Shown here piece by piece: positions 1 through 43,123 of a stretch of 43,123 nucleotides of DNA. The notes under the pieces were generated by a model. The model saw only the letters and a list, made by a program, of their open reading frames with translations, had not been told where the DNA came from and did no database searches. The first letter of the stretch is position 1. Each line of letters begins with the position of its first letter. Source of the DNA: Balneolaceae bacterium (lineage in GTDB: Bacteria > Bacteroidota > Rhodothermia > Balneolales > Balneolaceae); assembly GCA_007694095.1 (NCBI GenBank), contig RECI01000151.1:1-43123 (forward strand). Reading direction: 5' to 3'. A program made the translations under genes and the position numbers.

Positions 1-21
1 AACGGTTGTAAGATTTAAACC

Positions 22-89
22 CAAAATTGTCATTGACCAATGACAATTTTGCCCGGAGGGCAAAAAAGGCCTAACGGCTTTTTTGGGTT
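22..89. repeat. Palindrome plus hairpin repeat ahead of thrS
   Basis: Positions 23-50 form a near-perfect palindrome: a 14-bp stem with a 2-nt loop, CAAAATTGTCATTG at one side and its complement at the other. Directly after it, 51-89 holds two small hairpins, GCCC-GGA-GGGC and an A6-GGCC-TAAC-GGC-T6 stem. The second resembles an intrinsic terminator in either direction and could end a gene lying left of the window. The 39 bases at 51-89 recur exactly, inverted, at 42537-42575, so this is a dispersed repeat and not a thrS-specific leader. Confidence 0.8.
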
Positions 90-94
90 AAATT

Positions 95-125
95 TTTAAA
101 GGTTGGTGTGGATTTAGTATTTTTG
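95..125 (+). promoter_or_regulatory. Candidate thrS promoter
   Basis: TATTTTTG at 118-125 matches the Bacteroidota -7 consensus TAnnTTTG. A TTT at 95-97, 20 nt upstream, could stand in for the -33 TTG. This predicts a transcript start near 131 and a short leader of about 38 nt before thrS. The -33 element is weak, so the call is tentative. Confidence 0.35.
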
Positions 126-168
126 TTGTTTATGTTTAATCTCACAATTATTTATTACAATCATCTGA

Positions 169-2124
169 ATGTCGGAAGAATTTATTACGCTCACCTTCCC
201 TGACGGTACTTCAAGGCAGTATCATAAGAATATAACAGGCCTGGAAGTTGCTGAAAGCATTTCACAAGGCCTGGCACGAAACGCTCTGAGCATTACCATC
301 AATGGGTCAATCCGGGATTTGAGCCAGCCAATAAACAGTGATGGGAAAATTACCATTAACACTTGGGATTCTGAGGACGGCCAATATACGTTCTGGCATT
401 CTTCAGCCCACCTTATGGCTGAGGCTGTGCATGAGTTATATCCTGATGCAAAATTCGGAATAGGCCCGCCAATTGAAAACGGCTTTTACTACGATATAGA
501 TTTTGGGGATCAATCATTTGGGCAGGACCAGCTTGAACAGGTCGAGAAAAAAATGATCGAACTTGCCAGGCAAAAATCCAGGTTCCAAAAAAAGAATGTG
601 AGCAAAGAAGAAGCTCTCGCTCACTACACGGAGAGGGGCAATGAATACAAAACAGACCTGATCAGTGAACTTGAGGAAGGTACCATTACGTTCTATGAGC
701 AGGGTAATTTTATTGATTTATGCCGTGGCCCCCACCTTCAGGATACGTCACCAATTAAAGCTGTTAAGCTTACCAAACTGGCCGGCGCCTACTGGCGGGG
801 CGATGTTAACAGCAAACAGCTTACACGTATATATGGTATTGCATTCCCAAAACAGAAATTGCTGGATGAGTATCTCCAACAGGTTGAGGAAGCAAAAAAG
901 AGGGATCATAAAAAACTGGGGAAAGAGCTCGGTATTTACATGATGGATAATATGGTTGGTCCCGGTCTGCCTTTATGGCTACCAAACGGAACCCTTATTC
1001 GAAGAACACTTGAACAGTTTCTTCGTGAGGAACAAAAACGGCGCGGGTATCAGGAAGTGATAACTCCGCATATCGCCAATCTTAATCTCTACAAAACGTC
1101 GGGACACTATCCATACTATAAAGACTCTCAATTCAATCCTATGGAGGTGGATGATGATGAGTACATGTTAAAACCCATGAACTGTCCTCACCATCACCGA
1201 ATTTATTCCAATGAACTTCGGAGCTACCGGGATTTGCCGGTACGCCTTGCAGAATTCGGAACTGTATACCGCTATGAGCAGTCCGGTGAATTGAACGGTT
1301 TGTCGCGTGTACGTGGTTTTACCCAGGATGATGCTCATATTTACTGCACGCACGACCAGCTTAAAGATGAAATTAAAAACGTGATTGATCTCACCCAGTT
1401 TGTCTTCAATACTTTTGGGATGCCTGTAGATATTCGGCTCTCATTCCGCGATGACAATGATGAAAAATATGGCGGTGACATGGAATATTGGGAACGGGCT
1501 CAAAAAGAGATCAACGAAGTTGCCGACGAGTTGGGACTGGATTATAAAATCGTGGAAGGTGAAGCGAGTTTTTATGGGCCAAAAATTGATTTTATTATCC
1601 GTGATGCCATCGGGCGAAAATGGCAGCTGGGAACGGTTCAGGTTGATTATGTAATGCCCGAGCGGTTCGACCTCACGTATATCGGTTCAGATAATGACAA
1701 ACACCGTCCTGTTATCATCCACAGGGCGCCATTTGGCTCTATGGAGCGATTTGTCAGTATCCTGATTGAACATTTTGCCGGTGATTTCCCCCTCTGGCTG
1801 GCACCACTCCAGGCAAAAGTTCTCCCCATATCGGATGAATTTAATTCACATGCCGAAAAATGTACCGCTCAACTCAAATCATACGGCCTTAGAGTTGAAA
1901 CAGATACACGTTCTGAAAAAATTGGGGCGAAAATCCGTGATGCGGAAAACAGCAAAATACCCTATATGCTTATTGTTGGAGAACGTGAAAGAGAAAATGA
2001 TACCGTATCGGTCAGAAGGCACAAACTTGGTGACCTGGGAACGTTTCAATTCAGGGAATTTTCAGAGACAATGAAATATGAAGCAGTAAAACGCATGCTT
2101 CCACCCTCTTCGCAAAGTAACTAA
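169..2124 (+). CDS. thrS: Threonine--tRNA ligase
   Basis: Charges tRNA-Thr with threonine in the cytoplasm. The 651 residues match the usual full length. An N-terminal TGS domain (about 1-63) is followed by the SAD editing domain with HSSAH at 77-81 and a later CRGPH motif. Next comes the class II catalytic core, with the zinc-region motif KPMNCPHHH and the motif 2 region around FGTVYRYEQSGE. A C-terminal anticodon-binding domain starts near LPLWLAPLQ. The ATG at 169 gives the standard TGS start; no strong ribosome-binding site is seen, as is common in this lineage. It heads a translation-gene cluster, 160 nt ahead of infC, the classic thrS-infC-rpmI-rplT order. Confidence 0.98.
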   Translation: MSEEFITLTFPDGTSRQYHKNITGLEVAESISQGLARNALSITINGSIRDLSQPINSDGKITINTWDSEDGQYTFWHSSAHLMAEAVHELYPDAKFGIGPPIENGFYYDIDFGDQSFGQDQLEQVEKKMIELARQKSRFQKKNVSKEEALAHYTERGNEYKTDLISELEEGTITFYEQGNFIDLCRGPHLQDTSPIKAVKLTKLAGAYWRGDVNSKQLTRIYGIAFPKQKLLDEYLQQVEEAKKRDHKKLGKELGIYMMDNMVGPGLPLWLPNGTLIRRTLEQFLREEQKRRGYQEVITPHIANLNLYKTSGHYPYYKDSQFNPMEVDDDEYMLKPMNCPHHHRIYSNELRSYRDLPVRLAEFGTVYRYEQSGELNGLSRVRGFTQDDAHIYCTHDQLKDEIKNVIDLTQFVFNTFGMPVDIRLSFRDDNDEKYGGDMEYWERAQKEINEVADELGLDYKIVEGEASFYGPKIDFIIRDAIGRKWQLGTVQVDYVMPERFDLTYIGSDNDKHRPVIIHRAPFGSMERFVSILIEHFAGDFPLWLAPLQAKVLPISDEFNSHAEKCTAQLKSYGLRVETDTRSEKIGAKIRDAENSKIPYMLIVGERERENDTVSVRRHKLGDLGTFQFREFSETMKYEAVKRMLPPSSQSN

Positions 2125-2284
2125 ATTTAATCTTGTTGAATTCATAACGGTTTTTTGTTCATTATTTAAAATTATTTTCTAAATTTTGAAAGTATTTTAA
2201 ACGTTATTATTAATTTCCAGCATAACTATTTAAAAACACTCAAAAAATTTTAAAAAAAACACTAAGTAAATTACGAGGTATCTT

Positions 2285-2830
2285 ATCGCTAAAAGACGAA
2301 CACCAATAAGGCGGCAACGAAACGAAGATCGCCCGAATATAAATGATGAAATCAGGGCAGATAAAGTAAGACTGATTCGCCCGGATGAAGAACATGAAAT
2401 TGTTTCCGTAGAGAGGGCCCTTGAAATAGCCGAATCTTTCAACCTGGATCTCGTTGAAGTGGCTCCGAATGCCAATCCCCCTGTTTGCAAGGTTATTGAC
2501 TTCGGCAAGTTCATGTACGAAAAGAAAAAGAAAGAGAAGGAAGCTAAAAAGAAACAGCACACTATTCAGGTTAAAGAGCTTCGCTTCCGTCCTACAACCG
2601 ACGATCACGATCTTGAGTTTAAAACCCGCCACGCGCGCGAGTTTCTCAAGAGTGGAGACAAAGTGAAAGCAACCGTTCAGTTCCGCGGCCGTGATATGCT
2701 CTATACGGAACAGGGAGAAGTCCTGCTCAATAATCTTGCCGAATCACTTGATGATGTGAGTAAGGTTGAATCAAAACCAACCATGGAAGGGAGAAGGATG
2801 ATTATGATATTGTCCCCGTCAAAAGGATAA
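2285..2830 (+). CDS. infC: Translation initiation factor IF-3 with AUC start
   Basis: Binds the 30S subunit, prevents premature 50S joining and proofreads the initiator tRNA-start codon match. The frame carries the IF3 core (LDLVEVAPNANPPVCK, then DFGKFMYEKKKKEKEAKKKQ, then KELRFRP). It is open upstream only to the TAA at 2267-2269 and holds no ATG before the conserved N-terminus. The only sensible start is ATC at 2285, with GAGG at 2275-2278 six bases ahead, giving 181 residues beginning (M)AKRRTPIRRQRNED, the normal family length. The in-frame GTG at 2459 would cut away the N-terminal domain. Rare starts (AUU, AUC, AUA) are characteristic of infC and let IF3 repress its own translation. Confidence 0.93.
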   Translation: MAKRRTPIRRQRNEDRPNINDEIRADKVRLIRPDEEHEIVSVERALEIAESFNLDLVEVAPNANPPVCKVIDFGKFMYEKKKKEKEAKKKQHTIQVKELRFRPTTDDHDLEFKTRHAREFLKSGDKVKATVQFRGRDMLYTEQGEVLLNNLAESLDDVSKVESKPTMEGRRMIMILSPSKG

Positions 2831-2903
2831 TCTTATACTTTTATAGAATCTGAATAGTTGTTATATTTCCAGTCTTTAAAAATTTCAGAAAATAGAGCAA
2901 GTT

Positions 2904-3101
2904 ATGCCTAAAATGAAAAGCAACAGTGGCGCCAAAAAGCGTTTTAAGTTTACCGGAAGTGGTAAAATAAAGCGTAAAAAGGCATTTAAGAGCCACATTT
3001 TGACAAAAAAATCCAGCAAAAGGAAAAGAAATCTTGGCAAAAGCACATTGGTTCATGAAACCAATGAAAAATCTGTTAAAGGTCTTCTTCCATACGGCTG
3101 A
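2904..3101 (+). CDS. rpmI: 50S ribosomal protein L35
   Basis: Structural protein of the large ribosomal subunit. The 65 residues are highly basic and begin [20 protein letters not shown], the L35 signature. The length is normal. It lies 73 nt after infC and 28 nt before rplT, the conserved infC-rpmI-rplT operon, which in many bacteria is repressed by L20 binding to the mRNA. I did not identify an L20-binding structure here. Confidence 0.98.
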
Positions 3102-3129
3102 TAATTTATTAACCTCTAAACGTTAAAAA

Positions 3130-3477
3130 ATGCCACGTTCAAGAAATCTGGTGGCTTCCCGTCGCCGTCGCCGAAAAATTTTAAATCAGGCGAAAGGCTA
3201 TTGGGGCAAACGCAAAAACGTTTATACCATCGCCAAAAATGCGGTAGAAAAAGGTCTTCAGTACCAATACCGCGACAGAAAAGTTCGAAAAAGACTTTTC
3301 CGAAGGCTGTGGATTACCCGTATTAATGCTGCTGCCCGCCTGAACGGAACCACCTACGCAAAACTAATCCACGGCCTCAAAGAGAAAAACATTGAAATAA
3401 ACCGGAAAATGCTCGCCGACCTTGCCGTCCGCGACTCCGAAACTTTCGCAGCGATTGTTAAAGAAGCTGTAAACTAA
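3130..3477 (+). CDS. rplT: 50S ribosomal protein L20
   Basis: Early assembly protein of the large subunit that binds 23S rRNA directly. The 115 residues carry the very basic N-terminal arm ([18 protein letters not shown]) and the globular part with [20 protein letters not shown]. Length and order are normal. It closes the thrS-infC-rpmI-rplT unit: a terminator-like hairpin follows at 3493-3533. Confidence 0.98.
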
Positions 3478-3492
3478 CTCTTTGAGACTATG

Positions 3493-3533
3493 AAAACCGG
3501 CACGTCATTTTATTGATTTGCCGGTTTTTTTTT
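3493..3533 (+). terminator. Rho-independent terminator after rplT
   Basis: AAAACCGGCA at 3493-3502 pairs with TGCCGGTTTT at 3519-3528 (10-bp stem, 16-nt loop), and the T run continues to 3533. It lies 16 nt past the rplT stop and separates the ribosomal unit from pheS. Confidence 0.85.
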
Positions 3534-3583
3534 GTATGTAATTCCTTAACACCCATTTATTCCGGCAATTTTCTCAAGATTTT

Positions 3584-3615
3584 TTTAAACGCCTTATACA
3601 AAACATTTACCTTTC
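3584..3615 (+). promoter_or_regulatory. Weak candidate pheS promoter
   Basis: TACCTTTC at 3608-3615 matches TAnnTTTG at 7 of 8 positions. A T-rich -33 region lies about 21 nt upstream. A promoter is expected here because a terminator precedes and pheS follows at 3655. Confidence 0.25.
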
Positions 3616-3654
3616 AGTTTAACTCAAAATTCAGGACAGGATTCCGATATATTC

Positions 3655-4665
3655 ATGATTGAAAAAATCAACCAAATTAAGACTGAAGTTGAATCTTTTA
3701 AGATAGAAAATGAAGAGGGCCTTGAAGCATTCCGGCTGCAATTTTTATCAAGAAATGGCAAAATTCAGTCCATGTTTGCACTTATGGGCCAGGTTCCAAA
3801 ACAGGAGAAGGCAATCGTCGGCAAAGCCATGAATGAAGTAAAGAATCTTGCACAGTCTCTCTTCGATACTGCAAAAACCGAACTTACCACAACAAAAACC
3901 AAAGTATTCGGAGCTTTGGATGACATTTCCCTTCCTGTTGAACCGACCTACACCGGGTCTTTTCATCCCCTTACACAAGCTCTTGATGAAATTAAACAGA
4001 TTTTTTTCAGGCTTGGATTCAATATTGCCGACGGACCCGAACTTGAAGATGACTTCCATAATTTTACTGCTCTCAATTTTCCACCGGATCACCCTGCCCG
4101 TGATATGCAGGACACCTTTTTTATAAGAAAATCGGATGAACCAAACACGCAGGATCTTGTATTGAGAACTCACACTTCGCCTGTACAGATTCGCCTGATG
4201 AATGAGAAGCAGCCACCACTGCGATCAATAATGCCGGGCAGGGTTTACAGAAATGAAGCTGTAACGGCAAAGTCATATTTCCAGTTTAACCAGGTTGAAG
4301 GCCTTTATGTTGACGAACGGGTAACCATGGGAGAATTGATTGAAACCCTGGTAATGTTTTCCAGGCTTATGTATGGCAGCAATGTCAAATACCGCGTGCG
4401 CCCCTCCTTCTTTCCCTTTACCGAACCTAGCATTGAAATGGATATATGGTGGGAAAATGAATCTGGAGGTCAATGGCTCGAAATCCTGGGTGCAGGCATG
4501 GTGGATCCCAACGTCTTTGAAGCGGTAAATATTGATCCTGAAAAATACACTGGTTTCGCTTTTGGGATGGGAGTTGACAGGATTGCCATGCTGAGATATG
4601 GCATTGACGACATTCGCCTTCTTTACGATAATGATATCCGTTTCCTGCAGCAGTTTACATCATAA
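3655..4665 (+). CDS. pheS: Phenylalanine--tRNA ligase alpha subunit
   Basis: Catalytic subunit of the alpha2-beta2 PheRS that activates phenylalanine and charges tRNA-Phe. The 336 residues fit the family. An N-terminal coiled-coil arm for tRNA binding spans about 1-85. The class II core follows, with HPLTQALDEIKQIFFRLGF, then LNFPPDHPARDMQDTFF, then motif 2 with PGRVYRNE. Motif 3 is near the end, with GWLEI-like QWLEILGAGMVDPNVF and FGMGVDRIAML. pheT follows after 68 nt, the standard pheS-pheT pair. Confidence 0.98.
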   Translation: MIEKINQIKTEVESFKIENEEGLEAFRLQFLSRNGKIQSMFALMGQVPKQEKAIVGKAMNEVKNLAQSLFDTAKTELTTTKTKVFGALDDISLPVEPTYTGSFHPLTQALDEIKQIFFRLGFNIADGPELEDDFHNFTALNFPPDHPARDMQDTFFIRKSDEPNTQDLVLRTHTSPVQIRLMNEKQPPLRSIMPGRVYRNEAVTAKSYFQFNQVEGLYVDERVTMGELIETLVMFSRLMYGSNVKYRVRPSFFPFTEPSIEMDIWWENESGGQWLEILGAGMVDPNVFEAVNIDPEKYTGFAFGMGVDRIAMLRYGIDDIRLLYDNDIRFLQQFTS

Positions 4666-4733
4666 ATACTGATTTAAAAGTATCTTAATAATCCCTACAA
4701 GGGGGATTTCTGGAAGTTAAACAGAATTAAATA

Positions 4734-7145
4734 ATGAAAATTTCATATAACTGGCTAAAAGATTACGTAAAAACAGATTTAAAACCTGCAGATGCCGCGG
4801 ATAAACTTACCCTTCTCGGCCTTGAGGTTGAAGAAATAGAAGAAATTGGTTCTGATTTTGAAGGGTTTGTGGTTGGCAAAGTGCTGAATGTACGCGCACA
4901 CCCAAACGCTGATAAACTTACATTGTGTGATGTGGATACCGGCAATGAAACCGTTCAGATTGTCTGCGGTGCCAAAAATGTGGCAGCCGGCCAGTACGTT
5001 CCTGTTGCAACTGTTGGCTCCACCCTTCCAGTACCGATGAAAAACGGGGAGTATCTCACAATAGCAAAAACAAAGCTGCGCGGGGAATCATCCAGTGGAA
5101 TGATCTGCTCGGAGGCTGAGCTGGGCATAAGTGAGAACCACACCGGGATTATGGTGCTGAACGGTAACTACGTACCCGGCACATCTCTCAGAAAAGCCCT
5201 GAAAATTGAAAAAGATTCAATTTTTGAAATTGCCATTACACCAAACAGGCCCGATGCAACCTGCCATATCGGTGTGGCACGTGACCTTGCTGCAGCCACC
5301 AATTCAAAATTTATTAATCCCTGTAAAAATGTAAAGACAGGGAAAGTGTTGCCGGTTGATGATATCAAAATCACCATCGAGGATCCGGATAAATGTCACC
5401 GTTATGCAGGTTTGATTGTTGAAGGCGTGAGTATTGAGGATTCGCCTGCATGGCTTCAGTCAAAACTAAAATCGATCGGTCTGAGGCCCATTAACAATGT
5501 AGTTGATATTACAAACTTTGTTCTTCATGAAACAGGCCAGCCGCTGCATGCGTTCGATTATCACCTTGTTGGCGGTAAAGAAATTATCGTAAAAAGTTTT
5601 GATAAAGATAAAGAATTTGTAACCCTCGATAGTGTAAAAAGAAATGTTCCGGCAGGCTCGCTTTTTATTTGCGACGGGAACGGTCCGGTTGCAATTGCAG
5701 GGGTAATGGGTGGTGAAAACAGCGAAGTGACCGAAAAAACAACCAGGATACTAATAGAAAGTGCTTATTTCGAGCCATCTTCCATCAGGAAAACATCAAA
5801 ACAACTGGCTCTTCAAACTGACAGCTCCTACCGGTTTGAGCGTGGTATAGACCCGGATATGCAGCTTCGGGCAGCTTATCGCGCAGCCGAACTCATTTCA
5901 GGAATTGCTGGCGGTATAATAATTGATGGGGAGGCAGATATCCATCCGGTGAAAACCGAACCTCTTATTGTAACCCTGCGAATTACAAGGGTAAATTACC
6001 TGCTTGGAACTACATTATCAAAAAATGAGGTGGTACAGATATTAAAATCTCTGGAGTTTGATGCTGTGGAGAAGAATGAAGATCTGTTAGCATGTACCGT
6101 ACCAACTTTCCGGCCGGATATAACCCGTGAAGTAGATCTCATAGAAGAAGTAGGCCGGGTGTTCGATTACAATAACATACCCCGCCCGGTTTCAGCACCG
6201 TTTATCACACCTGAAACACTTTCTGAAGATGAGGTCTTCCATCAACGACTGAGGCATTTAGCAAAATCTCTCAGGTTTAAGGAAATTTACAGTAATTCAC
6301 TTCTATCCGGTAAAGAAGCGGATTTACTTGCCCCTGCCGGATTACAGATCCATACATTAAATCCGGTATCTCAGGAAAATACAACACTTAGAACCCATTT
6401 AACCGGTGGCTTCCTTAAAGCCTTACGGTATAATCTAAACAGGAATGCCGCCAGCCTGAGGTTTTTCGAACTCGGCCATATTTTCAGGAAAAGCGATAAT
6501 GCAACCTGGATTAAAGGTGTTCATGAACATGTTCACCTTCTGCTCGGGCTCTGCGGTAATAAAAAAGAGGAAGACTGGCGGGGCGGTGCCGAGCCCTATA
6601 CAATTTTCGACATTAAGGAGAACGTTGAGGCACTATTTGAAAACCTCGGGATTTCCGGCGAAATTGAAAGAAAAAGTGAAGACAATCGTGAGCTGAAATA
6701 TATGTACAAGGGTTGCCTGATAGCTACTCTTTCTGAGATAAACCCTGATTTATTGAAAGGTTTTGATGTAGAAGCTGATGCTTTTGTTGCTGAAATTGAT
6801 GCCACCGCCTTATTTGAGCTTGGAGCAGGAAAACATGATATTACATATTCACCGATTCCAAAATTTCCCTCATTTGAATTTGATGCTGCTTTTACAGTTG
6901 ATGTTAATGTGAGAGCTGGTGATTTAACTACTGAATTGAAAAATGCAGCTGGAACTATTTTGAAAGATGTAAATGTATTTGATGTGTACGAAGGAGAAAA
7001 TCTTGGAAAAGGGAAAAAAAGTATTGCTTTTAGGCTTACTTTTTTAGATTCTAACAAAACACTGAACATCAAAGATGTAGAGCCCGTAGTTAAAAAAATT
7101 GTTCAAAAGCTGGAAACAAATTTTGGAGCTAAACTGAGATCATAA
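4734..7145 (+). CDS. pheT: Phenylalanine--tRNA ligase beta subunit
   Basis: Beta subunit of PheRS, which holds the editing site and contacts tRNA-Phe. The 803 residues are full length. The B1 segment (MKISYNWLKDYV) is followed by a tRNA-binding OB fold (about 40-150, HPNADKLTLCDVD), then the B3/B4 editing domain (about 210-380, NNVVDITNFVLHETGQPLHA). Next come B5 (about 400-470), the catalytic-like core, and a C-terminal ferredoxin-like anticodon-binding domain (about 705-803, PKFPSFEFDAAFTVD). The start is fixed by the conserved MKISYNWL. A small ATCCC...GGGAT hairpin lies between pheS and pheT. Confidence 0.98.
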   Translation: MKISYNWLKDYVKTDLKPADAADKLTLLGLEVEEIEEIGSDFEGFVVGKVLNVRAHPNADKLTLCDVDTGNETVQIVCGAKNVAAGQYVPVATVGSTLPVPMKNGEYLTIAKTKLRGESSSGMICSEAELGISENHTGIMVLNGNYVPGTSLRKALKIEKDSIFEIAITPNRPDATCHIGVARDLAAATNSKFINPCKNVKTGKVLPVDDIKITIEDPDKCHRYAGLIVEGVSIEDSPAWLQSKLKSIGLRPINNVVDITNFVLHETGQPLHAFDYHLVGGKEIIVKSFDKDKEFVTLDSVKRNVPAGSLFICDGNGPVAIAGVMGGENSEVTEKTTRILIESAYFEPSSIRKTSKQLALQTDSSYRFERGIDPDMQLRAAYRAAELISGIAGGIIIDGEADIHPVKTEPLIVTLRITRVNYLLGTTLSKNEVVQILKSLEFDAVEKNEDLLACTVPTFRPDITREVDLIEEVGRVFDYNNIPRPVSAPFITPETLSEDEVFHQRLRHLAKSLRFKEIYSNSLLSGKEADLLAPAGLQIHTLNPVSQENTTLRTHLTGGFLKALRYNLNRNAASLRFFELGHIFRKSDNATWIKGVHEHVHLLLGLCGNKKEEDWRGGAEPYTIFDIKENVEALFENLGISGEIERKSEDNRELKYMYKGCLIATLSEINPDLLKGFDVEADAFVAEIDATALFELGAGKHDITYSPIPKFPSFEFDAAFTVDVNVRAGDLTTELKNAAGTILKDVNVFDVYEGENLGKGKKSIAFRLTFLDSNKTLNIKDVEPVVKKIVQKLETNFGAKLRS

Positions 7146-7158
7146 CAACTTCATTCAC

Positions 7159-7404
7159 ATGGCTATTGATGACATTCAAAAAGAGACTTTTTTTAAGCTG
7201 CTTGAACAAATCAAAACGCAGATAAGCCATCTTAAAAGGAAAAACAGGGAACTTTCAAAAGAAAACAATCGGCTTCGCTCCAAACTTAATGAAGTACATA
7301 AAGAGCAGACAGATATTTTTTCCAGTATAACCGAGTCCGAACGGATCGCCATGAAACATCAGGTGAACGGACTGATTAAAAAAATTGATAAATACCTCGA
7401 CTAA
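7159..7404 (+). CDS. Small coiled-coil protein upstream of zapA
   Basis: An 81-residue protein with no recognisable enzyme domain. About residues 10-50 form a strongly predicted coiled coil, with heptad leucines and charged residues (ISHLKRKNRELSKENNRLRS). Its stop codon overlaps the zapA start (TAATG), so the two are translationally coupled. That coupling and the ZapB-like character, a short coiled coil, suggest a cell-division accessory role, but this is inference from context. It begins 13 nt after pheT and may be co-transcribed with it. Confidence 0.85.
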   Translation: MAIDDIQKETFFKLLEQIKTQISHLKRKNRELSKENNRLRSKLNEVHKEQTDIFSSITESERIAMKHQVNGLIKKIDKYLD

Positions 7405-7700
7405 TGTTGATGCAATCCATAAAAGTGATGATTTTGGGAAAGCAGATTCCCTTAAAGGTTCGCGAATCGGAAGTGGAGAACACCCGGAGAATTGCGGCTT
7501 ATGTGGATGAAAAACTCAGGTTGTTCAGGAGTAAGCATTCAAGTCAGCCCGATTCCACCATTATGCTTTTGGCCTGCCTGAGTATTGCCGAAGAACTTTT
7601 TGAACTGCGCTCTGAACTAAACAAAACACTGGACAAAGAAAGCATCATCCTGGATGAGGTTAACAGGGAAATATCAAAACTGATCAAAGAAATCTCGTGA
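7404..7700 (+). CDS. zapA: Cell division protein ZapA
   Basis: ZapA binds FtsZ and promotes bundling of protofilaments at the division ring. The 98-residue protein has the typical N-terminal globular part (IKVMILGKQIPLKVRESE, then NTRRIAAYVDEKL) and a C-terminal helix expected to form the tetrameric coiled coil. The start at 7404 overlaps the preceding stop. An alternative ATG lies two codons downstream (MLM); either gives a normal ZapA. Confidence 0.93.
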   Translation: MLMQSIKVMILGKQIPLKVRESEVENTRRIAAYVDEKLRLFRSKHSSQPDSTIMLLACLSIAEELFELRSELNKTLDKESIILDEVNREISKLIKEIS

Positions 7701-7727
7701 TGTTTTCAATTAAAGGAATTTTTACCC

Positions 7728-7748
7728 GTAACAGCCCGTTACTGTTAC
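7728..7748 (+). promoter_or_regulatory. Hairpin next to the start codon of the following gene
   Basis: GTAACAG (7728-7734) pairs with CTGTTAC (7742-7748) and ends one base before the ATG at 7750. No T run follows, so it is not an obvious terminator. If it forms, it would cover the ribosome-binding region of the hemolysin-III-like gene. Confidence 0.4.
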
Positions 7749-7749
7749 C

Positions 7750-8379
7750 ATGAATATTATGAAAATCGAGAAGGGTGAAAAATTTAACAGCTATACACAT
7801 CTCGCAGGTGCAGTTGGTTCGCTTTTTGGGGGTGTAATACTACTCTATATCGCTATTTCGGAAGGTGATCCCTGGAAAATAGCCAGCTATTCAGTTTTTG
7901 GAGCCGCACTTATAACTCTATACACCTGTTCAACTTTGTATCACAGTTTTAGCGGTCGCTGGAAAAAGATTTTTCAAAAGCTGGACCATATTGCTATTTA
8001 CCTCCTTATTGCAGGTACATACACACCTTTCACACTTGTTACACTTCGTGGTGAAATCGGCTGGACAATTTTCATTCTCGTCTGGGCCCTTGCTGCGGCC
8101 GGTATTTTGCTCGATATCATTCAGAAACAGGGGAAACGAATCATTCAGTTAATTTTATACCTGATTATGGGGTGGCTTGCTGTTTTTGCAATCGAACCTT
8201 TGATGAATGAAATTTCAACGTATGGCATATTCTGGCTGGTTACCGGCGGTCTGTTTTATACAACAGGAGTGATTTTTTATGTACTGAGTAATAAATATCG
8301 ATATGCCCATGGAATATGGCACCTTTTTGTGATCGCGGGAAGCCTAAGCCATTTTATCACCATTATACATTATGTTTAA
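7750..8379 (+). CDS. Hemolysin III / PAQR-family membrane protein
   Basis: A 209-residue integral membrane protein with about seven hydrophobic segments. It shows the PAQR/HlyIII signature: EKFNSYTH near the N-terminus, TLYHSF and KLDHIAIYLLIAGTYTPF in the middle, and a C-terminal HGIWHLFVIAGSLSHF. The conserved Asp and His residues (DH, HGIWH, SH) form a probable metal site. Bacterial members resemble YqfA/TrhA, linked to membrane-lipid homeostasis. The 'hemolysin' name is historical and does not establish toxicity. A second ATG at 7759 is an equally good start. It follows zapA by 49 nt. Confidence 0.9.
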   Translation: MNIMKIEKGEKFNSYTHLAGAVGSLFGGVILLYIAISEGDPWKIASYSVFGAALITLYTCSTLYHSFSGRWKKIFQKLDHIAIYLLIAGTYTPFTLVTLRGEIGWTIFILVWALAAAGILLDIIQKQGKRIIQLILYLIMGWLAVFAIEPLMNEISTYGIFWLVTGGLFYTTGVIFYVLSNKYRYAHGIWHLFVIAGSLSHFITIIHYV

Positions 8380-8479
8380 CGAATTTTTATTTGAGGTAAA
8401 AACGTCAGCATATATTTTCCGGGCACCCCATTTTTTTACCTTCCCCATCCATTTACAATTTTCATTTTAAACACGCTTC

Positions 8480-9292
8480 ATGGCAGATACCGTAAAAGTT
8501 TTTTTTATCTCAGATATAGTCGGAGAACCGGGCCTTGTATTTGTAGAAACCATCTTTCCGGCTATCAGGGATAAATATAAGCCCGATTTTGTGATAGCCA
8601 ATGCCGAAAATACCCATGAAGGAAGGGGAACCAACAGGGAAATTGTAAAACGACTCTACGATGCCGGTGTTGATGTATTAACCGGGGGCAATCATTCTTT
8701 TGACAAGTGGAAAATTTTCCCATACATGAGAACTGACCAGAATCTGCTCAGGCCGCTCAATTACCCCAGGGGCAACAGCGGTTATGGATATGGCGTGTAT
8801 CCGGTAAAAGATAAAAAAGTAAAAATTGGCGTTTTAAACCTGCAAGGGCGAACGTTTATGCAGCAGATCGATGACCCTTTTTCCACCTCAGATTGGGCGC
8901 TGGAAAAAATTAAAGAAGAAACAAATATTGTAATCGTTGATTTTCATGCAGAAGCAACTGCCGAAAAAATGGCTTATACATGGCATGTTGATGGTACAGT
9001 ATCTGCCGTAATCGGCACGCATACCCACATCCCCACGAACGATGCCCGAATAATGCCCAAAGGTACCGGTTACATTACAGATGCAGGCATGACCGGGCCT
9101 TTCGACTCTGTGATCGGTATGGATAAAAATACATCCATCAAGCGTTTCACACTCGGTACTCCGCAGCGATATAAAATCGCTGAAAACGACAACCGGCTTT
9201 GCGGTGTTTTGATCGAAATCGATACAGATAACGGATTGTGTAAATCAATACAACCGGTGGTTTACCCAGACTTTGTCACAAAAAAAAGCTGA
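8480..9292 (+). CDS. ymdB: YmdB-family metallophosphoesterase
   Basis: A 270-residue calcineurin-like phosphoesterase of the TIGR00282/YmdB type, which in Bacillus hydrolyses 2',3'-cyclic nucleotides. Metal-ligand motifs appear in the family order: FISDIVGEPG, then ANAENTHEGRG, then TGGNHSFDK, then the His pair in VDFHAEAT, and GTHTHIPTNDARI. The length is normal. In many genomes ymdB neighbours the RNase Y gene rny; no rny is present here. The stop overlaps the end of the spacer to lolD by one base, so both are probably co-transcribed. Confidence 0.9.
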   Translation: MADTVKVFFISDIVGEPGLVFVETIFPAIRDKYKPDFVIANAENTHEGRGTNREIVKRLYDAGVDVLTGGNHSFDKWKIFPYMRTDQNLLRPLNYPRGNSGYGYGVYPVKDKKVKIGVLNLQGRTFMQQIDDPFSTSDWALEKIKEETNIVIVDFHAEATAEKMAYTWHVDGTVSAVIGTHTHIPTNDARIMPKGTGYITDAGMTGPFDSVIGMDKNTSIKRFTLGTPQRYKIAENDNRLCGVLIEIDTDNGLCKSIQPVVYPDFVTKKS

Positions 9293-9293
9293 A

Positions 9294-9977
9294 ATGCCAA
9301 ACGAAACCATTCTTCGCTGCAGTGAGTTAACCAAAAATTTTAAATCGGAATCCGGAGACGGTGAACTCAGGATATTACGCGGCGTTAACCTGCAAATTAA
9401 GCCTGCCGAAATCGTGGCTATTGTTGGTTCAAGCGGAAGCGGAAAAAGTACTCTTCTTCACATTCTGGGTGGCCTGGACCGTCCGACATCCGGTGATGTA
9501 TTCTGGCATGATGTATCTATATACAAGCATAAACCGGATAAACTTGCTGAACTAAGAAATCAAAACGTTGGATTTGTATTCCAGTTTCATCACCTGCTTC
9601 CGGAATTTACTGCCCTCGAAAATGTAATGATGCCTGCCCTTATTAAAGACATTCGTTACTCTGATGCAGAAAAACGGGCATCGTACCTGTTAAATAGATT
9701 CGGTTTGGCAGAGCGGCTTAACCATCGTCCATCTCAGCTTTCGGGAGGGGAGCAGCAGCGTGTATCCATGGCCAGGGCGTTAACCAACAACCCATCCATC
9801 ATACTGGCAGATGAGCCTACAGGCAATCTAGATGAAAAAAATACGGATACAATTCTCCAACTGCTTTTCCAGTTGAGGGAAGAGGAAAATGTATCAATCG
9901 TACTCATTACACACGAAAAGGAAATCGCCGGGAAATGTGATGCGGTTTATACCCTGCAAAATGGAATCCTTGAATAG
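9294..9977 (+). CDS. lolD: ABC transporter ATP-binding protein, LolD type
   Basis: ATPase of a LolCDE/MacB-like transporter. In LolCDE it drives release of lipoproteins from the inner membrane towards the outer membrane. The 227 residues contain Walker [10 protein letters not shown] (45-53), the Q-loop in [12 protein letters not shown], the signature [15 protein letters not shown], and Walker [25 protein letters not shown] is typical of the LolD subgroup. I start at the ATG at 9294, two bases after the preceding stop; the frame continues upstream only through a TTG. No LolC/E permease lies in this window, so the exact transporter is inferred. Confidence 0.88.
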
Positions 9978-10074
9978 CTCGGTGCCAGATGGTGAAAAAG
10001 TGGCTTTTTCAGCCGATATTCAAGGATCCGATACCGCGAACCCTCCACACCATCCCGGTCGGGGCAAAACCAGA

Positions 10075-10157
10075 TCGGTCAATCGGTTTATCGGTGATTC
10101 GGTTTATCGCAAATCAAAAAGGAGAATAACCGAAAGACCGAAGAACCGAATGGCGAT
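10075..10157. repeat. Inverted arms of an 8-nt phased word array
   Basis: TCGGT occurs at 10075, 10083, 10091 and 10099, with TCGC at 10107: an exact 8-nt period. After a core of about 20 nt the complement ACCGA occurs at 10129, 10137 and 10145, with GCGAT at 10153, again every 8 nt. The arms can pair into a long imperfect hairpin. The three bases between words vary. Confidence 0.75.
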
Positions 10158-10197
10158 TGACGAATTGATTCAAGACATTGGCACAGGGTTGGTCACC

Positions 10198-10218
10198 GTA
10201 TCCAGTATCCAGTATCCC
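10198..10218. repeat. Heptanucleotide run, GTATCCA x3
   Basis: GTATCCA-GTATCCA-GTATCCC at 10198-10218. Its complement TGGATAC differs by one base from the TGGATGC heptads at 14866-14893. Confidence 0.7.
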
Positions 10219-10406
10219 GCCCCCTCTGCCCACACAAATCAGTATAGAACCAAAATAGTTTTGTCCCGAATATTGGCTTTGCATGTCTCCGATCTGAAAA
10301 AATCAAAACTCTTTTTTCTTGGTTAAATCACAAACTAATTTTAACTTTACTTTTCTGAAAAAGAAACGATTTGCAACGTTGCAGTCATTGTTAACATACT
10401 TATTAT

Positions 10407-11099
10407 ATGAGTAAAAAATTGTCGAAAGAAGACCTTGAACAGGACATCCTGATTGAATATTCATCAAGGTTTATGTATTTCTACAGCCAGAATAAAGCCA
10501 CCGTTCTTGGCAGTGGGCTTGGCTTAATTCTTGCTATCGGGCTTATTATCGGGTATTTCATTTATTCATCACAACAGGAGCAACAGGCACAGGTACTGTT
10601 GGGGGTTGCTGAACAAGCTCTGCTGATGGGAGATTTTGAACAGGCTCTCTATGGAGATGATGACCAGTTTACACTTGGTTTTGTACAGATTGCGAGAAAT
10701 TACGGGCGAACAGATGCCGGAAACCTTGCCAATTATTATGCTGCAATCTCTGAGTTCGAACTCGGCAACCACGAAGATGCTCTCAGCCATATTAAGAATT
10801 TTTCTCCTCCCCGGGGCATTTTGGGAGTAGCACCAATATCAATGCATGCAAATATCCTGCTGGAGCTGGAACGGTTTGAAGACGCAGCCCGTATGTTTGA
10901 ACGTGCTGCCAACTGGGATGTAAACTCATCCACCACACCCTACAACCTGTTTGAAGCAGCACAGGCATATATCGAAGCCGGAAACAGAGAGAGAGCGATC
11001 GCTAATCTCAACACGATTGTAAATGATTATCCGAATAGTCAGACTGCACCACAGGCGCAGCGGCTGAGAGGAATGCTTACTGCCAGTAGCGGATCTTAG
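10407..11099 (+). CDS. Membrane-anchored TPR protein, YfgM-like
   Basis: A 230-residue protein with a short cytoplasmic N-terminus, one transmembrane helix (about 32-54, ATVLGSGLGLILAIGLIIGY) and an extracytoplasmic part built of tetratricopeptide-like helices. Examples are NLANYYAAISEFELGNHEDAL, FEDAARMFERA and YNLFEAAQAYIEAGNRERAI, ending DYPNSQTAPQAQRL. This layout matches YfgM/BamD-like proteins that assist protein translocation or envelope assembly. No enzyme motif is visible. It stands alone after a repeat-filled spacer and converges with icmF. Confidence 0.85.
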   Translation: MSKKLSKEDLEQDILIEYSSRFMYFYSQNKATVLGSGLGLILAIGLIIGYFIYSSQQEQQAQVLLGVAEQALLMGDFEQALYGDDDQFTLGFVQIARNYGRTDAGNLANYYAAISEFELGNHEDALSHIKNFSPPRGILGVAPISMHANILLELERFEDAARMFERAANWDVNSSTTPYNLFEAAQAYIEAGNRERAIANLNTIVNDYPNSQTAPQAQRLRGMLTASSGS

Positions 11100-11122
11100 T
11101 ATTTTTCCTGCCGGCCATCCAT

Positions 11123-11224
11123 AAACATGGTATGTTTATTCGACGCCGTATAGCAGTTCACCCCAAATGGGTTAATCTGTGACAGTCAACATTTTTATAC
11201 CGTACAAACATACCATGTTTTTTT
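11123..11224. terminator. Inverted 15-mer pair between convergent genes
   Basis: AAACATGGTATGTTT at 11123-11137 and its exact complement at 11206-11220 flank 68 nt, followed by a T run to 11224. Each 15-mer is itself nearly palindromic. The site lies between the ends of the TPR gene and icmF, so a bidirectional terminator is the simplest reading. The long loop makes a protein-binding operator pair a possible alternative. Confidence 0.5.
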
Positions 11225-11235
11225 CTGTTCAATAC

Positions 11236-14200
11236 TTACATATTCCTTCGGTATTGTCCGCCAACTTCGTAGAGTGCCTGTGAAATCTGACCCAGTGAAG
11301 CTATTTTTACGGTTTCCATCAGTTCTTCGAAGATGTTTTCATTATTTCGGGCTGATTCTTTCAACCGTTCCAGGGCAATTACTGACTCGGTATTGTACAG
11401 CTTTTTAAATACATCCAGGTTATTGATTTGCTGTAATTTTTCTTCTTCGGTTGACCGGATCAATTCAATTTCTCTTTCTTCTTCCGTTGTACCTGCATCA
11501 CTTTTAAACGTATTGACTCCGATAATTGGCAATTCACCCGAGTGTTTCAATGATTCATAATACATGCTCTCTTCCTGAATTTTGCCTCGCTGGTACATAC
11601 TTTCCATAGCTCCAAGTACTCCGCCACGTTCGGTAAGCCGGTCAAATTCAGTTAATATCGCTTGTTCAACCAAATCAGTGAGTTCCTCTATGATGTAAGA
11701 GCCCTGAAGAGGATTTTCATTTTTTGAGAGACCATATTCTTTGTTGATGATCAGCTGAATGGCAAGTGCGCGGCGTACAGATGCCTCAGTAGGTGTGGTA
11801 ATGGCTTCATCAAATGCATTTGTATGCAATGAATTACAGTTATCATAGATCGCCATTAATGCCTGAAGTGTTGTCCGGATATCATTGAATTGGATTTCCT
11901 GTGAATGGAGTGAGCGCCCACTGGTTTGTATGTGATATTTCAGTTTCTGAGACCGTGCATTCGCACCGTATTTGTGTTTCATCGCAATCGCCCAGATTCT
12001 CCGCGCCACACGCCCAATCACGGCGTACTCCGGGTCGAGCCCGTTGCTGAAGAAAAAAGAAAGGTTATGCGCAAATTCATCGATCTTCAGGCCGCGGGAG
12101 AGGTAATATTCTACATATGTGAATCCGTTAGCCAGGGTAAATGCAGCCTGGGTTATGGGATTTGCCCCTGCCTCTGCAATATGGTAACCGGAGATAGAGA
12201 CAGAGTAGTAATTTCTCACCTTATTGCGTGTGAAATAGTATTGAACATCACCCATCATCTTGAGTGCAAATTCCGTTGAAAAGATACAGGTATTTTGTGC
12301 CTGATCTTCTTTGAGGATATCAGCCTGCACGGTGCCCCTTACCACCTGGATTGCATTTGCCTTGATTTTTTCATAGATCTCTTTTTCAAGAAGATGGTCG
12401 CCGGTAATTCCTAAAAGGCCCAGCCCGGAACCATCACTGTTTGGTGGAAGTCCATTTTCATAATGTGGTTGAGGGATACCTTTCTCCTCAAAAAAGGAGT
12501 TGATTTTCTGAACAGCATTCTCCCACTTTCCCTCTTCTTTCAGGTAGCGTTCAACTTCCTGGTCGATGGCCGTATTCATAAACATGGCCAGGATCATCGG
12601 AGCAGGTCCGTTGATAGTCATTGAAACCGACGTGTTCGGTGCAGTTAGTTTGAAACCGGAATAGAGCTTTTTCATGTCATCGAGCGTGCAGATACTTACA
12701 CCGGAGTTCCCGATTTTACCATAAATATCGGGGCGATGACCGGGATCTTCGCCATAAAGTGTTACTGAATCGAAAGCTGTGGATAGCCTCGCAGCAGGCA
12801 GTCCCTCACTCAGGTAATGAAAACGCCTGTTTGTTCTCTCCGGTGTACCTTCCCCGGCAAACATACGGGCTGGATCTTCCCCTTCCCGCTTAAATGGAAA
12901 CACCCCGGCTGTATATGGAAAATAACCCGGCAGATTATCTTTAAGGGCAAATTTCAGCCTTTCACCAAGGTGATTTGTCTTTGGCAGAGCAATCCGGGGA
13001 ATGTATGTACCACTTATCGTTACCCGGAATAATTCATTGGATATTTCCCTTTCCCTGATTTTAACCGTGTGTTTCTCACCCCTGTACTTTTCATACAGCT
13101 CATTCCAGCCTTCAAGAATTTTAAATGGCAGCGGATCAAGTTTTGTTTCCCAGTGGATTTTCATTTCTTCGAGCCTGGGTATCAGTTTTTCTTCTTCACC
13201 GGGATTCCAGTTCATCAGCTGCCTTATGGTTCCCTTCACCTGATCGAGTTTTGTAGCAATGTCGATTTGCTGATCTGCCCACTGGTGATACTGTTCAATA
13301 GTTTCCGTGATTTCGGACAGGTATCTCTGTCGTTTGCCGGGAATAATGGATTTGGCTTGCAGGTCATCAGCCGGGGTACTGTCATTGTACCTCCGGGGAG
13401 TTCGGGACCAACCGGTTTTTAAATTCAGCAGATCCACAATAGCTGAAAAGAGCCGGTGTACACCCTCGTCATTAAAAAGAGAAGCTATGGTAGGATAAAC
13501 AGGCATTTGTTCCACGTTGATGTGCCACTCTCCCCTGTTTCGCTGCATTTGTTTGCGGATATCTCGCAGGGCATCAAGCGAACCTTTTTTGTCGAATTTG
13601 TTGAGTACAACCAGGTCGGCCAGGTCCAGCATATTGATTTTCTCAAGCTGGGTTGCTGCCCCGTATTCGTGGGTCATCACATAAATGGGTATATCACATA
13701 AATTCACGATTTCAGCGCCGCTCTGCCCTATACCGCTCGTCTCGACAATCACCAGATCGAATCCCGCAGCTTTATAAACTCCGATAACACCATTCAGTGC
13801 AGTACTGACCGAAACATTTGAAGCCCTGGTTGCCATGCTTCTCATAAAAACACGGTCAGTGTTAATACTGTTCATGCGGATGCGGTCGCCAAGCAGTGCC
13901 CCACCGGTTTTAATTTTGGACGGGTCAACGGAGACAACACCTATGGATAGATCAGGGAATTCTGTTAAAAATCGGCGGATAATTTCATCTGTAATTGAGC
14001 TTTTTCCTGCTCCGCCGGTTCCGGTAATGCCAAGTACAGGAATATTGTTTTCTACAGCTACAGAAATTTTCTTATCACCCAGAAATAATTGCCCATCCAC
14101 AAAATCAGCGACCTTTTTATGCCCGTTTTCGAGGGCAGAAATGGTTCTCGCGATTGCTTGTGTATCCTTTTCTAATAATTTTGTCAGTTCTGCCGGCGCC

Positions 14201-14712
14201 ATCACATTTGTATCGAAGTCGCAGGTTTCCATCATAAAATTGATCATTCCCTGAAGACCCATTCTGCTCCCGTCTTCAACAGAAAAAATTCTGCTAACTC
14301 CGAAGCTGTGCAGTTCATTGATTTCGCTTTCAGATATCACACCACCACCACCACCAAAAACCTGTATGTGACTGGCATTATTCTCTCTCAACAGTTCAAC
14401 CATATACTTAAAATACTCCATATGGCCACCCTGGTAAGAGCTTACAGCAATGCATTGTGCATCTTCCTGTATTGCGCAGTTTACAATTTCCTGAACAGAC
14501 CGGTTATGGCCCAAATGGATTACCTCCGCACCGGTTGCCTGTAAAATCCGTCTCATGATATTGATACTGGCATCATGGCCGTCAAAAAGGCTTGCTGCTG
14601 TTACAAACCGTAGTTTGTGAGTTGATGAGTATTTACCATCTGATTGCCTGTTAGGTGATGGTGATACTCTAACTTCTTTCTTTTTTTTACTGATGGTTTT
14701 TCCGTCTGACAT
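11236..14712 (-). CDS. icmF: Fused isobutyryl-CoA mutase IcmF
   Basis: Coenzyme-B12 mutase fused to its own G-protein chaperone, 1158 residues. The B12-binding domain comes first (about 33-165, with [10 protein letters not shown] at 44-53, where His46 is the likely cobalt ligand, and [10 protein letters not shown]). The MeaB-type GTPase domain follows (Walker [10 protein letters not shown] at 231-239; NKFD later). The (alpha/beta)8 acyl-CoA mutase domain occupies the C-terminal half. [13 protein letters not shown] and [19 protein letters not shown] are the IcmF forms of the active-site strands, differing from methylmalonyl-CoA mutase (YPFTRG-type). It should interconvert isobutyryl-CoA and n-butyryl-CoA, possibly related branched acyl-CoAs. 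The exact substrate is inferred. No separate mutase or chaperone gene is nearby. Confidence 0.93.
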
Positions 14713-14865
14713 AGATTATTAAATGAAGCTTGGAAGCGTTATCAAGATAACAATAATGCTTTACAATCGTAAGGAATGCAGGAATGGATCTTTTCTACCG
14801 GGATTATTTGAAAAGAGGCTGCTGTTGTATTGCTTATATCGATTGTTGCAGGGGTATGGAATATA

Positions 14866-14893
14866 GGATGCTGGATGCTGGATGCTGGATGCT
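14866..14893. repeat. Four tandem GGATGCT heptads
   Basis: GGATGCT occurs exactly four times in a row at 14866-14893, followed by GGC. The stretch just before it (GGTATGGAATATA) looks like degenerate units. It is an uninterrupted 7-nt tandem repeat. Confidence 0.9.
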
Positions 14894-14907
14894 GGCAAAT
14901 ATATCAC

Positions 14908-14986
14908 ATCGCACATCAAAGATCGCAGACCGTAAATCAACCTGACATGGTGTGCGATACACGATGTGCGTTCTGTGATTTGCGAC
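14908..14986. repeat. Inverted arms of a 7-nt phased word array
   Basis: On the left, ATC (or ACC) starts at 14908, 14915, 14922, 14929 and 14936, exactly 7 apart. On the right the complementary GAT (or GTT/GAC) starts at 14956, 14963, 14970, 14977 and 14984, again 7 apart. The words between vary around TCGCACA. The arms can fold into an imperfect hairpin around a core of about 15 nt. Confidence 0.7.
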
Positions 14987-15033
14987 ATGATTGCCTGTAT
15001 TCAGGATCCGGCGTCCTCTACCCACAAAATAGC

Positions 15034-15891
15034 TTAAATCCACCTTTTTAAAATTCCATCATAAGAATCTATCCTTCTGTCACGGAAAAATGGCCAGGTT
15101 TGCCTTTGTTTCTCAATTTGTTCAAAATCCACACTTGCCCTGATAATTTCTTCACCTTCGCCTGCACGTGCAATGATTTCCCCAAATGGCCCGCAAATAA
15201 AAGAATTTCCCCAAAACGTGGTTCCTCCTTCTGTACCTGTTCGGTTAATACTTGCTACAAAGCAGCCATTGGCTATGGCATGGCTTCGTTGAATGGTAGT
15301 CCAGGCATCACAAAACTGAGATTTGTCTGCTTCATTCTCTTCCGGCAGTGTACCAATCGCAGTGGGATAAACCAGGATATCGGCACCTTTCATTGCAGTA
15401 AGCCTTGCGGCTTCCGGAAACCATTGGTCCCAGCATATCAGTGTCCCGATATTGCCTGCGCTGGTCTTAAAAACCTTAAAGCCGGTATCACCCGGTGTGA
15501 AATAGTACTTTTCATAAAAACCCGGGTCATCAGGAATGTGCATTTTTCTGTAAATTCCGGCAATACTCCCATCCTTCTCAAGTACTGCCATTGTATTGAA
15601 ATAAAGCCCGGCTGACTTTCGCTCAAAAAACGGGAGAAGTATTACAATACCCAGTTTCTTCGCTAAAACCGCAAAATTTGTTACGATTTTACCATCTAAC
15701 GGTTCAGCCCATTCAAAATACCGCTGATCAATTTCGCGGCAAAAATAGGTAGTATTGAAAAGTTCCTGTAAAGCAACAACATTGGCACCCTCACCGGCAG
15801 CTTTCGCGACGAAATGATGAGCTTTGTCAAGATTCTCGTTCAGATTATCAGAACAGGAGTACTGAATCAATGCGATCTCTGTTTTTTTCAT
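15034..15891 (-). CDS. aguB: N-carbamoylputrescine amidase-like carbon-nitrogen hydrolase
   Basis: A 285-residue nitrilase-superfamily enzyme with the Glu-Lys-Cys triad: E43 in ALQELFNTTYF, K116 in YRKMHIPDDPGFYEKYYF, and C153 in GTLICWDQWFPEAARL. HIPDDPGFYEKYYFTPGD is typical of AguB, which converts N-carbamoylputrescine to putrescine, CO2 and ammonia. The usual partner agmatine deiminase (aguA) is not in this window, so the polyamine role rests on sequence likeness. The start codon lies 13 nt from the end of the dispersed element at 15905-16113. Confidence 0.88.
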   Translation of the reverse strand: MKKTEIALIQYSCSDNLNENLDKAHHFVAKAAGEGANVVALQELFNTTYFCREIDQRYFEWAEPLDGKIVTNFAVLAKKLGIVILLPFFERKSAGLYFNTMAVLEKDGSIAGIYRKMHIPDDPGFYEKYYFTPGDTGFKVFKTSAGNIGTLICWDQWFPEAARLTAMKGADILVYPTAIGTLPEENEADKSQFCDAWTTIQRSHAIANGCFVASINRTGTEGGTTFWGNSFICGPFGEIIARAGEGEEIIRASVDFEQIEKQRQTWPFFRDRRIDSYDGILKRWI

Positions 15892-16231
15892 GGATAAATG
15901 TTTGGTTCTACTGGAAACGTTGTGGATTCTGATTTGTGATGAAAATAAAGGTGTTGTTTTTTTAGCTATCAGCTGTCAGCTATCCAAATTCGTATCCCAC
16001 TGTATTATTGGGTTTAAAATTGTCACGTTTCCTCAGTATTGTAAAAAGAAGTATTATCTGAAAGCTGACGGCTGACAGCCCTGATCTTTCTTGGTCGTAA
16101 ATCATATCATGAGAATCTGCAAAAGTTAACAAAACAATCATGAAGTTCTTCTAATGAACTTTGACAACTTTTCTTCATTTTTTCCCGGTTTGTATAATTC
16201 TTACCTTTAGTTTTGTAAAAAATCAATCAAA
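15892..16231. other. Gene-free spacer between divergent aguB and deoC
   Basis: Most of the 340 nt is one copy of the dispersed element at 15905-16113. The remaining 16114-16231 is AT-rich and must carry the deoC promoter. A TATAAT at about 16192 and a TACCTTTA at about 16202 are visible, but neither has a well-spaced upstream partner. Confidence 0.6.
15905..16113 (-). repeat. Dispersed non-coding element, copy 1
   Basis: This is a diverged copy, in the opposite direction, of the sequence at 33197-33447. The segment 15905-15962 aligns with the complement of 33390-33447 at about 48 of 58 positions. Heptad arms (GCT at 15965, 15972 and 15979; CTG at 16058, 16065 and 16072) flank a core of about 75 nt. 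The far end aligns through TTGGTCG to about 16113. The end beside aguB corresponds to the end beside the prolyl-isomerase gene in the other copy. Confidence 0.75.
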
Positions 16232-17140
16232 ATGAGTGTACAGATACAACCTGATTTCAGCTATACCATACCCATAGATACTGTAGGTGTGGAAGAACGG
16301 GTTTCAAGGCTGAATAAACGTAGTATAAAAAAAGAGTCGAAGCTTTTAGCTTTAAAACTGGCTTTAAGTATGATTGATCATACCACACTTGAAGGTAAAG
16401 ATTCTGAGGGTAAAATAATCCAGTTATGCAACAAAGCCCGGATTCCCTACGCTCCTCTGCCCGATCTTCCGCCATTAGCAGCTGTGTGCGTATATCCTAC
16501 CATGGTTGCAACAGCAAAAAAAGCATTATTGGGTACTTCCATTAAAACTGCAAGTGTTGCAACAGCTTTCCCGAGTGGTATGGCTCATTTAAGCATTAAA
16601 CTGGCCGACACGAAATTTGCCGTTGAACAAGGTGCAGATGAAATTGACATGGTTATTTCAAGGGGTGAATTTTTGAAAGGCAATTATAATTTCATTTATG
16701 ATGAAATTGCAGCAGTAAAAGAAGCCTGCGGCCGGGCACATCTCAAAGTAATTCTCGAAACGGGTGAACTCGAGACGCTTGAAAATGTCAGAAAAGCCAG
16801 TGACATTGCCATGCATGCCGGTGCAGATTTTATAAAAACTTCAACAGGAAAAGTTTCTCCGGCAGCTACCCAACCGGTTACACTTGTTATGCTCGAAGCT
16901 ATCCGTGATTTTTACAATGAAACGGGCCAAATGGTTGGCATGAAACCTGCCGGTGGAATCCGCAAGGCAAAAGAAGCGCTTCAATATCTTGTATTAGTTA
17001 AAGAAACTCTTGGCGATGCATGGTTAACGCCTGATTATTTCCGTTTTGGAGCAAGTTCACTGACGAATGACCTCCTGATGCAGATCGTAAAACAGCTGAC
17101 CGGCGTATATCAGGGTATCCATTATTTTTCCAATGATTAA
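16232..17140 (+). CDS. deoC: Deoxyribose-phosphate aldolase
   Basis: Cleaves 2-deoxyribose-5-phosphate to acetaldehyde and glyceraldehyde-3-phosphate, the last step of deoxynucleoside breakdown. The class I aldolase barrel of 302 residues (the longer DeoC type) has the Schiff-base lysine K202 in DFIKTSTGK, the second lysine K238 in GMKPAGGIR, and an Asp in GADEIDMVI. An extra N-terminal stretch of about 40 residues precedes the barrel. It lies 17 nt ahead of an aldehyde dehydrogenase gene, suggesting that the acetaldehyde is oxidised at once. Confidence 0.95.
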   Translation: MSVQIQPDFSYTIPIDTVGVEERVSRLNKRSIKKESKLLALKLALSMIDHTTLEGKDSEGKIIQLCNKARIPYAPLPDLPPLAAVCVYPTMVATAKKALLGTSIKTASVATAFPSGMAHLSIKLADTKFAVEQGADEIDMVISRGEFLKGNYNFIYDEIAAVKEACGRAHLKVILETGELETLENVRKASDIAMHAGADFIKTSTGKVSPAATQPVTLVMLEAIRDFYNETGQMVGMKPAGGIRKAKEALQYLVLVKETLGDAWLTPDYFRFGASSLTNDLLMQIVKQLTGVYQGIHYFSND

Positions 17141-17157
17141 GATTTAAATGAACTGAT

Positions 17158-18696
17158 ATGGCTGATAAATTAAAAGAAACGATGCCATCCAATGATGTAA
17201 ACGGTACTCCGAAACCTTCTTCACCGAATGCGGATACGGCTGAACAGATTACCATGTTATGGGAATACAGTCCCGCACCCGAGAGCAGCGAACATATCAG
17301 CATATCCGATAAATATCATCACTTTATTGGCGGGGAATGGGTACATCCTGAAAAAGGCCGGTATATGACAACCATCAATCCGGCCACAGAAAATAAACTG
17401 GCAGAATTTGCCGAAGGAACTTCTGAGGATGTTAAACGTGCTGTAAAAGTTGCCCGTAAGGCTTATGAGAAATCCTGGTCAAACCTTTCGGGAAAAGAGC
17501 GCGGTAAATATATCTTCCGCCTTGCCCGTATGATCCAGGAAAAAGCAAGAGAGCTTGCAATTATCGAATCGATGGATGGAGGAAAACCTATCCGTGAATC
17601 GCGTGATGTAGATGTGCCACTGGCTGCCGCGCACTTTTTTTACTATGCCGGCTGGGCCGACAAACTTGGTTATGCCTTCCCGGGAAGAAAAGCTGATCCG
17701 CTTGGAGTTTGCGGGCAGATTATCCCCTGGAATTTTCCACTACTGATGCTTGCCTGGAAAATTGCTCCTGCACTTGCTACGGGAAATACCGTGGTGTTAA
17801 AACCGGCTGAAACCACTCCCCTTACAGCACTCAAGTTTGCAGAAATCTGCATGGATGCCGGTTTGCCCGATGGTGTGGTAAATATCGTAACTGGAGCCGG
17901 CCAAACAGGTGCTGCTATAGTAAATCATCCGGATGTGGATAAAATTGCATTTACAGGATCCACTGAAATCGGGAAAATCATTCAAAAATCCATTGCAGGT
18001 ACAGGGAAAAAATTTACACTGGAACTTGGCGGCAAAGGACCCTTGATAATTTTTGAAGACGCACCTATTGACCAGGCTGTTGAGGGTATTATAAACGCCA
18101 TATTCTTTAACCAGGGTCATGTATGCTGTGCCGGTTCCCGCTTGCTTGTGCAGGAAGGAATTTCAGAAAAGCTTATCAAAAAACTGAAAGACCGGATGGA
18201 AACCCTCATAATCGGCGATCCGCTTGACAAAAATACAGATATCGGAGCAATTAACTCCAGGTCGCAGTATGAACGTATTATGAAATACCTTGAAACCGGC
18301 AAAAATGAGGGAGCTGAAATGTACCAGACTTCCGGTTCATTGCCGGAGAATGGATATTTTTGCCGGCCTACATTATTTACAGGGGTAAGCCAGAGCAACC
18401 GGATTGTACAGGAAGAAATTTTTGGCCCGGTACTCACCATTCAAACCTTCCGTACGCCGGATGAGGCCATCGAAAAAGCAAATAATACACCATATGGTCT
18501 TGCAAGCGGTATCTGGACAGATAAAGGATCAAAAATATTCAAGACCGGCCAAAAAATAAGGTCAGGTGTGATGTGGGCCAATACCTATAACAAGTTTGAC
18601 CCCACTGCCCCATTCGGAGGATATAAAGAAAGCGGACTTGGACGTGAAGGCGGCCTGCATGGGTTATATCCCTATGTAAATCTTACTCCTGTGTAA
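17158..18696 (+). CDS. Aldehyde dehydrogenase (catalytic)
   Basis: NAD(P)-dependent aldehyde dehydrogenase, 512 residues, complete. It shows the cofactor/oxyanion Asn in IIPWNFP (N192), LKPAETTPL, the Rossmann GSTEIG, the general base E289 in LELGGKGP, the catalytic Cys323 in NQGHVCCAGSR, and EEIFGPVL. About 55 extra N-terminal residues, low in complexity, precede the domain. It sits between deoC and a truncated second dehydrogenase-like gene. Its likely substrate is the acetaldehyde made by DeoC; together with the next gene it resembles ALDH16 split in two. Confidence 0.95.
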   Translation: MADKLKETMPSNDVNGTPKPSSPNADTAEQITMLWEYSPAPESSEHISISDKYHHFIGGEWVHPEKGRYMTTINPATENKLAEFAEGTSEDVKRAVKVARKAYEKSWSNLSGKERGKYIFRLARMIQEKARELAIIESMDGGKPIRESRDVDVPLAAAHFFYYAGWADKLGYAFPGRKADPLGVCGQIIPWNFPLLMLAWKIAPALATGNTVVLKPAETTPLTALKFAEICMDAGLPDGVVNIVTGAGQTGAAIVNHPDVDKIAFTGSTEIGKIIQKSIAGTGKKFTLELGGKGPLIIFEDAPIDQAVEGIINAIFFNQGHVCCAGSRLLVQEGISEKLIKKLKDRMETLIIGDPLDKNTDIGAINSRSQYERIMKYLETGKNEGAEMYQTSGSLPENGYFCRPTLFTGVSQSNRIVQEEIFGPVLTIQTFRTPDEAIEKANNTPYGLASGIWTDKGSKIFKTGQKIRSGVMWANTYNKFDPTAPFGGYKESGLGREGGLHGLYPYVNLTPV

Positions 18697-18739
18697 ACAG
18701 CTACTGTATATAGATAACTACTTTTCAAATTATTCAGGC

Positions 18740-19603
18740 ATGACAGATCGAATTGAAGTTTTAAAAACCTACAAAACATACATCGGCGGTAAATTTCCCA
18801 GAAGTGAGTCGGAACGAACCTATCCGGTCTCCGATTCTAAAGGCAATCTTATTGCCAATGCGTGCCGTTGCACCAGGAAAGATGTTAGAGAGGCTGTAGT
18901 GGCCGCACGTGCTTCGTTTGATGGCTGGCAAGGCCGTTCAGCGTACAACCGGGGGCAAATCATCTACAGGATTGCTGAAATTTTGGAAGGGCGCAAAAGC
19001 CAGTTTACCGAAGAGCTTGAACGTACCGGGACAAAAACAAAAAATGCTGTTACTGAGGTTGAATCTGCAATAGACAGGCTGATTTATTATTCCGGATGGA
19101 CAGACAAAATAAGCCAGGTATTCGGGACAATAAATCCCGTTGCGAGTTCTCACTTCAATTTCAGTGTACCTGAACCAAGTGGTATTGTTGGTATTATCGC
19201 CCCTGATGACTCCCCCCTTCTGTCAACTATTTCTTTATTGGCGCCAGTTCTATGTGGGGGAAATACCTGCGTTATTATAGCTTCTGAAAAAAATCCACTT
19301 CCGGCTGTCAGTTTTTCCGAAGTACTGCATGCGTCTGATGTCCCGGGCGGCGTTGTAAATATACTCTCGGGCTACCGGAATGAACTGGTTGATTCACTCA
19401 CCAGCCACATGGATGTAAATGGAATTCTCAATGCAGTAAACGATGAAAATATTGTGAAACTTACAGAAGAAAACGGATCTATAAACATTAAAAGAGTGTA
19501 CCATTACACAGCTGAAAACTGGCTGGACGAGATCCACGAATCTCCATATATCATCCATCCGTTTCTTGAAATCAAAACAACATGGCATCCCGTAAGCTCT
19601 TAA
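18740..19603 (+). CDS. Non-catalytic aldehyde dehydrogenase-like protein (split ALDH16 second half)
   Basis: A 287-residue protein homologous to the N-terminal, NAD-binding part of aldehyde dehydrogenases (YIGGKFPRSESERTYPV, YNRGQIIYRIAEIL, PEPSGIVGIIAPDDSPLL). It stops after the cofactor region, with no GGKG glutamate and no catalytic cysteine. The usual PWNFP is PDDSP, and the cofactor-binding lysine region is altered. The frame is clean, so this looks like a kept gene, not decay. Fused ALDH16 proteins carry a full first domain and a shortened, inactive second one. Here the same two parts are adjacent genes 43 nt apart. Confidence 0.85.
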   Translation: MTDRIEVLKTYKTYIGGKFPRSESERTYPVSDSKGNLIANACRCTRKDVREAVVAARASFDGWQGRSAYNRGQIIYRIAEILEGRKSQFTEELERTGTKTKNAVTEVESAIDRLIYYSGWTDKISQVFGTINPVASSHFNFSVPEPSGIVGIIAPDDSPLLSTISLLAPVLCGGNTCVIIASEKNPLPAVSFSEVLHASDVPGGVVNILSGYRNELVDSLTSHMDVNGILNAVNDENIVKLTEENGSINIKRVYHYTAENWLDEIHESPYIIHPFLEIKTTWHPVSS

Positions 19604-19616
19604 TTGAATCTAAGGA

Positions 19617-20231
19617 ATGAAGAAAGTTATCTATATATCGATATTGATTCTGTTTGTGGGAATCGGCTGCGCTACCACAGAAACTGTTTCTGAGGAGCCT
19701 GAACGTCCGATTTTTGAAATTGATGCAGAAATTGCCGAAGCCTATATCATCAGGGAAGAGGAAATGGATGAGTATGAACTTTTTTTGGCTGAAAACCGAA
19801 GTTACCTTTCCGACAGATTTGCCACACTGGAGCAGGATATTCCTGATATTTTTTTACGGGAGGTTGCAAGAGAGGAACGTGAAATTGATCCTTATGCCGG
19901 ATTCCGGGTTCAGATACTATCCACAAGAAGTGTTGCAGAGGCAGATTCAGTCCGCGATGATTTCCGCGCATGGGCTAATGAAAGATTAGATGGTTATGAA
20001 GCCGAGGCGTACATTTATTTTCGACAACCAAATTACAGGGTTCGTACCGGAGATTTTCGCGACCGTGATACTGCCATAGAATTCTCGAGAATTGTGAAAA
20101 ACCGGTACCCGGAAGCCTGGGTGGTACACGACAGGATAGAGCCGCAAAACGTCCCCTCCGACACCACCGTCATCAGGCTGAGGGAAAGAAGAGAACTGCA
20201 GCGAATTGAAATCGAATTCGATATTGAGTGA
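19617..20231 (+). CDS. SPOR-domain lipoprotein
   Basis: A 204-residue exported lipoprotein. The signal peptide MKKVIYISILILFVGIGC ends in a lipobox with the modified Cys at 18. After an acidic linker and a helical region comes a SPOR domain (about 93-170, GFRVQILSTRSVAEADSV to AWVVHDRI), which binds denuded peptidoglycan glycans at division sites. A charged tail ends the protein. It follows the dehydrogenase pair by 13 nt but has no evident metabolic link to it. Confidence 0.88.
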   Translation: MKKVIYISILILFVGIGCATTETVSEEPERPIFEIDAEIAEAYIIREEEMDEYELFLAENRSYLSDRFATLEQDIPDIFLREVAREEREIDPYAGFRVQILSTRSVAEADSVRDDFRAWANERLDGYEAEAYIYFRQPNYRVRTGDFRDRDTAIEFSRIVKNRYPEAWVVHDRIEPQNVPSDTTVIRLRERRELQRIEIEFDIE

Positions 20232-20565
20232 TTCTTTCGATTTTTATCGGCTATACCACTATTCCAATGGATTGGGTTCCAGGCTTGCGCCCGTTTAATG
20301 GCCGCCGGCGGGCCGTTGACTTGATATGGAACAGAGTACACGTAAATTTTCAGGGGGGGATAAACTGAAAAAAAACCGTATGCTTCAGCTGACGGATTGA
20401 AAAGCTCAGCAAATAACTCCCCTTTTTAAAGGGGGTTAGGGGGGCTTTAGGATATATATGAGACGTTGCCGAGGGGTTTCCGAAAGGATTTTTTTATATG
20501 TAAAACTTCGTCTAAGTCATCCCCTGCTATTTTACTTGCGCACTGCACTCTAATGAATCTGAAAA
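20232..20565. other. Gene-free spacer with G/C hairpins
   Basis: This 334-nt region lies between convergent genes. It contains a GC-rich inverted stretch near 20295-20315 (GGCCGCCGGCGGGCC) and a CCCC-T5-A3-GGGG hairpin near 20418-20436 with a following G run, a type of intergenic repeat seen in many bacteria. Either could end transcription of the SPOR or ychF genes. No coding sequence is supported. Confidence 0.5.
20418..20446. repeat. CCCCTTTTTAAAGGGGG hairpin
   Basis: CTCCCCTTTTTAAAGGGGG folds into a short stem and is followed by TTAGGGGGGC. The motif resembles common dispersed intergenic hairpins; only one copy is evident in this window. Confidence 0.45.
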
Positions 20566-21660
20566 TCATACATTAAAACGAAATAGCATCACATCTCCAT
20601 CATTAACTACGTACTCTTTACCCTCTTGCCTCATTTTACCTGCTTCTTTTGCAGCTTTTTCTGACCCCAGTTCCGTGTAATCCCTGAATGAAATGGTTTC
20701 GGCACGTATAAAACCTTTTTCAAAGTCTGTGTGGATTACCCCTGCGGCCTGCGGTGCTTTTGTCCCTTTTGTAATGGTCCAGGCACGCACTTCTTTTGGG
20801 CCGGCCGTAAAATAGGTGATAAGACCCAGGTTTTCGTAGGCTCCCCGTATCAGCCTGTCGAGGCCAGACTGATTTACACCAAGTTCTTCCAGGAAGAGTT
20901 CTTTTTCATCAGGTTCAAGTTCAGCAATTTCAGCTTCAATTTTTGCACAGAACATCACAAGACCGTCGTTGAATTCATTTGCAATTTTTTTCACTAACTC
21001 TACATATGCATTACCTGTGTTAAGTTCATGTTCAGCAACATTACAGGCATACAATACCGGCTTTTCTGACACAAGAAACAAATCTTTAAACACATCTTTT
21101 TCATCCTGTTCCGCTTCAAACACACGGGCTGTTTTGCCCGATTCAAGGTGAGCTGCCAGTTTTTCGGCAACCAAAAGGCTGGCAGCAATTTTTTTATCAC
21201 CGCTTTTAGCCTCTTTTTTCAGTTTATCGACCCTTTTTTCAATCGATTCAAGATCTTTCAGTATCAGTTCATCTTCGATAATCCTGATATCACGTTCCGG
21301 GTCAACAGAACCTTCCACATGGATAATATCATCATCATCAAAACAACGTACTACATGAACAATTAAATCCACTTCCCTGATGTGAGATAAAAAAGCATTC
21401 CCCTTACCTTTTCCCTCTGACGCACCTTTGACGAGCCCAGCTATATCCACAAACTCAATGGTAGCGGGAATGGTACTTTTGGGCTGAACCAGCTTTGTGA
21501 GCAGATCGAGGCGCGGATCGGGCACTGTCACAAGCCCGATATTCGGGTCTATGGTACAAAAGGGGAAGTTAGCCGATTCTGCCCCGGCATTACTTAGCGC
21601 ATTAAAGAGTGTTGATTTGCCGACATTAGGCAAACCAACTATACCACATTTTAAATTCAT
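20566..21660 (-). CDS. ychF: Redox-regulated ATPase YchF (OLA1 family)
   Basis: Universally conserved P-loop NTPase of the Obg family that prefers ATP and binds ribosomes. The 364-residue, full-length protein has the P-loop GLPNVGKST at 9-17, the [10 protein letters not shown] switch region, [16 protein letters not shown], a coiled-coil insertion ([17 protein letters not shown]), and the C-terminal TGS domain ending [19 protein letters not shown]. It stands at the end of a leftward group with the phosphatase and nusB, 56 nt from the former. Confidence 0.97.
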
Positions 21661-21716
21661 TCTTAAAGTCTGAGATTGTTGAAGAGATAGTTGATATTAT
21701 TAACAGCAAACTGTTG

Positions 21717-22379
21717 TTAATCCAGTGAATTTTGTTCAATGAATTGTTGCTCGGGAAGCAGTACTGCAGTTAGTTTGCCGTAGCCCAGCTCGGTATAAAC
21801 GCAGCCTGTATCGATACCAATCATTTTATTTTTCCTGATTGGATATGGGCGGGGAGTGTGTCCAAATACAACGGTTTTTTCCCATGGAACATCAAAAGCG
21901 TTCAGATGATCTCTGCCCCAAAGAAAAAAGTGCTCTGCAGATGGATCGTCTTTACTTTGCTCAATTGTTTGGTGAGGTGGTACTCCTGCATGAACAAAAA
22001 AATAATCTTTTGTATCATAGTATAAAACTGTGTCGAGATAAAAATCAAGATGCTCAACGGGGAGATCTTGTGGTCTTCGAATATTATTGTAAGATTTCAG
22101 TGTACTCCCGCCGCCATTGTAAATCCAGTTTTCCAGCTCATTTCCTGAGATAGCGTCCAGTAACATTTGTTCATGGTTGCCCCTGAGAAAAATACACTCC
22201 CTGTCGTAGCGTACATCCAAAAGAAAATCAATCACATCTTTAGAGGATGGCCCCCTGTCGATATAATCTCCGATAAAAACATGGGTAGCATCTTTATACG
22301 GCTTAAGCCTGGTCCACAAAGTTTTTAACGAACGAACACAGCCGTGAATATCCCCAATTGCTACTATTTTCTTATCCAT
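21717..22379 (-). CDS. PPP-type metallophosphatase
   Basis: A 220-residue phosphoesterase of the PPP/PrpA-ApaH group. All metal-site motifs are present: GDIHG (9-13), FIGDYIDRGPSS, FLRGNHEQML, FVHAGVPP, and VVFGHTPRP near the end. It may act as a serine/threonine phosphatase or a diadenosine-tetraphosphate hydrolase. The small size and DIHG/DYIDRG pattern favour the protein phosphatase group, but the substrate cannot be read from sequence. It begins 3 nt after nusB ends, so it is co-transcribed with it. Confidence 0.9.
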   Translation of the reverse strand: MDKKIVAIGDIHGCVRSLKTLWTRLKPYKDATHVFIGDYIDRGPSSKDVIDFLLDVRYDRECIFLRGNHEQMLLDAISGNELENWIYNGGGSTLKSYNNIRRPQDLPVEHLDFYLDTVLYYDTKDYFFVHAGVPPHQTIEQSKDDPSAEHFFLWGRDHLNAFDVPWEKTVVFGHTPRPYPIRKNKMIGIDTGCVYTELGYGKLTAVLLPEQQFIEQNSLD

Positions 22380-22382
22380 TAA

Positions 22383-22844
22383 CTAACGGTTAGAGGCTTC
22401 AATTAGTCCTCTTCCTTTTTTCTTAATTCTATTTTCCTTTTTCAGGCTTGACAACACTGCGTCAAGAATGCCATTTACAAAATTACCGCTTTTTCTCGTT
22501 GAGTAATCTTTTGCCAATTCGATCGCTTCGTTGATGGTAACTTTTGCAGGTATATCATCAAAATAGAGCAATTCAGTTATGGCCATTCTCAGTAACAGTT
22601 TATCAATTACTGCAAGCCTGTCAACATTCCAATTGTCAATGTGCTGGCCAATAATCTGGTCGAGCTCATCTGTATGATCTGCTGTAATAAGAAGCAATTT
22701 TTCGGCAAACCTTATTCCGTCAATATCATTTTTCAGCAAAAATTTGATTATGTGTTGAGTAGCCTCCTGCGTAGAATTTTTTCCAATTTCTACGGCATAG
22801 ATGGATTTAAGTGCAGCTTCGCGGGCAGCTCTGCGGTTTTGCAT
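22383..22844 (-). CDS. nusB: Transcription antitermination factor NusB
   Basis: NusB binds boxA RNA with S10 and supports rRNA antitermination. The 153-residue all-helical protein begins MQNRRAAREAALKSIYAVE, where the family pattern RR-AR-AL-LY is clear, and contains VDRLAVIDKLLLRMAITELLYFD, typical of the C-terminal half, and the NEAIELAKDYS motif. Length is normal. It is first in the leftward unit nusB-phosphatase-ychF and is divergent from the tRNA-Val gene. Confidence 0.95.
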   Translation of the reverse strand: MQNRRAAREAALKSIYAVEIGKNSTQEATQHIIKFLLKNDIDGIRFAEKLLLITADHTDELDQIIGQHIDNWNVDRLAVIDKLLLRMAITELLYFDDIPAKVTINEAIELAKDYSTRKSGNFVNGILDAVLSSLKKENRIKKKGRGLIEASNR

Positions 22845-22929
22845 GAAAAATAAAAGACTGTCAAAATTTATAAAGGTCTGTAAGTTACGAAGCTTTCCCT
22901 TCAGCCGAAAGAACGAAGTTTACTGAATG

Positions 22930-22961
22930 TTGCGATTCAACCGGAAGCATTGCTATATTTG
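22930..22961 (+). promoter_or_regulatory. Bacteroidota-type promoter of tRNA-Val
   Basis: TTG at 22930-22932 and TATATTTG at 22954-22961 match the -33 TTG and -7 TAnnTTTG consensus, with a 21-nt spacer. The expected transcript start lies only a few bases ahead of the tRNA at 22972. This is the clearest promoter in the window. Confidence 0.7.
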
Positions 22962-22971
22962 ATCATTGCAC

Positions 22972-23045
22972 GGGTTCATAGCTCAGTTGGTTAGAGCGCC
23001 ACGTTGACATCGTGGAGGTCGGCAGTTCGAATCTGCCTGAACCCA
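22972..23045 (+). tRNA. tRNA-Val (anticodon GAC)
   Basis: A full cloverleaf is visible: acceptor GGGTTCA/TGAACCC, D stem GCTC/GAGC, anticodon stem CCACG/CGTGG with loop TTGACAT, and T stem GGCAG/CTGCC with loop TTCGAAT. The anticodon GAC reads GUC and GUU valine codons. The 3' CCA is not encoded (ACA follows), so it is added after transcription. It is a single tRNA with no neighbours of its kind. Confidence 0.97.
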
Positions 23046-23179
23046 CAGGTATAACCACCCTCTATAGCTTTAAAACGTACATTTTACAAAACACTCCTTT
23101 CCTGATTTACGGTCAATATTCGCAATATCAGGCAGGATAAGATCACCTGCCTGCCATCCCCTCCCGCTTGATTTGTCAG
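23046..23179. other. Spacer after tRNA-Val with an 8-bp hairpin
   Basis: CAGGCAGG at 23129-23136 pairs with CCTGCCTG at 23146-23153 around a 9-nt loop. No T run follows, so this is not a typical intrinsic terminator. No open frame of note. Confidence 0.5.
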
Positions 23180-23918
23180 TTATGGAACTTCCAAAACATC
23201 ACGTTCATCGATTACACTCACAGAAAGAATATCTCTCTTAATAAGACTGAGAGTATAGAATTCAATTACCACATTGCGTGGGTAGTTGTAATAATACTGC
23301 AAGCCTGACCCATGATATTTATCGTTTTCTCAGTCAGTACATTCTCACTTAAAATATATTTCCCCCTGTTATATAGATGATATGAAAACAATAATGCATT
23401 TTGAGATGGAATTTTATTTGGTCTTCAATACGCATCAGTAATAGCCGGCATCCCTTTGAATCATGTGGAATCTTATTCTGCCCATAAAATGACTCGCCAG
23501 CTTCTTCATCTCGTGAGCTCTGGATTCAATTAAATGTTCTGATTCCTGTATCGATGCCAATATCCTCGATAACTCTGCTATATTATAACACACAAAAAGT
23601 CTATGATTGAATCATTCTTTATAAAACGTTCCTCTAGGACTAAATGGCATAATTTACGATAAACAAATTTGCAGACCACAGAACTCCATTCTGACCCAGT
23701 TTGATGTATGTAAATATGCCCGGGGGAATTCCAATAAAAAAATGCCAAGATTGTTTTTACCTCAGTCCAATGGGTAATTTCTACAGCCTGATTAAAAAAG
23801 TTTTCGGATGATCCAAGTTAATGAAATGTAATTTATCGCCTATCATAAATTCATCTGGCAATCTCACGATTATATCTCCAGAGAGAACTATTTCAGATTC
23901 CAGTTTGATTAATCCCAT
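23180..23918 (-). pseudogene. Multiply frameshifted pseudogene of unknown function
   Basis: No long frame survives, but on the minus strand five protein-like pieces follow each other in shifted frames. The first starts at the ATG at 23918 (MGLIKLESEIVLSGDIIVRL) and runs about 43 residues. It is followed by a piece around KTILAFFYWNSPGHIYIHQ, one around AELSRILASIQESEHLIESR and HFMGRIRFHMIQRDAGYY, one around NKIPSQNALLFSYHLYNRGK, and one ending SVIDERDVLEVP with TAA at 23182-23180. Together they would make about 245 residues. I do not recognise the family. The piecewise sense and amphipathic composition argue for a decayed gene and not random sequence. Confidence 0.55.
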
Positions 23919-24144
23919 GGCAATATTCTATAGATACATTGAAAGAATACAAAAAAAGTGCTTCCCGATTAGCTTATTGTGAATATTTCGCAGCATTATT
24001 TATAAGGTTACATAAATAAATGCAAGCAATTTTACATAACGGCCTGCGATTTGTGTTGCAGGAAGACCATTTTTGATGGTCAGTCATCTGTAAATATGAA
24101 CCGGTCTGCAGTTACCATTGTTATAAAGCAATTTTTATAGATTA
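23919..24144. other. AT-rich spacer
   Basis: No gene. A small perfect hairpin, GACCAT-TTTTG-ATGGTC, lies at 24065-24081. It separates the pseudogene from the inverted-repeat element. Confidence 0.5.
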
Positions 24145-24300
24145 TTTAACCCGGATTATTCACAACCTGGAAATCGCTTCGCTCGGAGCGCCTTTTTTTC
24201 TGGTAACTCAAATTTGGGCTACTCTATATTTCAAGTATGACTAATATTATCAATAACTTGATATTATAAAACTTTCTATTCGTGAATAATCCGGGTTAAA
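24145..24300. mobile_element. 156-bp MITE-like element with 19-bp terminal inverted repeats
   Basis: TTTAACCCGGATTATTCAC at 24145-24163 is exactly complementary to 24282-24300. The 118 nt between hold a GC-rich hairpin (CGCTTCGCTCGGAGCG) followed by CC and seven T, which could terminate rightward transcription. No transposase and no clear target duplication are seen. The right repeat supplies the last codon region and stop (GTTTAA) of the leftward DUF418 gene. It could be a miniature transposable element or simply a large terminator structure; the perfect long ends favour the former. Confidence 0.55.
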
Positions 24301-25555
24301 CAATCCTAATGTATGTACCCATCCGCCATAATTTTTCGAGGGGACCCATCTTATATTTCGCTAAATACCATTCACTAAAAAATACCTGAACCAAAAAAAT
24401 AAATAGAGCAAGTGGTAGTATGAAAATCGGTTCAAAGTGACCGATCCAACCCAATCCGTAGCCATAAAATATTGTGGTACAGATTACAGTTTGCAGAAAG
24501 TAGTTTGTAAGTGCCATACGTCCGACAGGTGCAAATCGATGCAGGAAGGCTGTAGCATTATTTTCTTCCAGACATTTCAGAATGAAACCACTGTAACCCA
24601 ACATCAACAGAGGCGCCCCGATTATGATACTATACATTTGAATCAGCATCCACAAATCAAAAATTACAGGGTCCTGATAATGGTAGCTTGTTGCGTAAAT
24701 AACGGAAAACATAATCCCAGCAATAAGTAGTTTCCACCTATGGGGGATAAACAGCGATCTCAACAATGTTGGGTTTTGTAACAGCCCTTTTCTGCCGATC
24801 AGAAAACCAAACAGGAAGATGGCAATGATAAATGGAATTCCCATGGGAGTAATAAACATACCCGTCCATGCAAGGCCAATTTCTTCACCTCTGTAAGCCA
24901 TCATTTCTGAGAAAGTTCCTGTTAAATAGACTTCATAACCACGAGCAAGCATATTAATAAATTCCTCATTCGCTTCCACAAAACCCTGCTTTATACCGCC
25001 CGCTACGTCGGGCATACTCATACCCCACATAATGAAGAATATGAGAAGAGTAAAAAACAGCAGAAAACCACCTGCAAAAACAACAATCCAAACCTTTATA
25101 GTTTTATCTGTTCTATATAAAAAAAGCATGATGATGATTCCTGAGATTGCATAAGGAGCAAGAATATCACCCGCCCAGAAAAACATAGCATGTATTATAC
25201 CGATCAAAAACAGAAGAAACATCCTGCGAAAGAATACACGTCTGATAGGCAAATCTTTAATTTTGAGGCGTTCTGTGAATATGTAGAATCCGAGACCAAA
25301 CAGAAAAGAGAATAGAGTAATAAATTTTCCTTCAAAAAATACCCGACTAAAAAAAAGAAAGGTCTGGTTATACCATTCTGTCCACATCTCGCTGCCTGCG
25401 ACAAGGATGGCAATAGGGTTAGAAAAAATGTAGAGGTTCACAACCAAAATACCGAAGAGTGCGATACCTCTTAAAATATCAAGATCGACAATTCTTTCAA
25501 CGGGCTTAACTGGTGCGGCAACCGTAGGTTCCGGCAGGATTTCAATTTTATTCAT
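24296..25555 (-). CDS. DUF418 family (YeiB-like) membrane protein
   Basis: A 419-residue polytopic inner-membrane protein. The N-terminal RIVDLDILRGIALFGILVVNL is the hallmark of the DUF418/YeiB family, distantly related to membrane acyltransferases. About ten hydrophobic segments follow. The C-terminal DUF418 block includes APVGRMALTNYFLQTVICT and LEKLWRMGTY. Function in the family is not established. The stop codon lies within the terminal repeat of the element at 24145-24300, so the last residues may have been changed by its insertion. Confidence 0.88.
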   Translation of the reverse strand: MNKIEILPEPTVAAPVKPVERIVDLDILRGIALFGILVVNLYIFSNPIAILVAGSEMWTEWYNQTFLFFSRVFFEGKFITLFSFLFGLGFYIFTERLKIKDLPIRRVFFRRMFLLFLIGIIHAMFFWAGDILAPYAISGIIIMLFLYRTDKTIKVWIVVFAGGFLLFFTLLIFFIMWGMSMPDVAGGIKQGFVEANEEFINMLARGYEVYLTGTFSEMMAYRGEEIGLAWTGMFITPMGIPFIIAIFLFGFLIGRKGLLQNPTLLRSLFIPHRWKLLIAGIMFSVIYATSYHYQDPVIFDLWMLIQMYSIIIGAPLLMLGYSGFILKCLEENNATAFLHRFAPVGRMALTNYFLQTVICTTIFYGYGLGWIGHFEPIFILPLALFIFLVQVFFSEWYLAKYKMGPLEKLWRMGTYIRIV

Positions 25556-25783
25556 AATTGAGCGTCATGATGATATGATAATAAAGTTCTGTTCTCCCAA
25601 ATACTGTGCAAATTGGTTAGTTGTTCTGTTTTATAAAGGCCTGCCATTTCAGCGGCGTGGCGATCATGTAGAAATATTAGCAATAAACGCTTTTACACGT
25701 CAGCAGGATACGAAGTACCTTGAAGCGTTATTCTTGGTTATAAAGTATTGATTATTAATATCGCTTTCAACATAATTTTCTCA

Positions 25784-26395
25784 TTAAAATCTCAATCCGA
25801 CAAGTACCTGTGGCACAAATATTACCATATCACCTATAAACTCGGATCTGGATTTGTCTTCCAGGCCCGGCCAGCGATGTTGTGCCCAAACGGGATGGCC
25901 CAGCCCTGGCTGCACGTTGAGTGAAAGGTTAAAAGGAAGGGCGAAGCGGTATCCTGCCCGGTACTCAATCCACAGCTCAAAACCTTTGTAGGTGCGTCCG
26001 TCAACGAATGATTCAAAATGGTTGTAAGCCGGCCACAGTTCAACTTCAAGATTAAAATTTCGCCAGAAATAGTAACGGTAACTGAGTGGAATAGTCCAGG
26101 CGTTAGACTGCCCCATTGGTACAACATCATCGTTTCTCCAGTTTTGAAAAGCGAAGCCAAAGCCGAGCTCGCTGTGTTCGGTTATATGGTATCCCGCCTT
26201 CACCATATAGATCCGTACAATCGGGAAGGTAAGGCTGGTTTCCACTGTCCACCTGCGGTCAATCTTAAACTGGTCAACATCTTCGGTTGCATCAATTAGT
26301 TGAGCAAATTCAGATTTTTCCAACAATGAATTTACGGCAAAAAGATCATTTGAAATCAAAACAACTAACAAAATAAAAATGAACATTGTTTTCAT
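25784..26395 (-). CDS. Predicted outer-membrane beta-barrel protein
   Basis: A 203-residue exported protein: a signal peptide (MKTMFIFILLVVLISNDLFA) is followed by alternating amphipathic, aromatic-rich strands and a final VLVGLRF with C-terminal phenylalanine, typical of outer-membrane barrels. No family name is certain. The ATG overlaps the stop of the preceding methyltransferase gene by four bases, so the two are translationally coupled. It may be a small porin-like or structural protein. Confidence 0.75.
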   Translation of the reverse strand: MKTMFIFILLVVLISNDLFAVNSLLEKSEFAQLIDATEDVDQFKIDRRWTVETSLTFPIVRIYMVKAGYHITEHSELGFGFAFQNWRNDDVVPMGQSNAWTIPLSYRYYFWRNFNLEVELWPAYNHFESFVDGRTYKGFELWIEYRAGYRFALPFNLSLNVQPGLGHPVWAQHRWPGLEDKSRSEFIGDMVIFVPQVLVGLRF

Positions 26396-27144
26396 AATTT
26401 CCTCATAATGTATAAGATGTAGCTATAATAATTTTTGTAGGTTTTATAGAGGTTTGCCTCCACCTCTAACTCATTTTTCACAATTCTGCAGGCTTCCTCT
26501 TCATTGCCATACAGTTTTAAAAAGTTCTGTTTCTGTACTTCCATCTGATCATAATAATTTCGCTGCCATCCATATTCAGGCAGTGTAAGAAATGCCAAAG
26601 GCTGGTAGCCGCATTCTTCAATCACAGTGATTTTTCCAGTTATTGTTCCGATTTCAGGATATGCGGTATTCCAGTAATCACGGATTTCTTCCGGTATATC
26701 CCGTTCAAGCCAGGTGATTTCTGAGGCTACGAGATACCCACCGGGTTTCAGAAGCCGTTTCCATTCTTTTAGTCCCCGCTCAAATCCCATTATGCAGATC
26801 GAAACTTCCGACCAAATCACATCATAAATCTTTTCATCGAAGGGAAGTTCAAACATGGAAGCGTTGAAGGTGGTTATCGTTCCTTTCAGTGTTTCCTTTT
26901 TTGCTCGTTCATCAAGTTTTTTCAGAAAAGTATCATACACATCCACAGCAGTGATTGTACATGGGGAAATACGTGCAAGTGTGAGAGACTGCCCGCCCGT
27001 ACCGCAACCCACATCCAGTATCTGTGGATTATTGGGTAAATGTTCCAGCAAACGGTAAGCCAGTTCTGTGTACTTGTCATCACCCGGCCCCTGCCTGTCG
27101 AGTTTTTTGAAAAACTCTATGAAATAATCAGTCATTTTTTCCAT
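26392..27144 (-). CDS. Class I SAM-dependent methyltransferase
   Basis: A 250-residue Rossmann-fold methyltransferase. Motif I is ILDVGCGTGGQSL (about 42-54), an acidic motif II lies in ITAVDVYD, and a post-motif in YDVIWSEVSICIMGFERGL. LLKPGGYLVASEITWL is the usual motif III region. The substrate cannot be told; the layout resembles UbiE/COQ5-like small-molecule methyltransferases. It overlaps the beta-barrel gene by 4 nt and lies about 118 nt downstream of the hydrolase gene. Confidence 0.88.
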   Translation of the reverse strand: MEKMTDYFIEFFKKLDRQGPGDDKYTELAYRLLEHLPNNPQILDVGCGTGGQSLTLARISPCTITAVDVYDTFLKKLDERAKKETLKGTITTFNASMFELPFDEKIYDVIWSEVSICIMGFERGLKEWKRLLKPGGYLVASEITWLERDIPEEIRDYWNTAYPEIGTITGKITVIEECGYQPLAFLTLPEYGWQRNYYDQMEVQKQNFLKLYGNEEEACRIVKNELEVEANLYKTYKNYYSYILYIMRKL

Positions 27145-27189
27145 CTGTTTATCAGGATCAACGTAACATTGTATTATGTTCAGAAATTG

Positions 27190-27232
27190 TCGGGAGAAAT
27201 CCCCGCCAAGAATGGAGGGGATTCATTTTTGC
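27190..27232. repeat. Hairpin AATCCCC/GGGGATT downstream of the hydrolase
   Basis: AATCCCC and GGGGATT flank a 12-nt loop near 27199-27224, followed on the plus strand by CATTTTT. No T run follows on the minus strand, the direction of the neighbouring genes, so its role as a terminator is doubtful. Confidence 0.35.
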
Positions 27233-27262
27233 ACTAAACATATCCCAAACATGTGGTATGAT

Positions 27263-28597
27263 TTATAAATCAGCCACTTCCACTTCCGGCTTCGCCACTG
27301 TCATCCGTTTTATATTTTTTTCATCGAAAAGCTCATCCAGCCAGTCGAAAACGATCTGTCGGATTATGGTCAGGTTTGGCAGCATATTTTTGCCTGCAGC
27401 TCCCATTTCAGCTTTCCCGATGATCAACTCTTTAACGGGATGCTGGATTTTCAGCAACGCTTCATCATGGAATCGTTTCGTGTGCGTGTAGGAAAATTCA
27501 TCCTCGCCCACCATCAATAAAGTGGGGCAGTTAATGCCGGATGGGTCAAGCTCAAATTCCTTGCAGGCATCCAGCCACCCCCTGATGGAGTCCACGTTCC
27601 ATCTCCATTTGTATATATCCATCACATTAAACATTCCGGCCAACCATGAACCGAAAATTCTGGTCAGCAACCTGAAACCGGGCGTTTTCTCATATTTTGC
27701 TAAAGTTTCAAGTTCTTTTGCCTGCATAACATAGTCATGCATGTTCAGGATGATGCTGTTAAGAATCACTGCCTTTACGCGTTGATCGTTTGCTGCTGCC
27801 CTTGCTGCAGTATAGCCTCCCATGCTCGGCCCGAACAGAGCCAGTTTTTCGTTATCCACATCCGGCCGGCTCAGAATATAATCGAGAACCTTACCGATCG
27901 GCTTTTCTGATTCAGGCATCATATACATTCCATCGAACGCTGTGCTGCCCATCCCGGGAAGGTCAACCGATACCACGTTGTAACCGCGCTCCTGATCGCC
28001 AATACCAAAGATCAGAAACATGTCTTCGCAGTACGATTCACCTCCGCCAACAACATAAAGTGTGGGCCGCGGCGTATTATCATGGCTGCACTTAAGAAAA
28101 TAGCCGGGCAACATCTTGCCTTCGTAAGGAATTTCGATTGGTTCAATCGCCGGGCTGAATAGCGCGCCGGCTTTCCTGAAGTTATCGGTCGAGCGTTTTC
28201 TGAGCTCTTTAAACTTTTCCGTTTGCCTGATTGCACTCAGGCTAAAAAGGGCAGCACGGGCAAAAAAGTATGCTCTCAGGTAGGCATCTCGGGCAGAAAT
28301 GTAGTGCTTTTTTTCGAAGCAGTTATCGGCAGCCTTTTCAAGCCTTTGCGACATCGCACTCATATTTTTAACCCAGGAAGCTGTATCGTACTGGCCTACA
28401 TCCAATACAGAATAAAAAGCTTCTCCAACATCTGCCCCTCCACGTGCTCCAAATGCCAGCAAATACGAAAAGTAGGCATCGGCGATGGGATTCTTGTAGT
28501 AAAACTTCATTCGGCCAACAAGTGGCTTATTGTACTTGGGAACTTCGTATTTAGGAATATTATTCCCTTTTTCGGATTGATAGTTTTTTGCTCTCAT
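27263..28597 (-). CDS. Alpha/beta hydrolase (FrsA / pseudooxynicotine hydrolase-like)
   Basis: A 444-residue hydrolase with a helical N-terminal half (about 1-145) and a C-terminal alpha/beta-hydrolase fold. The nucleophile elbow is LFGPSMGGYTAA with Ser258, the oxyanion region YVVGGGESY, and the acid Asp in LMVGEDEFSY. Where relatives normally carry the catalytic His (a GEHC-like motif) the sequence reads KAEMGAAGKNML, so the histidine appears to be missing. It may be inactive, or a residue elsewhere may serve. The AraC regulator begins just upstream on the same strand and is the likely controller. Confidence 0.82.
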   Translation of the reverse strand: MRAKNYQSEKGNNIPKYEVPKYNKPLVGRMKFYYKNPIADAYFSYLLAFGARGGADVGEAFYSVLDVGQYDTASWVKNMSAMSQRLEKAADNCFEKKHYISARDAYLRAYFFARAALFSLSAIRQTEKFKELRKRSTDNFRKAGALFSPAIEPIEIPYEGKMLPGYFLKCSHDNTPRPTLYVVGGGESYCEDMFLIFGIGDQERGYNVVSVDLPGMGSTAFDGMYMMPESEKPIGKVLDYILSRPDVDNEKLALFGPSMGGYTAARAAANDQRVKAVILNSIILNMHDYVMQAKELETLAKYEKTPGFRLLTRIFGSWLAGMFNVMDIYKWRWNVDSIRGWLDACKEFELDPSGINCPTLLMVGEDEFSYTHTKRFHDEALLKIQHPVKELIIGKAEMGAAGKNMLPNLTIIRQIVFDWLDELFDEKNIKRMTVAKPEVEVADL

Positions 28598-28696
28598 CTT
28601 CTTGTGGTTTTAAGTGATCATTGACTGTTTCACTTGAAATTTATCCACATAAAGAGATTCGGCGTTAGTAAAAAAGAAGTTAATTTTGGTAAAAAA

Positions 28697-29605
28697 TCAG
28701 TCGGAAGATGAGAAATGCCTACGATACTCAGCCGGTGTAACCCCGCTCATTTTTTTGAAAAACTTTACAAAATGGCTGTAATCATCGAAGTTTAACGACC
28801 AGGCGAGTTCCTTGATTCCTGTATCGGTGGTTGTTAACAAGGTTTTAGCGTGCAGGAAAATGATATCATTTATAATCTGTTTAGGTGTTGTATTGTAAAC
28901 CTTTTTTACAGATTCAATCAGGTAAGCCGGAGTTACACCCAGCAAAGAAGCGTAATAAGCTACCATCTTGTTATTGTGATAGTGCTCAAAAACGAGGCTT
29001 TTAAATCTTGTAGCGATCTTCTGATATTGTAATTCCACAAAGCTGCCGGTGGTTTTCATCCGGGAAACGATGCGGTTCACAAAAACAATAATAATTTGCA
29101 GAAGATTACGGATAACGAGGATGTTTTCTTCTTTCATCTCCTTTTGTTCCATCAGCATAAGCTCAAAAAAATTGCTGAAAACCTGGTAGTCGTCCTTGCT
29201 TAGGTTAAGTACAAGTGGCTGCAACCGGTGAAGAAAACCATAGCTTTCGGTGAGATGTGTAATGCTCTGCAGGTTTAAAAAACATTCTTTCACATTAACG
29301 ACGTAACCGTCCCAATTTCCAGTTTTTTCCCAATGAAGTATTTGTCCCGGCAGATAAATCACCATCGTGTATTCTTCGATAACCTTATGGGAATCAAAAA
29401 CTCCTACTTTTGCAGGGAGAATACTGCCAATGGCAAATTGGTAATAGGTTGTGCGAAAAGGACCCATTTTTTGGACGATTTTATCACCCAGTTCACTGAA
29501 GCGGAATACATGAAATTCGTCATGATTTGATCGTACCAGGGCATTAGCATCAGCGTAATAATTATTAAAGTTAAGATAAGTTTTGATATCTGGTTCCGGT
29601 ACCAT
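28697..29605 (-). CDS. AraC-family transcriptional regulator
   Basis: A 302-residue regulator. The N-terminal part (about 1-190) is a cupin-like sensor region of the AraC type. The C-terminal double helix-turn-helix (about 205-300) includes VAYYASLLGVTPAYLIESVK, then IKELAWSLNFDDYSHFVKFF and GVTPAEYRRHF, the standard closing motif. It lies 99 nt upstream of the hydrolase on the same strand, suggesting control of the hydrolase-methyltransferase-barrel group. The effector is unknown. Confidence 0.93.
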   Translation of the reverse strand: MVPEPDIKTYLNFNNYYADANALVRSNHDEFHVFRFSELGDKIVQKMGPFRTTYYQFAIGSILPAKVGVFDSHKVIEEYTMVIYLPGQILHWEKTGNWDGYVVNVKECFLNLQSITHLTESYGFLHRLQPLVLNLSKDDYQVFSNFFELMLMEQKEMKEENILVIRNLLQIIIVFVNRIVSRMKTTGSFVELQYQKIATRFKSLVFEHYHNNKMVAYYASLLGVTPAYLIESVKKVYNTTPKQIINDIIFLHAKTLLTTTDTGIKELAWSLNFDDYSHFVKFFKKMSGVTPAEYRRHFSSSD

Positions 29606-29794
29606 ATCTCATATGCTGTAAGTTATTGAACTGCAATTAAAAAATTCTATAAAATTGGTCAGGCAGAAAAATAGGATGATGAATTATAACGATTCGGCTT
29701 TTCTGCAGAATTATCATCGTTCTTAAAGAGTATATCTCTTCAACTATTCGTAAACTGTCAAGGATACATCTTACATTCAAATAGTTGCCCTTCA

Positions 29795-30601
29795 TTATTT
29801 TAGTGATTTCTTTATAATTTGCCACAAGAACAATATTCCAATAAAGAGCATGAGAATTTCAAGTATCCAAAACCGTACCTGAAAAACGCCTGTTTCCATA
29901 ATGACTGGAGGAAAAACAGGTAGAAATGCATTAAATGTTCCGTGTGCAATCAATCCTGAAATGGGTCTGCCGTCGGACTTCTTTATAACCCAGGAAAGAA
30001 AAAAGGATAAACCAATACATCCAATGGTAAATGCAATAAACGGCATATAGGCTTGTAATGTGCCGGGCATAAACCATAAGGGAAGATGCCACATAGCCCA
30101 TATCAATCCCAAAATGATGTTCCCAGACCATATACCATACCTGGATTCTAAATAGGGCATGATATATCCCCGCCATCCTATTTCCTCTTGTCCACCGCCG
30201 AAGAGTACCATAATCAGCCAGTAAACCGGAAAGATGTATAGACTTGGTAACATCATCTCTACTCTCTCAAAACCGAAAAGTTCGGGCAAATACCACGCCG
30301 TAAAAGTTCCCAAGCCTATTACCAAAAATATTGCTGCCCATATTTTCACACTGAATCTAAGATCAAAGAATGATTTCAAAAAGGGTTTTACCTTTGAACT
30401 ACCTTCAAGTGTTTTTACTGCATAAATTGCTCCTATAGCCGGACCAAAGGCTCCCAAAATGACGGCCGGTAGTGAAAGAGACAGTATCAGGTCTTTACTT
30501 ATGTTCAGTATTCCAAAGCCCACTAATACAAAAGGCAGCCATATGAGCCATGACCATAAAAATGTAATCGCAAAAAATCGTAATGGAATTTTATTATTCA
30601 T
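29795..30601 (-). CDS. CPBP family intramembrane metalloprotease
   Basis: A 268-residue membrane protein of the CAAX-protease/bacteriocin-processing (Abi) family, with about eight transmembrane segments. Motif 1 is EEIGWR (E139, E140, R144), motif 2 has H172 in WAMWHLPLWF, and motif 3 is GLIAHGTFNAF (H219, N223). These are the catalytic metal-site residues of the Rce1-like fold. The substrate is unknown. Such genes are often associated with peptide or bacteriocin systems, but no such gene is visible here. Confidence 0.92.
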   Translation of the reverse strand: MNNKIPLRFFAITFLWSWLIWLPFVLVGFGILNISKDLILSLSLPAVILGAFGPAIGAIYAVKTLEGSSKVKPFLKSFFDLRFSVKIWAAIFLVIGLGTFTAWYLPELFGFERVEMMLPSLYIFPVYWLIMVLFGGGQEEIGWRGYIMPYLESRYGIWSGNIILGLIWAMWHLPLWFMPGTLQAYMPFIAFTIGCIGLSFFLSWVIKKSDGRPISGLIAHGTFNAFLPVFPPVIMETGVFQVRFWILEILMLFIGILFLWQIIKKSLK

Positions 30602-31169
30602 TATTCTAAAATTATTTAAATCATATAACTTCCATCGGGGAAAGCGGTGTACTTTCTTTTACAAATCAATTACCCTTTCCGGCACAACACCACAGGCATG
30701 CTTTCGGCTTCAGCCTGTGAACCGCATCCGGTACTCACTATCATCTAACCATACAAATCAGCTTAGTTTATCCATAATATTCGATGATGAAGGCTCCGGT
30801 GAGACTAATCAGCATTAGTAAACCAAGTTTTTTTTTCATACCCAGATTACTGTATTTATGATAATTGATGATTAATTATTATTAATTTAGAAAACATTTT
30901 ACATTGATAGTATCCTAAAAACCTTCGAATATCATCACAACTCACTGCGATCAAGGATCTTTACATTGCTTAATGATTACAATATTGCTTTTTCCAGGAT
31001 GTGTTCAATATCGATATTGCGTTTCATTAAGCTTCCGGGGTGAATATACTGTTACACATAAAGAAAATGGTTAAACAGCCTGAATTCGCGTTTAAATTTC
31101 TTTTTGTTTTCAGGCATGCGGGATATATTCCATGCTGATAAAAATATTCAGAAAACCCATTAACTATTC
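30602..31169. other. Gene-free spacer between divergent genes
   Basis: 568 nt between the CPBP gene (left) and tdk (right). A hairpin, CACAGGC...GCCTGTG, lies near 30690-30720. The rest is AT-rich with no protein-like frame and no clear RNA. It must hold promoters for both sides; TATATTCC near 31125 is a partial -7 match for tdk. Confidence 0.5.
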
Positions 31170-31811
31170 ATGATTAACGAACCGTCTTATTTGCCTAATC
31201 ACGCTGGTTGGATTGAAGTTATTTGCGGGGGGATGTTTAGCGGGAAAACTGAAGAGTTGATTCGCCGTGCAAGACGTGCTCATATTGCCGGACAGCAGGT
31301 TGTAATCGTTAAACCTGCAGTTGACAACCGCTATAGTGAAAGTGCGGTAGTTTCTCATGATGATACGTCACTTCCGGGTCTCACCGTAAATACGGCTGAC
31401 CAGATAATCCTGCTAACTTCATCAGCCAAAGTGGTTTGTATTGATGAAGCTCAATTTTTTGATGACCGGATTGTGGAAGTTGCAAATACACTCGCCAACG
31501 ACGGTAAACGTGTGATTTTAGCCGGACTGGATATGGATTATCTGGGACAGCCTTTTGAGCCTATGCCCCAGCTCCTTGCTATTGCCGAGTATGTAACCAA
31601 ACTCCATGCCATTTGTGCAGAAAGCGGAATGCTCGCGCATTATTCTCAGCGTGTGGTTGAATATCCGGACCAGGTTCTTGTAGGAGAAAAAGACGCCTAC
31701 GAACCACGCTCAAGACTCTGCTTTCGCCCGCCTTTGGATAAGAAACGGGGCAAGCCCCTCCCACCTATCAATCAAACTAACCAAAAAACCGAAACCCAGA
31801 AAGGTCTATAA
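31170..31811 (+). CDS. tdk: Thymidine kinase (type II)
   Basis: Phosphorylates thymidine to dTMP in salvage. The 213 residues have the P-loop GGMFSGKTEE (20-29), DEAQFF with the catalytic Glu (92-97) and the lasso region SGMLAHYSQR. The zinc cysteines of classical type II enzymes are largely gone: CxxCG reads CAESG and the final CR-CH reads RSRLCF. Loss of this zinc site is, as I recall, seen in some Bacteroidota enzymes. A charged tail extends the C-terminus. The stop directly abuts the nupC start, so the two are one operon. Confidence 0.95.
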   Translation: MINEPSYLPNHAGWIEVICGGMFSGKTEELIRRARRAHIAGQQVVIVKPAVDNRYSESAVVSHDDTSLPGLTVNTADQIILLTSSAKVVCIDEAQFFDDRIVEVANTLANDGKRVILAGLDMDYLGQPFEPMPQLLAIAEYVTKLHAICAESGMLAHYSQRVVEYPDQVLVGEKDAYEPRSRLCFRPPLDKKRGKPLPPINQTNQKTETQKGL

Positions 31812-33143
31812 ATGGAAATAATCAGAGGCGCCATAGGCATGGTGGCCATCATCGGTATTGCACTTGCATTCAGCAATAACCGCAAGGCAGTAAACTGGAG
31901 GCTTGTAGGTACCGGCCTCGGTATTCAGTTTGTATTGGCAATTTTTATTTTAAAAGGAACTGTAATGGCTGAATTTTGGTCGCCGCTTGGATGGCCAAAA
32001 GCATTCTTCAGCTGGGTGTCCAGCTTTTTTGTTATCGTTCTGGATTTTACAACTGCGGGAGCAGAATTCATCTTCGGCGACCTTGCCAGAAGCCCGGGTA
32101 TGGAGGGAAGTATCGGGCATTTCTTCGCTTTCCAGGTGCTGCCAACAATTGTCTTTTTTGCATCCCTCACCGCCATATTTTATCACTACGGAATATTGCA
32201 AAAAGTGGTGGATGTCATGTCGCGCGGCATGCAGAAACTTATGGGAACGTCAGGTGCCGAGTCTTTATCAGTTGTTGCCAATATTTTTGTAGGCCAAACA
32301 GAATCGCCCCTTGTCATAAAGCCCTACATTGAAAAAATGACCAGTTCCGAAATTCTAACAATTATGACAGGCGGTATGGCCACAATTGCCGGGGGTGTGA
32401 TGGCAGCTTATGTGCAGATGCTTGGAAATTCATACTCTATCGCACAGGGTGTGCCACTCGATGTAGGCCGCCTGCTATTCGCTGAACAACTTCTGGGGGC
32501 CAGCCTGATGGCAGCACCCGCTGCTCTTGTAATTGCTAAAATTTTATTTCCTGAAACTGAAGAATCCGTTACAAAAGGAAATGTGAAAATGAGTGTTGAA
32601 AAAACCGATGCCAACGGTATTGATGCCGCCGCAACAGGTGCAGGGGTAGGACTTAAGCTCGCACTGAATGTCGGAGCCATGCTTTTAGCTTTCATCGCAC
32701 TTCTTGCAATGGGAAACTATTTTCTATACGAAATCGGTGAAATTACCGGAATTAACGCTCTCTTTCCCGATTTTGATCTTACAATACAATCACTTCTTGG
32801 ATGGGTGATTGCACCAATTGCTTTTATTGTAGGCGTGCCATGGGCGGATGCCGTGAACATGGGCTCTTTGCTGGGCACAAAAGTTGTATTGAACGAATTT
32901 GTTGCATACCTGCAAATGGCAGATATGGTTGAACAGGGAGTGCTGAGCCCTAAAACAATTACAATGGCTACTTTTGCGTTATGTGGCTTTGCAAATTTCT
33001 CCTCAATTGCCATACAAATCGGGGGCATCGGGGGCCTGGCTCCTAACCGGAAATCAGAACTGGCAAGCTTTGGCTTGCTGGCAGTATTGGCTGGTTCACT
33101 GGCCAATCTCATGACTGCAACGATCGCAGGTATGCTTTTTTAA
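31812..33143 (+). CDS. nupC: Concentrative nucleoside transporter, NupC type
   Basis: Inner-membrane symporter that imports nucleosides with Na+ or H+. The 443 residues carry the CNT family domain order. The signature VGQTESPLVIKPYIEKM lies in the substrate site, with the second half including PWADAVNMGSLLGTK, then LCGFANFSSIAIQIGGIG near the end. It starts one base after tdk ends; transport plus kinase is a typical salvage pair and fits with the deoC group elsewhere in the window. Confidence 0.95.
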   Translation: MEIIRGAIGMVAIIGIALAFSNNRKAVNWRLVGTGLGIQFVLAIFILKGTVMAEFWSPLGWPKAFFSWVSSFFVIVLDFTTAGAEFIFGDLARSPGMEGSIGHFFAFQVLPTIVFFASLTAIFYHYGILQKVVDVMSRGMQKLMGTSGAESLSVVANIFVGQTESPLVIKPYIEKMTSSEILTIMTGGMATIAGGVMAAYVQMLGNSYSIAQGVPLDVGRLLFAEQLLGASLMAAPAALVIAKILFPETEESVTKGNVKMSVEKTDANGIDAAATGAGVGLKLALNVGAMLLAFIALLAMGNYFLYEIGEITGINALFPDFDLTIQSLLGWVIAPIAFIVGVPWADAVNMGSLLGTKVVLNEFVAYLQMADMVEQGVLSPKTITMATFALCGFANFSSIAIQIGGIGGLAPNRKSELASFGLLAVLAGSLANLMTATIAGMLF

Positions 33144-33196
33144 TTACGTTTTTTTGGTACTGCATGAAACCTTATGGGTACCGAATAGTCCCGGTT

Positions 33197-33447
33197 GTTT
33201 AATATATTTTCGACCAATGAAGCTCAGGGCTGTCAGCTATCAGCTTTCAGATTATACTTCCAATATATAGCATATTACATATGAAATATGACCCAATGGT
33301 AACCCATTACAGCGGAATATAATACTGGTTGGCTGATAGCTGATAGCTGATAGCTGATAGCTGATAGCTGATAGCTGATAGCTGATAGCAAAAAACAATA
33401 TCTTTATCTTAATCACAAAGCCGAACCCACAACGTTTCCTATACAAC
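33197..33447 (+). repeat. Dispersed non-coding element, copy 2
   Basis: Counterpart of 15905-16113 in the opposite direction. From left it has the TTCGACCAA segment, a heptad arm with GCT at 33222, 33229, 33236 and 33243, a core of about 80 nt, the array of eight GCTGATA units at 33332-33387, and a tail (33390-33447) that matches the other copy at about 48 of 58 positions. The arms are complementary and could fold into a long hairpin. It ends 22 nt before the downstream start codon. Confidence 0.75.
33332..33387. repeat. Eight tandem GCTGATA heptads
   Basis: GCTGATA is repeated exactly eight times without a mismatch at 33332-33387, then GCA. The other copy of the element has only about three degenerate units at this place, which accounts for most of the length difference. 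Such perfect arrays are expected to vary in copy number between strains. Confidence 0.95.
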
Positions 33448-33468
33448 TTTTTTTTAAGAATTTAAATA

Positions 33469-35373
33469 ATGAATCTGTTCAACACTACACTTGGCATCCT
33501 GATAGCTTTCTTTTTTTATCATTCGGATATTGGAAATCATTACATATTGCATTCCAATTCCAATCATGAAGTTATTGTGGCAACAATAAATGGCGAGCCT
33601 GTTTTTTTATCGGAATTAAGTCGCCAATTTAACCGAAACCCAATCTATGATTCAGGTAGCAGTATCAGGGAACAGCTTCAGGATTTTCTTCCGGCATATG
33701 TTTTTTACAGGCTTAAGTTATTGGAAGGTATTGAAGCAGGGTTTCAAAGCGATGAGGAACTTCTCACCGAATTCAGGACATTTGCACGTGAAGCAGCCTA
33801 TGGCTACTGGCTTGATAATACTATCAAAGAGAACATCATCAACACTTTTAAAAACAGAATGGCTGCAGAAAGGAAGGCTTTTCACATATTGACGGAACTA
33901 CCTTCCAATGCCTCTGCAATTGAAACTGAAACCGCATTCAGGCGGATGCTGGAAGCACGTGATGAACTTCTGTCTGGTACTGATCCGGAGGAAGTGAATT
34001 TAAAATTCAGCTCTTCCCGAAACGGTGTCCCTATGGGTGGTTCACTGCCCTGGATTACGGCAGGAAGAACCGTTCAGGAATTTGAAAATGCTCTATTTGA
34101 CCTCGAAGAAGGTGAAATATCAATGCCTGTCCGTTCTCAATTCGGTTACCATATTATTTTCCTGGAGAAAATTAGAGAACGATCACCCGAGCGAATGGTC
34201 AGCCATATATTTTTTCAGCCGGTTGAAGACGATTCTGTAAAAAAACGTGTAGATCAGGCTTACCGTGCACTTGCTGATGGTGAAGACTGGAACAGTGTTG
34301 CAGAACTTTACAGCATGGACAGCGCGAGTGCAACCCGTGGAGGAAATATCGGATGGGTGGGTTATGGAATGCAATTTCCTGAACCATTTGTGGATGTGGT
34401 GATGCAGACCAGAATCGGTGAGCCCTATTCTGAACCAATGGAGATGGAGTATGGATATCATATCATAAGGATTGATTCTGTACGGACCTTTGAGAATGAC
34501 GGGCAGCTGAATGAATACGTGCTTCATCAGTTAGAGCGTTTGCAGCGGCTTTCACCAGGCCATGATGAAGTATATTCACACATTAGAGAGTTAGGCAATC
34601 TGAAGATTCATGAAAATATCAGAAGTAAAATATTATCAGAGCCAGAAACCGGTATAAGTTTTCTAATGGATTATCATGATGATGTTATCATTACTTATTT
34701 TGGTGAAGATATTCCTGTAAATCGTTTCATCGAATTTCTTGAAATATCCAATCAAACCGAAAAGATAAACGAAACTATTTTCGACGAGTTTATCACTGAA
34801 TTGGTGAGAGAGTCACTAATCTGGGCAACAAACCAATACTTTCCGGAGTACCAGGCAAGTATGTCAGAGTTTTTAGACGGGCTTATCGTTTTCAAAGTAA
34901 ATGAGGAATTTATATGGAATCCGGAAAAAATGGACCGGGTAAAACTGGAACAATTCTATCTTGAAAATATCAACCGGTACCAGTTAGATCATAACTACAC
35001 CTATTACAGGTTCAGTTCAGTATCTGATAGCACGATAACGGAGGCATATGAGGCATTGAATAATGGAGAAATTCCAGAAAATATTGAAAATCGTTTTCCC
35101 GGTATCCAGGTTTTGAGTAACTCGACCAGGAACCCAAATTCAACCGCTTACTCTATTCTTGCAAATCTGAATCCCGGTGATATTTCAAAAATTGAAAGCA
35201 GCGGTTCTCTTAAATACTTTTACTATCTTGTTGAGGTTGAAGAACCTCGTTCCATGACATTTGACGAAGCTTTTTACCGGGTTGCCAATGATTATCAGCC
35301 TATTCGTGAAGAAGCCTATCTCAAGAAATTAATGGATAAATATCAGGTTGAACTTTATCCCGAAAATATTTGA
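33469..35373 (+). CDS. Peptidyl-prolyl isomerase with two parvulin domains
   Basis: A 634-residue envelope folding factor. The N-terminal hydrophobic stretch (about 5-18) is a signal or anchor. A SurA-like N-terminal region begins at IVATINGEPVFLSELSRQF. Two PpiC/rotamase domains follow, about 135-240 (ending SQFGYHIIFLEKI) and 240-345 (SHIFFQP, then MEYGYHIIRID). The C-terminal half (350-634) is helical with no motif I recognise. It is first of three related genes in a row. The next starts 6 nt after its stop. Confidence 0.88.
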   Translation: MNLFNTTLGILIAFFFYHSDIGNHYILHSNSNHEVIVATINGEPVFLSELSRQFNRNPIYDSGSSIREQLQDFLPAYVFYRLKLLEGIEAGFQSDEELLTEFRTFAREAAYGYWLDNTIKENIINTFKNRMAAERKAFHILTELPSNASAIETETAFRRMLEARDELLSGTDPEEVNLKFSSSRNGVPMGGSLPWITAGRTVQEFENALFDLEEGEISMPVRSQFGYHIIFLEKIRERSPERMVSHIFFQPVEDDSVKKRVDQAYRALADGEDWNSVAELYSMDSASATRGGNIGWVGYGMQFPEPFVDVVMQTRIGEPYSEPMEMEYGYHIIRIDSVRTFENDGQLNEYVLHQLERLQRLSPGHDEVYSHIRELGNLKIHENIRSKILSEPETGISFLMDYHDDVIITYFGEDIPVNRFIEFLEISNQTEKINETIFDEFITELVRESLIWATNQYFPEYQASMSEFLDGLIVFKVNEEFIWNPEKMDRVKLEQFYLENINRYQLDHNYTYYRFSSVSDSTITEAYEALNNGEIPENIENRFPGIQVLSNSTRNPNSTAYSILANLNPGDISKIESSGSLKYFYYLVEVEEPRSMTFDEAFYRVANDYQPIREEAYLKKLMDKYQVELYPENI

Positions 35374-35379
35374 GTTTTG

Positions 35380-36255
35380 ATGTTCAGAAATACAATATTT
35401 ACTGTAATATTGTTACCACTCATTATCTCATGCACCGAAAAACAAAGGTCTGCAGATAGAGTTGTAATTGCTTCTGTTGCAGGGGAACGGCTTACTTTGC
35501 AACAGGCTTTCGATGATATACCACCGGATATCCTGAAGGAAGATTCCATCCATACGATCTATGCATATGCCAACCAATGGATTCAATCGAGGGTAGCCAT
35601 TGATCATGCACAACAAATCGGAATTCAAAACACCCCCGATTTTATGAAAAAAATGGACAGATACCGCAATCAACTTCTCGAAACACTTCTTGTGGAATAT
35701 ATCATTGCTCAAAATGAAGCGGAACTCGAAGTATCCCGTGAGGAAGCACAAAACTATTACCAAACCAATCGTGACCAATTTCTTCTTGATGAGAAATACA
35801 TCCGGTTCAGACACCTGGCAACAAATACACGAACCGCAGCTGAGAATGCAAACAGGGAAATAATGGCCGGACAAGACTGGGAGGAAATTGTGGAGAGGTA
35901 CAGTGTTGATCCTGAATTGCAACTGCGCCATTCAACTCAGTTTTGGCCTATTTCAATTGCCGCTTCAGATTTGCCTCCTGTAAATCAGCAGTTACGAATT
36001 ATGGGAATAACAGAACGTTCTCCAATCATTTTTTTCAGAGGCCAATATCATTGGGTGCAGGTGATGGATGAACGCAGGGAAGGTGAATATCCCGATCTTG
36101 AGTGGCTGATCCCGCAAATAGAGCGTTGGTTAAAACTTGAAAAGTCCAGAAGATTGACAAATGCTTATCTCAGGAATCTTTATCTTCAGGCAGAATCTAA
36201 TAATGAAATTGACCTGATAAACGTTAGTGACCTTGAATCACTGATTTATCAATAA
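35380..36255 (+). CDS. SurA/PpiC-like lipoprotein with degenerate parvulin region
   Basis: A 291-residue lipoprotein: signal MFRNTIFTVILLPLIISC with the lipobox Cys at 18. It has a SurA-N-like helical region (VIASVAGERLTLQQAFDDI, then NQLLETLLVEYIIAQNEAEL) and one poorly conserved rotamase-like segment (YIRFRHLATNT to HWVQVMDERREGE). The usual FGYH is replaced by GQYH. It may be a chaperone without isomerase activity. I use the ATG at 35380; a TTG precedes it. It lies between two clear parvulin genes. Confidence 0.75.
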   Translation: MFRNTIFTVILLPLIISCTEKQRSADRVVIASVAGERLTLQQAFDDIPPDILKEDSIHTIYAYANQWIQSRVAIDHAQQIGIQNTPDFMKKMDRYRNQLLETLLVEYIIAQNEAELEVSREEAQNYYQTNRDQFLLDEKYIRFRHLATNTRTAAENANREIMAGQDWEEIVERYSVDPELQLRHSTQFWPISIAASDLPPVNQQLRIMGITERSPIIFFRGQYHWVQVMDERREGEYPDLEWLIPQIERWLKLEKSRRLTNAYLRNLYLQAESNNEIDLINVSDLESLIYQ

Positions 36256-36275
36256 TTTTAACATCATCCAATTTG

Positions 36276-37673
36276 ATGAAACTTGCACTAAAGTTTACAC
36301 TAATACCCTTTTTTATTATTTCCAGCGTACTTTCCTCATTCAGTATTGCCTACAGTCAATCCAATGCCGACCGTATTGTAGCGATCGTTAACGACCGGAT
36401 TATTTTGAAATCTGATGTGGATGATGAAATCAGAACGTTTATGAGGCAGGCAGAAGTTGAAGGTTCTGAGATTCCGTTTTCTGAAGATTTGTGGTACAGC
36501 GCACTTCAAAGTATGGTTGATAATTATGTACTGCTTGAAAAAGCGAGAATCGATTCCATTGTAGTAGGTGATGACCTTGTTGACAGGCAAATGGATCTTC
36601 GGATCAACCAGCTTGTGCGGCAGGCCGGCAGTGAAAGAGCACTTGAGGACGCTTTTGGCCAAAGTATTATTCAGATACGTGCAGAATTCAGGGATCAATT
36701 CCGGGAGCAGATGATTGTACAGGAAGTTCAGAATTCCAAGCTGAGAACGGTAACGATTACCAGACCTGAAGTTGAGGAATTCTTCAACAGCATTCCCGAG
36801 GACAGAATCCCGATAATCCCTGAGCAGGTTGGGGTGTCACAAATAGTGATCATACCGCCTCCGCTTGAAGAGGCGAAACAGCAAGCCTACGAAAGGGCAA
36901 GGGCACTGCGAGACTCTGTTGTAACATACGAACGCGATTTTGAAGTAATGGCCCGCCTTTACAGTGAGGATGGAACCGCGCAGCGGGGAGGCCTTATCCC
37001 CATGCTGCCAATGAGTGAGCTGGTGGCAAACTATTCGGCCGCTGCCTCTGCACTTCAGCCCGGTGGCATATCAGAAGTGGTTGAAACCCAGTTTGGTTTT
37101 CACGTGATACGGCTGAACCGCAGAGTAGCCGATAATATTGAAACCAATCATATACTCATCAGGGTGCCGGAGGATGCCATTGACGAACAGGCAGCTATAG
37201 ATAAACTAAACGCACTGCGTGACAGTGTTTTGGTGCACGGCGAACGTTTTTCAGATCTTGCACGCAGGCATTCGGAAGATGAAGAAACTAGAGGTTTTGG
37301 AGGAAGGTTATATGATGAACGTACAGGGTCGCGCCTGATGCCGATTAATCAACTTGAACCAGCCCTTTACAGAATCGTTCTTCTGCTTGATGATGAAGGC
37401 CAAATATCTGAGCCAAGGTCATATAATCCAAGAAACCCAACCGTGAACCGTGCCTTCCGGATTGTTCGGTTAGACAGGCATATTCCTGAACACAGGGCTA
37501 ATTTAAAAGACGATTATGACAGACTTCGGGACCTTGCTTTGCAACAGAAGCAGGCAATAAAAATGGCAAAATGGATCGATGATATCAGAAGTGAGGTTTA
37601 TGTAGAATTCAAAATTCCAATGCCGGAGAATATTGAAGGCATAATGCCAATTGAAGAACCCGTATCTCTATAA
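36276..37673 (+). CDS. surA: SurA-type periplasmic chaperone / prolyl isomerase
   Basis: A 465-residue periplasmic chaperone for outer-membrane proteins. The signal peptide (about 1-28, ending IAYSQS) is followed by the SurA N-domain starting DRIVAIVNDRIILKSDVDDE. Two parvulin domains follow, about 185-285 (with TQFGFHVIRLNRR) and 288-395 (ETNHILIRVPE), and a C-terminal helix completes the chaperone module. This N-P1-P2-C layout is that of SurA. The ATG at 36276 is used; a TTG precedes it. It is third in the folding-factor operon; moxR follows after 8 nt. Confidence 0.92.
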   Translation: MKLALKFTLIPFFIISSVLSSFSIAYSQSNADRIVAIVNDRIILKSDVDDEIRTFMRQAEVEGSEIPFSEDLWYSALQSMVDNYVLLEKARIDSIVVGDDLVDRQMDLRINQLVRQAGSERALEDAFGQSIIQIRAEFRDQFREQMIVQEVQNSKLRTVTITRPEVEEFFNSIPEDRIPIIPEQVGVSQIVIIPPPLEEAKQQAYERARALRDSVVTYERDFEVMARLYSEDGTAQRGGLIPMLPMSELVANYSAAASALQPGGISEVVETQFGFHVIRLNRRVADNIETNHILIRVPEDAIDEQAAIDKLNALRDSVLVHGERFSDLARRHSEDEETRGFGGRLYDERTGSRLMPINQLEPALYRIVLLLDDEGQISEPRSYNPRNPTVNRAFRIVRLDRHIPEHRANLKDDYDRLRDLALQQKQAIKMAKWIDDIRSEVYVEFKIPMPENIEGIMPIEEPVSL

Positions 37674-37681
37674 ATTTATTT

Positions 37682-38677
37682 ATGACATCTCCTATTCCTG
37701 AGACGCCTGAAAAGGCTGCTGCTTTTTTCAGCAGTTCTTTTCAGCAAATTAAAAATGAAATAGCAAAAACCGTTGTTGGCCAAAAAGATGTGATTGATCA
37801 GCTTTTGATCTCACTATTTTCAAGGGGACATTGTGTACTGGTGGGTGTACCGGGACTTGCAAAGACCCTCTTAATACAGACTTTAGCTCAAACACTCAAT
37901 CTTTCTTTCAGCAGAATCCAGTTTACACCCGATTTGATGCCGGGCGACATTACCGGCACCGAGGTTATTGAAGATGATAAAGAAACCGGAAGAAAGGCAT
38001 TTAAATTTATAAAAGGACCAATATTTGCCAACATCGTGCTGGCAGACGAAATTAACCGAACACCGCCTAAAACCCAGGCTGCACTTCTCGAAGGAATGCA
38101 GGAATATAACGTAACTGCATCCGGGCAGACTTTCAGGCTCGACCGGCCGTTTTTTGTACTGGCTACTCAGAATCCGATTGAACAGGAAGGCACCTACCCG
38201 CTGCCAGAAGCTCAACTCGACCGTTTCATGTTCAATATATGGCTCGATTATCCCGACCTGGAAGAAGAAAAACAGATTGTAAGCCAAACCACATCTCCCC
38301 GGAAGGTTGAAATTAAATCCATTCTAGAAAAAGAGCAGATTATGGAAATCCAGGAGATGGTGAGAGAAGTGCCCCTCCCCGAACATGTACTGCATAAAAC
38401 CGTAAAATTGGTTTCTGAAACCAGGCCAAAAAACCCGCAGGCTCCCGAATTTGTTAAGAAATACCTGAGCTGGGGAGCAGGTCCCAGGGCATCCCAATAC
38501 CTTGCTCTCGGCGCGAAAACAAGAGCACTCTCACAAGGCCGTTACAATGTAGAAATGGATGATATCAACGCACTCGCAGTCCCCGTTCTCAGGCACCGGA
38601 TTGTGACAAATTATGCAGCCGAGGCAGAAGGTCTTACTACCGTAGATATCATTCAAAAACTGTTGAAGCGACTCTAA
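37682..38677 (+). CDS. MoxR-family AAA+ ATPase
   Basis: A 331-residue AAA+ ATPase of the MoxR group, which act as chaperones for the maturation of protein complexes, often with a von Willebrand factor A partner. Walker A is GVPGLAKT (55-62), Walker B is IVLADEINRTPPKTQAALLE, sensor 1 lies in VLATQNPIEQEGTYPLPEAQ, and the lid is C-terminal. The next gene encodes a membrane VWA-like protein 15 nt downstream, the expected pairing. Confidence 0.95.
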   Translation: MTSPIPETPEKAAAFFSSSFQQIKNEIAKTVVGQKDVIDQLLISLFSRGHCVLVGVPGLAKTLLIQTLAQTLNLSFSRIQFTPDLMPGDITGTEVIEDDKETGRKAFKFIKGPIFANIVLADEINRTPPKTQAALLEGMQEYNVTASGQTFRLDRPFFVLATQNPIEQEGTYPLPEAQLDRFMFNIWLDYPDLEEEKQIVSQTTSPRKVEIKSILEKEQIMEIQEMVREVPLPEHVLHKTVKLVSETRPKNPQAPEFVKKYLSWGAGPRASQYLALGAKTRALSQGRYNVEMDDINALAVPVLRHRIVTNYAAEAEGLTTVDIIQKLLKRL

Positions 38678-38692
38678 TAAACAAGCAGCGTG

Positions 38693-40810
38693 ATGATCTA
38701 TGGAATTTTTCAAGGTATCAGCCCGGTTCTGCCTGCATTACTGATCATTCTGCTTGCCGCAATCTCTTTTTCAATTGCATGGTGGAGCTATACACATCTG
38801 CAAATCCTGAAACCTTCTGTTAAATGGGGATTAATCTCATTACGGGCTGCAGCACTTTTTATCCTTGTCATTCTATTATTGAACCCTTTTATCACACGGC
38901 AGGTATCTCTCAGCGAAAGCCCTGCCGTTGCGGTTTATTTTGACAACAGCCAGAGCATGTCGGTTGAACGCGGCGAATATTACGGCATCCAGACATACAG
39001 GCAACTTGTGGAGCAGTTTGATGGCGGAAAACAGGATAACCTGCGGTACGATGAATTTCTTTTTGATGAAAATATTATTCCCGGCAGCGATTTAACACTT
39101 ACCGGAACACGTACCAATATCAGTGATGTGATGGAACACATCCGGGAAAATGAGAACCGTTACCGGGCAGCCATCCTTTTTTCGGATGGAATCGTAACCC
39201 ATGGACGAAATCCAGTTTTTGCTGCGCAAAACCTTTCTATACCCGTTATTACGGTACCCGTTGGCGATACCACTACCGTGAGGGATATTGCAGTGGCGGG
39301 TGTAGATTATGTTCAAACCGGGTATACATTCACCCGTCAAACAATCAGGGCTGAAATTCAGCAAGAGGGATTTGAGGGAGAAGAGGCAGTAGTACAGTTT
39401 ATTAAGGAAGGTGAAGTTGTTGACAGCCAATTACTTGAGTTTACGGCCCCCTCAAGCAGCCAGGTGGTGGAATTCTTTGTGGAATTTGATGAACCGGGCT
39501 TTTTTGATTTTGAGATAAATATTCCGGCCCATCCCGACGAATTTACCGATCAAAACAACAGGGAAATTTTTGCCATTGAAGTGCTGGATGATAAAACAAG
39601 AATACTTTCACTTGCTTTTGAAGTTCATCCGGATGTTGCAACGATCAGAAGATTGATTGCGACTGATCAGCAAAACGAGCTTACTGCTTCCACATATCTT
39701 GGTAATAACCGGTTTGCCGGTGAAGATCCACGTAACATCAGTGAACCTTTCGACCTGATTGTACTTCACGGTCTGCCTGCTGTTGGTTCACCGCTGTTTG
39801 ATTGGGTTGAATCCAGGAATGCCCCTCTTCTATATATGGCCCTTCCCGGTAGTTATATGCAGAAATCTGACAGTAATGCAGCCCGCTTGATAGGTTACAG
39901 AATGCTGAGTTCCGGGAACCCTGCTGATGTACAGATAGATAATTTTCTTGGCGGCATATCTCATCCTCTTTTAGAAGTGGATGCTGTTAATTTTCAGCGG
40001 TTGCCTTCTCTGAAATCATACCGTTCAGGTTACCAGGTATCACCAGCTGCGCAGGAACTCGCAGGCTTGCTCTTTCAGCGGCTCGAGACAGAGATACCAT
40101 TACTAATCTCAATCGATACTTCCATTCGCAGAATCGCATCAGTTAATGCTTTTGGATGGTTTCGTTTTGAACAGAGCCAACAGGAAGAAACACGCCGTTT
40201 TTTCAATCAACTTTTTACAAACCTGGTTTCTTGGGCTTCCACCCCGCCAGATCAGCGGCTTCTGACAATAGAACCTGTCAAACAGGAATTTACAGAAAAT
40301 GAAGAAGTTGAAATACGTGCCATGTTGTTTAATGAGCGCGGAGAACCGGAGCCTGAAGCACTTATCAATATCACTGTTTATGATGGTAATATGCCCGAAC
40401 CCCTGAACAGTTTCAGGATGAATCACTCACAAAACGAAGTCTATTCTGTAAGCATTGGCAATTATCCGCAGGGAATATACCGTGTTGAAGCACGTGCCGT
40501 AAAAAATGACCGTGAAATTGGAACGGCTGAATCGCGGGTTAATGTACGACAATCTTCCATTGAGTTTCTGACAACAAAAAGAGACGATAACCTTCTTGAA
40601 ACGTTAGCCGAAATCACGGCAGGCAGGTTTCTTGATGACCTTGATTTTGATAGCCTTAATATTTTCCTGTCAGAAATAATTTCCGATCAACCGGATGAAG
40701 AGTTTTCAGAAGATTTTTTATATCTGTACCGCAGCGGTTTCTGGTTTTTCCTGGTAGTACTTTTATTGTCTGGTGAATGGCTGTTAAGGCGGTCTGTATC
40801 TCTTCCATAA
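38693..40810 (+). CDS. Membrane protein with VWA-like domain
   Basis: A 705-residue inner-membrane protein. Two transmembrane helices lie near the N-terminus (about 10-70). A von Willebrand factor A-like domain follows (about 75-190), with the MIDAS-type DNSQSM in VAVYFDNSQSMSVE and AILFSDGIVTHGRNP. A long periplasmic part has immunoglobulin-like strands, and a final helix (GFWFFLVVLLLSGEWLLRR) ends the protein. Together with MoxR it probably forms a chaperone/inspection system for the cell envelope. The partner proteins are unknown. GTG at 38690 is an alternative start. Confidence 0.82.
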   Translation: MIYGIFQGISPVLPALLIILLAAISFSIAWWSYTHLQILKPSVKWGLISLRAAALFILVILLLNPFITRQVSLSESPAVAVYFDNSQSMSVERGEYYGIQTYRQLVEQFDGGKQDNLRYDEFLFDENIIPGSDLTLTGTRTNISDVMEHIRENENRYRAAILFSDGIVTHGRNPVFAAQNLSIPVITVPVGDTTTVRDIAVAGVDYVQTGYTFTRQTIRAEIQQEGFEGEEAVVQFIKEGEVVDSQLLEFTAPSSSQVVEFFVEFDEPGFFDFEINIPAHPDEFTDQNNREIFAIEVLDDKTRILSLAFEVHPDVATIRRLIATDQQNELTASTYLGNNRFAGEDPRNISEPFDLIVLHGLPAVGSPLFDWVESRNAPLLYMALPGSYMQKSDSNAARLIGYRMLSSGNPADVQIDNFLGGISHPLLEVDAVNFQRLPSLKSYRSGYQVSPAAQELAGLLFQRLETEIPLLISIDTSIRRIASVNAFGWFRFEQSQQEETRRFFNQLFTNLVSWASTPPDQRLLTIEPVKQEFTENEEVEIRAMLFNERGEPEPEALINITVYDGNMPEPLNSFRMNHSQNEVYSVSIGNYPQGIYRVEARAVKNDREIGTAESRVNVRQSSIEFLTTKRDDNLLETLAEITAGRFLDDLDFDSLNIFLSEIISDQPDEEFSEDFLYLYRSGFWFFLVVLLLSGEWLLRRSVSLP

Positions 40811-40841
40811 AATGTTGACAGTGAATTTGGAGAATAGCGCT

Positions 40842-40872
40842 TTGGCAATGTTTTGATATGACCGTATATTTA
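40842..40872 (+). promoter_or_regulatory. Candidate sucD promoter
   Basis: TTG at 40842-40844 and TATATTTA at 40865-40872 fit the TTG-N20-TAnnTTTG pattern with one mismatch. The expected start near 40879 leaves a leader of about 40 nt before sucD. Confidence 0.45.
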
Positions 40873-40918
40873 TCGAATAATAAAATTAATGATGAACTAA
40901 CCTAATCAGATAGCATAC

Positions 40919-41785
40919 ATGAGTGTATTAGTAGGGAAAGATACCCGTTTAGTTGTACAAGGTTTCACCGGTAGTGAAGGCACTTTCCACGCCGGACAAA
41001 TGATTGATTACGGAACAACTGTTGTTGGGGGTGTAACCCCCGGTAAAGGTGGGCAAACACATCTTGACAGACCTGTTTTCAATACAGTTGCCGATGCTGT
41101 GAACCAGGAAGGCGCCAATACCTCCGTAATATTCGTGCCGCCTGCATTTGCCGCTGATGCGATCATGGAAGCTGCCATTTCGGGCATAAAAGTCATTATT
41201 TGTATCACTGAAGGGATTCCGGTACAGGATATGGTGAAAGCCAAACAGGTATGCAAAAATCACGGAGCTACTCTTGTAGGGCCAAACTGTCCGGGCGTTA
41301 TAACACCCGGTGAGGCCAAAGTGGGTATTATGCCTGCCGTGATATTCAAACCCGGCAATGTAGGCCTTATTTCACGCTCAGGCACCCTTACTTATGAAGC
41401 GGTGGACCAGCTCACAAAGGTTGGCCTTGGCCAAACTACGGCAATCGGTATTGGCGGCGACCCGGTAATTGGCACAACGCATACAGATGCTGTAAAACTG
41501 TTCAATGAAGATCCCGCCACAGAAGCTATTGTGTTGATTGGTGAAATCGGGGGTTCTGCCGAAGAAGAAGCGGCGGCATACATCAAAGAGCATGTTAAAA
41601 AACCGGTTGTGGCCTTTATAGCAGGAAGCACAGCTCCTCCCGGCCGAAGAATGGGTCATGCCGGAGCCATCATTTCGGGTGGACAAGGAACTGCAGCAGA
41701 TAAAATAAAAGCTCTCAAAAAAGCAGGTGTTACTGTAGCAGAAAGCCCGGCCGATATCGGCGTAACGTTGAAAGAAATATTATAG
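40919..41785 (+). CDS. sucD: Succinate--CoA ligase alpha subunit
   Basis: Alpha subunit of succinyl-CoA synthetase in the citric acid cycle, making ATP or GTP from succinyl-CoA. The 288 residues have the CoA-binding Rossmann domain ([18 protein letters not shown]), [20 protein letters not shown], and the phosphorylated His247 in [13 protein letters not shown]. Length is normal. The beta subunit gene sucC is not beside it, so the pair is split here, as in many Bacteroidota-like genomes. Confidence 0.97.
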
Positions 41786-42137
41786 GCTAATCATCTGATG
41801 TGGAGTGAAATCCGACTGAAGATTACCGGTCTCTGATATTCAAAATGCTGAATTGATCTGAAATCGAATATTGGATATCTCCTGTAGGATATTATCCGTC
41901 CAGAGGTCATTTAACACCGTGCCCTCCCCTGCTGAGCACATGCAGGCATATTGACAAAAGTTGCAGCTATTTCCATCATTTTTCAATAAAATGCACCTTT
42001 TTTCTGTTGAAAAGTGTGCTTTAAGGCTTCATCGAAACGCTAACGTATTGTTTTTCAATAGTCAGGTTTTTTGAGCAAGGTTTGTAGTACACAGGGGGGT
42101 ATTGACTCATTGGTATGAGATGTGGCATCTTTGTAGC
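41786..42137. other. Gene-free spacer before IS remnant
   Basis: About 350 nt between sucD and the first transposase remnant. No coding potential is seen. The last part (CACAGGGGGGTATTGACTC, near 42090-42107) probably includes the left end of the insertion sequence, but I cannot define a terminal inverted repeat. Confidence 0.4.
42102..42133 (+). promoter_or_regulatory. Promoter of the transposase remnant
   Basis: TTG at 42102-42104 and CATCTTTG at 42126-42133 fit the TTG-N21-TAnnTTTG pattern at all but one position. The expected start falls almost on the ATG at 42138, so the message would be leaderless or nearly so. Confidence 0.45.
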
Positions 42138-42534
42138 ATGTACTTCAAAGTATCCATGCGCCATAACCCCCATAGCGGCCACTCACAGGGCTACTACAGG
42201 CTGGTGGAGAGTTATCGAAATGAGTTCAACCGTATTTGTCACCGCACTCTGCTGAACATTGGCTTTGTGGATACCAGTCCTGAAAAGCTCAATTCGATTC
42301 GAGGCATACTCAATGACAGGCTCAACAGGCGGGGCAGCCTGTTTGAGGAGCAGGATCCGGAAGTTGCTCAGTTGGCTGATCACTACTGGGAGCAACTTGT
42401 GGCTGGTGGAAAAATTGACGTATCTGAGCAGGGGTATGCGAAAAAACAGCGGATGGTGGATGTGGATACCCTCACCCACAACGATGCCAGAGAGGTGGGT
42501 GCGGAATGGATGTGCTTTCAGGGAATAGAACAGT
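42138..42534 (+). pseudogene. N-terminal fragment of an IS1634-like transposase
   Basis: From the ATG at 42138 the frame reads MYFKVSMRHNP, then GYYRLVESYRNEFNRICHRT and LLNIGFVDTSPEKLNSI, the N-terminal pattern of large IS1634/IS4-clade DDE transposases found in this group. After about 132 residues (EWMCFQGIEQL) family likeness stops and the frame runs through the 39-bp hairpin repeat (42537-42575) to a stop near 42674. The catalytic core is absent, so this is a truncated, inactive element. A TTG at 42102 would extend the frame upstream but lies in the promoter. Confidence 0.65.
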
Positions 42535-42536
42535 TA

Positions 42537-42575
42537 AACCCAAAAAAGCCGTTAGGCCTTTTTTGCCCTCCGGGC
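42537..42575 (-). repeat. 39-bp hairpin repeat, second copy
   Basis: Exact reverse complement of 51-89. It begins within three bases of where transposase likeness ends, so it marks the breakpoint. Confidence 0.95.
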
Positions 42576-42693
42576 CGACCCCGACAGGGCTGTACGGGAC
42601 AGGCATTGAAAATCAATGATTTAGCTTTTTTATTTAAAGTAAGAATTCCTGTGAGTTTCAAAGTCGGGGGTTAACCCCGACACTGGAGTTTGG
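42576..42693. other. Spacer with GC palindrome
   Basis: Contains GTCGGGG-GTTAA-CCCCGAC (about 42663-42681), a stable hairpin, and an earlier half-copy GACCCCGAC near 42577. It lies between two transposase remnants. No gene. Confidence 0.5.
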
Positions 42694-43110
42694 CTAACAT
42701 CTGACGTTAATCAGTGCAGAAATTGCGGGATTGACTCGTTTTTTATGGGTTCTTGCCTGAGATTGGTTGGTCGCAAAGCCTGAGAAACTCCACCCAATGG
42801 AATTGGCGTATTCCTCTGCCCTGAACTGGTTACAAATATCGCCGGTTGTCCACCGGTCGGTGGGCTTGCCGGGGTACCATTTCGGGCGTGGAAGTGCGGG
42901 CTTGGACACGCTCCGGCAGGCCAGTTCTCCAGCGGTTAGTAGCAGGCTGTACACCCCGGTAACAAACCTTGGTACGCTCTCGGCAGACTGCGGGTTGCGT
43001 ACCTGCGCCTGCCCACACCCCATCCCTGTTTTCTGTTCGCGAAACATTTTATGTAAAGCTTTACATAACAGTTTCCGATGCCTGAAAACAGAGCTGGACC
43101 TTCGCCCAAT
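42694..43110 (-). pseudogene. C-terminal fragment of a DDE transposase
   Basis: A leftward frame open from 43110 to the stop at 42694. Its middle reads FREQKTGMGCGQAQVRNPQS, then VPRFVTGVYSLLLTAGELA and LPRPKWYPGKPTDRWTTGDI. This resembles the closing part of IS701/IS4-like DDE transposases (the glutamate helix region, then a proline-lysine-tryptophan segment). The N-terminal part is missing: upstream in this frame is a stop at 43111-43113. The frame crosses a 20-bp palindrome at 43049-43068. Family assignment is tentative. Confidence 0.5.
43049..43068. repeat. Perfect 20-bp palindrome
   Basis: TTATGTAAAGCTTTACATAA is its own reverse complement. It lies near the broken end of the second transposase remnant. 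Confidence 0.9.
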
Positions 43111-43123
43111 CTACCACAAAAAC

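Follow-up and report, generated by a model that had tools for sequence, protein, structure and literature searches.

Two spacers of a Balneolaceae genome very probably carry decayed copies of one MITE with ISL3-type ends

Results

The two spacers and the element copies in them

The window, that is the whole 43,123-nt stretch of Balneolaceae DNA analysed here (contig RECI01000151.1, assembly GCA_007694095.1), contains two spacers that resemble each other. The spacer at 15892-16231 lies between aguB (- strand) and a DeoC/LacD-type aldolase gene (+ strand). The other, at 33144-33468, separates a nucleoside transporter gene (31812-33143) from a PpiC-type isomerase gene (33469-35373), the first prolyl-isomerase gene of the window. 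The following features were located in them; the consensus and the terminal repeat (TIR) pattern are described below.

15904..16104, + strand, copy 1 of the probable MITE, 81% to consensus positions 1-213 of 260
15904..15925, + strand, left TIR of copy 1, GGTTCTACTGGAAACGTTGTGG, 1 mismatch to the TIR pattern
15964..15984, + strand, left heptad arm of copy 1, 3 units (AGCTATC)
16057..16079, + strand, right heptad arm of copy 1, complementary
33156..33448, - strand, copy 2 of the probable MITE, full length, 72% to the full consensus
33427..33448, - strand, left TIR of copy 2, from the TIR pattern search, 20 nt before the isomerase gene start
33156..33177, + strand, right TIR of copy 2, from the TIR pattern search, beyond the extent first annotated
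33332..33390, - strand, left heptad arm of copy 2, expanded, about 8 units (GCTATCA)
33229..33251, - strand, right heptad arm of copy 2
33148..33155, + strand, candidate target-site duplication of copy 2, left flank GTTTTTTT, read from the sequence, a T run and ambiguous
33449..33456, + strand, candidate target-site duplication of copy 2, right flank TTTTTTTA, read from the sequence, partner of GTTTTTTT

The first-pass annotation had reported that the spacers upstream of aguB and of the isomerase gene align, and this was borne out. When 15892-16231 was aligned locally with 33144-33468 in reverse complement, the score was 113, against a mean of 20.1 (sd 2.6) and a maximum of 33 in 1000 dinucleotide shuffles. 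Identity was counted at 48 of the first 58 aligned, gene-proximal nucleotides, the number given before as approximate, and the complementary heptad arms around a core, the TTGGTCG motif and the AT-rich flank were present in both spacers as described. Heptad matches in the window numbered 14 against 0.62 expected, and all of them fell inside the two spacers. The same end of the element points to the start codon in both copies, again as stated before, with gaps of 12 nt for copy 1 (15904 to aguB at 15891) and 20 nt for copy 2 (33448 to 33469, isomerase gene).

The boundaries required correction. The true extent of copy 2 is 33156-33448, and its outer 41 nt, which include the second TIR, had been missed. 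Copy 1 is truncated and stops at 16104, not at the far end assigned to it earlier; about 47 nt are gone, the right TIR included. One arm of copy 2 is expanded to about 8 heptads versus about 3. Three copies (the window copy ending at 16104 and those at L038 and L058) stop almost at the same position, directly after GTAAATCA or the corresponding stretch and some 47 nt short of the right end.

A dispersed family with common terminal repeats

When copy 1 was used as a query against its own genome, 35 matches were obtained at some two dozen places. A 260-nt working consensus was assembled from the copies matched, and it detected about 28 distinct places with E values of 2.5e-8 or better. The element is thus a genomic family rather than the pair of spacers described before, and neither of the outcomes that the first-pass annotation had named as fatal to its reading, a lack of further copies and an alignment no better than shuffled sequence, was found. 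Full copies measure 260-293 nt, and no open frame was noticed in the copies. Several copies lie at the extreme ends of contigs in this assembly of 324 contigs, as expected because a repeat breaks assembly; they probably explain some of its breaks. Nearly all copies are intergenic or overlap gene ends, and their junctions are A/T-rich. Divergence from the majority sequence ranges from 4 to 28% and is about 13-16% in long copies; the median difference between pairs of copies is 25%, and the family is old and drifting.

The flanks of the copies revealed that full elements end in TIRs of about 22 nt (GGTWCTACAGGAAACGTTGTGG). The TIR pattern gave 19 matches in the own genome versus 0 for a reversed control. 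Scanning 84,980 species genomes for exact TIRs returned only 2 chance matches, within genes. The body beyond the heptads was detected in only 3 of 92 genomes of the bacterial family and was strong only in the own genome. Internally the element is a long, imperfect palindrome, and its inner arms are made of GCTATCA units, of which the left arm has about 1 to 8. The core between the arms is absent from the copy on C297, and the copy on C185 has an inverted left arm in place of the right arm; both structures are consistent with slippage and arm-to-arm recombination.

Related elements and target duplications

The TIR search also identified a 326-nt element with another interior in the own genome (G000:C153:13635-13960), with AAAAAATG on either side, an 8/8 target duplication. 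The pattern occurred in 6 of 28 genus genomes and 0 times in controls. G004 contains a 309-nt element with ATTTATAT on either side, likewise an 8/8 duplication, and G011 a 318-nt near-palindrome; a variety of similar pieces was present in G022. The C153 and G004 elements belong to related subfamilies. Within the subfamily of the window copies, the copy on C320 has flanks AAAAAATC and AAAGAATC, a 7/8 match. A target duplication of 8 bp is known for the ISL3 family. Neither window copy has an unambiguous duplication, copy 2 being flanked by a T run and copy 1 truncated.

Parts of the C153 element were found again in 9 of the 28 genus genomes, and the related elements of the genus have common ends and differing palindromic interiors. 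One module of the C153 element (L095:1608-1699, element positions 108-199) recurs at 77-85% in G004, G018, G019 and G023 and also elsewhere in the own genome, a second dispersed repeat in the genus.

ISL3-family insertion sequences in sister species

ISL3-family insertion sequences (ISs), or their ends, with the terminal repeats of the MITE were found in two sister species, G019 and G022. PF01610 matches in G022 fall within open frames of 419 codons (about 408 aa when counted from the first Met) between TIRs. IS-B is bounded by GGTTCTACTGGAAACCTTGTGGGTA and TACCCACAAGGTTTCCAGTAGAACC, and IS-A by GGATCTACAGGAAAGTTTGTGGG and CCCACAAGGTTTCCCGTAGAACC. The IS-B protein matched NF033550 (ISL3 family transposase) with E=7.5e-85 and PF01610 with E=1.2e-67. 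The copy 1 TIR agrees with the IS-B TIR at 21 of 22 positions, and the family consensus agrees with the IS-B end at 23 of 25. The right ends of the G022 ISs border A-rich DNA (AAAAAATG, AAAAAAAT and AAATATAT among others), and the right ends of several MITE copies likewise run into A-rich DNA. Neither of the two complete IS copies of G022 shows an unambiguous target duplication. An ISL3 transposon described in the literature ends in GGGTCT and has an A/T-rich duplication of 8 bp, AAAATAAG (PMC9782665).

Seven identical TIRs occur in G019, six of which run off the contig end within about 55 nt. The single one with enough sequence, on L131, is followed by a protein N-terminus with an ISL3-type zinc ribbon. 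At L131:1555-2359 the transposase frame breaks off after about 87 aa, and the sequence beyond it is unrelated and has small open frames.

Profile search found no ISL3 transposase in the own genome, although control genomes gave matches; protein search, run without a positive control of its own, found none either. ISL3 copies could have been lost in the fragmented assembly. A live partner, if it occurs in this species, would be an ISL3 transposase with GGTTCTAC ends. As far as it was read, the interior of the MITE is unlike that of the ISs, and the comparison lends no support to an origin of the MITE from an IS by simple internal deletion.

Element-free spacers in relatives

Comparison of orthologous spacers, proposed in the first-pass annotation, identified relatives with element-free spacers. 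The transporter-isomerase gene pair is conserved, and the element was absent from its spacer in all 13 relatives in which the spacer was readable. The gap in relatives is usually some tens of nt (23 in G010) versus 325 here. Subtracting the 293 nt of copy 2 and one 8-bp duplication from 325 leaves 24, next to the 23 of G010. The size difference matches copy 2, which indicates that copy 2 split the pair, probably a former operon. The aguB-aldolase spacer is 134 nt long and element-free in the nearest relative, G010, versus 340 nt here, a difference of 206 nt against the 201 nt of truncated copy 1.

Heptad arrays outside the element

Other members of the genus have GCTATCA-like arrays with no MITE body around them, as well as many other 7-nt arrays; therefore the MITE is not their general vehicle. 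The heptads were rejected as the defining feature of the family: G003, G005, G006 and G025 have many GCTATCA arrays with variable flanks and no TIR. Various intergenic tandem 7-nt arrays, often side by side, were also seen in genus relatives at L072, L071, L066, L085 and L064, and array units in the genus include GGTTATC, GACTCAA, GGTCATTC-like and GTGAAAA.

Orientation, promoter and RNA tests

By crude gene calls, and with the related pieces L095 and L097 included, the genome-wide count was 11 starts and 14 stops opposite the left end, and 13 starts and 14 stops opposite the right end. Several copies are placed where two genes converge, with a stop codon on each side. Since start and stop facing is balanced genome-wide, the common orientation of the two window copies is a coincidence of two. 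No Bacteroidota-type -7 motif was found toward aguB or the isomerase gene. The sole TAnnTTTG-type motif toward the three flanking genes, TAGTTTTG at 16208-16215, is outside the element, 16 nt before the aldolase start. Promoter-like and terminator-like sites were no commoner than in shuffles.

The consensus RNA fold had an energy of -95.6 kcal/mol, and a very stable fold is what any long inverted repeat would give. Changes in the terminal repeats were uncompensated, with 1 matched change among 3 two-ended copies, and in copy 2 only 14 of 22 positions are identical between the left and right ends. RNAalifold returned no pairs on an alignment of partial copies that overlap too little. An Rfam scan of the window found no family except a tRNA. 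No selected function of the element is supported.

Discussion

We consider it very probable that both spacers contain decayed copies of one MITE, about 260 nt long without heptad expansion, which has ISL3-type ends and would have been moved in trans. The family is short, non-coding and multicopy, has IS-like TIRs, and is missing from the same spacers in relatives. Target duplications are represented by the C153 and G004 elements of related subfamilies and, within its own subfamily, by the C320 copy, and in G022 an ISL3 DDE transposase lies between the same ends. A partner transposase in the own genome would be expected for a live family and is not needed for a relic. The family looks like a relic because no ISL3 transposase was found in the genome and the long copies have drifted by about 13-16%.

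The first-pass annotation had offered two interpretations, a mobile non-coding element with preferred insertion or one that supplies a promoter or leader. Mobility and lack of coding capacity are upheld by the roughly 28 places, the TIRs shared with ISL3, the 8-bp duplications of related elements and the element-free spacers; preference is only weak, toward A/T-rich junctions in mostly intergenic DNA. The supply of a promoter or leader was not supported, given that the ends face starts and stops about equally, that copies occur between convergent stops and that the -7 motif is lacking. A rival reading, with the element a regulatory leader or promoter that selection keeps upstream of genes and whose hairpin or heptads work at the RNA level or serve as binding sites, would fit the 12-20 nt between left end and start codon in both window copies and the stability of the fold, and in Beggiatoaceae a role in regulating translation has been proposed for heptamer repeats in front of start codons (PMC4679880). 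We nevertheless judge it quite unlikely: the copies as a whole have no orientation or start-codon bias, they drift freely, their terminal repeats change without compensation, no promoter motif points to aguB or the isomerase gene, and the same genes lack the element in relatives.

Two further explanations concern how the repeats arose. A REP/BIME-type repeat mobilised by a RAYT (TnpA-REP) enzyme would also be palindromic, intergenic and present in some 28 copies, but the TIRs of about 22 nt held in common with a DDE-type ISL3 IS and the 8-bp duplications around related elements make this very improbable. RAYT-mobilised elements are not known to have such TIRs or target duplications. The many GCTATCA and other 7-nt arrays in the genus without the element body might suggest that heptads grew independently in the two spacers by slippage and that the similarity is convergent. 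The likeness, however, is not confined to the heptads: it takes in the terminal repeats, left segment, core and right segment, all of which are found again at many other genomic places; independent growth is refuted by the non-heptad body common to both spacers and can practically be dismissed.

For the MITE, the sequences point to the following course. An ISL3 transposase, probably acting in trans, would recognise the ends of about 22 nt and move the element into A/T-rich intergenic DNA with duplication of 8 bp of target. Arm length would shift through slippage and arm-to-arm recombination between the GCTATCA repeats. We infer that movement has since ended. The two genes beside the window copies were hit by chance and not chosen. 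Side effects may still arise from a hairpin placed in the leader of aguB and between the operon genes, and any influence on aguB or the isomerase gene would be no more than that. The relic explains the puzzling upstream likeness, and the two genes are not to be read as co-regulated.

A wider speculation, which we hold to be unlikely, is that ISL3 ends in the genus form a frame that repeatedly captures differing palindromic interiors, 7-nt arms included, and that MITEs seed heptamer arrays. If true, such capture would supply the missing mechanism for how intergenic heptamer repeats spread.

In the part of the literature that was searched, no ISL3-linked MITE was found. The family adds to a known kind of element a MITE group that is linked to ISL3 and has arms of 7-nt repeats; the matching autonomous ISs were found in sister species, not in its own. 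ERIC and NEMIS-type hairpin repeats are long imperfect palindromes that fold if transcribed; they resemble the MITE in palindrome and fold, and no sequence relation is claimed. ISL3-family ISs (NF033550 / PF01610) have the same TIRs (as in G022 IS-B), A/T-rich flanks and the 8-bp duplication, whereas the MITE lacks a transposase gene and its interior is unrelated as far as read. MITEs such as the Correia elements of Neisseria and the TIMEs of Pseudomonas (PMC4133298) are alike in size (about 260-290 nt), in many intergenic copies, in TIRs common with an autonomous transposon and in lacking coding capacity. The RNA hairpin of TIMEs has about -70 to -115 kcal/mol (PMC4133298), a range that includes the present value. 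They differ in that the ends here are of ISL3 type, not Tn3 or TA-targeting, with an 8-bp duplication, that the inner arms are expanding 7-nt repeats, and that kin in the genus have differing interiors. The intergenic heptamers of MacGregor 2015 (PMC4679880), TAACTGA and relatives, are likewise 7-nt direct repeats, sometimes just before start codons, and TAACTGA is one base apart from TAGCTGA. The heptads described here, in contrast, form the inner arms of a MITE, have inverted counterparts and are without start-codon bias genome-wide.
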